This document shows, piece after piece, positions 1 to 64,000 of a stretch of DNA of 64,000 nucleotides. How positions within the stretch are numbered: position 1 is the stretch's first letter; each line of letters opens with the position of its first letter. The position numbers and the translations under genes were made by a program. The stretch is from Torymus aiolomorphi (lineage: Eukaryota > Arthropoda > Insecta > Hymenoptera > Torymidae): NCBI GenBank assembly GCA_036365515.1, contig CM070874.1:40164083-40228082 (forward strand). The letters run 5' to 3'. The notes beneath the pieces are model-generated. The model was not told the DNA's origin and did not search any database. It saw nothing but the letters and a program-made list of their open reading frames with translations.

Positions 1-2082
1 TCTACTAAGATAATCTGCAACAGTATTCTTTCGACCAGGTAAATACTCAGGCTGAAGGTTGAAATCCTGTATTGCTAGATTCCATCTCCTTAGCCTCGCG
101 TTATTGAATTTACAGTTTTTTAGGAAGGTCAATGCTTCGTGATCGGTGCGTACGACGACTTTTACCGCCCCCTGTAAGTACGTGTCTAGACGGCTTAAGG
201 CCCATACGATCGCAAGCATTTCCTTTTCGGTGATGGAGTATGAGCATTCGCTACCCTTAAGTGTACGGCTTACGAATGTTACTATACCCTTGTCACCCTC
301 GTTGTCTATCTGTGATAATACTGCGGCGATCGCGTAGTCGCTCGCGTCAGTGGTAAGTATGAATGGACGCTTCAGGTCAGCGTACTTTAGTATGATGCTC
401 TCATCGAACAGGTGTTTAATATTTTCAAATGCCTGCTCGAGGACGTTCGACTATTCATACTTTTTCCCTTTTTTCAACAATCTAATTAATGGATTTGTGC
501 GCCGAATAGTTTCGTGCGAATTTTGTATAAATTTTACGAACCCTAAAAACGATTGTAATTTCTTCACGTTTCGTGGCCGTCTGAAATTTTTTATTGTGCG
601 TATTTTTTCGGGGTCGGGACTTAGTCCTTCCGCCGTTAGGACGTGACCGAGAAACACGACTTCCTTGCGTAGGAAATTTGATTTCTTAAAGTTTATTTTT
701 AGATTGGATTTTAAAAGTCTTCCGAACAGTAGTTCTAAGTGCTGCATGTGACTCTCAAAGTCCTCGGACATGCATAGTAAATCGTCAACAAAAGTAATGA
801 GGAAGTTCTCGAGGTCGCCGATGGCTATGTCCAGATCCCGAATCAGAGCTGCCCTGCTCGTTTTTATTCCGAACGGTACTACGTTGAATTCGTATACTTT
901 GTTATCACACATGAACGCAGTGTACTGTTTACTAGCTTCGGATAGTTTGACTTGGTGGAAACTACTCGTGAGATCGAAACTCGACATGTATTTTATATTT
1001 TTGCATTTTAAGAAAATTTCTTATATGCCCGGAGGCGCCTCGTGATCATCCACTAATTTTTCATTTAATTTTCTCACGTCTAGACACCGACGAACCGATC
1101 TGTCCTTTTTTATGACAATTACGAGTGGGTTAATGTACGGGCTCTTTGAACGTCTCATTAGCCCTAACTCCAATCATTTATTTATTTCGGCCTTTACTTT
1201 GTCTCTGTAGTTTATTGGAATAGGATAAGGTTTGGAAAAGTACGGCAAATTATCTTTTAAGTTAAAACTATATTCGTAATCTGACAATAAACCCGGACGT
1301 TTTTGAAATACCTCTTTGTAGTGCATTATTAAATGTTTAATTTTTGCCCTTTGGGACTTATCTAAGTTCAGACATGAATGTATCTTTTCCTCGATTTCGT
1401 CTATGGAAATGTCGTAGGACTGATCGTATTCATAGGCGTCGTCACTTGTGAAATAATTTTCTAATTCGTGAGTATCGTACTTGTAGTTGCCTATGCTCGG
1501 ATCTTCGTACGACTCCTCGATTCTCAAAGACACGAACTCCTTAGAGTCGATATCGGTCTTTTTATATGAGATTTGAGCATAATGCTCGTTTATAGTAAAG
1601 AGGATTTCTTCATATCGCGTGTCTATTAACATACTTAATGCCCTATGAGTATCGTATCCCAAAATACAGGGTTTGACTAGTTTTGGCACTACTATAAATA
1701 TTAAGTTAATTTTTAATTTGTTTATTGTAGTGGATAATAAGACTTGAAATTTTAATCGCGCCGATTTCACGCCCGTTACCCCCTTGATTAGTTTTCCGCT
1801 ATTCGATAGCGTTGGTCGCGCTGCAAAATCGTTTTGATTTGCGTAACAAAGTTCCTCCGAGATACACGTGATTTCGCTCCCCGTATCGATTAAAACGTTC
1901 ACGCGTGTATTTTCTAGCATTATTTCGATTTCTGGGCAGCTTATTACCTTCACGTTCGAACCATCTGGTTGTATGTCGCGAAGGAGCTTGTCGCGTGGGT
2001 CTTCGAGTATAGAAGTTCCATTTATATTTTTAAAGCTTGACTTATTTTCCGATTCAGTTGCCCCCCCCCCCCCCCACCGCAT
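1..2082 (-). pseudogene. Ty3/gypsy pol: protease, reverse transcriptase, RNase H (broken by stops)
   Basis: One reading frame runs from 2082 to base 1 and is interrupted by three in-frame stops: TGA at 1174-1176, TAA at 1021-1023 and TAG at 451-453. The retropepsin active-site triplet (VLIDTGSE) lies in the first part. The RT shows the FVDDLL box and a downstream FLGHVL motif. After the 451 stop the frame continues into RNase H with TTDASD (about 350), ITEKEM (about 225) and RTDHEAL (about 145), which supply the expected acidic residues. It would copy the element RNA in the cytoplasm. The upstream gag junction carries a run of about 15 cytosines (minus-strand G run) near 2060-2075. Integrase would lie outside the window. 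Confidence 0.9.
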
Positions 2083-2261
2083 GACATCATTCGTGGTACG
2101 AGAGGCAACTACTGCGAGTTTCCCGGCTTCTCTAAGCTTGACGGGGGTAACTCCATCGGCGAATTCTCAAAATTTATATTGCAGATGTCAATCTCATCGT
2201 GGCTTTTCGTTTTATCGTTTTTCGAGTTGCCTGATGAAGTTGACTCCTGCATTGTTGCAAC

Positions 2262-2648
2262 TTACGGTTCTTTATTTATCCACGGCCTATTCCGAGGCTC
2301 ATGTGGGCGCGCATTATCGCGTGGAGTGGGTTTGCTCTGATCTGGCGTTTTACTTTGAAAAGACTGTTTTGCTTTCTGGCGTTGATCGTCATTATTGTAG
2401 TCATTTAATACTTTCAAAAGAGTATTTTTGTCTTTTATTTGTTGGCCGATGATAGCGTGCCGAATGGTCTTTTCAAAGTGTTCGCTCAGTTTCAAAACGA
2501 ACTCCTCCTCTGTGTAATTCATGTCTAATTCTTTCGCGATACCGTACATAGAAAACGTTCTACGATGTCGTCGTACATCTTTATTTCTCCCTCGTGCATG
2601 TACCACCAGTTTCTCGCGTCGTTTTCTAGGGCTTGAGAGATCAGACAT
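2262..2648 (-). pseudogene. gypsy-type gag fragment
   Basis: A 128-codon fragment upstream of the protease frame contains the segment LKLSEHFEKTIRHAIIG followed by a short helix, a pattern I associate with the C-terminal half of gag in insect Ty3/gypsy elements, then a basic, Gln/Lys-rich tail. No complete CCHC knuckle is seen and the N-terminal half is missing, probably lost when the neighbouring LINE arrived or by truncation. Its link to pol is inferred from position and strand. Gag would form the particle. Confidence 0.6.
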
Positions 2649-3220
2649 AGCAATTGATTAAAATTCGGCTTGACTACGTCTAGGTATTTTTTAAATTCTT
2701 TAGAAATTAGATTATTAGAGATTAGATAGGTGGCGCGTATCGATCAGACGTGTCTCTGCACGGCTCCGGCTTTTTGGACCATATTCATGGTCCCACAAGA
2801 TTTTTTAATAGTGTGCATGGCTGTTTTGTGTACCGTAAGTGCTAGTGTGCGTATGTACCTGTGTGCAGTGGCAACGCGAGCTACAGAAGAGTTATTCTGC
2901 TGTACTTCATCCCACTGGGATCTGACGATCTGTGCTCCCATTGCTGGCATCGAGTGCAGTAGTCACAGCGCCGCCCCTGTGCACCGAGAACTTCTGCAGC
3001 GGCCTCTTCAACATCGGCCTGCTTCTTGTTACATCTGCACCTACGGTTCGTTTTTACCATTTCAATGGCACACTTTTCGAATCCCCGGAGCCAAACTCGA
3101 ACTTTAACTCTGTCAGTTTGAAAATAAAATCAAAATAAAAACAAAAACAAAAACAAACCAACCTCGATTACGCGCTACCTATCTCGACTCGTGTCAGCTG
3201 TCAACACCTAAGCTGTTACG

Positions 3221-4935
3221 ATGCCGATAGAGTCTATTAAAAGCAGCGATAATACTGAAAGGTGTGTTGTGTGTAACGAAGTTTGCTCACAACCACTAAA
3301 CTATTGTCCGATATGCAAGCTGCCTTGCCATTCTAAATGTGCAAGCAAAAAGCGAGACAGTCCCTGCGATCTCTGCCGCAGCTCGAAGCAACCGATTCGC
3401 CATCTCACTACCTCGAGTACACTCTCGACGGCCCCCGCTATAAAAACGACGTCGGGCAAGATGCGCATTCCACCAACTGCAACGCGCACTCAACGCCCCC
3501 ACCGTGCGCCCGTTGGCTCCTCTACTCCAACCACGGGATCCAACTCTCCAGCTCTGAATCAGAAGCAGAAGAAGAAGAAGAAAAGCTCGCAATCGTGCGA
3601 CGAAGCAGAAGACTCTGTCTGACGGGCTGCGGTACCTCAGGCCTTTTCGTCTCTTCTTAGCGTTGCAGCCACTTCCATCATACCGGCTGCTACTCAAACG
3701 ATAACAGGTGACCTCGAAGAAACAGTAGAAGGAGAAGAACGTAGTGGGCGACCTGCCGACCTGGCAAAAGGTATGAATAACGCTGAGCAGAAGAAGAAGA
3801 AGACTTTCTGCGGTAACGATGTACCATCTCTCGTGCCACGCTCTCGACTCAGCGTCCTCGTTCCAACACCACGAAGTAGTCTCCTGGTGACTGAACCATC
3901 CTCATCGTCAGCATCCCTTATCAGTCACTCCTGCAGAACAACCCCCAGCCGCCTCGACTCCTCTACACTCAAGAACGGTTCTGTCATCTCCAGTCTCGTG
4001 ACTTACGCCGAATCCATACGCGATACTGTTGAAAAGACGATCGCCTCCCAGCAGGACTCTATCGCGTCCAAGCTTGGAAAGATTGCCATTTCTTTGGGTG
4101 TTTTGCCTGGCCTCATTCAGAAAAACAGCAGTCTCGAAACAAAGGTGGACTCTTTAAAAGCCCTGCTGGCAGTGCGTACGAGTCAGCTAGACACGTCGGC
4201 AAAAGAATGCCAGCTGCTTGAAAATCGCCTCTCTTCTGCGATAAGCTCGTTATGTGATAAGCCTATCTTGCAGGAAAATGTACAGAAGGATGCCGATCTC
4301 GCAGTTTCTTCTCCTCCCTCTAGTGGTAGCATGAGCATTTCTCTCGGTGTATCAAATTCCGAAAACATTGAAGTTCTTTTAACCAGTTTTGTTAATAATA
4401 AAAACTGCAACAGTAAACTTGTTGCATCTACAGCTTTTCGCGCGGTTCTCGATACGATTTCCTTAGAAAACATTATCTTCTGTCGTTCCTCGGTCACGAA
4501 AGAGCAACAGGACAGCTCTGCCAGTACGAGTAACACTCGTCCTTCACCTTTTTTGTGCGACTGCGGACGTCTGTAATTGCGGATCAAACCCTTGCCGCGA
4601 AAAGGAAATTTAATTTACTTCACACGCGGGACCTAGATCTGACACTACTGGACCCGGCAGACCAGCCAAACGTTCTCAATAAAAATATTTTTATAAACGA
4701 AATCCTTGCAAAGCAATCCTATGATTTTTTCAGAATTTTGAAACCGATTGCCAAAAGTCACGGTTTTAAATACGTTTGGCATTACAAGGGCTCTTTCCTG
4801 GTCAGGTGGAATCACGGAGAAAGGTCCCACGTTTTCAACTCAGCAAGTGACCTCAGCGAAATTGCGAATTTATATGGTCAACCCGCGACCGCGATTTTGC
4901 AGGCGATCTCCTCCTCTATCAAACCAAATGGCTAG
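3221..4935 (+). pseudogene. LINE ORF1: PHD-like finger, coiled coil, FP_C-like C-terminus (frameshifted)
   Basis: The start ATGCCGATAGAG at 3221 opens a frame with a Cys/His cluster (CVVC, CPIC, H-x2-C, CDLC) matching a PHD-type zinc finger, as seen in ORF1 of some CR1-like LINEs. The frame is lost near 3622 and resumes at 3773-4576 with Ser/Thr-rich sequence and a probable coiled coil (about 4130-4240). A third segment, 4555-4935, contains FKYVWHYKGSFLVRWNHG, which resembles the C-terminal nucleic-acid-binding part of LINE ORF1 proteins of the baculovirus FP type. Together these give the usual order of multimerisation plus RNA binding. At least two frameshifts make it inactive. The domain calls rest on motif reading. 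Confidence 0.7.
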
Positions 4936-4967
4936 GAGCGAGCGCACGTCCTGTGGGAAGAGGCTAA

Positions 4968-6508
4968 TGGCGGACTTCCTCAATGCCTGCTCTCTCAAAG
5001 TACACATTGAGGAGGTTCGACAGTACCTTGTTGATAATCCATTTTACGACATATTTGGTGTGGCGGAGACACGGCTGGGCCCACGCATCGACGATTCAGT
5101 GGTTGCAATCAAAGGCTACTCGCTCATCAGACAGGACCGCAATACACGTGGCGGTGGGGTGGCCATGTATGTGCGTGACTCATACAAGGTCACTATACTC
5201 GCTACATCAGATACCACTGTGACATACAAACCATACACCACAGTGTACATCATGGGTACGTTAATATTAATAAGACTGAGCCAGTCCTTGTATCTGTGGC
5301 CTATTGATCGCCTGACGCATCTTACACAACAACGCAACTCTTTACTGATGACCTAAAGCTGTACTCTGGAGACTACAAAAGTAAAATAATTATGGGCGAT
5401 TTAAATGCTAACCTTTTACAGACATCAAACGATGCGACTCGACTACGGGACATTTCTAGCGAGTTAGCCTTGAAGGTAGTCGATCACGGACCCACTCACT
5501 TCGCCACCACGTCTGCCACGTGGATAGACGTTATTCTCGTTAAATGTAATGACACGATTACCGAACAGGAGAATCAACCGGCGCCATATCACAACCTCCA
5601 CAACATCATAGGGGTGACACTTGATCGATTCACAGCGTCAGTGCCCTGTGAGTCTTTTACTTACAGGGCCTTTAGTAAAATAGATGCCGCAGATGTCGAT
5701 GCCCTGTTGAGGACCTGTGATTCGTCGTCGTACGACTCTGCTGCGCCAGATCTGATCGACATGTTGACTCAACTCTCAAACAACCTCACGTACACTATAG
5801 ACACACTTGCACCCGAACAAACAATCATACCAAAAAAGAGACACCCGCCTTGGGTTGACAGTAAACTTACACTCCTCCAACGTAAACGCGACGCTGCCAT
5901 AAGACGCTTCAAATGGACAGGTGATCGTACTTTCCTCGACGAATTCCTTCAGCTACGCAGGGACGTTACGAACGGAACACAACGAAAACGCTACGCACAT
6001 ACGCGACCGCCTCACAAAGACCATTGACAGTAACGGAAATTGTTGGAAAGCGTTACGCAATCTTGGGCTTTTACCCAAGTCAGCTGACAGCCTCCACGGG
6101 TTTGAGCTGAATGACCTTAATAAACCCTTTGCGGCCTTCTCGTGCTCCCCTCTCGATACGTTCAACCAAGCTACTGAAGTAATAAATTCAGCTCCTGCGC
6201 AAGGTTTTTCCTTTCATCATGTCACACTTAATGAAGTTATTCTTGCTGTTGCCCACTTCTCATCGCAGGCGAACGGGGAGAATGGGATTCCGCAAGGTGT
6301 TGTTGCCAAAGCTCTTCCCGTGATTGGTCCATTCCTCGTAAATATTTTTAACACATCACTCGATAAGGGCATTTTCCCGGGGGCTTGAAAGAAAGCGCAG
6401 TTGATTCCGCTTACAAAGAAATCGGCGCCCTCTTCGCCATCGGATTTCCGTCCGATAGCACTACTGTGCTTTCTTTTAAAAGTCCTGGAAAAATTAGCCC
6501 ATGACCAG
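4968..6508 (+). pseudogene. LINE ORF2: AP endonuclease plus N-terminal reverse transcriptase (truncated)
   Basis: Endonuclease motifs appear in pieces: DIFGVAETRLG (about 5050), GGGVAMYVRD (about 5150) and MGDLNANL (from 5392), the last being the GDxN motif of APE-type LINE endonucleases. An RT N-terminal region follows (5921-6388) with the segment NGIPQGVVAKALP. A TGA at 6386-6388 stands where the family normally has a Trp codon, and the reading frame continues after it into SDFRPIALL and KVLEKLAHDQ, typical of RT block 1. The copy ends there, cut by the LTR at 6509. Several frame changes (near 5340-5390 and 5990) show long inactivity. It would nick target DNA and prime reverse transcription. 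Confidence 0.8.
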
Positions 6509-7131
6509 TGTTACGTATGAGACGTATTCGAGGATGTGGATGGTTCTGGTTCTCGGGTCACTCCAAGTTTGTACTCGAAGCGATGCAGTGAAATACTAGT
6601 CGGGTTATATGTGTGTACTGATACTTATTTCCGTTAATAAGAGAGAGATATCCCTAACGTGTTTTAAATAGCGCGGCGCCGTTGACTGGCGATCGTCCTC
6701 TCGTGGGTCACTTGTGCAGATCAGCTTCCTTGTTCGTCCTTCCTCGCTCGTTTCTGGATGGTCTTGAACTCCCGTTCCCGGATGGTCTTGAACTGCCCTT
6801 CATACGTGCTCTGTACCGTATTTATACCAGTACCAAGGTGTCCGTCGGTGGGAGTCAATCGCTAACTTCGTCGATTGCCAATCGAGCCATCGTGTCAGCT
6901 TTTCGATGCTGTGTCCGATGCGCCCTAGTTTCCTCATCTCGTTCTTGGGTTCGACGTGCTGCGGTCTGCTGACACGCAGCTTGCTTCCATTCATGCGCTT
7001 GAGTTTCGGAAGTTTCCACATCGTGTGCTGCTGACGCGCCGCTGTAGTTGAGGTTCGATTTCCTGCGATCTGCTGACATGCAGCTCGTCTCTGATAGCGC
7101 GATTAATCTCTAGAAGCCTCTACTCGTAACA
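6509..7131 (-). repeat. Long terminal repeat (minus orientation) of an env-bearing gypsy element
   Basis: A 623 bp block begins TGTTAC and ends GTAACA, the inverted ends expected of an LTR. On the minus strand it has a TATAAATA box (6819-6826) and an initiator-like GGCAGTT about 30 bases downstream (6791-6797). It lies on the 3' side of the minus-strand env relic, so it fits a 3' LTR of that element. However, no polypurine tract precedes it (the adjoining minus strand reads GCCCTCAGATG), and no second copy was recognised. It abuts the LINE RT exactly, which implies insertion into the LINE. Confidence 0.6.
6791..6826 (-). promoter_or_regulatory. LTR core promoter (TATA plus initiator)
   Basis: On the minus strand TATAAATA at 6826-6819 is followed about 30 bases later by GGCAGTT, close to the arthropod TCAGT initiator. 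This spacing is what sets the minus orientation of the LTR. Confidence 0.5.
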
Positions 7132-7530
7132 CATCTGAGGGCTGCAACATCGGCCTCCTGGTCGATGCCCAAAGCCCAAGCCTCGACAAAAAATTTCCTA
7201 TGTTCTGGGTTGGGGCTGGCCTCCTTGAAGGATTGGCCAAAGTTTTTGCCTTTATCCTCATCGAGCGGTTGCTGAGGTTGTTTAGGTTGTCTATTGTTGT
7301 TCAATCCCCCTCGAGCGGTCGCTGAGGTTGCCTAGATTGGCTTTTTTTCACATTTATCCTCATCGAGCGGTCGCTGAGGTTGCTTAGGTTGCCTTTTTTT
7401 CTCACATTTATCCTCATCGAGCGGTTACTGAGGTTGTTTAGGTTGGCTATTGTTGTTGAATTTATCCCCAACGAGCGGTTGCTGAGGTTGCTTAGGTTGG
7501 CTCTTGTTATTGCGGAGCGGATTATAATTG
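7132..7530 (-). repeat. Minisatellite encoding Gln/Pro-rich repeats
   Basis: Five imperfect copies of a unit of roughly 60-70 bases contain GAGCGGTYGCTGAGGTTG on the plus strand. Read on the minus strand the first and last copies encode QPKQPQQPLDEDK-type repeats; the middle copies have stops or frame changes. The terminal copy opens into a 64-codon frame (7110-7304) that runs past the repeat and ends inside the LTR. The repeat sits between env and the LTR, an unusual place for coding sequence. It may be an accessory ORF, a displaced gag tail or non-coding. Confidence 0.55.
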
Positions 7531-7687
7531 TTTGCTAGCTAGTGTTCCCTGTGTATTTGTTACAAATTAAGTATAGAGCAAAAAAATGTTTTTATGGGTA
7601 ATGTATTGTTCGTGTTTGTGTACCTAATAATTACAAATCTAATAATCTATATCTATCTCTCTCTTTTTATAATTACAATAAATTAAG

Positions 7688-9583
7688 TTACATAATATAC
7701 AAGGTTGTAATCTTGTGCTCTTTTTCCCCTTCTTGATAAGAGCATATGGACTGCGTACTATCGAATATCCGCTGCCCCCGAGCTGGGTAGGGACGGTCCT
7801 GTAGGCCTAGTTCGTGCAGATGCGGAAGGCTAAATACTCGATCTTCTGCTGTTGAATAGCGTACGACTGGACCCTGGGGTTGTCGAGCCGGTACTTGGGT
7901 GCCTGTAAAAATCTCTGTATTGATTAGTAGCGGGCGCCCCCCTTTCGGCCAGATTTTCCAAAGTATTCCCCCTATTATTATGATTACTATTACCGATCCA
8001 CCGGAGTATGATACTAATTGCCTGAAAGCGACGATTCGTCGTTTATCTCTTGGTTCTGTTCCACCTCGCGAGCCTGATTGATGATCTCTTTCAGCCCTTC
8101 GCCCGTTTTCAGAAATTGGGCCTGAGCGTTTATATCTGTGGGCGAGTTTGCAGGCCCTTCCATTATATGCCGCATTAATGCACTTGAGTCGACCATTGTA
8201 GTGTTAAGTATCTCCGATATATTCAGCCCGCTCCCGCCGCATGTCACCGGTTTGAATTCAGTGGTTACCTCGCGGGACGCGCTCAATCGTATAAATTCTG
8301 ATTGGGCCGTGCATCCTCCTGGTAACTCGAGTAGACCGACTCCTTGTATTGGGACTACCTGATCTGCTGCTCTCATACAGCTGACTAATAACTTGTCCTT
8401 GGTTCCGGCCGAGAACATCCAGGTGTTCGGCGAGCTCGTTCTAGCCCAAAACGTAGTACTTAATTTTATTATTCTGATATTAGAAGCAGCGAGTTTAGAC
8501 AGCTCTTGTCTAGCTGCTACCTTGACTTCGCATGTTGCTCGATCGTCGAGTAACTGTTCGGGGTCTGTTCCTCTGCAAATGTATAAGTTATTGATGCGTT
8601 TGCACTTACTTAATGTCTCCGGTTGGATACCGATATATGCGTCCTTAGCTCGACTAAGCGCAAAGAATGGTATATTTGGCCAAATGTACGCGTATGCCGT
8701 TGATCCATTTGCAGTGGCCTGTGGTATTGGCTATGGAGATGATTTATACAGATCATACTCGCGGTAATCGGCTAGTGGTATCGCGATGTAATATATAAGT
8801 TGTGAATCACATAACATGATCGAAACATCCGCAATTTTCACTAAATCAGCTATGCTGCCATTCTCGCTCGGAATCGGGAATGCGGCGCCCGACACCGTTG
8901 TGGAAACTAATCGCGCTGTCTCCTGTACCTGAGCTGGGTCGACGAATCGCGGGTGGATGGAACCCTGAGCTGCGAATAGAATTGCGTCTGTTAGGGTCTG
9001 CACGTCAATCTCGTATTGTAATATTTGCTCTTCGAGTATCTGTACTGCCCTGTTGAAGGCTGCTTCCATTTTTTCTTGTTGTTGTTCCTGTTTTAATATC
9101 TGTAAATGTTTTTTGATTTCCACGGTTTCTTTCTGTACTATACCAAATTCTCTGTATACAATCTCCGTTTGTTTTATTAAAAGCTTTGATCAAGCCCTTT
9201 ATTTCCTTTTCGGTGGTTTCGTTGAGCGTTCCAAATAGGAATTTGCTCACCTTGCCCACTGCGGAGTACCATGCGCGGCGTTCCCGGTTATGCTTGGGGT
9301 GTTTGTGTACTTGCATTAATTCGAACACTCATTCCATATCTTGACTACAGGTCGTTATTTGTTTGTAGATGCTTTTCAATTGTAGGTATTGGTTTTCATT
9401 CTTGTTTTTCTTCCGAAACTGTGTTAATGTTCTCCAGCTTTCCACCAATTTATCTCCCTGCTGCGTTAGTGGTTCCAAATCTATTTGCTATATTATTCTC
9501 CATGTAGTACTGGATATGACGAGGAAGCTGAGCTGTTCTATTAGTATTCCCGGGTTTCCTTCGATTGGTCGTGTAGTCGCCAT
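7688..9583 (-). pseudogene. Errantivirus-type envelope (baculovirus F-like fusion protein) relic
   Basis: An endogenous insect-retrovirus envelope gene lies on the minus strand from an ATG at 9583 to a stop at 7688-7690. It is broken by an in-frame TAG (9488-9490), an in-frame TGA (9329-9331), a frameshift near 9130, others near 8730-8420, and one near 8014. Recognisable features in order are a furin-type RERR site near 9270 followed by a hydrophobic stretch, a helical segment with a long Gln/Glu-rich run (about 9120-9000), a central ectodomain (8731-9000 and 8014-8418), a hydrophobic membrane anchor with consecutive Val/Ile residues (about 7930-8010), and a cytoplasmic tail. This matches the layout of F-type Env of gypsy-like errantiviruses. 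Multiple breaks mean no functional product is expected. Confidence 0.75.
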
Positions 9584-10176
9584 CGCATTTTCCTGACCAC
9601 CAATTTCCCTGTAATCAGCTATTCCTATTTGTCATTTCCTTTTTTTTTCTTCCTTCCCATTTTTTTTTTTCTTTCTATCGGATTTTTCTAAATACGCTCT
9701 AAGTATTATTGTTGTTTTACAATGATGTACTTATTTTACTGTGTTTTTAGTATTATCATTTAGATATTTTTGATGCCCTATTCCGTTTACGGTAAGTATT
9801 ATTTATTTATGATAATTTAAATATCATATGAAGCATTTTATAGGTACCTTGGCACCTTGCTCTGTTTTTTATATTATTTTTATATTAGATGACGCAATTG
9901 ATTACAATTCTCATTCATGGTAAAAAAATGCAATGTTAGCTATTATATGTTGCCGATTGTTTTCCTTGAGTACCCGAAATCGGTGTCTACCGGTGGTGTG
10001 TGTTTCCAGGAATCGGCCGTCGCGCGATGCTGAGACAGCGCTCACGCCGTGCCGTGGCTCGGCGTGGGGAGCTTCTGTTGTCCAGTGATTTTCTGGTATA
10101 AATTAGATGTGTTCCAGGTAATAGCATTAGTAGCTTTCTTTCCGTATCATTCGTATTATCGCTATTCGTGGGAGCT
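9584..10176. other. Non-coding stretch between env relic and gene A
   Basis: T-rich sequence (9630-9680) then AT-rich sequence without coherent frames. Near 10092-10100 a TATAAAT motif lies on the plus strand about 80 bases before the ATG of the next gene and could be its TATA box, but no clear initiator accompanies it. Confidence 0.4.
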
Positions 10177-10841
10177 ATGGAAGTCACCGGAATGTTTGCT
10201 GGTTTCCCCGTGAGGTTGGTCATCAGGCCACTCCATCCGTCGTCTCCGCTGGTGAGTCTTTATATACGTGTATATATATCTATGTATGTTGTTTCGTCAC
10301 TAGTTCTCCTAATTCTTATTATTATTATTTTTTTTTCTTGCGCTTATAGGTCCCACAAGTGCCTCGCCCAGGGCCTGGGCGCAATGGTGGCAGAGGACGC
10401 GCTCGTGGCAGGCGTCCTTTCCGTAGATCGCCCGGTGGTATCGGCGGCTCGCCGCGACAACCCGTCGGTCGACCCTGTGTCCAGATGGGTCCGTCTCGAG
10501 GTGTCCCGGAAGGCTGGGGCCCGAGACCGTCATTTGCTCCGACTCCGGTTCCGCTGTTGGAACGGATGCGCAGTTCCCTGTCGAGGAGGGAGACTGAGTG
10601 CCGGCGAGATGTGCTCGAACGAGAGACAGCTCGGGCGGATCGTCAGGCGTCACATACTTGTGATGCTGGGGAGGTCGTCCATTCGATGAGGACGCCGCTT
10701 TCAAGTCCTGGCCCGAAACTGCTGGAGCCAAGGGCCGCCATACCAGATCGTGACTCGCCTCGTTCTCCTAGCTCCTCTGTGGATCGGGACTCCTTGGCGC
10801 CTAATGATCACTCAGCGAGGGCCGTTTCTCCCACGGCGTAG
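10177..10841 (+). CDS. Arg/Gly/Pro-rich basic protein, two exons (gene A, intact)
   Basis: Exon 1 (10177-10251, 25 codons) ends at CTG before a GTGAGT donor; the intron (10252-10349) ends in a pyrimidine tract and TATAG; exon 2 (10350-10841) continues in phase 0 to TAG at 10839-10841, giving 189 residues with no internal stop. The protein starts MEVTGMFAGFPVRL, then has a GRNGGRGRARGRRPFRR basic stretch, likely nucleic-acid binding, and a charged helical segment (about residues 95-125, LSRRETECRRDVLERE). The tail is Ser/Pro/Asp-rich. I do not recognise the family. The gene at 14039-15220 has the same layout and partial similarity. It could be host-derived or belong to an undescribed element with the JmjC gene between them. 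Confidence 0.65.
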
Positions 10842-12533
10842 TCTGTTCGAGCCGGGGTCAGCTGCCGCGCGCGGCACTTGCATACGTCGAAGCCATGTAA
10901 GCAACGTAGAAATACATCTGAGGGCGGCCAAGGCTCCGAACCTGAGGGCTGGGATTAAGTTTTTTTTTTTTTAAGTACTTGGGGCTCACCGCATTTCTTA
11001 CTATTGGTATATATATATATATTTTTTTTTCTTTTTGTTATAGATCTGCTGCTCGAATCTGTGCAGTCCTGGTCTGTCAATTTATATGAAGTAAAAAAAT
11101 ATTCTATTATCATATAATTATAATATTTTGTAATAAGTATATGTTTTGTTTAATTAATAAAACTGTATTTTAACTTCATTTGTTTGTATGTTTATTTCTG
11201 GATACCTTTCCTTTACTCCACTGAGTTCCCAATTATTTCTTACAAAAATATAAAAAATCAAAAAATTCTGTTTCGAGAAAAACCCGCTGCTAACTGCTTT
11301 AGCAGAATGTTCTCTCAAAGAGAATTGATAAGGTACATCAAATAAATTTTTTTTTTTTTTAATGTTCATGTTTTCCGTATATCTTATTTTCCATAAATAC
11401 ATTATTCTAAATGTTTTAGAAAATTATATTTAAAATAGTTATGTAGTAAAAGTTGCTACTTTTTCAAATTCTCAATTGTAAGTCCAAAAAAATAAGACTT
11501 TTAAGTCATCTATTTGACCTCAGAATTCAATCAGTTCCAAGTTTCTTAAGAATCTGTGTTTATGAGATGTAACGCCGAGAAAGTTCTTTAGAATTCGTAA
11601 AATTAGTTAATTTTTCTAAAAAAATATCTACTTTTTCAAATTTGCATTTTTAAGTCAAAAATAACTCGTGAGTAGTTTTAAAATACATAATTTAGAAGGT
11701 AATCAAATGTTTCTCTGTTCCTCTGTTTCCCAAAAAATTTCCCTTTTTATAAATGTTTGTGATACTTAAACTCGCGAATTGACAAATAGTAATGCTGGTT
11801 CATTTGATCGTTATATAATGGGAAGCACCTGCATGGTGTCAGTCGTTCGCAGCGCCGTGGCCGCATGATACTTGCTATGCGGTGACGTTCTTGTGTACTA
11901 ACCTCGAGGCTTATTACATCTGCACATGCGCAGCGGTGTGCGACCGTGCTTGCTTGCGAGAGTCTGCCGATGCGGTCGTCGCACGCAAAATCATATATAT
12001 ATTTTTTCATTTTATTTCTTCTGCTTTTGGCTTTTTTTTGCTTTAGGCTTATTTTCTCTCTACTAAATATATACTCCTATTACTCTTTTTTTTCTAGCCT
12101 TAGATTTACTTGCTTTATACAAATCTTCGTAGTGATAAACTAGAACCTCGAGCGTAGATAGTTGATTTACATTTAGCAGAATACTACCCTTTTATTTAAT
12201 TTACTAGAATGTAGTATATTAACCTTTGTTTGACACACTTCCCTGGTGTAGCATACTTGACACACTGGGGTTATTTGTACCCCATCAATAAAAATGACGT
12301 GGGATCGTTTGTACGGTTTCTTTTTTTCAAATGATTTATTAATATAATTTCTATTTCCTAATATTATTTTATTATGTATATTTTTTCAGTTTCCTAATAT
12401 TTCCTTAGCGGTTTCTTTTTTCAAATGATTTACTAAGATAATATTAATATAATTTCGATTTCCTAATATTGTTTTATTATGTATATTTTTTCAGTTTCCT
12501 AATATACTACCGTCTGTTCCCCGAGAGATAGCA
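10842..12533. other. Non-coding interval with hairpin, possible TTAA-transposon end and duplicated T-rich block
   Basis: No gene is seen. The interval holds a hairpin at 11285-11303 (CTGCTAA...TTAGCAG) shared with other sites, a TTAACCTTTG motif at 12219 resembling a piggyBac-type terminus, and a roughly 95 base tandem duplication at 12319-12505 just before the JmjC gene. Confidence 0.5.
12319..12505 (+). repeat. Tandem duplication (about 95 bp x 2) upstream of the JmjC gene
   Basis: Two imperfect copies start at GTTTCTTTTTTCAAATGATT and end at TTTTTTCAGTTTCCTAATAT. Each contains a strong pyrimidine tract plus CAG, so the duplication creates two candidate 3' splice sites ahead of the ATG at 12534. 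A 5' untranslated exon could be spliced here; this is inference. Confidence 0.55.
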
Positions 12534-13851
12534 ATGGCCCAATTAAATCGAATTGTCTCATCACCTGAGGTGTCTATTGAGTCTCTTTGTTTACGGCGAG
12601 TTGGCGTCAAAGGAGTCTATTTAAACGATAAGGATGGTGGTTCTGTCACTGGAACTCTACAAGATCTAATTCCTCGATTCAAGGTATTCTTCTTAACTCC
12701 TTAATTGTTGTCCCTATTATGATAATTCCTTTATGTTAATTGGAGAAACAAAAAGTACTGATTTTAATTATTAATCAAAAATTTCTTTTCGTTCCAGAGC
12801 GGTGTACCGGCACTTGACTCGACTGCATCTTTGTTGGTTATCGAACAAGCCGTAACTTCGATGATTGAAAGCATTGATGCAGGACGGGAGCGCCCGGTAT
12901 ATGCTATGAATTTCTCTAATGATGGAATGGCGCTGCCCTCATTTCTCAAGGACGCGCCATATCATATCAGTCCGGCGAGAAATCCTGCGATTACTGCTTC
13001 TCCGGGGATAAACGTTCCCTCGTACTATCTCTCCGGCGGGCTCTCGTTTTCGAAGATGCATCCTGAAGACGGGTATCTGGATTCCCTCAACGTGGTGCAT
13101 TGGGGCGAAGCCGATGCCGAAAAGATCTGGATCTTCGTTAATCCAGCTTATTCTCACGCCCTGGGTGACGCCTTGTCGGATATGCTTGGTGACATGAGGG
13201 CCGCTGGAGAGAATGTGTCTTCGTGGGAACCTTTCTGTCGTTATCCGGTGAATCATAAAAGAATTATGATTACTCCAGACTTCATTCGGGCCAAGGGGAT
13301 TCCATAACAAACTGGTGTCCCGATACAGCAGTGTATGTGCGTGAAGCTGTATATCACCAAGTCATCAACAATGGACTGTTATTAGCCGAGGCCGTGAATG
13401 TTGGTGGGCCTTCGTGGAATGGTGGGCTGGCGCAAATCTACTATAAGTGCCCTGACACCGCCATTGACATCATCGTCATATACCCTTCCATGAGTGCCTA
13501 ACGGAGAATGGTGTCAATGTGGCTCCTACGGTTGGTGTGGCGCGAATTCATGCTCGTTGCCATGTGCCGGGAAAAAAGACTGACGTGTTCACTTGTAGAC
13601 TTTGCTCAAACCTTTTTGTAACGTTTAGTGGTTTACAGAGACATTATTTGTCAGTTCACCCCCGTGATAACGCTAAAGTTGGATATATGCTGTGTTCCAC
13701 GTGTAAGAAGCTCATCAGTACCAACCATTTCCGGCGCCATGAGTCTAATTGCCGTGTGGGGGATTCGGTGTGCGAGAAGTGTCGCAGGTCATTCTCGTCC
13801 AGCCAGATTCAAAGGCACCGCTGGACCTGCCTTTATCCGGAGCCTTCTTAA
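12534..13851 (+). pseudogene. JmjC-domain protein with C-terminal zinc fingers (frameshifted)
   Basis: Exon 1 (12534-12683, 50 codons) and exon 2 (from 12798) are joined across a 114 bp GT-AG intron in phase 0. Exon 2 encodes a JmjC (Fe(II)/2-oxoglutarate dioxygenase) domain resembling KDM4/KDM5: MHPEDGYLDSLNVVHWG gives the H-x-E metal ligands (residues about 138 and 140), and AVYHQVINNGLLLAEAVN gives the distal His. The frame is lost at the TAA 13305-13307, resumes one frame over from 13304 to 13501, then shifts again into 13519-13851. That last part holds one C2H2 finger (CRLC...H-x4-H) and two C2HC fingers. All three metal ligands survive although the gene is broken. JmjC followed by C2H2 fingers is known from plant ELF6/REF6 but is not an ordinary animal layout. 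No JmjN or PHD domain is visible. Confidence 0.7.
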
Positions 13852-13981
13852 ATTCTCCTACAGGGCATTCTAATATATGTATGTGTTGTGTCTTTGTCTT
13901 ATATGTGTCTCTTTCTGTGTCCGTCCAACTTTTGTGCTGATGTTGCCGAAGTGTCCCCACGAAATGGCTTGGTTTCCAGAA
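13852..13981. other. Short intergenic spacer
   Basis: 130 bases between the zinc-finger stop and the promoter of the next gene; T/G-rich, no feature seen. Confidence 0.4.
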
Positions 13982-14015
13982 TATATAAGGCGCGGCACGA
14001 CTGCTAGTTTCAGTT
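13982..14015 (+). promoter_or_regulatory. TATA plus initiator core promoter of gene C
   Basis: TATATAA (13982-13988) is followed 30 bases later by TTCAGTTG (14009-14016), a good match to the arthropod TCAGT initiator. The start ATG follows at 14039 after a short leader. The spacing is textbook for insect Pol II promoters. Confidence 0.75.
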
Positions 14016-14038
14016 GAAGAAGTCAGTCAGCAATCACA

Positions 14039-15217
14039 ATGTCTTTCTCCGGACGTTACATCAACTCCCAATTTATCATCCACATTGGCCATCCCGACAT
14101 GATACCGGCGCCGGTGTCACATAATTATTCTAATCGTGTGAGTTGTAACATCCTTTATAATTTCGATTTGGTCATCTGGTTGTTTGCTTGTTAGTTTTTT
14201 TTTGTGTCAATATACATGTTTTCTCCTCTTGACAGGCGTGTCGTGCGCGGGGACGTAATGCGCGTGGTCGAAGCTGCTCCCGGCCTTGCCCTATGCCAAC
14301 CTGGCAGGCTTTTCCTTCGGAGTGCGAAAGTTCTGCCAGGGCTGAGCCACCTTGCGGGACCGAGGAGCGGTCGTGGTCACCAACCGCGAGGAATCCACAA
14401 CAGGGTTTCCCTCGCTTCAATGGACCGCAGCCGCCTCCCACCTGGTTTGCTCTAATCTTCAGACCGACCTTAGGGCAGATGCGGCAGGCCTTATCGGCTC
14501 GAGTGAGGGATGCCCGGTGATGTACGACTGCGAGACGAATGCAGGTAATATGCGTACATAGTCATGTTTTTTCTTTTTCTTTCTATCTCTTTTTTTTTTT
14601 TTTAATGTAGGGAAAAAATTGACAATTCTCCCACAGTGCCATTGGTATATTGCTTGATTCTCTTATTTAATAATAATTCTCTTATTACAGCGTTCCCGTA
14701 GTAATCTGAGAAGGCAGCACTTGCCCCCCCCCCCCTCCAAAGTGTTGTAGACTCCGAGGTATCACCTGAAATGGAGCAATGGTGCCCACCTCCCACGGCA
14801 GATGACCATCCTAACGGTGCTTTTATGAGCGGGCAAGGCTCGGCTCGGTGATCCGTACTTAATCGCCAGGGTTCTCCTTCTATCAGTATTGGTAGTCGTG
14901 AACCTGATTTTAGTCCGGTTCGGTCATCTGAGGCCACGGCGGAGTATCCTTGCCAGACTATCACCGCGCCTGACGTCCAGAGGTTCACTTCTCCTCCGAG
15001 GTCTTCTTCACCTAATGAGTCGGGGCAGGCCGAGGAGACCAGCGGAATGAACACCCGATGTGGAGCTCCCGTCTGTCACCCTACGGATTGCCGACGTATG
15101 GCTTGTCGCTTTATACCGTCTACAATTCCTGGTGCTGCGTCGCCCCGACGAAGAGGATCCTGTCAGACGCCTCCCCCGTCGTACGATAGTGTTTCACGTG
15201 ATTCAAATTTTTCTGAA

Positions 15218-15220
<3 letters not shown>
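14039..15220 (+). pseudogene. Arg-rich protein with Ser/Pro-rich C-terminus, three exons (gene C, paralogue of gene A, broken)
   Basis: Exons 14039-14137, 14236-14544 and 14691-15220 are joined by GT-AG introns, all in phase 0. Exon 1 is short (33 codons). Exon 2 opens with ACRARGRNARGRSC and ends with a helical segment (MRQALSARVRDAR), matching the order in gene A. Breaks are a TGA at 14518-14520, a 12-C run at 14724-14735 that throws the frame (10 or 13 Cs would restore it), and a TGA at 14849-14851. The third exon frame is otherwise open to TGA 15218-15220, Ser/Pro-rich, ending with PPPSYDSVSRDSNFSE. The family is unknown. Basic N-terminus plus a PPPSY tail recalls gag-like or scaffold proteins, but this is only a resemblance. 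The (TA)n tract begins right at the stop. Confidence 0.6.

Positions 15221-15285
<65 letters not shown>
15220..15285. repeat. (TA)n microsatellite
   Basis: About 33 TA units. The large palindromic transposon starts directly inside this tract, and a short TA tract lies at its other end (20229-20240), as expected for an element that inserts at TA. Confidence 0.9.
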
Positions 15286-15289
<4 letters not shown>

Positions 15290-15917
15290 GGTGACCCATT
15301 TTAATCGCTACACCCGGATTTTTCGGATCCTAAGACAGATAGGAAAAAATGATTCAGACAAAAGTTGTAGGGGACGAAGGGGGCCAAACGATGGTCCTAA
15401 CAGCTTTGATCTTGAACTTGACCTTCAAGGTTATTTCAAGGTCAAGTGGTTTTTTTTATTAGGAACACCTATTTTTGACCCCGGATTCGGAAAGAGCGGG
15501 AAATTTTACGTTCAAAATCATATTGAGACATTTTTTTCAAGGTCATTTCAAGGTCATTTCAAGGCCAAATGAAGGTCGAACTCCGAAAAATCCATTTTAA
15601 GTCGTTTTTTCCATGAGTCACAGGCTTAAGTGGTTCAAACTGATCGTAGGTTTAATAGGGAAACCCACACACCCAAAACTTTCACATCCTAGTAAACAAA
15701 TATCAAACTTGCACATCCGAACCCCATGCTCTTCATAGCCTCACATGCTAAACTGTTACACCAGACATCCCCCAGTCCCACACATCTCTACCCCATGTCT
15801 GATGTTTGTCTAACGGAAACTTCAAGATCATTAAAGCTTCTGTTGTAAATGTGTCAACCTTACATTTAGCGCTACCCAGAAACAACGACGTGGATGTAGT
15901 AAGGATTGTTTCCTTTG

Positions 15918-16250
15918 GAGTGCTTGATTAAAGTGAGCCCCTTGCCTCTCACTGTTCAGGGTGCTTGATTTAAGTGAGTCCCTTCGCCTCTCACTGATCG
16001 GGGTGCTTGATTAAAGTGAGTCCCCTTGCCTCTCACTGTTCAGGGTGCTTGATTTAAGTGAGTCCCTTCGCCTCTCACTGATCGGGGTGCTTGATTAAAG
16101 TGAGTCCCCTTGCCTCTCACTGTTCAGGGTGCTTGATTTAAGTGAGTCCCTTCGCCTCTCACTGATCGGGGTGCTTGATTAAAGTGAGTCCCCTTGCCTC
16201 TCACTGTTCAGGGTGCTTGATTTAAGTGAGTCCCTTCGCCTCTCACTTAT
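15918..16250. repeat. 45 bp minisatellite, left arm
   Basis: About seven to eight copies of GTGCTTGATT(A/T)AAGTGAGTCCC(C/T)T(T)CGCCTCTCACTG units, two variants alternating so the true period is about 90 bases. It abuts the 3' end of the transposase gene. Confidence 0.85.
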
Positions 16251-16258
16251 GTGTTTAT

Positions 16259-17321
16259 CTAAACTCGAAGAAAATGTTCGAAATTACGACCACTTGCTTC
16301 CAGGCACATAGCCAAACGCCTTTGGAAGTGGCGAACGGTGTTTAGCAAAGTTTGCCTTGGAATGGCAGCGCATGCTCGACGAATTCTGTCCATCATGTCT
16401 ACTCTTGTGGTGGGTCTTTCCTCAAAAACGGCATTTTTTAAATACCCCCATAAGTAAAATCTGGTGCTGTAAGATCTGGTGAGCAAGCAGGCCATTCAAC
16501 CGGACCACCTCGACCAATCTATCTGTTACCATACTGCTCATTCAAAAAAGTCCTGACAATTTGAGCGAAATGTGGTGTTGCGCCGTCCTGCTGGAGCCAC
16601 ATTCTTCGTCGCGTTTCTAAGTCAACATCTTCCATCAATACAGGTAGTTCATCTCTTATTAGCGTTAAGTACGTGTGTTGATTAACATTTTCTTCGAAAA
16701 AATAAGGGCCAATCACACATCCATTAATAATCCCACACCATACCATAATACTCCATCGTCTTTGATGGTTTACAGTTCTGACCCAATGAGGATTAACATC
16801 AGACCAGTAATGACAATTATGTCTATTCAATTCCCCATCACTTTGAAATTTTGCCTCATCAGAAAAAGAACAAAATTAAAAAAGTCTGGATCATTTTCTA
16901 TCATTTGTAAAGCCCATTGGCAAAACACAATACGCTGTTGAAAATGAGCAAACTGTAGCTCTTGGACCAGAGTAATATGATACGCATGATATCTAAGCAC
17001 CTTCATAATTCTTAAAAATGTACTTTTTGGAAGACCGAATTCCCTTTCGATTCGACGAGCGCTTATCTGTGGGTCAAGATGAATTATTGCCAGAATAGTC
17101 ACAACCCGATTATCATTTTCATCATATTGATGGCGCCTACGTTGACGAACCATGTGTCCACCACGAGCTCTTTGAGTTAAACGTCTTATAGCCATAGCGT
17201 CAGGGTGTCGTCTGTCTGGATAGCGTTCAGCATAAATTCTTGCCGCAGCACGATAATTACTTCGGCTTTCTCCTAAAGCCAAAATCATGTCAACGATCTC
17301 GTTGGGCGGATAGTCACCCAT
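16259..17321 (-). pseudogene. DDE transposase, left-arm copy (frameshifts and stop)
   Basis: Same gene as at 18192-19255 in the other arm. The N-terminal half (17321-16827, from MGDYPPNEIVDMI) has a helix-turn-helix region with RRIEREFGLPKSTFLRIMK. Frame breaks: a T run one base shorter than the other arm near 16866 (just before the SDEAKF box), a TGG to TAG change near 16521, and the same single-base T deficit after SPDLTAPDF found in the other arm. The catalytic region otherwise keeps WLQQDGATPHF and WPACSPDL. Inactive. Confidence 0.85.
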
Positions 17322-18191
17322 TTCAGAGCCAGCTATTAAATACTATTAAATTTGTATAGTGAAATGGTATCAAAAATATTAATAATTATAATATTTGCCC
17401 GTATACGGTCGCGACCAAAAAAGAAAAATGTTCCTAAATTATGGTAACTTTATCTGACTAAGTGTATTTGCCAAAAGTACTCCGATTGTCACACTTTTGT
17501 AATTGTAAGTTTTATAATAAAGTAATAATCATTAAATTATTTAAAATTGAACTGCACATAATACTAAAACTTGCTTTTATTTTAAATATTGTGAATTATT
17601 GCCGTTCAAACTTGAGAAATACTAATATTGATAATGTAATCATTAAAGGCACATTTACAAATAATTTCTGTTCCGTCAAGATTTTTGTACAAAAAAGAAA
17701 TTTGTATCTTTATTCTTTTGAAAGTTATGATTTTTCTTTTTAAACAATGACATTTTTTTACAGCTCATATCTTTAATTTACTCATAACTTTCAAAAGAAT
17801 AAAGATACAACATTTCTTTTTTGTACAAAAATCTTGACGGAACAGAAATTATTTGTAAATGTGCCTTTAATGATTACATTATCAATATTAGTATTTCTCA
17901 AGTTTGAACGGCAATAATTCACAATATTTAAAATAAAAGCAAGTTTTAGTATTATGTGCAGTTCAAATTAGAAATAATTTAATGATTATTACTTTATTAT
18001 AAAACTTACAATTACAAAAGTGTGACAATCGGAGTACTTTTGGCAAATACACTTAGTCAGATAAAGTTACCATAATTTAGGAACATTTTTCTTTTTGGTC
18101 GCGATCGTATACGGGCAAATATTATAATTATTAATATTTTTTATACCATTTCACTATTCAAATTTAATAGTAATTAATAGCTGGTTCTGAA
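17322..18191. other. Palindrome centre, non-coding
   Basis: AT-rich sequence of both arms meeting at the 51 bp spacer 17731-17781. No gene; the two transposase genes start on either side and diverge from here, so it would hold their promoters. Confidence 0.6.
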
Positions 18192-19255
18192 ATGGCTGAC
18201 TATCCGCCCAACGAGATCGTTGACATGATGTTGGCTTTAGGAGAAAGCCGAAGTAATTATCGTGCTGCGGCAACAATTTATGCTGAACGCTATCCAGACA
18301 GACGACACCCTGACGCTATGACTATCAGACGTTTAACTCAAAGAGCTCGTGGTGGACACATGGTTCGTCAACGTAGGCGCCATCAATATGATGAAAATGA
18401 TAATCGGGTTGTGACTATTCTAGCAATAATTCATCTTGACCCACAGATAAGCGCTCGTCGAATCGAAAGGGAAATCGGTCTTCCAAAAAGTACATTTTTA
18501 AGAATTATGAAGGTGCTTAGATATCATGCGTATCATATTACTCTGGTCCAAGAGCTACAGTTTGCTCATTTTCAACAGCGTATTGTGTTTTGCCAATGGG
18601 CTTTACAAATGATAGAAAATGATCCAGACTTTTTTAATTTTGTTCTTTTTTCTGATGAGGCAAAATTTCAAAGTGATGGGGAATTGAATAGACATAATTG
18701 TCATTACTGGTCTGATGTTAATCCTCATTGGGTCAGAACTGTAAACCATCAAAGACGATGGAGTATTATGGTATGGTGTGGGATTATTAATGGATGTGTG
18801 ATTGGCCCTTATTTTTTCGAAGAAAATGTTAATCAACACACGTACTTAACGCTAATAAGAGATGAACTACCTGTATTGATGGAAGATGTTGACTTAGAAA
18901 CGCGACGAAGAATGTGGCTCCAGCAGGACGGCGCAACACCACATTTCGCTCAAATTGTCAGGGCTTTTTTGAATGAGCAGTATGGTAACAGATGGATTGG
19001 TCGAGGTGGTCCGGTTGAATGGCCTGCTTGCTCACCAGATCTTACAGCACCAGATTTTACTTATGGGGATATTTAAAAAATGCCGTTTTTGAGGAAAGAC
19101 CCACCACAAGAGTAGACATGATGGACAGAATTCGTCGAGCATGCGCTGCCATTCCAAGGCAAACTTTGCTAAACACCGTTCACCACTTCCAAAGGCGTTT
19201 GGCTATGTGCCTGGAAGCAAGTGGTCGTAATTTCGAACATTTTCTTCGAGTTTAG
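18192..19255 (+). pseudogene. DDE transposase, right-arm copy (single frameshift)
   Basis: ORF 18192-19076 (294 codons) followed by the overlapping frame 19019-19255. The N-terminus (YPPNEIVDM...YRAAATIYAERYPDRRHP) is the DUF4817-like region found with many insect DDE_3 transposases, then a helix-turn-helix, then catalytic blocks FVLFSDEAKF (first Asp region about residue 155), IMVWCGIINGC, WLQQDGATPHF and WPACSPDLTAPDF. The protein would continue as YLWGYLKNAVFEERPTTR, but one T is missing (about 19060). The other arm has the same deficit, so it predates the inverted duplication or is bypassed by frameshifting. It would cut and join the element ends in the nucleus. Confidence 0.85.
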
Positions 19256-19265
19256 ATAAACACAT

Positions 19266-19603
19266 AAGTGAGAGGCGAAGGGACTCACTTAAATCAAGCA
19301 CCCTGAACAGTGAGAGGCAAGGGGACTCACTTTAATCAAGCACCCCGATCAGTGAGAGGCGAAGGGACTCACTTAAATCAAGCACCCTGAACAGTGAGAG
19401 GCAAGGGGACTCACTTTAATCAAGCACCCCGATCAGTGAGAGGCGAAGGGACTCACTTAAATCAAGCACCCTGAACAGTGAGAGGCAAGGGGACTCACTT
19501 TAATCAAGCTCCCCGATCAGTGTGAGGCGAAGGGACTCACTTAAATCAAGCACCCAGAACAGTGAGAGGCAAGGGGACTCACTTTAATCAAGCACCCCAA
19601 AGG
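19266..19603. repeat. 45 bp minisatellite, right arm
   Basis: Reverse-complement counterpart of 15918-16250 with about seven to eight units; a few private substitutions (for example CAAGCTCCCC near 19505) show independent change since duplication. Confidence 0.85.
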
Positions 19604-20232
19604 AAACAATCCTTACTACGTCCACGTCGTTGTTTCTGGGTAGCGCTAAACGTAAGGTTGACACATTTACAACAGAAGCTTTAATGATCTTGAAGTTTCC
19701 GTTAAACAAACATCAGACATGGGGTAGAGATGTGTGGGACTGGGGGATGTCTGGTGTAACAGTTTAGCATGTGAGGCTATGAAGAGCATGGGGTTCGGAT
19801 GTGCAAGTTTGATATTTGTTTACTAGGATGTGAAAGTTTTGGGTGTGTGGGTTTCCCTATTAAACCTACGATCAGTTTGAACCACTTAAGCCTGTGACTC
19901 ATGGAAAAAACGACTTAAAATGGATTTTTCAGAGTTCGACCTTCATTTGGCCTTGAAATGACCTTGAAATGACCTTGAAAAAAAATGTCTCAATATGATT
20001 TTGAACGTAAAATTTCCCGCTCTTTCCGAATCCGGGGTCAAAAATAGGTGTTCCTATTAAAAAAAACCACTTGACCTTGAAATAACCTTGAAGGTCAAGT
20101 TCAAGGTCAAAGCTGTTAGGACCATCGTTTGGCCCCCTTCGTCCCCTACAACTTTTGTCTGAATCATTTTTTCCTATCTGTCTTAGGATCTGAAAAATCC
20201 TGGTGTAGCGATTAAAATGGGTCACCGTGTAT

Positions 20233-21279
20233 ATATATATGAGTGTGTGTATTATATATAATATATGTTATCTTGTTTTTTTTCTTATATGCTCGCTTAT
20301 GTTTTTATTTATCTCCCTACTGTTTCCTACCGTCCTATCTTACCTTAATAATCAAAAACCCGCTGCCAACTGAATTAGCAGAATGCTTTTTCAAAGAGTA
20401 TCTTCAATATTTTTATGACATTTTTTTTTCATTCAAATTAAAAATTACAGCTTAAAGTTAAAACAGTATTCTTAATTCGCGTTTTAATTAAAACCCGAGA
20501 TCAGAGAAGGAGTAAAATGTTCAAATAAATTGTTACTTCTTATTAGAAAATCGCTATTCGTCTCCTTCGAAATCTTTGATTTGAAAATTTTCACTGTTAC
20601 AAGGCTTCCTCCTTGAGAAAGCAAACAAATCGCCAATATAAAGTTCGTAGAAAGAAAACGTTGGAACTTGGAGTAGCTATATTAGAATATTTCATTTTTC
20701 TACCTTATTTTTATTCTATATCTGATTGTATATTACTCCATTGTATTTTCGTTCTATGTTCTATTCTCTGATTATTTATATATTTTTTTTTTGTTCTCAT
20801 ATTTTAGTATAACTTTTCCTATCCTATTTTATTTGATTCCATGTTTCATTTCTATGTATTAACATATACAAACTTCTTTTTTTCTTATTTTTTATTCCAT
20901 GTTTTATTTTTATATATTTTTCGCTACTCTGTTACATTCTCTAACATATCTTTTTTCTTTTTCTACAATTGTGTAGTTTACATAGCGGGAAATCTCTAAA
21001 TGGTCTCCGACTTTGTAATTACAATTCAATTTACTTACTATTAAAAGAGTCAGTCCATTCAATTTGTACTGGTTATATATTTTCTTGCTTCCGAATCATA
21101 TTTCTTTTACGGGCTACCACTGAGTACCGTATTTTTCGTAAAAATTCTCTTATTTTGGGAAAGTATAACGTTCTATGATGTGATAATATCATATCAATTG
21201 TTATGTCTTTGACTTGTGCGGCGTCTGAGGGGCCGTAAAAATTTATTTAAATTTAATATGATTATTTAACTCCCTGTGT
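20233..21279. other. Non-coding AT-rich interval
   Basis: No gene is seen. It contains a hairpin-bearing block at 20350-20380 (CCGCTGCCAACTG...TTAGCAGAATG) resembling those at 11275 and 45868, plus T-rich tracts 20760-20960. Confidence 0.4.
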
Positions 21280-24200
21280 TTATTTATCCTTCCTAGGGAT
21301 TTCGTAACTACGCTTTAAAAGATCCAGGTGCACGATTCTCGTCTGTTCTCCTTTCTGTATTTTGGCATTATGGGTGTCATAATTTATTTCTATGATCTCG
21401 CATGGGCCAATGTACTCCTGGTCAGTTTTTCCATGTTGCGGTTTCTTCATGAGATACATCATCTCTCCTTCCCGGAAATGTTTCGTGTTTCTGGTCATAA
21501 TAGAATTTACATTTGTATTTAGATTGAGATAAGTTCATCGCGGCCATTGTCCGTAATTGAGCCAGCGAGTGTGTCGTGTCTGCTATGTACTCGTTATATG
21601 TAAGTAGTTTTTCACGGGGTGGGAAGCTGGAGGGTGTTCGTGCTCTATCGCCGAATATAACCTCGTGTGGGCTGTACCCCAGTCCTTCATGTAGAGTTGC
21701 ATTGTAAGAATGTTGTGCAAGGGCAGTACGACATCCCAGTTTTTGAACTGCTTGAGATACATCTTTAGATATTCGTTGAGGGTGTGATGCATCCTCTCGA
21801 TGCCTCCATTCGACTGTGAGTGATATGCCGTAGTACAGAACTTATTTATTTTGAAAATCCGAGCAAATTCTTCCAGCGTTTTATTCATAAAGTGCTATCC
21901 TTGATCGATTATAAGCGTACTCGGAGGTCCAAAATAACTGATGACTTTGTTAGTCAGTACTCGGGTCACCTCTTCTGCTGTGGCCTGCTTTACTGGCGAT
22001 AGTATCCAATATTTGCTAAAATTATCTTGAACAGTTAAGATTTATTGATTACCTGCATCGGTCGGATCTTTCGGTCCCACGAAATCCATGGAGATTTTGC
22101 TGAAAGGTTTTAAAGGTGTATCTGTGATAATCATCGGCAGTCATGTTTTAATTCTGACGAGCTTCTGAGTTTGACAGTCCGGGCAGCCTCGTATGAACTC
22201 ACGTACATCAGACTGCAGGTTCCTCCAATAATACTCATGAGCTACCTTATCATATGTCTTCGTTATGCCCTTATGACCACCAATTGTAGACTCATGATAT
22301 TCTTTGATTATCCTGTAGTGATCCTCTATCTTTGGTATGGGCAGGTTATTCTTAAAGAATACCGCCGTCAACTCCATTCCATGGAAGGTTTTATTGCGTA
22401 GTTCAATGAAAACGTTCCATTCTGTTATCGATAATATCCTCAAATCTCGTATAATTCCTATTGAGCGTACCCCGAACTTCATTAGTATTTGTTTTAGTGT
22501 CTTTAGGCACTGTCTCAAGTCTCGTCGTAGGGGTTTACTGTCCACATATGGTTTTATATAATATTCCCAACATTCTACCTTTAGTTGTTTCCGTTGTATG
22601 TATCTCCCCTACGGATCTCTCAGAACTCCTAAGTTCGTCCTCCGATATGTATTTCCTTTCTAGTAGAACTTCTAGGACTTCTGTCTCCAGAAAAATGTCG
22701 GAAGTTAATACATACACCAGATTTTCTTTATACCCAAAAGGTTGTTCGTCTAGCTGCTGTACATGCGTGAAAGTCGTACTGTCGCTATTATTTAGAGACC
22801 ACGGTGGTGAGATGTGCGATGGCCTGGCTTCTACTATAAGATAGCGAGTCATTATCCCGGGTGTGGTAGATACCCCACTAGATAGCTGTTCACTACTGTT
22901 ACCCTCGACCGGCATGCGTTGGTCCAATGTATTTAGTGAGTTTCCGGTTGAAGGAAGGTATGGCGTATAATGATATCCAATAAGGTATAAATGTAAAAAA
23001 TCGGGATTATCGTTTACTTTATAGTGCAAGAATTTTACTATATCATCTTCGTGATAGTGCACGCATATATTTTTATCATATTCCTGTGCGAAAATGTATA
23101 CACAATCGGCATCTGCGAATTCCATGGGTGATGACAAGATCTCACTTGCTTCCTGAAGGCTGCCACAGTCCCTCAGTGCTGGGCTTCCCAGTAATTTTTC
23201 CGGCAGTTCTAGCGGCCTCAAGGGCTACCCTAGTATTTTTATTAACGAGAAAAATAAACAGTTCCCCCTAGGGAAGCTCGGTATGTTAGTATCCCAAGTG
23301 AGGGATGCCTCGGGTTGTGCACAAGGCGTCCAGATGGTCGCTATCGCGGACCTCCAGAGGGTTTATTACCTCTATTTCCTGATGAGCCGTACTGGTATTA
23401 GTATGCCGATTGCTGGGCTCATCGTCTGTTTCCATACTGAGTGCTTCTGATTCGGTTTCACTAAGTGAGTCTGACTCAACATTATCCTCCTGAATATCCT
23501 CGTGATCCATTAACATGTTATCATTTTGGTCTTGTAAAGGGGTATGTCCATCGATCTCTTTCGTTAGTGAAACGTTACTCTCTACGCTTTTCATACTTAC
23601 ATCCCCTTCACAGGCTGGATTAATATCATAAAAGTCTTTCCCCGGAGGATATTCACGGTTCGGGCATTCTTCTTCGTGTGACTTGTCAAACGATGGCATT
23701 TCGGCTTCAATCGTCAGGTAGAGCCTTGATTGATCCCTTTCCTCATGATCATTAATGACGGGACCCGAATTTATACCCACTCGTATTTCCTCCGGACCTC
23801 CACTTTCTTCTTTTCGTGGGCTCTTTTCATCAGACTCAAGATTTTCGTGCGGGTTGATATTTTTATGAAGAGTTTCCGGGAGTGTGGGAGGAGCCTGCGG
23901 TGGATCCTTCATTTCCCATACGTCTATGCGGAGTCCTGAACGCCCGTCTTCCTCTTTTTCTTCCATGTCAACGGTGAATTGTGTTTTTGTGCTCCTTTGT
24001 CCTGAATTATTTAATAATTTCCGCAATCTAGCCATCGCGGACTCGTTTATAGGGTCCCTTTCATCTTGTACCATTGTGTCTCCTATATAGAAGTCTTGGG
24101 TGACCACGTCCTCTGGTGTTGTTATATGTTCGGCGTTAGATCCCGGCTTTGGTGGTACTGCCTCAAGCCCATTCTCCGTAGCGGGCATGTTACTTACCTC

Positions 24201-25090
24201 GGGATTTAGGCTGTAATTACCTTTACTACGATCGTTACAGGGATCCTGGTCGGGCTCCTGTCGCGCCGGGTTTTCATCTGCTTCAATTGATTCATATAAT
24301 ATTTGCAATATCCGAGCTTGTTCTTGTCTTGGCAGGTGGAGTCTATTTTTTGAGATTTTTGTTAACCGGACATTTGTCATTATACACGCGAATTCCACAT
24401 GATCATGGTAGTCCAAGGCGTACACCTGCTCGTTTTCCTCTGATTGCGTCAACCAGTGTATCCGAATACGTCCCTCTGTATTAGATATAGCGCGAGTTGT
24501 CTGACAAAGAAAGAATCCGTTGTCCGTGTTTCGTTCAGCTAGAAACTCTCCTTTCTCATAGATGATCCCCTTATGTGACGGCCCTGCTGATATCGTTGCC
24601 TCTGGGTCTTTCCTTCTTTCAGGTGTGACAAATATCCCCTGTTCCTTTTGCTGCGGTTCGGCTAACGAAACTTTATTCAGCTCTGTCTCCTCTCCATCTA
24701 TAGTCGTGGGAGTTTCGCCAAATAAGGGTCTGGGCCAGGGCGTGCTAGTTTCTAGGCAGATGCACTAAATGGGAGGCCAAAGGTGTACTTGCCATCCCGA
24801 TTTCTCCTTGCATATTAAGTTCATTTCATATATACGGCAGCTGTTTATCGGTTTCCGCCTGAGCCAATATATGCTCGGTTCCTGCTATGTTGTTTCCGCT
24901 AATTTTTTCGCAGACTGGGAATTTTCGTCCTGTCTTTCTCTCGGCTAGCTTCGTATATTTGCGCCTTCTCAGTTCCTCCCCCGACTCCTCTTCTGAGTCT
25001 TCTCTTTCATCCGATTGCGATGATAAGTTTTGATTTGGTATTTTCTTCGGATTTCCAAGGCTACTTTCACAATTATAATTTTTTTTTTGT
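21280..25090 (-). pseudogene. gypsy-type pol 3' half: long linker and integrase
   Basis: Reading right to left: a highly acidic, low-complexity linker (about 25090-22550, including frames 23286-24452 and 22535-23221), then integrase. Integrase has the HHCC zinc-binding part (22141-22545, GGHKGITKTYDKVAHEYYW then CPDC), core Asp regions SMDFVGP (about 22095) and LIIDQG (about 21910), core Glu in SNGGIERMH (about 21800), and a C-terminal part (21280-21498) ending RSYEIPRKDK. Stops and frameshifts occur (near 22140, 22040, 21890, 21560). Upstream RT/RNase H is absent, so the copy is 5'-truncated near 25090. The linker includes IYEKGEFLAERNTDNGFFL...IHWLTQ...VYALDYHDHVEF, a conserved-looking module of unknown role. 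It may belong with the env relic at 7.7-9.6 kb, split by later insertions; that is inference. Confidence 0.75.
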
Positions 25091-25289
25091 AATCATAGAT
25101 GTAAGAGTAAAATATGTATACTTTAAGTTCTTCGTAAAATAAAAATTGTATTTGTAACAAATTTACATTTAGTGTTAGACTCTTTTTTCACATCCTTACC
25201 TACCGGATTCCCCTGCATGCTTTCAAGAAATTATCACGTTAATATTATAACAGTATCTCTATTTTGCTTATTTTCATATCATACGTTCA

Positions 25290-25735
25290 CATCGGCTGCG
25301 ATTGTAACTGAAATTTTTATCGCGTAATACAAAGCCAAAAGTAGGGTTAGGTTACATATAAGAATTTATTTCGTCATCATCTTTATCTCGTATTCGTTAC
25401 TGTTTAAGCTCACGTCATTTCAACATACTTTTTTATCGCGAATACGAAACGGAAAGTGAGGTTATGTTACATTCATCGATTTCTTTCTCGGAAACCATTA
25501 TTTTTATCTCGTATTCATTACTCTCTAAGCGCACGTCATTCCAACGTACTTTTTTATCGCTAATACGAAATGGAAAGTGAGATTATGTTACACTCATCGA
25601 TTTCTTTCTCGGAAACCGTTATTTTTATCGCGTATTCGTCTCTCTCTAAGCTCACGTCATTCCAACGTACTTTTTTATCGCGAATACGAAACGGGTAGTA
25701 AGATTATGTTACATTCATCGCTTTCATCTTGTTGA
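25290..25735 (+). repeat. 121 bp tandem repeat upstream of the 333-codon ORF
   Basis: Three clear copies with CACGTCATT starting at 25411, 25532 and 25653 (period 121), preceded by a partial diverged copy. Each contains CACGTCATT, TTTTTTATCGCGAATACGAAA and AAGTGAGRTTATGTTACA. Their position just before an intact ORF makes them candidate cis-regulatory repeats. Confidence 0.8.
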
Positions 25736-25966
25736 ATTCTTTATATTACAACGTCATCACTCCGTTCACTGATTGGATGAGGGAAGTGGGAAGTAACAGA
25801 CTCATTGGCCAATGGGAAAACAGAACATGGTGGGGACATACGTGTAAAAAAAAGCTGGAGCCCGACATGCTTGTCTTCAGTCACGAGTATCCATTCCATT
25901 TGAGAGTACGCTCGCGCGTGGATATTCCAGTGTCCGTTCAATCTCTAAGTATACTCTTGCTTTAAA

Positions 25967-26968
25967 ATGGACAAAAACGAAACATCAGCAGTGCTTCCTG
26001 CAGCACCAACAGCAGCATCAATAGCAGATTCAGTAGCAGCTTTAGTAGCAGTAACTCCACCACCACTACCTCCGCCATCAGCTGCACCACCACTACCTCC
26101 ACCAACAGCAGTAGCAGTAACATCGCGAGTTTATAAAAACATGGATCTGCCAAATCTCTTCCTGTCTACAACCTACGCTATCAATAAGTCAAATTCCAAA
26201 AGAGTCGTTGTTGGATTGGAACACCACGCAGGATTTTACAGAGCTGTGGTGAAACTCTGTAGTACAGGGTCTCCTGCAAAGTACGTCACTCTCGAAAAAA
26301 ACAGTTGGGAACTGATCAGAGACCAAATGGACACAATGATGGGGTATGTGCTAGATTCATTCACCTTCTACAAAGACTTCGGTAAGCCTTCAAAAATATT
26401 TCTTCCAAACCACGACATCAATTTTACAACGGCGTACGGAGTGAGGTCCATCCTTATCGACGAGAGATCTAGTGTACCGGCACCGAAGCTCGTCAGAGGA
26501 GACTTTCCCGAAGGGCAACCAATAGACGAGGAGACGCAGTTTCCAGACAGTTATTCACAGTTCGAGACACCACAGAAGAAAAGAAAATACGAAAGTCCAC
26601 CCGGGATCGTCATGCAGCAGGCAACTTTGAACGGCCTACGAGAAGTGCGCAAATGTGTCGATGAGAGGCTAAAACGTTTAGAAGAAAGTGCCGGATTTAT
26701 AAATCGCGGTATCGATAACGTAATTGAGTTTTTAAAAGTTGAGTTAAAGAGAGAAAGCACTGAAAAAGCGAAAAATATTTTGAAAAACACTGCTGCGTTC
26801 AAACAATATTGTGCATTGCGTAAAAATGAAATTAATAATAGAGCAAAGTTGCACATGGAATTCCGTAATATGAATAAAGATTTGTACGACATTTTTCTTA
26901 TGGAATTTTATGCATTTGGCTTATCCAACTTGGCTCATGATATGTACGATTATATGTTCGCAAATTAA
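25967..26968 (+). CDS. Uncharacterised 333-residue protein, intact single-exon ORF
   Basis: ATG at 25967 to TAA at 26968 with no interruption. Residues 1-55 are Ala/Pro/Val low complexity. Residues about 60-165 form a compact domain (RVVVGLEHHAGFYRAV...KYVTLEKNSWELIRDQM...INFTTAYGVRSILIDER) whose K-Y-V-T-L...W pattern faintly recalls PC4-type single-strand DNA-binding proteins; this is a weak guess. A nuclear-signal-like KKRKYE follows, then a helical C-terminal half (residues about 215-333). I do not recognise the family. The start is chosen because upstream sequence is promoter-like, with CCAAT boxes at about 25803-25815 and the 121 bp repeats. Intactness amid decayed DNA suggests recent activity or selection. 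Confidence 0.6.
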   Translation: MDKNETSAVLPAAPTAASIADSVAALVAVTPPPLPPPSAAPPLPPPTAVAVTSRVYKNMDLPNLFLSTTYAINKSNSKRVVVGLEHHAGFYRAVVKLCSTGSPAKYVTLEKNSWELIRDQMDTMMGYVLDSFTFYKDFGKPSKIFLPNHDINFTTAYGVRSILIDERSSVPAPKLVRGDFPEGQPIDEETQFPDSYSQFETPQKKRKYESPPGIVMQQATLNGLREVRKCVDERLKRLEESAGFINRGIDNVIEFLKVELKRESTEKAKNILKNTAAFKQYCALRKNEINNRAKLHMEFRNMNKDLYDIFLMEFYAFGLSNLAHDMYDYMFAN

Positions 26969-27114
26969 TTTGTAATATTATTCGAAGGCTTAAAGAATAT
27001 ATATTCAATATTTAATTAGAAACCAACAATCTTTTTATTTTTTACCTTCTATCCTATCCACCAAACCTTTTTTATAAAATTCATATATCATAGATATACT
27101 CTGCATACTCCATT

Positions 27115-27310
27115 TTGGCGCCATCAGTTCCTATGGTCTCTACACCACATGATGCAAAGTATAGTATATTCATTTATAATGCGATGAGCGAAACGAGAGG
27201 TACCATTTTCATATTGAACGCCAAACAATCAAGAAGTATGGGGCCACCGCAAAGCAAGAACGCTACGAAAAATTACACCGGCGATAAAGAGAAGCAGCCG
27301 CTTACACAGC

Positions 27311-27345
<35 letters not shown>

Positions 27346-27411
27346 TCGTCATCGCACAATAGCTTCTCCAAGAACACCTTCTCGTTTCCAGAGAAACAAG
27401 TGTACAAATGA
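27115..27411 (+). CDS. Possible small Ser-rich ORF
   Basis: A 98-codon frame starting from a non-ATG codon (the first in-frame ATG is about 27133) ends with a TCA-repeat-encoded polyserine stretch and a Lys/Ser-rich tail. It follows the 333-codon ORF by about 150 bases. Nothing recognisable; it may be chance extension of the (TCA)n repeat at 27311-27341. Confidence 0.25.
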
Positions 27412-27511
27412 TTTTAATAATCTTTTACTGTTAATTTTTTATCAAAACGGTCCTTTTCAGGACCACAATGTAATATCACGTAAAAACATACTATTCGATA
27501 TCTTCACGCGC

Positions 27512-27651
27512 GCACGCGCGTACACACACACGCACACACACACACACACACACGCACGCACACTCACACTCACACTTTACACTTAATCCCAGAGCCGAAA
27601 TTTAGAGTAGGCTCCGCGACACCGTGGAGTAGGATAACACACACACACACA

Positions 27652-27716
<65 letters not shown>
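27512..27716. repeat. (CA)n microsatellites
   Basis: Two CA-rich tracts, 27519-27574 and 27631-27716, the second nearly pure. Confidence 0.9.
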
Positions 27717-27719
<3 letters not shown>

Positions 27720-27874
27720 TCATAAAATTTTGCAGGGGATCGAGTTCACTCAGCTGCCTACTATAGCGCGCTCTTCGAAAAAGAACGCGCGCTATACCGA
27801 GCACAGGACCAAGGCGGAGCCGGCTATAGCGTACTGCTACAGTTTCGCTATACTGCTATAGCTGTCGGAGACTT

Positions 27875-28213
27875 GCATGAGTCACCGTCCCGTGCCGGAC
27901 CGCGGTACCTTTGCTCTAATAAACAAGGTAATTAACACATGTTTAATTCCTGTTTAATAGCTTGTTTACATAACCAAACAATCATAACAAGTAATAAAAC
28001 ACTCATTAATTACATGCTTTGTTTATGTTTCTCATAAACATTACATGTACTTAATGTATGTTTAATTACTTGTTTATATTTATAAACATAAAAAAACACG
28101 TTTATTTATGTTTGTTTATATAAACAAACCATTAAAAAGCAATTAAACATGAGTTAATTACCATGTTTATCAAAACAAAGAGCCGCATCCCGGGACGGGC
28201 CGGTGACTCATGC
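27875..28213. mobile_element. MITE with 24-26 bp terminal inverted repeats
   Basis: Left end GCATGAGTCACCGTCCCGTG and right end reverse complement GCATGAGTCACCGGCCCGTC match over about 24 bases. Flanks show weaker matching for a further 20-30 bases (TATAG-rich), so the true ends may lie outside. The 340 bp interior is AT-rich and made of TTTGTTTA/TAAACA motifs that fold on themselves. No ORF: a non-autonomous DNA transposon. Superfamily not assigned. Confidence 0.7.
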
Positions 28214-28239
28214 GTCGTCTCGCTATACTATCATACTAG

Positions 28240-29690
28240 TCGTAGACGTGCATCAATAAGCAAAACAATTATAAAAAAAAATTTTAAACTCAAGTAGGCT
28301 GGGGATATGAGGTTCATATGAGGGAATTACATAGATGTGCAACAATAAGAAAGACAATTATTTAAACAATTATAAACCTAAGAAACCGGGGGGCGCGAGG
28401 TCCATGCATATTAGGGAATTACGTTGACGTGCAACAATAAGCAAGACAATTATTTAAACAAATTTTAAACACAAGTAGGCGGGGGATATGAGGTCCACGC
28501 ATGTTAGGGAATTACATAGATGTGCAACAATAAGAAAGACAATTATTTAAACAATTATAAACCCAACCAACCGGGGGACGCGAGGTCCACATATATTAGG
28601 GAATCACGTTGACGTGCAACAATAAGCAAGACAGTTATTTAAACAATTTTAAACCCAAGTAGCCCGGAGGACGCAAGGTTCGCGCATATTAGGAAATTAC
28701 GTAGACGTGCATCAATAAGCAAAACAATTATTAAAAAAAATTTTAAACCCAAGTAGGGTGGGGATATGAGGTCCACGCATATAAGGGAATTACATAGATG
28801 TGCAATAATAAGAAAGGCAATTATTTAAACAATTATAAACCCCAAGTAGGCGGGGGATGCGAGTTCCTCGCGTATACTGGAATAAGGCAGTCGTGTATAC
28901 ATGGCAAAATAATTATGTAAATAATTCTTAACCCCAAGTAGGCGGGGAATGCGAGTTCCACGTATACGGGAGCGCGTCAGACGTGCATACAAGGCAAATA
29001 ATTATTTAAATAATCCTCAACCCCTAGTAGGTGGGGGATGCTCCCATATTCGCGTGGAACTTGCACCTTGCGCCTACTTGGGGTTAAGAATTATTTACAC
29101 AATTATTTTGCCTTGTATGCACGTCTGTCGCGCTAACGTATACACGTGGAAGTCGCACCCCCCCCCCCAACTTCGGGTTAAGAATTATTTAAATAATTCT
29201 TTTGCCATGTATAATACACGTCTGCCTTATACCAGTATACGTGTGGAACTCGCATCCCCCGCCTACTTGGGGTTAAGAATTATTTACATAATTATTTTGC
29301 CTTGTATGCACGTCTAACGCGCTCCCGTATACGCGTGGAACACGTATCCCCCGGCTACTTGGGGTTAAGAATTATTTACATAATTATTTTGCCTTGTATG
29401 CACGTCTGCCCATTCCCGTATACGCGTGGAACTCACTTCCCCCGCCTACTTGGGGTTAAGAATTATTTACATAATTATTTTGCTTTGTACGCACGTCTGA
29501 CGCGCTCCCATATACGCGTGTAACTTGCATACTCCGCCTACTTGGGTTTGAGAATTATTTAAATAATTCTTTTGCCATGTATAATACACGTCTGCCTTAT
29601 ACCAGTATACGCGTGGAACTCGCATCCCGCGCCTACTTGGTGTTCAGAATTATTTAAATAATTGTTTTGCCTTGTATTACACGTCTACGT
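28240..29690. repeat. About 90 bp satellite array, orientation reverses near 29040
   Basis: Units are built of an AATTATTTAAATAATT palindrome, AACCCCAAGTAGGCGGGGGAT, CGCGTATACGGG and GACGTGCATACA. From 28240 to about 29038 they run in one orientation (diverged, with ATGAGGTCCACGCAT forms on the left); from about 29040 to 29690 they run in the other. The same satellite recurs at 60411-61665. Confidence 0.85.
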
Positions 29691-29894
29691 AACACCCGAC
29701 TCTAGCTTAAATTCACCCATCATTTGATCGCGCGCTACGGCGCGCAATGCGAGCGCCCAATCTGCGACAGTCTCTACTGCGCAGACTCGAAACTACGGTC
29801 CGACTTGGACACTCTGCTTCCCAACTATAATATTCAAAATTTTCTTAAAGTTATGACTATGATTTGCACTTTCGTTCTATCAATCATATATTTT

Positions 29895-30919
29895 ATTTAC
29901 ATAGACAACTAGATTGGATTCTTCACTCAGGCAATGACACACTTATTGATTTGGATTCCAACCAAATGGAAAACAAGCGACTTTGTAGTGACCATTTTAC
30001 TGCTGACGATTTTGTAATCGGTTCTGGTATGAAAAGATTAAAAGATATTGCTATACCTATTCAAAAGGCTTCAGCTACTGATTTGAATGATTCCGACGAA
30101 TTTGAGGAACATGATGGCTCCGAAATTGATCTTCCTCCTATTACCTGTTAAGAGAGATCAGCTATTGATTTAGAAACTCCCTTTTTAATAGAAACTAGTT
30201 TTAACATGCCACAAAGCTTTGATACAGAAGAGCCATCTTGTTCAGGAATGCAAAGCCAATTGAATTTTGATTGTGACTCTACGGAAAAATCCACAAATGC
30301 TGTTGATAAAATAAAAACTTATGAAACTTCACTTCAAAAATTGCAAGATGAAATTAAGAATTTACAACGACAGTTAAACCAAAAAGATAAGCATCGTAAA
30401 AAGGCACAACATGTGATTAAATAAGTGAAAGCAAAAAATGTAACGTATGAACAAAAAGCTAAAAACATTCAAAATAGAATTAAACAACTTTCTAAAAACA
30501 TTCGAAATGGAAATAAAAAAATTTTGAATCTTGAGCGTAAAATTGAAAGATCTAAGGAAGCAGTTTCTTTTTATGATGAGTACTTAAAGCTTAATGCTAA
30601 TGTATTAAATTTTTTTCAAATGCAAATGAATCATAACAAACGGAGAAAGTGGTCCAATGACGAAAAAGAGTTTGCTATGAATTTATTTTATAAGTCTCCA
30701 AAAGCTTATTGTTATTTGCGTGACCAAAAGAAGTTTGCTTTGCCCTGTATTAGTTTAATAAGGCGATGGATTAACGAACTTGATTTGAGTCCCGGAAATA
30801 ACACTAAGTTATTAGAATTACTGAAAATAAAATCAAGTACAATGACTCAAAAAGAACGCGAGTGTGTATTATTGTGGGATGAAATGAGTATAAAATCGTG
30901 GTTAGATTACAACCCATAA
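29895..30919 (+). pseudogene. THAP9-like transposase, N-terminal part
   Basis: A TTTACATAG acceptor near 29905 opens an exon with the C-terminal half of a THAP zinc finger (NKRLCSDHFTADDFV...AIP). A TAA near 30150 and a TAA at 30422-30424 interrupt the frame. Residues from 30300 to 30600 form a Lys/Glu coiled coil, probably for multimerisation. The segment KEFAMNLFYKSPKAYCYLR and LLWDEMSIK, ending LDYNP, is the region before the RNase H-like core of THAP9. The first Cys pair of the THAP finger lies in an exon I could not place. The frame reaches the TAA inside the Penelope target site. Confidence 0.75.
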
Positions 30920-30934
30920 AAAGAATTGATTGAG

Positions 30935-31477
30935 ATGATGATTCTAACGACAGCTGCTTCAAATGTACCCGAATATTTGATTTGTGTAGCTATTGAAAAA
31001 CGTTGGACACAATTATATAATTATACAAATTTAACTTGCAGTGAATTTATAGGATCAATAAAGTTTATACTACAAAATAACTACTTTCAATTTAACGACC
31101 AATTTTACAAACAAAAGTTTGGTTCAGCGAGGGGAAATCCTATTAGCCCCATTCTAGCTGATATCGTAATGCAAGATTTGGAATCTTATGCATTAAATAA
31201 ACTTTGTTTCGATAGTATATTTTATTTTCGTTATGTAGATGATATTTTGTTATGTGTGCCAAGAAACCTAATTAATTATACACGAGACGTTTTTAATAGT
31301 TATGACAAAAACTTACAGTTTACGACTGAAACATCGTGTAATAATAAAATCAGTTTTTTAGATATCGAAGTTATAATAAAAAACAAAAAAATAATAACTA
31401 ATTGGTATAGAGAACCAACGTTTTCGGGCAGATTTCTAAAAATTTTAACTCGCAACATCCTATTAAAAACAAAATAG
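30935..31477 (+). pseudogene. Penelope reverse transcriptase, partial
   Basis: The segment from about 30955 encodes VPEYLICVAIEKRW, FIGSIKFILQNNYFQF, then GSARGNPISPILADIVM and the catalytic FRYVDDIL, which are hallmark blocks of Penelope RTs (telomerase-like class). The frame ends at 31477; homologous residues (HPIKNKIAIIYSLVDRAINL) continue in another frame. The N-terminal RT is missing by truncation. Inactive. Confidence 0.85.
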
Positions 31478-31569
31478 CGATTATTTACTCACTTGTAGAC
31501 AGAGCAATCAATCTTTCACACACATCATTCCATAATGTAAACCTAAAATTAATTAAGCAGTTTTTAACT

Positions 31570-31653
31570 ATGAATGACTATCCTATAGAATTTATTAATA
31601 ACTATATCAATTTTGATATAGTTATTAATAAATTCTATAGGATAGTCATTCAT
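31570..31653. repeat. Perfect 41 bp inverted repeat inside Penelope
   Basis: 31570-31610 and 31613-31653 are exact reverse complements separated by TT. The left arm is ordinary Penelope coding sequence, so the right arm is a snap-back copy inserted in the linker. Confidence 0.95.
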
Positions 31654-31699
31654 TCAAAGACTCAGAAGCATAAATTACGCCAATAAAACTATACCACAG

Positions 31700-32242
31700 T
31701 TGGAACAAAATAGATTTCACATAGTCATTCCATACGTGAATGAACTCAATTCAATTATTTTAAGATTTTTTAGAAAATATAACACACAAGTCATTAACAG
31801 CACTATAAATAAATTAAACTGCTTTATTAAATTAGGTAAAGATGTGAGTACGAAAGAGGAAAAAACTAATGTTGTCTACCAAATCAAATGTAACGATTGT
31901 GACGCATCATATGTAGGTCAAACGGAAAGACGCTTAGGTATTAGAATTAACGAACATTTCAAAAAATGCGAAAATAATGATCGAGGGTCTGCTATTTATA
32001 CTCATATGGAAGAAACGGAACATAAGTTCAATTTTGAAAAAGTTAAAATTTTACATAATGAACGTTTTTTGTTTAAACGAAAGTTAGCTGAGATGCTTTT
32101 CATACATGCGCAAAAACAATATATTAATAATCAACAAGACACAAAAACACTCAGGTTCGAATATAAATCTTTTATCAATAAAAATCATTTTCTACAACAG
32201 CAATATCCTACAAACACAATCACAGAAGATAGAAGGTATTAG
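31700..32242 (+). pseudogene. Penelope GIY-YIG endonuclease region
   Basis: Contains VVYQIKCNDCDASYVGQTER followed by LGIRINEH, the GIY-YIG core with the preceding CxxC pair seen in Penelope endonucleases. The ORF is open for 180 codons but is separated from RT by frame breaks and a foldback duplication at 31570-31653. It would nick target DNA for primed reverse transcription. Confidence 0.85.
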
Positions 32243-32441
32243 GAGAGTATGTTAGACAAAGAGATGGCCACGCCCAAAATATAAAATCACAGTCATCTTG
32301 GGCCCTCCCCGTCTCTTTGACACCTCCTTGACATATATTTGTCTAATACTCTCTCTCTGTACAACTAATAAGCACCGCCTTATACAATGTATGATTGGCT
32401 TCTTGTATTAATGTAACAAATACATATGTAATTCTCCACTG

Positions 32442-32480
32442 TATATAAAGGCCAAAATGTTGCGAATTTACTTTCAATTG
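32442..32480 (+). promoter_or_regulatory. Penelope internal promoter (TATA plus initiator)
   Basis: TATATAAAG at 32442-32450 and CTTTCAATTG at 32471-32480 give a TATA-initiator pair about 33 bases apart in the 3' region, where Penelope-like LTR copies carry promoter activity. Confidence 0.5.
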
Positions 32481-32614
32481 ACTCGTGGTATCGCTGTGAC
32501 CACCTAAAAATTTGTTAGACTATTGTTTCTTGTAAGTAATTATGTGTAATTTGTATGTAAATTTTTCTATCATTTTTGTATCAAAAGTTTATAATATATG
32601 ATTTTTGTATTAGA

Positions 32615-32656
32615 GTCTTGAGAAGGGACTCAATAAAAAAAGAGTCCGAAACGTCG
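32615..32656 (+). ncRNA. Hammerhead-like motif of Penelope 3' region
   Basis: CTTGAGAAG is followed by stem GGACTC (32626-32631), a ten-base A-rich loop, GAGTCC (32642-32647) and GAAACGTC. The stem II plus GAAA half of a hammerhead is exact, but the CUGAUGA box is degenerate. Penelope-like elements are known to carry hammerhead motifs; activity of this copy is doubtful. Confidence 0.5.
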
Positions 32657-32751
32657 ACATTAAGCTAAACACTCGGCTTGTCATTTACCATCCTGACTCC
32701 TTGGACAGCACGACCGTTAGTATCGATAGAAAAAAGAACTCATAAAAAGAA

Positions 32752-33978
32752 TTGATTGAAGGTTACACTGATATGGGAAAACATGGTCGCAATAAAAATA
32801 ATGGTAATCATGTTTTAGTTTTTATGTTACGAGGTAGGCAGAATGATTGGAGACAGCCTAATTGCTATTATGTTCCCCATAAAAGTGTAAATGGAAAATT
32901 ATTGCATAAAATCATTTTAGATGTTGTAGATTACGTTGAAGACGCCAGTTTTCTATTAAAATCAATGGTATGCGATCAAGGATCGCCAAATCAATCGGCC
33001 AGAAAAAAATTGAGTATAACAAAAAACGAGCCATTTATTGAACGACATAATCGTAAAATTTTCTTTAACTTCGATGCTCCCCATTTACTTAAATGCCTGC
33101 GTAACACTTTTCGTAAACGTCAATTTGAAATAAATGAGAAATCTGTTTCATGGGACGCGATTCGGGAATTAAGAAATCGTGAAAAAGATCTACCAACTAA
33201 ATCTGCCCCTAAACTAACAGACAGACATCTAGATCCAAATTCTTTTCAACTAATGAACGTTAGCCTTGCAGCTCAAATTTTTAGTAAAAGTGTTTCCTCA
33301 GCGTTACTAGCAGGTGCAGTCACACCAGCGCAACCTTTGACTCATCCAGATTGTATAGAAACAGCAAATTTTATTAAAAAAGTAAACGACCTTTTTGATT
33401 GTTTAAATAGTAGAAGTTCTCGAGATGGTAATCCTTTGCGTCGTCCTTTATCAAAATTAAATCCTCAAGTAATACAGTATTTGAAAGAGTCCTTGATTTG
33501 GATCGAAACGTGGAAATGCGTTGATAAAAACGGTAATCCCCCATGCTTTGGCGGTTTTTATTTGACGGTTAATAATATACTTTTACAATTGGAAGATATG
33601 GCAGCAAATGATGGAGTGTATTTGTTAACGACGCGTTTAAATCAAGATCTATTAGAAAATTTATTCTCTGTTTTAAGAAGTCGTTCTGGTCACAATCAAA
33701 ATCCAAACGCAATGCAAGTAAGGCATAATTTGCAGTATAGCATTACTGTAAATTTAACATCTTCATCCAAATTAACAAATTGCGAACCTGATGGAACAGT
33801 AGCGTTACTAGCAATTTGTATGAAAAGTAAAAATGTTGAATTACAAGAATCGTTAGAAAACGGAACCAATTCTGTGCACGCGTTTGATGAAAATATTAAT
33901 GCGGATTGTATTAATAGTAATTTCCTTGCAAAAGACAACAGTATCATCGAAGTAAATGTAGTCAAAATAATGAATTAG
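32752..33978 (+). pseudogene. THAP9/P-like transposase catalytic region
   Basis: A 408-codon frame continues the gene after the Penelope insertion: ELIEGYTDMGKHGR, MLRGRQNDWRQPNCYY, VCDQGSPNQSARKKL, then FFNFDAPHLLKCLRN, LTDRHLDPNSFQLMNVSLAAQ and LTTRLNQDLLENLFSVLRSRSG. These blocks match the RNase H-like and inserted GTP-binding regions of P/THAP9 transposases, including the Asp in DAPHL and the Glu in QDLLENLF expected as catalytic acids. This part has no internal stop, so it decayed less than the N-terminus. A nuclear DNA-cutting role is inferred from the family. Confidence 0.85.
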
Positions 33979-34771
33979 CTAACGATGATATTGAAGACGT
34001 TTGCAGTGAAATTTCGTTCGATGGAGTAAATGAATCTGTTCATTTCGATGAAAATGAAGATACTTATGTGGAAAATATGTCTGATTCAGACACAGTTGTA
34101 GGTGATGATGATGATGATGAATTTCAAGAAGTATCTGATTCATTAAATGAAAGGAGTGAGAATTTGAGTGATACAGCTAGGAGCTTTTTATCAGAAAGTT
34201 ATGATAAAATGCATAGTGTATTGTCAAATTCACATAATCTACAAGATTCGTCTACTCCTTTATGGGGAGCAATGAAGTATGTTGCTGCACACGTAGTGAT
34301 GAAATGTATTTCAAAATTTAATTGTTCTGACTGTAAAGCTTCTTTCACTAGAGTTAACTGTAATATTCAAACTAATGATGATCTATTACTTTTTTTTAAA
34401 GCGTATAAAGTATTTAATGTAAAAATGAACTTGGAAATCTTTGTGTTCCTTCTGACGATTTTTACAGAATCATTATAACAACTATTGAAACTTTTGATGC
34501 ATTATTTTCTGAAGTAAGTTATAACATAGAAATTAGTAAAGTTTTAATTGATAAAATCACATCTAAAGTTCTCGAATATCATGCAGAGTTCTGGATTATT
34601 GACGAACCTTGTAAATCGCATCGTGAGACTGCAATAGCGTTTTTCGTTAGAGTTCATATTTTTAATAAAGTAAAATGGATCAATCATGATTTGCGGGACG
34701 CTAAAATTTCAAGGAAAAGACATTTTGCTAGTAACAAGCCTAATGCTAAATTGCAGAAATTGAGTCATGAA
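33979..34771 (+). pseudogene. THAP9-like transposase C-terminus (frameshifted)
   Basis: After the TAG at 33976-33978 the sequence continues as an acidic stretch (Asp/Glu/Ser-rich, 33990-34160), then 34200-34478 with HVVMKCISKFNCSDCKASF, and in another frame to about 34771 with EFWIIDEPCKSHRETAIAFFVRV and a Lys-rich end. The Cys pairs and EFW...H pattern resemble the C-terminal end of P-type transposases. Two frame changes are needed. Confidence 0.6.
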
Positions 34772-37700
34772 TAAAAAGAACTTGCTAAATTAAAATAATA
34801 TTTTTATTACTTGCCGATAAAGCAAAACACACTATTTTTTTTTACAAAAAGGAAATATAAATCTTTGTTTCATGATCAAATTTCAGCAGGATGTTACGCT
34901 TATTGTGTTGTCTGTTGCTAAGAAATAATTATATGTATATTTTGTTACGGAACATTAATTTATGTGATACCATAAAAGGTGATGTTTATTGACAATTTAT
35001 TAATGCAAAGTATGATTTCTAATTATAATTTTTATGATTATTTTCAATTAAAGTAAAATACTAGTTATTCGCTTTCAATTTCATTTTGCTTCATAGAAAT
35101 TTTCCACTTCTTTCATTCCTGCATCATCAATTATTTATAAATCCTAGATCTTCATATCAGAAAAGTTTGTGTATTTGATATGACTATATTTAATAGTATA
35201 AAAATTTTAATTGCCAATTCGATAATTGTAATTTCCACTTCATAATTACCATATTTATTCCGTAAAATTATTTAAGTAGAATTATCAAAAATATAATGTC
35301 ACTTTTTATGTATTTAGAATTTTTTTCAATATTTATGTTTTATATTTTATTTATTTATTTATTGAGCCAGAGTTTATTGTATTAAATTCCAAGGAGACGT
35401 TTATAGCGTGATTTCACCAGTGAATGAATGAATAAGGAAATTTCTATTTTTGTTATTTAATTAAGAGAATTAAAAATCGATTAAAAGCAAAAATCTTTTT
35501 TAATTAGTATTTTAAAAACTTCAAACTTTACGTCAGTGACAAAATTTTAGATAAAGAATAAAAGTAGAAATTTTGTTTATAAGAAATCTGTAAATATCTC
35601 TTAAAAATCAGTAAATGAACACACGATCTTAGTATCTAAATAAGTTTCGCCAGTGAATGAATACTTCGCCAGTGAATAAACACTCAATAGCGGCGATTTT
35701 TTATGATTTTATTCTTAACAAATTCTTTTATGAAGTATCTTTATGTAAAATGAAATCAAAATTTTAAAAGATTCGAAAATTATCGTCATATTAGATAAAC
35801 AATACATAGAAAGATTGATATTTTCATATATTTAAAGAAAATGTTCCTTAACTGGTGTCTGTTCGGATATTGGTGAAGTCACCCTGCAAAAAATACTGTA
35901 GTTTGTGGGGTGTGGATGCTATCATCATACGTATCATTATCGTTTTTCACTCATTATAAGCCATATTTTACGTCTCATAAATAATTTAGATTATAATACT
36001 TTGTTCGGATAATTTGAAAGCAGTTGACTTACTAGTATAATTTACGACTATATATTTAAACTTCAAATTAATAACGATTAGTTGTAGTAACATGCAGGAA
36101 GACAATACTGTAGTTCATAATTTTGTTTTATCTTTTGTTGTAAATTGTAGTTCACGATTTTGCGCGGTCACTATTTGCATATGTTTTTGTAGTTCATTTA
36201 AATTAAACAATCAGATTAAAGATAAAAGATTTTAATGTTTAGTACATGTTTGTAATATTTGTAAATATTTATTACCCTTCCTTCCTTAACCTAATGCTCC
36301 TGTGTTTCCTATCCTATCCTGATGGAAGATATCTGCCACCTTCCCGCTTGGTTTCCGTCGAATAATATCGCGTTTGCATATTATCTGTATTGTTTAAAAT
36401 AATTAATAAAATTGAATAACTGAAACAACGTGTAATATATAACAAATACCTATGCAAACACCTATTAACTGAGAGCAGAACATATTAATGAACATTCCAT
36501 GAATTTAAGTAGAATAAACAATCTTTTTCGTAACGCAGGGTCGATTTTTGTGTTTTTAAATTTTTAAAATCGATACTAGTTTTTTTATGCCCGATCCATT
36601 ACTTTGCGATTGCTGCAGCATCTTTTTATCCACAGGGGAGGTATTTTATCAGAATGGTGAAATGTTATATAGGTATTTTATTAAATATAATATGACCATT
36701 TCCTTCAAAGAATATCTTAAATATAATGTCGTTTAAAAATTTTCCAAATCTGATACTGGCAATTAGAAACGGGAGCTATTCAGAACATGACAGGAATTAT
36801 TTTCGAAAAGAAATATTAGAAAAATTCGAGTCTATAAAAATTAAAAACAAATTGCATAAACTTACAGACTTTTAACTATTCCGAAAAATGTAAAAAATGT
36901 ATTCTCATAAGATTTTTAGATCATTAGTCGACATTATGGCTTCCCTTTATCACTACATTTTCTATACAGTTTAATCGTTAGGTGGAAATGGTATTGGAAA
37001 TATTGATATCATATATAATATTAAAATAATTTAATGAGAATATTATGGTCTTCTTGCCAATTTTTTTTTTTAATTTTTATATACTAAACTTTAAACATTT
37101 TATACCACTGTAGACTCAAAATCATAACTTTAATATAATTATTCGGCTCTCGTGGTATAAAATACGGTTCGAAACTACTGCGTAATAAGATTTGTAACTC
37201 ATGTGACTTTTCTCACTCGCTTCGCTCGTGCGAAAAACGCGTTATTTGAGCTAAATAATCACCTGATGCACTCGTATTGAAATGTACTATTTCGAAATTC
37301 CGAAAATTAACCATTCTTATGATAAAGTATTCTAATTTTTTTATTGATATTTCTTTAAAATCACCCATCTGACAATTTAGTTGTCTGATATAATACCCCC
37401 TCGCCTTTCTTCTCAAACCTTTATTTATACATTGATTATGATAAATAAATTGAGTATCTATATAGGGCCCTAATGATCTGTGTTGAAAACCCGTTAATTT
37501 TTAAGAAACGCACTTACCTTATAGGCTCGTGCTAACTTGCGTTCGACTTGTACTTTATATAAATACTCGGTCTGCTAAATCCAACGTTACACCCTTGATG
37601 CACAATATATTAATTAACAGTGAATACGATAATTAATACAATGGTTGCATACAGTCGAAAAGTGATATGATATATCAAGTTAAATATCTATACATATAAT

Positions 37701-38124
37701 ATGACTACATAACTAATTATTACTATTTATTTGCTTCTATAACAATTTATATCTTTTTTATTTCTTTCAATTATTATTTTTTTAATCAAATAATTGTAAG
37801 ACTTTATTAACTTTTAATAATATTTGATATAATTGATTTGTATATTAAATTTTATTTCATCATTATGAAATTGTTATTTATAAAAAAGTTTTATAACATT
37901 TCAAGTTGCAAATCATCATGCAGTCATGCTTTACGGTCCCTGCGCTCGGATCACCGTGAATGGCGCGTGCCGGCGAGTCGTGGACGGCGCGCGCGCGCGA
38001 GCCTCCCAGCCGCCAGCCGCGATTCGCAGAAGAAAAGCACACAAAGTCAATGCTAGCGCCACCACTCGGCAATGGCGGAACTAATTTTTTTTCGTCCTCG
38101 CCCCCCATCTGAAGTACGCTTCTA
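34772..38124. other. Non-coding AT-rich interval
   Basis: Over 3.3 kb without a supported gene. Very AT-rich; a CACCAGTGAATGAATGAATA-type motif repeats near 35415 and 35650-35680. A short CTCGCTTCGCTCGTG palindrome-like patch lies at 37214-37230. A GC-rich island (about 37925-38070: GGCGAGTCGTGGACGGCGCGCGCG) is unlike its surroundings and may be a MITE fragment. Confidence 0.45.
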
Positions 38125-38518
38125 TATGCACATTAGCGTCGTAATAATTATTAAATATTACACTAGGCAATTAGCTTCACTTAAATTTATATTTAACGCG
38201 GTGCTTGTGTTAGTAACGCACCGACAGATGGAGCCTCTTTTTTCCACTAGTCAAAAGAGCGGCTCAGTCTATAAACCTTTGGCCGCTACGATGGAGCGCT
38301 AGGTGTCTGATGACGGCTACTAGATCATCACTGATGAGTCCAATCTAGTAGCCTGGACGAAACACCTGTGAATTTTTTTAGACTGCAATAAGTGTCTGAC
38401 TTATTGTTATAATCTCTTATTTTTGACAACTTTTTTCGATTTGGGCCTTTAATAAAAAGGACATGAGATTGTTTTTTGCCTTTATGCACATTAGCGTCAT
38501 AACAATTATTAAATAACA
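38125..38518. repeat. 36 bp direct repeats bracketing the hammerhead ribozyme
   Basis: TATGCACATTAGCGTC starts at 38125 and again at 38483, with the following 20 bases about 80 percent identical, giving roughly 32 of 36 matches at an offset of 358. The ribozyme lies between them. They could be remains of a tandemly repeated unit of about 358 bp or of an insertion duplication. Confidence 0.7.
38301..38367 (+). ncRNA. Type III hammerhead ribozyme with loop-loop pseudoknot
   Basis: Stem III is AGGTG (38301-38305) with CACCT (38363-38367); the cleavage dinucleotide UC is 38306-38307. Stem I is TGATGA (38308-38313) with TCATCA (38325-38330), then the conserved CTGATGA (38331-38337). Stem II is GTCC (38338-38341) with GGAC (38355-38358), followed by GAAA (38359-38362). 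Every core nucleotide is canonical. Loop I (GGCTACTAGA, 38315-38324) and loop II (TCTAGTAGCC, 38344-38353) are perfectly complementary over ten bases, supporting a tertiary loop-loop pairing. Cleavage is predicted 3' of C38307. The host transcript is unknown. Confidence 0.9.
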
Positions 38519-38802
38519 TTTTTGTTGTGCAACAAAATCTTTTCAGGTTCATCTTCGTATACGTAGTCGCTATTATTTATTACTCTATTCCTATCCTTAT
38601 TTTTACAAATTTCATTTTTACTTGGCAACGACACTTTTTCTGAAGCAGTATTTTCCGAACTTATAATTATATCATTGTAATGCAATGAATTGAAAGATGC
38701 ATTTCCATCATCTATTTTCATTGGAATAATAGACTCTGTACAAGATTTATTATGTCTACTATACAAGGTCATAATTTTATTTTGTTCAAAAATTAATCGT
38801 TC

Positions 38803-39483
38803 TTAAATATTTCTTTCTATCATATTAATTTCTTCAGCATTAAAATGTAAATTTTGTTCGACAAAAACATATTTATGAATGATAGATTGTCGTATCGGTA
38901 TCAATGAAAAATCATAATTTATATATTCATAGGTAGAATTTTGAGAAAGTGTAAACATTCTTATGGTACGTATTTCAAATATTTTTAACAAATGTAATCA
39001 CATTTGAGAAATATCAAAAGATAAGCTAGATGGACATATATTAAAGAGAATAGAAATCGCAAAAGCTATCGCGAAAATTCCGCAATCATAAGAATTAGTT
39101 TGTGACTGTACTGTTTCGAAAGTAATTTTTAATTCAGGATTGTTTGGATATAATCTATTGATGAAAAGTTCATCTTCTTCTTTTAAGCATTTAGCATTAT
39201 GACTATCATAAACATGTATAATGTTATTGCTATAGTACATACAAATCCAATGACCTATTTTAGAATTACCTGAGAATAATAATTGTATGTATTCACAATT
39301 AATTGGTATTGAAATGATATTATAAAGTGTTTGAACCAATAGCGACGATTGCATATTGAAAGATGAACAATTATTAAGTATATTATTAAATTCCAAAATA
39401 TGTTCATCATATAACATAGATTCATCACCAGTACATAACCCAATCCCTTTTACAACTAATTTTTGTTTTTCGGTCAAACCCAT
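38803..39483 (-). pseudogene. Ulp1/C48-type cysteine peptidase-like protein, transposon-associated fragment
   Basis: ATG at 39483 opens a 161-codon frame. GHWICMYY supplies the catalytic His, IHVYDSHN the Asp, VQSQTNSYDCGIFAIAFA the oxyanion Gln and catalytic Cys. After a TGA at 38998-39000 the same frame continues for 64 codons (LHLLKIFEIRTIRMF), so this is one gene broken by a single nonsense codon. The size and motif order match short C48-like proteins common in insect transposons. A desumoylase-like role is only a family inference. No transposase was found next to it. Confidence 0.7.
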
Positions 39484-40172
39484 TGTATTTTAAATTTATC
39501 TAAAGCAAATATTCAAAATGACAAAAAACGTTTTTTCTTTTTATCAAAAAATTTTTTAACAATTGTAACAGCTGAAAAATAAAATAAAAATATAATTATA
39601 CAAGATTAACGACTGTATATTATTTTATATAATAATTAATTTATACTTTATATTTAAGGTAAAATAGCCATTACTATGACGTCAAGGCGCACTCTGAACT
39701 GGGACAGTAACAAATACTAATAATTACCTGATGTATATTAACTTAAATCATAGAAGCCAAATTCGTTAGTTATTTTTGAGTTTTAATTATTCGATTATTT
39801 GTTTTTTTTAAATCCAAAACGTTATGAATTCAACAAAAAATATAACAAACAGTACCCTTTGAAAGCATTGTATGAACCATGAACGAACTCGGCATCTTGA
39901 TTGTATTTCACGAGCATTGGTACAACTTTCAATGTCTTTTAACTGACATTTTTTGAGTTAATAGTAAAAAAACTAGCATTCATAAATACTTCTTATACAT
40001 TCATAAATAACGTTAATACTTAACAGATCGATTTTAATAATTATTTATTTAAAAATTGGATGTCTCGCTTTGAGATAACTTTTTTGTGTAGTTGTCTAAC
40101 TAAAACGACATAATTATAGTATCTTTTTCCTTAATTTTGCTATAAATATTCGTAACTATGCATCTAAAATTT
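39484..40172. other. Non-coding AT-rich interval
   Basis: No coding signal or structured repeat is seen in this stretch. Confidence 0.4.
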
Positions 40173-40293
40173 TATTGCTTCCTCCTTTGAGGAAGCTTTG
40201 TAATGGTGAAAAATATTTGTGAAACAAAAAATGTTTAAAAACATGTTTTAAGACTTTTGGTACCAATATTTGAGGTTTTTGAGCAAAAAAATT

Positions 40294-40328
<35 letters not shown>

Positions 40329-40372
40329 CTGTGTGTGTGTGCGCGTGCGTGCGTGCGCGCGTGCGTGTTCTC
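40173..40372 (+). repeat. Hairpin plus (GT)n dispersed repeat, copy 1
   Basis: GCTTCCTCCTTTGAGGAAGC (a 7-8 bp stem hairpin) is followed by TTTGTAATGGT, about 110 bases of A/T-rich sequence with AAAACATG, TTTTTGA and similar words, then a GT-rich tract (40300-40372). The same arrangement occurs at 47800 and, reversed, at 58320-58515. Confidence 0.65.
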
Positions 40373-41555
40373 AATTGCAATAAATCTGTTATTATGCATA
40401 TTAGCAGCTACCAAGAACAATGGCGACGGCAGAATAGAAGAAATCCACCGTCGGAGAGGATGCTGACGCTCCAATCATTACCGCCGTAAACGTCGCTGTC
40501 CATGCGGCATTGTGAGTACACGTGCGCGGCGTCGACGCTCGCAACGACTGCAGTTCTAAATACTTCTGCTCCACATGCATGCGGGGAACAGTAAAGAGGG
40601 GCAGCTGTGCCAGCGAAGCAGAACTCGAGCGCACATAGCTCGTATATCTACATCTTTGGTAGACACGTCGGTAGGCATGCTTCCTTGAGTCTTCAGCTTG
40701 ATGTCCTTCTGTCCCCTCTATGAATACATTTGTTATGAAACAAATATAAGTCAAATATTTTTCAAATAAGTATGAAATCATGACATTATTTGAATATCTA
40801 CATCTTTTACAGTTTTGTATCAACAATAGCTAGAATTGCTATTCAAATCTTTTAGAGAAGTATATCTAAGGGTTGGAAGTATTCACATCTTTTCAAAAAT
40901 CTTGCAGCTCGGACTGCGCACTAATTTCACAAGAAAATTGCCCAAGACAGAAATCCTGGACTAAAAACTATTCTATACTTGTAATCTGTAACAACTATAA
41001 ATGTAAAGTAAAAGTCATTTTTATAGACAAACAAATTATCCGAGGGACAGATTACAATATATTGATGGTCAGATTTAACACATCTAGAATACATAGAAAC
41101 TCAAGTACAAATGTATTTCTTGCGAAATAAATACAGGAACCGATCTACAAGCTTTCTGAAATGATGTGAGAGCAACTACTTCTTACGCTTAAGTAAAATC
41201 CCTTAAGAGTGTTGAATAGCAATTCCATCATTTATAAAAAAAAGAAAAATCTGAATATATGGGTATTCATCATTCAAAAAACGTTCTAATATAATGGGCC
41301 TGGATACTTGGACCTATTTCATTGAAATCCTTGGAATCAGAAAGAGGAGACTGACAGTGGCAGAGAGGATGAAAAATTTCGAGCTGGTGCTCCAGCTGGT
41401 AGTGGTGTGCGGCACGTACTCTTCAAAATCTTTGAATTCATCTATATGTAGCATGATTTTTCATGATTTCAATTCAGTAGTTGTGACATTATCCTTCTTA
41501 ATATATTTCTTTGAAAGAATACATAACTGATGTATATATCGGAGAAAAATTAAGA
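40373..41555. other. Non-coding interval with short unsupported ORFs
   Basis: A GC-richer patch (40420-40700) and several short frames, none recognisable or repeated. A 78-codon frame at 41294-41530 (MGLDTWTYFIEILG...) is too weak to call a gene. Confidence 0.35.
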
Positions 41556-42700
41556 AAATTTATTTTGTACTTTCACTTTCAGACATTGACATTTATTTAG
41601 CATAATTAGCATTAGCAAATGTTCAGTCAAAGTACGAAATTAATTCTTTTTTTATTTTTCTCACAGATATTATGCAATTATGTATCATTATAACTACTAT
41701 TCCAATAATCTATGCTCCAGCTACTGAATTTTGAAAGAAAAAAAGTAAGAATATTAGAGAAATGCCCAACGTCAGTCAGACTATCGCTCAAAACATGAAA
41801 AAGAAGCAATGTTTAATCGGTTTCCAGTTGAAATATTAGAGCTTTCATATTTAGCATGGAAGTATAACATGACCTATTAATGCATAATATATGTGCAAAC
41901 CAAATTAGAAAAATTTATTTTGTGTTTTGACTTTGAAACACATTGAACCTTTTAAGTAAATTTCAACAGTTCAAAGTCCAAATTTCAAAGTAAATTTTTC
42001 TCATCTTCTTCACATAGATATTATAAAATTATACAATTATATCACATACTACTTCAAATATTAAATCTCTAACTACTATACGATACATAGTACTTTAAAT
42101 ATTGAAGCTGTAACTACTATACGATAGAAGAAAAAGGACAAAATAATTTTAAGAAGCCATACCGCCAGTCAGCGAACAACTAAATACATGAAAAAGTGAA
42201 AATGGTTAATTGGTTTATAGTTGAACTATGATTGATAGAGCTTTGATATTTGACATGGTAGTATAAAATAACCTATAATTGCATAATATATGTGCAAAAA
42301 AAATTTGGAAAATTTATTTTGTATTTTGACTTTGAGACACATTGAACCTTTTAAGTAAATTTCAACAGTTCAGATCCAAATTCCGAAATAAATTTTTCTG
42401 ATTTTCTTCACATAGATATTATACCATTATGTCACATACTACTTGAAATATTAAAGCTCTAACTACTGTATGATAGAAAGAAAAGTATAAAATAATTTTA
42501 AGAAGCCACACCACCAGTCAGCGAACAACTAAATACATGAAAAAGCAAAAATGATTAATTGATTTCTAGTTGAACTATGATTGATAGAGCTTTGATATTT
42601 GGCATGGTAGCATAAAATAACCTATAATTGCATAATATATGTGCAGACAAAATTAGAAATATTTATGTTGTATTTTGATTTTGAAACACATTGATGAATT
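41556..42700. repeat. Three diverged tandem copies of a 350-400 bp repeat
   Basis: TGCATAATATATGTGCA recurs at 41881, 42280 and 42630, with shared TTTATTTTGTRTTTTGACTTTGA, TTCACATAGATATTATA and GTCAG(C)GAACAAC-type blocks between. A fourth copy lies reverse-complemented at 60060-60310. Confidence 0.75.
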
Positions 42701-42778
42701 TTAAATATTATACCATATGTTCCAACTATCAAAATCGTCATGCGATGGATGATTTCTTCGATTACCACATTTTAATTT

Positions 42779-43081
42779 TGTTGCAACATACTATAATTTA
42801 ACCCGGCATTAATGAGTCGCGCCACTTGTAGCGAGTGACAAGAATGTTAACTAATATCCCCTTACAGCGTCGTCGCGCTCGCGCGTGCGCACTAGTGCTC
42901 CGACTATCCTACTAAGCACATGCGAGACGACGGCGTTTCTGCACCTTGTAAAGTTGGGCTTGGAGTAGTGCAATAAATTGTGTTAAACGTGTCTGTGTAT
43001 TTACTGATTAACCTCTCTCTCCCGACTTCCGGGATTAACTTAAATTAAAAGACGTGAAAGCACTTAAGGTAGTGTCCGCCA
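42779..43081 (+). repeat. BEL/Pao 5' LTR
   Basis: Begins TGTTGCAACATACTATAATT and ends GTGTCCGCCA, 303 bp. An AATAAA signal is at about 42971 (GTGCAATAAATTG). Confidence 0.85.
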
Positions 43082-43382
43082 GATCATGGTCCTTCGAGCC
43101 GGATAGCCAAACTGGGAGTTCCAGACAAAAGTGAACATCAGTGCAGTCTACATGTAAGAAGAAATCACAAGTTATATCTAAAGCTACTCCAACGCCTCGA
43201 AACGAAGCAGATTGAAAAGGGAATGTGCCACCAAGTTACGTAATCGGCGGCAGAATCGACATTCCACACAGGCTCGCTACTCAGCTACTCGTAGCGCGTA
43301 ACCTCGGAAACGACTCACAACAACAAAGTGTATCGCGTCAAGGTGATACACAAAGCAAAGACGGAAGACTATAAGTGTCGCA

Positions 43383-44681
43383 TTGCTCCCAAAGCTCGTT
43401 CGCTTATTATCGACATCCGAAATGTCCGAAGACCTCCAGGATCAGAGGACAACTGCATCTCTCATCGCGACATTTCAATTGCGGATGCTTGAAACGCCTA
43501 AAGATAAGCGAACTACAAGCTGGCTTAAAACTAATCTCGAGTCGCTTGAGACTTTGCGTCAAGGGGCAAGGGTCGATCCTATAGCCCAAGAGACAGCATT
43601 CGGCTGGATACTGTCTGGCCCAACCGACTCCAAAACTACGACCTACTTCCAGCAGTAAGCCATACGCATGCACTACGTCGCAGCCGACTCGGAACTGCAT
43701 GAGGCAACATACAAGCCTTTTGGAAGGTTGAGAAGCTCCCGTCACGGTCTCTCAAGTCTCCCGAAGATGAGTTGTGCGAGCAGATCTTTTCCTCAACGCT
43801 CAGCCGAATTAGCGAAGATCACTTCATGGTTCGACTGCCCTTGAAAATGTCAAATCCAGACTTTGGAGATTCAAGGAGCATCGCCGTGACCCGTTGGTTG
43901 CACACCGAGTCCAGACTCAAGTGTCACCCACTACAAGCAGTGATGCATCTTGATTTCCTGCGCGCGTATAGAACCTTTGGACACATGGAACCCGTCTCGG
44001 AGGAAGAACTACCTACGTCAAGAAGTTACTATATGTCTCACCACTGCATCATCAAGCGAGTAGAAGAATCGGATGAATTCAAAGTCGCGTTCACCGCGGA
44101 CATTGTTAAAATATTCCGGCAAATACTCGTCAATCCAAGAGATGCCTACTTACAGCAGATCATTTGGAGAGAAAGGCCCCAGGAAACACTTCGAACTTAT
44201 TGCTTACTCACGGTAACCTACGAGACCTCTGCTGCGACCTTCCTTGCAAACCGAGGTCTTATTGAACTGGCCCAACAATATCAACAACAGTATCCGATAG
44301 GAGCCCGAATAGTATGACGCAATAAATAGGTAGACGACTTCTTTGCCGGTGAAGACTCCCCTTAATTGGCACCGCTCCCACAGCTCTTCCAGAACCTTAT
44401 GACGAAAAGGACAGCGGCATGAGTCCGGTAAGTCACAGCAGCGGACCAAATGGCTCAAGAGCCAGCCGAACTTGTCCGTCGGAGATATTGTGCTGCTGAT
44501 GAACGACAAGATGCCGCCAACAAAGTGGCTCTTAGGCAGAGTCACCAACATTTTCCCGGGCAGTGACGGACTCGTTCACGTCGTCGAGGTTCGAATCGCA
44601 AACTCTACCTATAAAAGACCCACCACCAAGATTTGCAAGCTGCCGGTCCTCAACGAAAATTCGTCACAAGAAGAGCCCTGA
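43383..44681 (+). pseudogene. BEL/Pao pol remnants: protease end, partial RT, C-terminal DUF5641-like part
   Basis: 43383-43658 carries IAQETAFGWILSGP, the protease-proximal motif of BEL/Pao pol. 43772-44317 carries FMVRLPLKM, GHMEPVSEEE, YYMSHHCIIKR, then FTADIVKIFRQILV and RTYCLLTVTYETSAATFL, RT blocks with a stretch missing between KR and TADI. VDDFFAGEDS (about 44330) marks the catalytic YVDD box. The frame then jumps to 44472-44681 with LSVGDIVLLMNDKMPPTKW and LGRVTNIFPG, the C-terminal DUF5641-like part of pol. RNase H and integrase core are deleted. Not functional; could still be mobilised through its LTRs. Confidence 0.85.
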
Positions 44682-44938
44682 AGTGTAGTGTGAATTAAAT
44701 ACTTATTAGCCTGTAAGAAATTTTGTTACGACGGGTGGTGTTTTACCTGCTCGAATCGTCTAATTAAAGGTACAATTTTCAAAAAAAAAAAGCACCTTCG
44801 AACTTAGATTCATAAGGTATACAGTTTTCCTTTAGATATACGAATATTATTTCCGCTACTTATGTCGGTTTACTTTATTATCATAGTTAATAGAAGCGCT
44901 GGTAAATCGGTACGATGCTCGCACCGAGGCGGGTGGAA

Positions 44939-45687
44939 TGTTGTAACTTACTATAATTTAACCTGGCATTAATGAGTCGCGCCACATGTCGCGAGTGACA
45001 AGATTGTTAAGGATGTTTAATAGTTACAGCAAAGTTAACAGAAGCCTTTGAAATTTTAATATATCATTACTTAGATAAAATAAAAGCAGCTTGAATTTTT
45101 TTAATATTTTATACTGAGCATTTTTTCGAGAAAAAAATTCTTGAAAATCGAGTTTTTAACATAGGCTCTTATGGAAGAGTGAGGTTATGTGACCTTTGAA
45201 CATAAAAATCTCTTATAAAAAGTTAAGAGATTAGGTTAAAAGACCTTTATTTGAATAGAAAAATAATCAAAGAATAAAAACGTAGAGGGATCTTGACCGC
45301 TTACAGGGCATTTGGGAAAGAAGTAGTTAAAAACGTAAACAAAACACCGAGTTCGTTGGCTGCGCGAGGAGGTGCGCGGTGAGCGGGGTGCGCCCGCGGG
45401 GAGAGAGGGGCGTCCCTCGCCTCACCCGCAGCATGACACCATTGAACATCCTTAACTAATATCCCCCCACAGCGTCGTCGCGCTCGCGCGTGCGGCACTA
45501 GTGCTCCGACTATCCTACTAAGCACATGCGAGACGAAGGCGTCTCTGCAACTTGTAGAGTTGGGCTTGAAGTAGTACAATAAATTGTGTTAAACGTGTCT
45601 GTGCATTTACTGATTAACCTCTCTCTCCCGACTTCCCGTATTAACTTAAATTAAAAGGCGTGAAAGCACTTAAGGTAGTGTCCGTCA
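44939..45687 (+). repeat. BEL/Pao 3' LTR, split by a MITE
   Basis: Begins TGTTGTAACTTACTATAATT and ends GTGTCCGTCA. Without the inserted MITE and one TTAA it is 304 bp and closely matches the 5' LTR, with about a dozen differences seen by eye. Confidence 0.85.
45011..45451. mobile_element. TTAA-flanked MITE (piggyBac-like target) in the BEL 3' LTR
   Basis: The 441 bp insertion has ends GGATGTTTAATAG and, reversed, GGATGTTCAATGG, and is flanked by TTAA at 45007-45010 and 45452-45455; the 5' LTR has a single TTAA at the matching place. No transposase. A GC-rich segment (45350-45430) lies near its right end. TTAA duplication is typical of piggyBac-type transposition. Confidence 0.85.
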
Positions 45688-48600
45688 GACCAAATTTAAA
45701 CTTAAATTTAAACAATCGGACTTTCTAAAGTGCAATTTAGTAACTTAGTCCCATATAAGAAGTAAAACTTTAGATGAATGCTAAAAATCGGGACAATATT
45801 TTCCTAGAAAATCCTTTTTAAAAAATTTGTTTCTAATTACATTTTTAACAGGATACTGACAATATTTAAAAAACCGCTGCCAATTCATTGGCACGTAGCT
45901 TCATCAACCGTAATTTGTTGATTCCTTTAATTAATTTTTATAACAAAATTTATAATTTTTTAAAAAATTTATTGCATAATTATAATTAAATCCATTTATG
46001 AATATTAAAAATTGTTCATTTTTTAATTAATTTATTTATTTATTATTTATTTATATCAAATTTATATAAATTTTGAGCTGATAAATAAAGTTATCATTTG
46101 AAATAGAAGTAAAATATCTATACTTTATAATAAAACGAATAGCTATCACGGTTGTTTTGTTATTAACAAAAACGTATTTTTTTACATTTCATAATTCATA
46201 TTTTTTAAGAAAAAAATTTATAGCTATCATTGTTCTTTTGTTATTAACAAAAACGTGTTTTTTTTTTAAATTTCATAACTCACAAATAAATTATAATAAT
46301 GCAGAATATAATGCATTCATAATGCATAATTCATAATTATAACAGATTATAATAGATATAATTTTTAAACATTTTAATTCATTTTCTTGGTTGGTTTTTA
46401 AAAATTAAAAAAAATCATCGAATGCCCACCCAATGACGTTTCCTCATTCCACACCACCTAGCGGTAGATATCACTGCGCGTTTTTTAAAAATAAAATATA
46501 AATCTTTTTTAATTTGGAGATTAAACTATTTTTTGTAACACATGAATGATTTTCTGCGTTTTCCTACATAAAAATATGTTCTAAAAAGTGACTTTTTTTA
46601 CCTATCGTGTAAAGAAATTCATTCTCTTCCTCTGCTCTAAAATTATGTAAAATCGTGAAAATGAATTTAGCCTTGCTTTTCAGGCTCAAAAACGCATAAA
46701 ATGGAGTTATGAGTTTTTAAAAAAAAACACGTTTTCGTTTTTGATGATAACTAAAGAACCGTGATAGATAGAAAATTAATTTTTTTAGAAAATATATAGG
46801 TATTGTAATTCTCTTTCGAATGCCACCCCCCCCCCCCCCCCATTCAGATACATTGAGCCGTTCTCGAGAAATTACGATTTTAAACAAATGTCAAAAAATT
46901 TTTAACCTCAAATATCTCTGAAATTTATGGACCAATGATTTTGCCCAAAGAACTCGACCGAGAACTATAAAAAATCTACCTCTAAAAGGAATTTTGAAGC
47001 CATTAAGTCAATTTTACTCTTGTAATCGTTGGACATACAAAACTGATTGTTTTCATTTTTCAATTTTTTACTCAAAATCTAGCCTACAGAATGTATTCAA
47101 ATTTTAACAGATTATAGCTATTTATATTCTGTATTATCACGATTCCCTCTATAAAAAATGCATCCTTGGCATGGTCGACGCCATGTTGCGACGCCATGTT
47201 GATTTTTTCTCGAATATCTCGAATATCTCGAATATCTCGATATCTCGAATTTTTTGGCGCATGCGCAAATGCCCTATAGGGACTTAGGGAGTCTCTACAA
47301 CCGTGCAGCGCGCGTGTGTGCGCTCGCCGTGTATAAGGTATACTTATATATAGGAGAGAGCTATATATAGGTATACGTTATACCTAGCATATATATAGAG
47401 AGCACTATATATAGGTATACTTTATACACGGGAGGGCATATGCACGCGCAAGGTTATAGAGACACCCTTAGAGTTACGGTGGAATGGTATAGAGATAGCG
47501 CGTGTGTTGTGAGCGGGAAAATATGATATATATTAATTGATAGAAATTGATAATCAATTGATAAATCGATGAAAAATTTTTATTTTAAAAAAAATATTTA
47601 TTCATTACTTGATCAAAAAAGTAATATTGGTAAATTTTGAATTAATTTTCTACGTTATATTTGTACATATATATTTTTTATATAGGGAATGTTTTTTTTT
47701 TAATGGTTTTAGAGGGACTTTTATAGATAAATAGAGTTATGTTTATATTAACTTTTATTTTATTGTTTTTAGTAGAAATGTAAATTTATATCTATTTTGA
47801 TTCCCCTTAGAGGAAGCTTTGCAACAAAAATTGATAAATTTTGTCGGTGACAAAAATTTTCGAGAAAAAATGTTCAAAAAGATAGTTTAAGGCGATAATG
47901 TTGAAATTTGTCAATTTTGAGAAAATTTGTGTGCGTGTGTGTGTGTGCGTGCGTGCGTGCGTGTGTGTGTGTGTGTGTTTCTCAATATAAAAATAATCAT
48001 CTTGAATTTTATACTTTCACTTTGCCTTTTTATATGTTTAACATTATTAAACACAGAAAACAGATATTTTCATAATTATCTTATTGTTTATCTATCTTAG
48101 TGGCAATTTTACTTATTGAACAAAATCACAACATGAAAAAAGCTTATTTAAATGAAATTGAACTTGATTAATCTTTATCATTGTAGTGACATTCTGATAC
48201 TATAGAATTGAATGGACCTTTAAATTTGTTAAAGCAGGAAACTATGGAATGGAATGAATCACTAGAACTAAATTCAAAAGATAAAGACAAATCATATATT
48301 AAAATAACAAATACTTCTTCATACATACATTTTTTAGTCAATAAAACTATAACATAGCTTGATGAAAAACATCATAATGTTTAAATGAATTAAAAATAAG
48401 CGCATTAAGGTTGTATTGGCCGTAAGGTCTCATTTAAAAATTTAAGACAAATATTTTGGTCGTATAATTCGTCGAAAACACTAATATTCTACAGTACTAA
48501 GAGTAAACAAACATGTAAAATGTTTTTTAGAACTATGAAGAAAACTTTACATCGGTTTTAGAACATTGTATTGCTCATTTCTTTCACTTTTTAGTATGAC

Positions 48601-49700
48601 TATACGCCTTATTACCTAGCTTGCAAAAGCAATTCATTTCAATTGCAATCGATTATAAAAGTTTTCTTTTACGTATACACAAATTTACAAGAACTAAACA
48701 CTATTTTTTCAACTTAATTTTTTCAATAACTACGACGAGTATAGCCATTATCAGAGAATCTCCATAAGAACCCACGTTAATTTTAAACTACAATATCTCG
48801 AAAACTATCTCGCAAATCATATTCAAATTTGGCAGAGACGTTTATAATGATATTATTGACCTACTGACGAAACTTTATCAAGGAGCGCGGGAGCGCTCCG
48901 AAGGCAAGTTATGTGTCCAAGAATGTAGAAGAAGCCTGAGGAACGACCGCGCTATTTATACATTGAAATGAGTGCCCGAGATTTTGAAATATTTACTGCG
49001 TTTTTAAATCACTTCTAAATGAATCAATTTAAGTTAAACAATGCGCTATTTTTGTTGTACTATCTATAACAAAAGTTTTATGCAAAAATATGCTCTTATA
49101 TTAGAAATATCGAACAATAAAAAAATTTATGTTCCGTTTCCGATTCCGAAATTTTCTCCATGTTTCATCGTCGTCAGACTCGTTTTCTTCCCACATCCGG
49201 TTTCCGGTGTTTACGTACTCGACCTAACCTTATTATATATATATTATATATATACTATATATACTACAACATACTCTCAATTATACATACATATATACAT
49301 CAGTATATAAGTATATGCAAAATCAGAAGTTCAGAAGAATCATAATAAATATATGTAAATATTCAGATAAGTTATTTTTCATATTCATATTCTTCAAAGA
49401 TCTTAGGAAGTCAACTGATGAGAAGATTTATCTATACGTGTACCAATGGGGCAAATAACTTATTAAATAAGTATTTAATGGTTAAATGTTAAATGGCTAA
49501 AATTGATACTTTGTGTGAATTTTTTATTTTCACAGATAATACAAGATTTTTGGGAGTCATTAAAATTTGATTTCGAATTGAATTGGATTGGATACTTTAT
49601 TTATACTTATAATATATATAGCAGTTGATCTAATAAATAATGAGGTGGAGAAAAATCGAAATAACTTATAAAGTAAGTAAGGTAAAACAGTATAATGACA
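45688..49700. other. AT-rich non-coding interval with dispersed repeats
   Basis: Holds a hairpin-bearing block (45868-45900), three related segments containing ACCGTGATAG or its complement with AACAAAAACG (46140, 46215, 46740-46830), a 17-C run near 46828, TCGAATATC repeats (47212-47250), a TATAGGTATAC-rich symmetric region (47330-47430) and a hairpin-GT repeat (47800). Long but no supported gene. Confidence 0.5.
47800..47985 (+). repeat. Hairpin plus (GT)n dispersed repeat, copy 2
   Basis: TTCCCCTTAGAGGAAGCTTTGCAA begins the block (hairpin weakened by change), ending in a GT/GCGT tract at 47932-47978 followed by TTCTCAATAT, like copy 1 (TTCTCAATTG). Confidence 0.6.
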
Positions 49701-49729
49701 ATATAAATTTTTGTTATTAAAACTATAAA

Positions 49730-50460
49730 GTTATTGTGTTTATTCAGGTTAGGTGTTATAATAAGAATTATCCAATGTCTCGAAAATTAATTAATGTATG
49801 TCTATGTTTATTCAATGATATCTGATTTTTTTATTCAAGTAAACACATTTTACCATTCGTACACATGACCTACAGAAAATAGAAAATAGATCTAAAATAT
49901 TTACTGGTAAGATATTTATTATTATATTTAGAAAATTAACACTCTTGAGAATGCATATTAAAATATATATTTTCTACTTATTTAGATTGTGAATGTGGTT
50001 TTTCTGAAATATTTTTGTAGCCCGTGAAATACAAATTTTCAGCATCAATTTTATATGGATTTTTCTCTTATCACGCTAATTTAAAATATAAAATAAAAAA
50101 AGAAAAAAATATAAATACAAATGTAAAATATAAATTTTAGTTTTTGTGATTAAAACTATATAAAAAAATTATTTATTTCTATTCTAGGTTAGGTGTTATA
50201 AAATAGGAGTTGAAAGGTAATCTTATTATGTATACTGATTTTACAAGTAAAACACATTTTACCATTCTCAGGCATGACCTACAGAAAATAGTAGAAAATA
50301 GATTTAAAATAGTTGCCTGTTGGTAAGATATTTTTTTTATTACATTCTTCAGAAAATCAATACACATGAGAAAGAATATTAAAAAATATATATTCTATTT
50401 ATTTAGGTTGTGAATGTGGTTTTTCAGAAACATTTTTTGTAGCCCCTGTAAATACAAGAA
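49730..50460. repeat. About 410 bp tandem duplication, diverged
   Basis: 49735-50030 and 50145-50460 share GGTTAGGTGTTATAA, CACATTTTACCATTC, CATGACCTACAGAAAATAG, GGTAAGATATTT and GTGAATGTGGTTTTTC in the same order. No coding frame was identified. Confidence 0.7.
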
Positions 50461-51269
50461 CATCAGAAAATAACGTAGAAATATCCTGATTTGATTCGCC
50501 AATGTGTATACAAGATCGTCATATAGATAATCAATCAAAATGTCACAAAAGCTGTTAGGAAGCACCAACTATCATATTATGGCTGGTGAGGTTTTTTTGA
50601 AGACTCATGGAACAAGCTCAGCCTGTGCTTTTCTTGAGAGATTATGGGAAACTCTGTAATTACAAATAACGTAGTGGTCTGACCAATACATTTCAAAGTT
50701 AATGTTGTTTGACCATATGTTGGTGGGAGAAACTCCTACTTTTGCATATTATAAACAACTGCTTGAAGAAATGGAAAAATCTACAAGTGTCGTCTATAAG
50801 AAAATAATGTAGAAATATCCTGATCCTGATTTCATTCTTCAATGTGATATACATTCAATAGATTCTTAAAGTGTGCGACAAAAGCTGTTAGGAAGCTACA
50901 ACTAAGATGTTTTAGACGGTATTGCACAGAAAGTGCAAAAAAAGTATTATGAAAATGAAAGAATTAGTTTGATTAGAATACAAGTTTTTAACAATTAGTT
51001 TTTCAAGATAAAATAAGAAAATTGTCATTTTAATAGAAATGATCATCTATCTAGTTAGAAATCATATTAGTACTATACACTAGAATACTAAAAATATTAT
51101 TATGATGAAATACTAAAAAATAATTAGAACCTGCACAGATACATATTGTATGTATTGTAGTTTTAAGCTTTATCAAAATTATTAGAAATAGAAAATTAGT
51201 GTATAATAAAGTACTAACAAGAGTCCAAAATTATAATTTTATTTTATTGATTACAATATGGATGAGTAT
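50461..51269. other. Diverged repeats, possible decayed coding fragments
   Basis: GTAGAAATATCCTGAT and CAAAAGCTGTTAGGAAGC occur twice (about 50475-50560 and 50810-50900). Between them are open stretches such as GEVFLKTHGTSSACAFLERL and MLVGETPTFAYYKQLLEEME, which look like former coding sequence, but I cannot assign a family. Confidence 0.4.
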
Positions 51270-51740
51270 TTTGTGAAAAAACTTTGTATGAGTTGTTATG
51301 GAAATTGTAGTTGGCATGAAAACTAAACTTTTTGTCAACTTTGAGTTTCAAGTTTTATAAAAGCTAGAGGATCAAGTGTTATCAGAAATTTAAATTTAAA
51401 TTTTGAAAACTGGGCTGTCGTAAAAGCAGCATTGACAGCTGGCGTATACCGAAATAAAATTTTTGTGTATAGACAAGAAATACGCCCAGCTCAGAACCCA
51501 GTATGTATTAAGGAGATACGGAGTATTTTTTCAATCATCAAAAAAATAAGCAGCAATGGTTACTCGTAAAGAACTGACTATATGACTGTGTTCAGAGCTT
51601 TTCAAATTTGATAAAATTAAAGAACAAAATTTGTATCTGCTACTGTTATGAAAATGGTAAGTGACACAAGAACTCAACTTCTTTTCAAACTTTGAGCTTC
51701 AAGTTTTCTAAATGCACGTGGGCCGGGACATATTTTCTTT
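51270..51740 (+). pseudogene. Two tandem fragments of a YTHDC2/bgcn-like DEAH helicase C-terminal region
   Basis: Copy 1 (about 51300-51540) encodes VMEIVVGMKTKLF, then after a frame change SSFIKARGSSVIRNLN and FENWAVVKAALTAGVY, closing with KEIRSIF. Copy 2 (about 51640-51730) encodes ATVMKMVSDTRTQLLFKL, a TGA, then ASSFLNARGPG. The order METxxxMRTQLL, LRASGF, ARG, ENWAVVKAAL is that of the helicase-associated C-terminal region of YTHDC2-type RNA helicases. Both copies have TGA where an Arg codon is expected, so the nonsense change came before duplication. The rest of the gene is not seen. No function is likely. Confidence 0.55.
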
Positions 51741-52082
51741 ATATCTTTAAATAAATAAATCTGTAATATAATGTAAAAAATATAATTGAGTCTATTCTCA
51801 CTTTTACATAAAACACATAGTGCTCAGATTCAAATCAACTTTTAAAGAAAGCAAAAGATGTGCTGACACGTAGATCGAAGTATGTATATTAGATTAGAAC
51901 CTTTGTTTCTGTCAGAAAGTTATGCAGTGAATTTGAGTGATGTGAAGTGTTGGTGCTATAAGCATTTTTATGAAGCATTTGCCCATAGTAATACTGGTTT
52001 GGTAACATGCATTCTGGAGTTTGGATTGCATGCATAACATATTCTACATTTATCTCTATATAAGTGTATCTATAAAAATAAA
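51741..52082. other. Non-coding AT-rich interval
   Basis: No gene or repeat recognised before the long hairpin at 52083. Confidence 0.35.
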
Positions 52083-52218
52083 AAAATAGTATATTACAAT
52101 ACGTGTGACTAATGTGGCTCTTTTTGACACGGCGTGAGGTTAGTGCCCGAGCGCAGCGAGGGCGCTAAACGCCGTGCAATAAAGAGCCACTAAGTCACGA
52201 GTATCGTATACTATTTTT
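52083..52218. repeat. 136 bp imperfect palindrome (long hairpin)
   Basis: AAATAGTATA...TGTGGCTCTTTTT...CACGGCGT pairs with ACGCCGTG...AAAGAGCCAC...TATACTATTT, with apical AGTGCCCGAGCGCAGCGAGGGCGCT. Stem segments total over 40 pairs with small internal loops. It may be a foldback MITE or a structured RNA. Confidence 0.75.
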
Positions 52219-52680
52219 CATATGACTTTACAATTAATAGTAATATTAATCAATGTAAACATTTTTTAGTGAAAATAAAAAGAAATGTTTTATTTATTTA
52301 TCATAATTTTTACATAATACATACATTATTACTTAATTAAAATTTTTATTTGTATAGAAAGTGATTTCATAATGTATATTTAGTTTTGTAAGTATTTATT
52401 TTGTAAAATACAGTGAAATTTATTCATTAAATTTTTTAATATTATATCAAATATATCAATCGATACCAAAATTCCATTCTATAATTAACATAAAGAAATA
52501 CTTATTATATTGATGAGTACTGGCACTGTCAGCATGAATAGTAGGCAATAAAAAATTATCTAAGTTTATTTTAGTCCTTAAAAAAGTGTTTCTAAAATGT
52601 AAATGAATTGTTTTTAAAATTGAAACAGCAATATCATTAATCAACCAAAATTATAAAAAGGGGACAATAATAGCTTTTAA
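52219..52680. other. AT-rich 3' flank of the spliced gene
   Basis: Downstream (minus-strand sense) of the gene ending at 52681. No clear coding sequence; a 62-codon minus frame at 52456-52644 is unsupported. Confidence 0.35.
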
Positions 52681-53585
52681 TTAACCCTGATTATCATTTC
52701 CACGTTCTCTATTTCCTTGTTCTCTATCTTCACGTCCTCTATTTCCTTGTCCTTTATCTCCATGACCCCTATTTCCTCTTCTTCCATTTCCACGACCACG
52801 ATGGTAAATATTATATTTGGCCTCATGACCATTAGCCATTGCATTTAATAAAGAGGCAAGTTTTCCATGCTGCTGATATGTGTATGGCTCTAAGGAATAT
52901 TGATGTTGTTTCCTTTTCCAACCAGCTCGAGTACCTCTTTTTCCTTCAATTTTAAAGAAAAATGCATTACAAATTTTGTATGGTCAATTGCAAATTAAAT
53001 TTGTCGTGTAACTTACCTCTTTTATTATTTGGCAGTATGTTTTCATGATCTGTAAAAAATTGGGAAACGTATTTTTTCAATATTTTTTTATAAAATTAAT
53101 CTAATTTATGTTGCAAATAACAATTTTTTTTCTTACTTTCATTCCCTACTCTATTTGGTCCAGGCAACTCTTGCTGATTGTTAACGGGCAGTGGATTTCC
53201 TCCTCTATTTGGTTCTGGCAACATTTGTTGATTGTTAACGGGCAGTGAAATTTCTTGAGGAACAGCATTCCAATTTCCTGAAGAGGTAGCATTCCTGGAC
53301 AAACATTACAAATTGCATAATTTTATTTATTCAAATTTTTACTATCATTATTTTTTTTATTATTGTATCATCATTAATAAAATTTGCAGACATGTGCTTA
53401 CCATTGTGCACTATAACCTCTTCTAGACCATGATTATTACCTGAAAATTAATTATAATTTTTACTAATTTACACAAATTTATTATTACATTTTTTTATGA
53501 TTAGAATTTTTTATTTTATCTTACCATCTAGATTGTCAATTTCCATATCGATCAGTCGAATGTCCTGGTTATCCTGGTCATCCAT
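52681..53585 (-). CDS. Five-exon gene for a small protein with LPVNNQQ repeats and an Arg/Gly-rich tail
   Basis: Exons on the minus strand: 53585-53525, 53440-53402, 53277-53137, 53049-53017, 52943-52681. All four introns are GT-AG and the frame holds throughout, giving about 178 residues. The third exon uses the acceptor CTTCAG at 53280-53278; an upstream CAG at 53297-53295 would bring a stop. The N-terminus is acidic (MDDQDNQDIRLIDME). Exon 3 has two repeats of LPVNNQQ(M/E)LP(E/G)PNR. The last exon has GKRGTRAGWKRKQHQY and then an RG/RE/GN-rich tail (HRGRGNGRRGNRGHGDKG), suggesting RNA binding or a substrate for arginine methylation. Family not recognised. Consistent splicing without stops argues for a real gene. 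Confidence 0.7.
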
Positions 53586-53732
53586 GTTAATCGACTTTCA
53601 ATTTTCTTTTGTAGGTTTTGGTGGTTATTTTATTTGGTTAAATGTAGCCAATGGTAGGTTTTTGGTGTAGTTATAGATTTGTAGCTAATGGCCGTACTAC
53701 CAAGGTGTTTTTTATAAGTAAAACAATTATTT

Positions 53733-53770
53733 ACAACGTTTCGGACATTTTATTACGTCCCTCTTCAGGT
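53733..53770 (-). ncRNA. Hammerhead-like motif, left arm
   Basis: On the minus strand CCTGAAGAGG, stem GGACGT/ATGTCC around AATAAA, then GAAACGT. CUGAAGA replaces the canonical CUGAUGA. Confidence 0.5.
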
Positions 53771-54631
53771 TCTAAATACAACAATTATACAATTATTTTT
53801 TACAATTCACAATAACTTAATTTCGCATTAATAAATAAAACTTACATTTAAAACGTATTGTCAGATTCTTTTACGGAAAGTAATCCGTTCGTCACTGCTT
53901 ACAATTCGGATTTTTCGTCGTATTTATACAGATGTTACGCATATATGTGTGTGTATAAGACGCGCGTACAGTGGTGGGGATGCAATAGACGATTTTCGAA
54001 GCGACACAGCGGGTGTGCTATCAGGAGAGTATGTCTAAGTAGAGGGGGACCCCAACCAATGTTACAAAATTTTTTGACAACGAGCAATCCTACGACAACG
54101 TGGGCGTGCGTGGTAACTCTACCTCAGCATGTTCTCCTGTTCTCCTTCACTTGCTGCTTTCAGTATTTTCCTCTTATAAGCACATAAATTGACAATTATT
54201 TATTAGAGTGGTATATTCTTTTGGTAAACTATTAAATACTGAAAGCAGCAAGTGAAGGAGAACAGGAGAACATACTGAGGTAGAGTTACCACGCACGCCC
54301 ACGTTGTCGTAGGATTGCTCGTTGTCAAAAAATTTTGTAACATTGGTTGGGGTCCCCCTCTACTTAGACATACTCTCCTGATAGCACACCCGCTGTGTCG
54401 CTTCGAAAATCGTCTATTGCATCCCCACCACTGTACGCGCGTCTTATACACACACATATATGCGTAACATCTGTATAAATACGACGAAAAATCCGAATTG
54501 TAAGCAGTGAAGAACGGATTACTTTCCGTAAAAGAATCTGACAATACGTTTTAAATGTAAGTTTTATTTATTAATGCGAAATTAAGTTATTGTGAATTGT
54601 AAAAAATAATTGTATAATTGTTGTATTTAGA

Positions 54632-54668
54632 ACCTGAAGAGGGACGTAATAAAATGTCCGAAACGTTG
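54632..54668 (+). ncRNA. Hammerhead-like motif, right arm
   Basis: Same motif as the left arm in plus orientation: CCTGAAGA (54633-54640), stem II 54642-54647 with 54654-54659 (one G-U pair), GAAA 54660-54663. The non-canonical box makes self-cleavage uncertain. Confidence 0.5.
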
Positions 54669-54710
54669 TAAATAATTGTTTTACTTATAAAAAACACCTT
54701 GGTAGTACGG

Positions 54711-55313
54711 TTATTTTATTTATTCAATATATAATATCTCAATGTAGGTATATATATATATTAAGAGTAAACCCATATTTATGTGACTTTGTTTCGTGTT
54801 CCGTCGTACATTAATATAAACCAATCAGAGGAGTGCAAGTATAGTACATATTATACCGCAGTGGTGGGTAAACGACATGATTTTTTGACAAGTAATATAC
54901 CTGTCAAAAATATCAAACACTAGAAGGCGTTGTTGCGCATGCGCACCATGGGATCGCGGGCGAGAATCTCGTGAAACGTGAACTATCTAAGGTACATAAG
55001 CGCTGTGCTGTGCGATGCCCAGGGGCCTTTCTACATATGTGTGTTCTGTGTGTTATGTGTGTTCCCGACAAAGACAGATAGAAATTTTCTTCGGAAAATT
55101 TCTTCGAAGTATGACTCTTGGTATATGGTATATCTTCTTAAAGCCTGACCGCCTGGAGATTAACGAACCTTGTTTAATGTGTACTTTTACTCTTAAAAAG
55201 TTGTGAAATCTCCCTCAAAAAATTTTTTACAAAGGTAAAAACTTAGGCAATTATATACACAATGTAATTATTATCCATCCCTGTCCCTCCCCTCTCTTGC
55301 TCGCTCTCACCCT
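54711..55313. other. Non-coding interval
   Basis: AT-rich, with a CpG-bearing patch (54930-55000) and a C/T-rich tract at its end (55280-55320). No gene supported. Confidence 0.35.
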
Positions 55314-57820
55314 CCTTCTCAGTGCTCCCTCAATATCTGTCACACTCCGTACCAGAAACTTTAATGAGAATCTAAATATTTTTTTTAAACAATCAGGAAA
55401 ACAAATAGTATAGTTATACAACTTTCTACGAAAGTATAAAATAAGGCAAGTTATAAGTGTTTTCTGTATAATATGTCTTTCCCTCCCTCCATCCCTCCGT
55501 CCCTCCCTCTTTCTCCCCCTTTCCCCATCTTCCTCTCTGACTCTTTCTGTCTCTTCCCCCTCTCCCTCTTTCTCTCTTTCTTACCCCCCTCCTCTCTCTC
55601 TGCTTCTTTACAAAAGAATATCATAGTTTGAAACAAACACATGAACGAAGTGGAATCAATTAATATGTTGACAAGTACATTTTTGTAACATAACAATTAT
55701 AGGAATTATGGAGTGATTTTTCTAACATAAAATCGTATAAGTACTTCTAAAAATAAACTCATGAAAGTGGTGGAATCAATTTTATGCAGGCAAGTACATT
55801 CTTATACTAAAGAGATCATAATAATTTATAACAAACACATGAAATAAGTGGAATCAATTAAGTACAGTAGGCAAGTCAATTATTATAATAAAAAAATATT
55901 TAAAAATAAAATTTGTTTAATATATTTACTATAAAAATTTGTATAAAAAAATAATTACATCTAACATAAAATATTACAAATACCAAAAAGTATAATTTTA
56001 TAAATACGATAAACTATAATTCAAACACAAAATGGTGAAACATTTTTGAGTAACCATTTTCTAAGTACAGATCATAAGCATTTTCTGACTAGCGTTAATC
56101 AGCGCGCTACGCGTGCCAGTGTTCGTCTTTTGTCTCGCTCTTTCCGAAATTCGAGCTGGACTCAATTATTCGATATCATTCGGGGACAGAATAGATTATC
56201 GATCGAATTCTCAAATTATATAAGTGAAATTTTAGCTGTTTTTTTTTTTTTTTTTATTTAAATACACATACTTGCCGGACGCGTCGTTTCGCAGTTTTTA
56301 GGTGAACTGTAAATTGTAAATGTAAATTTGCATGGCATTATTAGTTTTCTGAAACTGTAAACGATTAATTCAAATTCGGTGTAAACGAGAACCTTAGCGG
56401 CAATAACTATACATTAGTAAGTTGAGAGGGATGTTAGCGCGTAAACCTTTAATGATTCTGAAATTACGTTGCCACGAGGCTCTATATCTTTGAAACATGA
56501 AAATTTATAACATTTCTAACATGAGGCTCTACACCTTTGAAACATGAAAATTCCTAACAGGTACCCGATATTTGACATTTATGGTGTACGTTTTTTATTT
56601 TCCGCTAGCGATTCATCGGTGTAAACGAGAACATTAGCGGCAATAACTATTCATTAGTAACTTGAAAGGGATGATAGCGCGTAAACCTTTAATGATTCTG
56701 AAATTACGTTGACATGACGCTCTACATCTTTGAAACATGAAAATTTCTAACAGGTACCCGATATTTGACATTTACGGATGTACGTTTTTTATTTTCCGCG
56801 AGCGATTATATATTAATGCAGTATATAAACAGCTTGAACTGCGAAACGACGCGTCCGGCAAGTATGTGTATTTAAATAAAAAAAAAAAACAGCTAAAATT
56901 TCACTTATATAATTTGAGAATTCGATCGATAATCTATTCTGTCCCCGAATGATATCGAATAATTGAGTCCAGCTCGAATTTCGGAAAGAGCGAGACAAAA
57001 GACGAACACTGGCACGCGTAGCGCGCTGATTAACGCTAGTCAGAAAATGCTTATGATCTGTACTTAGAAAATGGTTACTCAAAAATGTTTCACCATTTTG
57101 TGTTTGAATTATAGTTTATCGTATTTATAAAATTATACTTTTTGGTATTTGTAATATTTTATGTTAGATGTAATTATTTTTTTTATACAAATTTTTATAG
57201 TAAATATATTAAACAAATTTTATTTTTAAATATTTTTTTTATTATAATAATTGACTTGCCTACTGTACTTAATTGATTCCACTTATTTCATGTGTTTGTT
57301 ATAAATTATTATGATCTCTTTAGTATAAGAATGTACTTGCCTGCATAAAATTGATTCCACCACTTTCATGAGTTTATTTTTAGAAGTACTTATACGATTT
57401 TATGTTAGAAAAATCACTCCATAATTCCTATAATTGTTATGTTACAAAAATGTACTTGTCAACATATTAATTGATTCCACTTCGTTCATGTGTTTGTTTC
57501 AAACTATGATATTCTTTTGTAAAGAAGCAGAGAGAGAGGAGGGGGGTAAGAAAGAGAGAAAGAGGGAGAGGGGGAAGAGACAGAAAGAGTCAGAGAGGAA
57601 GATGGGGAAAGGGGGAGAAAGAGGGAGGGACGGAGGGATGGAGGGAGGGAGAGTTCTACATATTATACAGAAAACTCTTATAACTTGCCTTATTTTATAC
57701 TTTCGTAGAAAGTTGTATAACTATACTATTTGTTTTCCTGATTGTTTAAAAAAAATATTTAGATTCTCATTAAAGTTTTTGGTACGGAGTGTGACAGATA
57801 TTGAGGGAGCACTGAGAAGG
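55314..57820. mobile_element. 2.5 kb foldback-type element, 0.98 kb inverted arms
   Basis: Left arm 55314-56294 and right arm 56839-57820 are close reverse complements (outer TCTCAGTGCTCCCTCAATAT, inner GACGCGTCGTTTCGCAG). They include a polypyrimidine/polypurine block (55480-55600 and 57525-57650). The 544 bp spacer contains a 240 bp tandem repeat. No transposase frame: frames inside arms are mirrored and low-complexity. Probably a non-autonomous foldback transposon or an inverted duplication. Confidence 0.75.
56379..56815 (+). repeat. 240 bp tandem repeat in the spacer
   Basis: GGTGTAAACGAGAAC starts at 56379 and 56619; both units share TAGCGGCAATAACTAT, GCGCGTAAACCTTTAATGAT and GGTACCCGATATTTGACATT. 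The first unit has an internal duplication of CATGAGGCTCTA...TTTGAAACATGAAAATT. Confidence 0.8.
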
Positions 57821-57899
57821 ATTGATTTGACTTTATTTTTTACATATAGCCCATACAACCTTAAATAATGAATTGAATAATAACATTTCTCTTGTAAAT

Positions 57900-58344
57900 G
57901 AAAAAGAAACCGTTCATTAATTATACAGCTTCTTTTGTAACTTAAAAAAAAAATCAGCGCGCGAAGCGTGCGTGTCGAACTCTAGTTTTCTCAAAAAAAT
58001 TGACCGTTAAGTTTAGGAGTTATAAGCTTCTAAATAAAAAACACGTTTTTGTTAATAACAAAACAACCGTGATAGCTAGAAACTTTCTTTTTTTGAATAT
58101 AGGTATTTTAATTCTCTTTCGAACGCTACCCATCAGATTCGAATAACTCGATCCTATCATTAAAAAAAATCAAAAAACAGTTTTGAGAAAATCGAAAATT
58201 TGAAAAAAAAAACAAAAACGGGTCGCCCCAATCAAAAATGGATTTTTGACCCGCCATCACGCAAAAAAACCAAAAAAATTGAGACCTGTCCGGTAAAAAA
58301 CGATCGAGTAGAAGCTGAGATCAAGGCGTACACACACACATACA

Positions 58345-58397
<53 letters not shown>

Positions 58398-58520
58398 CCA
58401 TACAGACATTTTTCAAAAACCATGTATTTTGATTCCTAACACCTCGGAACACAATTATAACATGTTTTTACAATAACTCAAAAATTTACTATCACAAAGC
58501 TTCCTCTACGAGGAAGCAAA
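57900..58520 (-). repeat. Dispersed repeat with hairpin plus (CA)n, copy 3
   Basis: On the minus strand TTGCTTCCTCGTAGAGGAAGC (hairpin) at about 58520-58500 leads to a GT tract (58398-58329), as in copies 1 and 2. Adjacent 58030-58150 shares CACGTTTTTGTTAATAAC, ACCGTGATAG and ATTCTCTTTCGAA with 46720-46830, so both blocks may be parts of one larger repeat. Confidence 0.6.
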
Positions 58521-58595
58521 AATAGTTTTTGTATTAAAATATCATCTTGAATGTATGTTAATTTTTATTAGTTATTCGAAGAAATCATCCCTCGG

Positions 58596-60066
58596 AAGGT
58601 ATAGTTTTGACATTTGTAACACATGGATTAATATCTTGTCACATAGGAATAATATAAATCTGGATAATATATAGACTTTTAAGGAATTTTATAATAACTT
58701 TAAAAATGACTAAAGTTTCACCTCTTGCAAGAAGAATTTGAAATTGTCATCTCTGCCGCAATTCTACCATCTCTCAAGAGATCGATGTCCTCATCACAAA
58801 ATAATAGAATATGATAATATAAAATCGAAAATCAAGTATCTGTAGGGCTACTTATCTCACCAAGGAGTTTAGAAGTGCTGTAGCTGGAAGTAAGGGGCAA
58901 CATAACCTCTCTATGTATAAGGCATTAACATATCCTTCTGTTACCTGGTCGTCAGCTGTTGGTGTTATCATGATAACCTGGAGCTGCAGGTTAACCTCCT
59001 TCATTTATCTATGCCGAACTTTCCCGGACTTCACACGAGATCGTCGTCGTCACTAGCGATTATTAGCTGCTATTAAAGCGCGAGCACCGTAAACGGACGC
59101 GTATACTTATGTCGTCGTTCAGCCACGGCACGGTGACGCCGCGGAGACGAATCGGACACTGCTCTAACAATTGCACCAATGTAGGTAAACGAAATCTATT
59201 CGTGTCACAGCATGGTGGGCTCGGCCTCGACGACGTGCGCGCGTGTTAGACACTGTCCACATAACACCATGCCATTCATTCCATGTCTTCCATACCGTTG
59301 ATTCCGAAATTGGTTCGCTCCATGGTCCGTTCTCCTCCGTTTGTCTTGGCTTGCACATCATTAGAATGCACTCGTATATAAGACTCTATACGACAAGACA
59401 AACGAACAAGTGGAACGGATCAACGGTATCAACGGCATGGAAGGCATGAAAGGTATGGCATGGTGTTATGTGGACAGTCCCTTAGTGCCAACATGCTATT
59501 GACGACGACGATCTACTCGGCGTCACCTTGCCATGATTGAACGACGACATGCATATGCGCGTCCGTTTACATTGCTCACGCGTTAATATATTAGTAACTA
59601 TAATAATGGCTAGTGACGACGACGATCTCGTGAGAAGTGCGGGAATGTGCGGTATAGATAAATGAAGGACGTTGGCCTGCAGCCCCGGTTATCATAAGAA
59701 CTCCAACAGCTGACGAATAGGTGACAGAAAGATACGGTAAAGCCTTATACATAGAGAGGTTATGTTGCCCTTAACTTCCAGCTGCAGCACTTCTGAACTC
59801 CTTGGTGAGATAAGTAGCCCTCCAAATACTTGATTTTCGATTTTATATTATCATATTCTATTATTTTGTGATCAGGACAACAATCTCTTGAGAGATGGTG
59901 GAATTGCGGCAGAGATGACAAATTTCAAATTCTTCTTGCAAAAGGTGAAACTTTAGTGATTTTCAAAGTTATTATAAAATTCCTTAAAAGTCTATATATT
60001 ATCCAGATTTATATTATTCCTATGTGATAAAATATTAACCCATGTGTTACAAATATCAAAATTATC
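58596..60066. mobile_element. 1.47 kb nested inverted-repeat element
   Basis: Outer arms (about 58596-59145 and 59520-60066) are clear reverse complements, for example CTTATCTCACCAAGGAGTT and AACTCCTTGGTGAGATAAG, with 10-15 percent divergence. Inside is a second inverted pair (59247-59302 and 59419-59477; TGTCCACATAACACCATGCC and its complement) around a central TATATAA (59373). The whole could fold into one long hairpin. No ORF. Confidence 0.75.
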
Positions 60067-60310
60067 AAAGGCAAAACACAAAATAAATTTTTCTAATTTT
60101 GTTTGCACATATATTATGCATTAATAGATCATGTTATACTTCTATGCCAAATATGAAAGCTCTAATATTCCAACTGGAAACCGATTAAACATTGCTTCTT
60201 TTTCATGTCTTGAACGATAGTCTGACTGACGTTGGACATTTCTCTAATATTCTTACTTTTATTTCTTTCAAAATTCAGTAGTTAGAGCATAGATTATTGG
60301 AATTTAAAGA
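60060..60310. repeat. Inverted fourth copy of the 41.6-42.7 kb repeat
   Basis: Reverse complement of about 41695-41925: shares TTTGCACATATATTATGCATTAATAG, CCAACTGGAAACCGATTAAACATTG and TTTCAAAATTCAGTAG. It is closer to the first copy than to the others. Confidence 0.8.
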
Positions 60311-60410
60311 TAATTGTTTAACTAATGGCTTATTTCACATTTTTAATTCTCTATATCAAACAATACAAAATGAGCAAAATGTACGAAAAACTCTCTTTTT
60401 TTATCGAGTG

Positions 60411-61665
60411 ATGTGCGGGAGCGCGTCACGCGTATACATGGCAAAGTAATTATTTAAATAATTCATAACCATAAGCTGGCGGGAGATGCGAGTTCCACGC
60501 GTATACGGGAACGCGTCAGAAGTGCATACATTGCAAAATAATTATTTAAATAATTCTTAACCTCAAGCTGGCGGGGGATGCTAGGTCACCGCGTGTACGG
60601 GAGCGCGTCAGACATATATACATGTCAAATAATTATTTAAATAATTCTTAACCTCAAGCTCGCGGGGGATGCTAGATCACCGCGTATATGGGAGCGCGCC
60701 AGACGTGTATACATGACAAAATAATTATTTTAATAATTCTTAACCCCAAGTAGGCGGGGGATGCGAGTTCCACGCGTATACGAGAGCGCGTCAGATGTGT
60801 ATACAGGTATAATAATTATTTTAAGAATTTCTAACCCCAAGTAGGCGGGGGATGCGAGTTCCACGCGTATGAGGGAGCGCGTCGCACGTGTATACATGGT
60901 AAAATAATTATTTTAATAATTTTTAACCCCAAGTAGGTGGGGGATGCGAGTTCCACGTGTATGCGGAAGCGCGTCAGACTTGTATACATGCCAAAATAAT
61001 TATTTAAATAATTCTTAACCCCAAGCTGGCGGGTGATGCTAGATCACCGCGTATACGGGAACCCGTCAGACGTGCATATATGACAAAATAATTATTTAAA
61101 TAATTCTTAACCCCAAGCTGGCGGGGGATGCTAGATCACCGCGTGTATGGGAGCGCGTCAGACATGTATACATTTCAAAATAATTATTTAAATCATTCTT
61201 AACCCCAAGCTCGCGGGGGATGCTAGATCACCGCGTATATGGGAGCGCGCCAGACGTGTATACATGGCAAAATAATTATTTTAATAATTCTTAACCCCAA
61301 ATAGGCGGGGGATGCGAGTTCCACGCGTATACGAGAGCACGTCAGATGTGTATACAGGCATAATAATTATTTTAAGAATTTCTAACCCCAAGTAGGCGGG
61401 GGATGCGAGTTCCACGCGTATGAGGGAGCGCGTCGCACGTGTATACATGGTAAAATAATTATTTTAATAATTTTTAACCCCAAGTAGGTGGGGGATGCGA
61501 GTTCCACGTGTATGCGGGAGCGCGTCAGACTTGTATACATGCCAAAATAATTATTTAAATAATTCTTAACCTCAAGTAGGCGGGGATGCGAGTTTCACGC
61601 GTATACGGGAGCGTATCAGACGAGTATGCAGGCAAAATAATTATTTTAATAATTTCTAACCCCAA
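60411..61665. repeat. About 92 bp satellite array with a six-unit higher-order repeat
   Basis: About 13-14 units of the satellite also present at 28240-29690, all in one orientation. Units carrying CTCGCGGGGGATGCTAG occur at 60659 and 61210, and the following units match one by one, giving a higher-order period of about 551 bases (six units). Confidence 0.9.
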
Positions 61666-61974
61666 TAGAAATAGAATAGAAAATAAAATCTTAAACTTAA
61701 GACTTGCTTGATTGAGATATCTTTCTTTATTCAATATTTGTTCAAATATTATTGAAGAACAGTTATAAAATTATTTAAAATTACTTACTAAAAGGGCTAC
61801 ACTATCAATTCATGTAATATTTTTATTAATTTTAAATCACAGTTAAATTACTTACGAAAATTTAACTCAAAAAATTTTAAATTCAAGCTTTTATTATGAC
61901 GTGAATGAAAGGTTTTGATGATAAAATAAAAACGCACATAACATACAAAATAATTTAAGTTTTTTATTTCAGAT
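61666..61974. other. AT-rich spacer
   Basis: No feature beyond the end of the satellite and the 3' flank of the minus-strand transposase fragment. Confidence 0.35.
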
Positions 61975-63465
61975 TTATAAGTCGTATCTTGTTACAATAT
62001 AATTATCTAAATTAGTGGTAATGAGTATACATGGTTCTATGATTGGCAATGACGCAACGTCTAAAAGTCTAGTAGATTGTTGTACGTCAACTTTAAACGC
62101 GTAGTAATGGTACTTAAAGTAATTTACGTAGATTTCGTTTATTAAAAAATATATTTTATTATGAATTTGATAAATTTTTGTTATTTTACCAAATATGGGA
62201 CCATTGTCAGACATTTCAAATGCTACGATTGTGCTACTTGAGTATTTTTTATTACAGAGTTCCACATATTTGTAAGAAACTGTATGGTCAACTGAGGGAA
62301 GAAAACTCTGTATTTCGGTATCGAAATCATTATCTACATTTTCCAAAATAACGTTCTCCTTAAAATCATAACCAAATTCTTTTGTATAGCATAGTTGTAA
62401 TTGACATCTGGTACTAACCGTGACTGGCAAATTTTTATGCGAGGTTGTAGCGGTTGCAAACTGTTTTAGTTCCTTATTTTTTCTTTCGAACGCCATGCAC
62501 CAAAAGTGGACTAATGGTCCATTATTTAACATTATTGTCGGTATGTGAACCATCAAATGCATTTTGGGTTTAAGTGGGCCAAAGAATTCTATGTACTTTT
62601 CGTTGTGCTTTCTCACAAGTACTTTAAGTTCACTTATATCAGCTTGAACAAATCGAGGAGCAGTTGTAATATCTATAATCTTTCTAAGAATAAGGTATAA
62701 TCTCCAGTACTTATTATTTTCTGGTATCAAATGTCCAATTATCACTCCTAAATACCGACACAGACACAACATTTCTGCAGCAGATGGCTTAAGTTTTATT
62801 TTGTTTCTAATTAAATCATTTCTAATTTTTTTTGACGTGTCTTTTATAATAAGGCGTGGCTTATTTGAGCATTCTATATTTCTATAATTAAAATTTTGAA
62901 CTCTTAGATTTAACGTATCTATAGTAAATAATTTCTCCGTTTCAATCAAACATGTTAATATCTTTGATAAAGTATACCCTATTACACCTTCGCATATGTC
63001 ATGCATTAAGTCGACGGCCTTGTTTTCCGTTATATGAAAATCTATTACATCGTTGAAGATGCAATCTTCTTTTATTCCAGTACTGATGCAATGTTGTCCA
63101 AGGTCTTTAATGTAGTTTTCTTTTGTCCTCAGTAATGTAACATCATCAGTGCACATACTTTGACACTCAATGGATGTTGCCGAACATATCCTACAATATT
63201 TAATTCAATTAAAACTTTCAACAAAGCCACACGTACCGTTTACACCTAAATTATCGCCTATAAATAAAATACATCTAAAATAAACTTTGATCACAGATCC
63301 ATTGATGTTCAAATTAATTCCTTCAACACTCAAACTATTGATTTCTTCAACTAACTTCTTAAATAATGGCCTATAACCAAAAAGTTTTCGGTGTTTTGTG
63401 TAGCAAACTGAGAGCACAAAAATATTGTTTAACTTGGCGACGGGATATGGTGGTAGCAATGGCAA
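61975..63465 (-). pseudogene. EnSpm/CACTA-like (DUF4218-type) transposase C-terminal fragment
   Basis: Two frames are one gene: 63465-63205 (VYFRCILFIGDNLGVNGTCG, GFVESFN) and, after an in-frame TGA at 63205-63207, IKYCRICSATSIECQSM continuing into the 393-codon frame 63156-61975. The latter shows DLMHDICEGVIGYTLSKIL, KLKPSAAEMLCLCRYLGVII, LKPKMHLMVHIPTIML and GPLVHFWCMAFERKNKELK, the D-x-x-H-D-x-x-E-G and W-x-M-x-F-E blocks of metazoan transposase-derived proteins I link to the CACTA/CMC group. The CxxC pair is zinc-binding-like. The 5' end is cut by the MITE at 63471. The superfamily assignment is from motif memory. Confidence 0.6.
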
Positions 63466-63470
63466 TGAAA

Positions 63471-63965
63471 TATATGAGGCGTTTCACGTCAGCTCTCCAG
63501 GCGCGGCGCGCGAGTGCGAAATCATGCTGTTTCAGCTTGTGTTTGAAGGGCTAAGACGTATCTAAAAAAAAATAATCCTCAAGTGATTTCGATGCATTTT
63601 TTCCTCAGCTTTCCGATGGTGCTATTAGTTTCTCAAAATTTTTCAATTGTAACCTCAAAAAAACATAAAATGTGTTATATTTTTTGACCTGCTAGATCGA
63701 AAAAGGAGGAAATTTTACATGGATATAGCCTTTTTCTACATAGGGGTTTTTGGATTTTTTCGAGATATTATTCAAGAAATACTTAGAATTGAAAAATTTT
63801 GAGAAACTAATAGCACCATCGGAAAGCTGAGGAAAAAATACATCGAAATCACTTGGGGATTATTTTTTTTAGATACATCTTAGCCCTTCAAACACAAGCT
63901 GAAAACAGCATGATTTCACGCTCGCGCGCCGCGCCTGGAGAGCTGACGTGAAACGCCTCATATAT
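63471..63965. mobile_element. 495 bp MITE with 179 bp terminal inverted repeats
   Basis: Arms 63471-63649 and 63787-63965 are nearly identical reverse complements beginning TATATGAGGCGTTTCACGTC and containing GGCGCGGCGCGCGAG. The spacer is 137 bp. TATA at both ends suggests a TA target. It lies immediately upstream of, and truncates, the minus-strand transposase fragment. No ORF of its own. Confidence 0.8.
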
Positions 63966-64000
63966 ACCACCAAGTTGCTGCTCTCCAGCATGGCTACCTA

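Follow-up and report, generated by a model that had tools for sequence, protein, structure and literature searches.

A type III hammerhead ribozyme (HHR) found in 64,000 nt of the genome of the torymid wasp Torymus aiolomorphi (the window, i.e., the whole stretch of DNA analysed) probably belongs to a short non-autonomous element, a retrozyme that would be mobilized by Penelope-like elements (PLEs) and copied round a circular RNA. The element itself is best read as a non-LTR retrozyme of 354–358 nt, that is, a short non-autonomous retrotransposon. The evidence drawn from sequence covers the ribozyme and its family, tandem units arranged head to head, ends of two classes, duplicated targets and the matching layout of resident PLEs.

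An earlier note on this DNA described a hammerhead with the right core bases, three perfect stems and two loops exactly complementary over ten bases. Its coordinates and consensus core are recovered both by a descriptor and by the Rfam model, the stems are indeed perfect and 10 nt of each 11-nt loop are perfectly complementary. Its parts, all on the plus strand, are the following.

38301..38367, plus strand: type III HHR, predicted cut 38307/38308 (Rfam model, descriptor, genome copies)
38301-38306 paired with 38362-38367, plus strand: stem III
38307, plus strand: C17, predicted cleavage residue
38308-38313 paired with 38325-38330, plus strand: stem I
38314..38324, plus strand: loop I, 11 nt, of which 38315-38324 are complementary to loop II
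38331-38337, plus strand: core CUGAUGA
38338-38342 paired with 38354-38358, plus strand: stem II, five pairs including the loop-closing A-U
38343..38353, plus strand: loop II, 11 nt, of which 38344-38353 are complementary to loop I
38359-38362, plus strand: core GAAA

The HHR has the features of type III: a CUGAUGA...GAAA core, H17 after U16.1 and three stems (I = 6, II = 5, III = 6 pairs) of which stem III is open. CTGATGA occurs twice, at 38307-38313 (C17 followed by the 5' side of stem I) and at 38331-38337 (the core heptamer), so that TCATCA of stem I is complementary to both. The earlier note ruled out a chance origin, and so does simulation: 2,190 Mb of simulated sequence gave 34 matches to a relaxed type III descriptor, none with stems of at least 6/4/6 pairs, and the longest loop–loop run among these 34 was 7. 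Together with the genome copies described below, this simulation rules out an isolated or chance motif. At 40.2 bits (E = 3.3e-7 in 700 bp and 3e-5 in the whole window), the HHR stays under the gathering cut of 48.5 of the Rfam model Hammerhead_3, and a default Rfam search therefore lists nothing. The Rfam run on the genome returned two matches and missed the retrozyme family itself; as it scored just 68 of 148,516 candidates, it is no census.

The guess that the HHR might mark a small repeat or retrozyme-like unit proved right: it lies in a 358-nt repeat found at no fewer than 38 loci of the genome. A search of the genome (1.08 Gb, 21 contigs) for further copies of 38125-38518 gave 188 matches, with 40 of 671 candidates scored, so that both 188 matches and 38 loci are lower bounds. 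The listed places were grouped by eye, and 37 loci besides the window were fetched and aligned. A broader pattern brought phage-like loci among the matches listed. No relatives were found in plasmids, and the sole match in other genome contigs was rejected, as it lacks stem II by eye. The window holds one copy of the retrozyme, laid out as follows.

38122..38515, plus strand: retrozyme copy, 1.10 turns of the 358-nt unit (unit phase 1 = 38122)
38122..38157, plus strand: first pass of the 36-nt overlap
38480..38515, plus strand: second pass of the 36-nt overlap, with the outer (3') end of the copy, of A type
38516..39517, plus strand: right flank, which over 1,003 columns matches the left flank of L142, 343 kb off, at 97.4% identity

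The 36-bp direct repeats 358 bases apart that had been seen around the HHR are real and 92% alike, but they do not flank a separate unit. As the copy makes 1.10 turns of the unit, they are the unit start and its overlap, which also rules them out as a target duplication. The match between the right flank and the left flank of L142 indicates that the window copy is a truncated duplicate. No tRNA was found near the HHR in 37500-39000.

The family is non-coding and multi-copy and consists of short tandem units with one HHR each, as retrozymes do. The unit measures 358 nt, or 354 nt in a second haplotype that is 4 nt shorter. An arm can comprise as many as 6.5 tandem units, and 52 of the 66 arms are longer than a single unit. 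Sequences diverge by 1.5% inside an arm, by 1.6% from one arm of an insertion to the other and by 2.2% from insertion to insertion. Common variants agree as well between two arms (774/889 comparisons) as between the units of one arm (629/729), the figure between insertions being 24,394/45,292. Rare variants do not establish one template per insertion: only 4 are fixed in both arms, compared with 278 found in part.

The insertions share a peculiar anatomy. Thirty-three of the 38 loci are head-to-head arrays (minus arm left, plus arm right), none is reversed and five have a single arm; the 5'-truncated ends lie inside and the 3' ends face outward. The inner ends fall at scattered phases, and only 2/66 come as close as 10 nt to the ribozyme cut, compared with 3.9 expected, which indicates that a 5' end made by the ribozyme was not what halted copying. 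The outer 3' ends form two clusters, A (phases 27–39) and B (phases 64–75). Among the 30 loci with both ends classed, 28 carry one A and one B end (16 AB, 12 BA), with a median offset of 37.5 nt (range 30–45). Projected onto the window copy, the two sites and the motifs that precede them, which were noticed after the fact, are placed as follows.

38132..38141, plus strand: motif ATTAGCGTCG upstream of site A
38148..38160, plus strand: site A, putative cDNA starts in one arm per insertion (outer ends, fetched loci)
38170..38179, plus strand: motif ATTAGCTTCA ahead of site B, spaced 38 nt from the first copy
38185..38196, plus strand: site B, putative cDNA starts in the other arm (outer ends, fetched loci)

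In a post hoc comparison, TTAGNNTC lies 13–17 nt before 5/6 of the start stretches compared. Equally post hoc, the window has two pairs of ATTRGCNNCR at a spacing of 34–41 nt, compared with 0/60 simulated windows with such a pair. The two exceptions to the A/B rule are L141, a larger inverted duplication with mirror-copy flanks, and L144, where an extension of 77% identity forms the right end. L139, L158 and L164 each have one end outside clusters A and B, L151 and L155 are one insertion present twice, and the second arm of L133 is just 48 nt long (87.5% identity). Exact target duplications of at least 10 bp, most commonly 13 bp, flank 24/33 two-arm loci, compared with 3/300 mismatched pairings. 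AT content beside the element is 0.72 and 0.76, compared with 0.65 further off. PLE sequences coding for reverse transcriptase (RT) or the GIY-YIG nuclease flank the insertions L132, L133 and L158, which may be retrozymes inserted in or beside PLEs, or else chimeric copies.

PLEs are abundant in this genome: 150 matches were scored of 11,676 candidates, and several have open frames of 951 aa. In 69 rows chosen by eye from these 150, the orientation of neighbouring PLE RTs is -+ in 31 cases, -- in 6 and +- in 1. The window itself holds one fragment.

30911..32759, plus strand: PLE fragment (RT and GIY-YIG frames) inside a P-element, bounded by 23-bp direct repeats

Its last 0.5 kb is 97–99% identical to the PLE arms examined elsewhere in the genome. 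It interrupts a P-element transposase at 30425-33978, and an 84-bp palindrome (31570-31653) lies between its RT and GIY-YIG frames. Among 120 transposase relatives listed (of 380), the nine with a named organism come from wasps and ants, a weak pointer to a hymenopteran host given that transposons move between hosts; a search with the P-element brought up beetles, a fly, an aphid and a tick. The ends of four head-to-head PLE insertions were fetched (the authors' choice, two each from two subfamilies), and 4/4 have a one-sided tail of 33–40 nt and duplications of 13–14 bp. ATTRGCNNCR is absent from the PLE ends of these four insertions. Since the A/B ends and target duplications match this PLE layout, the retrozyme carries a PLE-type insertion signature: two start sites with a one-sided tail, a target duplication and an AT-rich target. 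The statement that the HHR stands apart from the Penelope copies holds for its sequence, but the way in which the element is inserted links it to PLE enzymes. A purified lizard PLE protein cuts and extends both strands (Frangieh et al., PMC11167929); synthesis begins at a pair of neighbouring internal sites, the sequence that separates these makes up the PLE tail, and no strand difference in start site was seen in that in vitro study. According to the available portions of PMC7229834 and PMC7761336, PLEs had already been proposed as movers of animal retrozymes, and the former, in those portions, treats them as a strong candidate, no more, for retrozyme copying. The end pattern reported here is genomic evidence for PLEs in this role.

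Another feature of the window, 53636-54710, includes a palindrome of 1,019 bp (53692-54710, 96% self-identical) and has an 11-bp duplication (53625-53635 and 54711-54721) and a one-sided extension of 56 nt. It holds a degenerate HHR-like motif of a kind known from PLEs. This putative PLE does not match the four PLE ends.

Taken as a whole, the following model can be drawn for the lifecycle of the retrozyme. The array would be transcribed and the type III HHR would cut the RNA after C38307 in each unit, after which the monomers would be closed into circles. The PLE protein, with its RT and GIY-YIG nuclease, would then cut the two strands of AT-rich DNA about 13 bp apart. Each of the two DNA ends would serve as a primer on the circle, with reverse transcription beginning at site A for one strand and at site B, about 38 nt away, for the other. 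Copying would run about one to several times round the circle and stop at scattered points, and joining of the two cDNAs would leave an array of arms set head to head, with a single additional tail and a duplicated target. The window copy would have arisen from an array of this kind as a truncated duplicate. The steps that we infer are cleavage, the formation of circles, the role of the PLE as enzyme and a single template per insertion; signs of a circular intermediate are indirect, since the arms reach 6.5 tandem units and their inner ends are scattered. The arrays suggest one start site per strand in each insertion, unlike the in vitro PLE result (PMC11167929). An RNA of 354–358 nt with two mapped start sites, along with resident PLEs with frames of up to 951 aa, offers a test system.

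The 38 loci hold 124 HHR copies, 121 of which are 69 nt long. The core is intact in 111 of these 121, and all 10 loop–loop pairs can form (G-U allowed) in 111. Every stem pair is kept in 38, or in 93 if the outermost pair of stem III, lost in one haplotype, is ignored; position 38367 is mixed in 4 of the 32 loci with several HHRs. In the L167 subfamily (78% overall identity to the unit of the window), 4/4 HHR copies have loop I unchanged and 2/4 have both loops unchanged; core and stems are kept in 2/4. The compensatory changes that the earlier note expected in the stems are weakly represented, by one compensated pair (G38302-C38366, which is A-U in L167). Covariation within the family shows no excess over shuffles, a test without power on copies this young.

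A second, sequence-unrelated family also has long complementary loops, and thus two unrelated families share this HHR design. It is exemplified by the following locus.

L168:527-1681 (G000:C5:19269125-19270279): L168 LTR retrozyme, 1,155 bp

Its LTRs of about 305 bp are 97.4% alike, each with a type III HHR, and a PBS-like stretch follows the first LTR. GC content is 52%, compared with 29% in the flanks. At least 15 further full-length or nearly full-length matches were found (40 of 278 candidates scored), and five of the six fetched copies, the L168 locus included, have 4-bp duplications. The nine HHRs of these six copies have stems of 6/4/4 pairs, and the complementary loop–loop run is 11 nt in seven of them and 9 and 8 nt in the others. 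L193 is a tandem form of the same LTR retrozyme. Metazoan retrozymes are said to be without LTRs in the available portions of PMC7229834 and PMC7761336; the L168 family would be an animal counterpart of the plant LTR retrozymes.

The putative contact between the loops is supported by the recurrence of the design in an unrelated family and by the unchanged loops of L167 (2/4). In secondary-structure models, the HHR fold without loop contact reaches -18.1 kcal/mol, compared with -29.1 for an 11-bp hairpin; the favoured hairpin would break stems I and II and be inactive, and in growing transcripts the modelled probabilities of both stems are near 0. With A-RNA geometry, a coaxial kissing helix of 10 bp would leave a gap of 25 A for a one-nt linker, which makes partial kissing or a switch likelier than full pairing. 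That two unrelated families have long complementary loops suggests a hammerhead design into which a switch may be built. The longest loop–loop match in 49 distinct type III HHRs (121 fetched loci) is 3, a weak control because their stems were extended greedily with G-U pairs, which shortens loops. Examined as a possible rod-like, highly paired circle, the whole circle has a structure z of -3.25, but its parts beside the HHR have just -1.17 and -0.84, without significance. An alternative structure is named in the title of a paper on satellite CYDV-RPV in the reference list of PMC6466107, and loop–loop pseudoknots are reported for about 40% of HHRs in the available part of PMC3088659.

A joint reading of both families can be put forward tentatively, and we would sooner bet against it than for it: the PLE would copy circular ribozyme RNA from two adjacent sites, simultaneously and routinely, with one start site per cut DNA strand, and both retrozyme families would have converged on a bistable hammerhead. 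The short circle would make the two-site rule visible because the polymerases share the ring, run in the same direction and never collide. If true, this rule would account for both the PLE "tail" and the head-to-head arrays, the complementary loops of 10–11 nt would alternate between kissing, as the active form, and an inactive hairpin thanks to which completed circles stay closed, and PLE-driven and LTR-type retrozymes would have converged in one animal.

Several other explanations can be weighed against PLE-driven copying round a circle. A ribozyme that is locked or dispensable, in an element otherwise as described, is unlikely: the 10-nt match would then be an inactive hairpin and the element would spread without cleavage. 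The modelled fold energies and growing-transcript probabilities would agree with locking, and ribozyme mutants of the lizard PLE still insert in vitro, their insertion being unchanged (PMC11167929); against this stand the core intact in 111/121 copies, the core and stems kept in half of the HHRs of the 78%-identical subfamily and the recurrence of the design in an unrelated family. Slightly less probable still is a LINE-type enzyme with twin priming that would have drawn its tandem units from a tandem source transcript, with neither PLE nor RNA circle. Twin priming fits 5' truncation, inverted arms and duplications of 10–18 bp; however, the A and B end classes, one of each in 28/30 loci, match the PLE tail and the resident PLEs, and no class of inner ends lies at the ribozyme cut (2/66).

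A product of events at the DNA level, i.e., a satellite array or an inverted-end DNA transposon shaped by recombination instead of reverse transcription, is very improbable. It would be compatible with tandem units and inverted arms, and L141, L151/L155 and the window copy were indeed rearranged or duplicated after insertion, but arms differ in length and inner end while outer ends obey one rule, and most insertions have their own target duplication. We give as little credence to an origin from an HDV-like or viroid-like agent, an endogenous fragment of which would have brought in its own type III HHR. According to the available portions of PMC7936874, loop pseudoknots occur in type III HHRs of HDV-like RNAs from a termite and a toad, and also in those of termite and fly genomes. 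However, no HHR was found on the minus strand of the window by the type III descriptor, so the ribozyme is not on both strands as such an agent would have it; the HHR flanks have no unusual structure (z as above), viral contigs gave no match to four patterns and the family is multi-copy with PLE-type insertions.

HHRs, their loop–loop pseudoknots and retrozymes are already known. Metazoan non-LTR retrozymes, as described in the available portions of PMC7229834 and PMC7761336, resemble the element in being small (170–400 nt), tandem, low in GC, non-autonomous and equipped with a hammerhead, in lacking LTRs and in having PLEs as suspected movers. The HHRs described there are of type I, whereas that of the 358-nt element is of type III with complementary 10-nt loops, and the element is accordingly filed as a variant of this group. 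Head-to-head arrays with A/B ends do not appear in those portions either. PLEs (PMC11167929) and the element are alike in the priming of both strands, two start sites, a one-sided tail of 30–40 nt, AT-rich targets and tandem copies; they differ in that PLEs have a minimal type I HHR and the element has a type III HHR and no coding sequence. The atypical type III HHRs of termite and toad HDV-like RNAs, termites, flies and satellite CYDV-RPV (PMC7936874, available portions) share a base-paired loop–loop contact but have a long helix I, an internal loop, an extra hairpin and a GCCR/YGGC contact, whereas both loops of the element's HHR are terminal, 11 nt long and complementary over 10. The structure search in that paper was, in the same portions, negative in hymenopterans. 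Plant LTR retrozymes (PMC4918200; described in the available portions of PMC7229834 and PMC7761336) resemble L168 in a type III HHR per LTR, 4-bp duplications and GC above 50%; L168, unlike them, lies in an animal genome, and the 358-nt element itself has no LTR. As far as the literature searched shows, a type III animal non-LTR retrozyme with its PLE-type ends, loops complementary over 10–11 nt and an animal LTR retrozyme are new; for a PLE-type insertion signature in retrozymes, no earlier report was found in a search that was thin on subscription journals.

The window also carries a satellite of about 92 nt, at 28243-29686 and 60416-61665; the former array turns round near 29041, so that its halves are inverted. 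A minus-strand frame at 8014-8730 matches Pfam Baculo_F (2.3e-10) and represents an envelope-like part of a retroelement.
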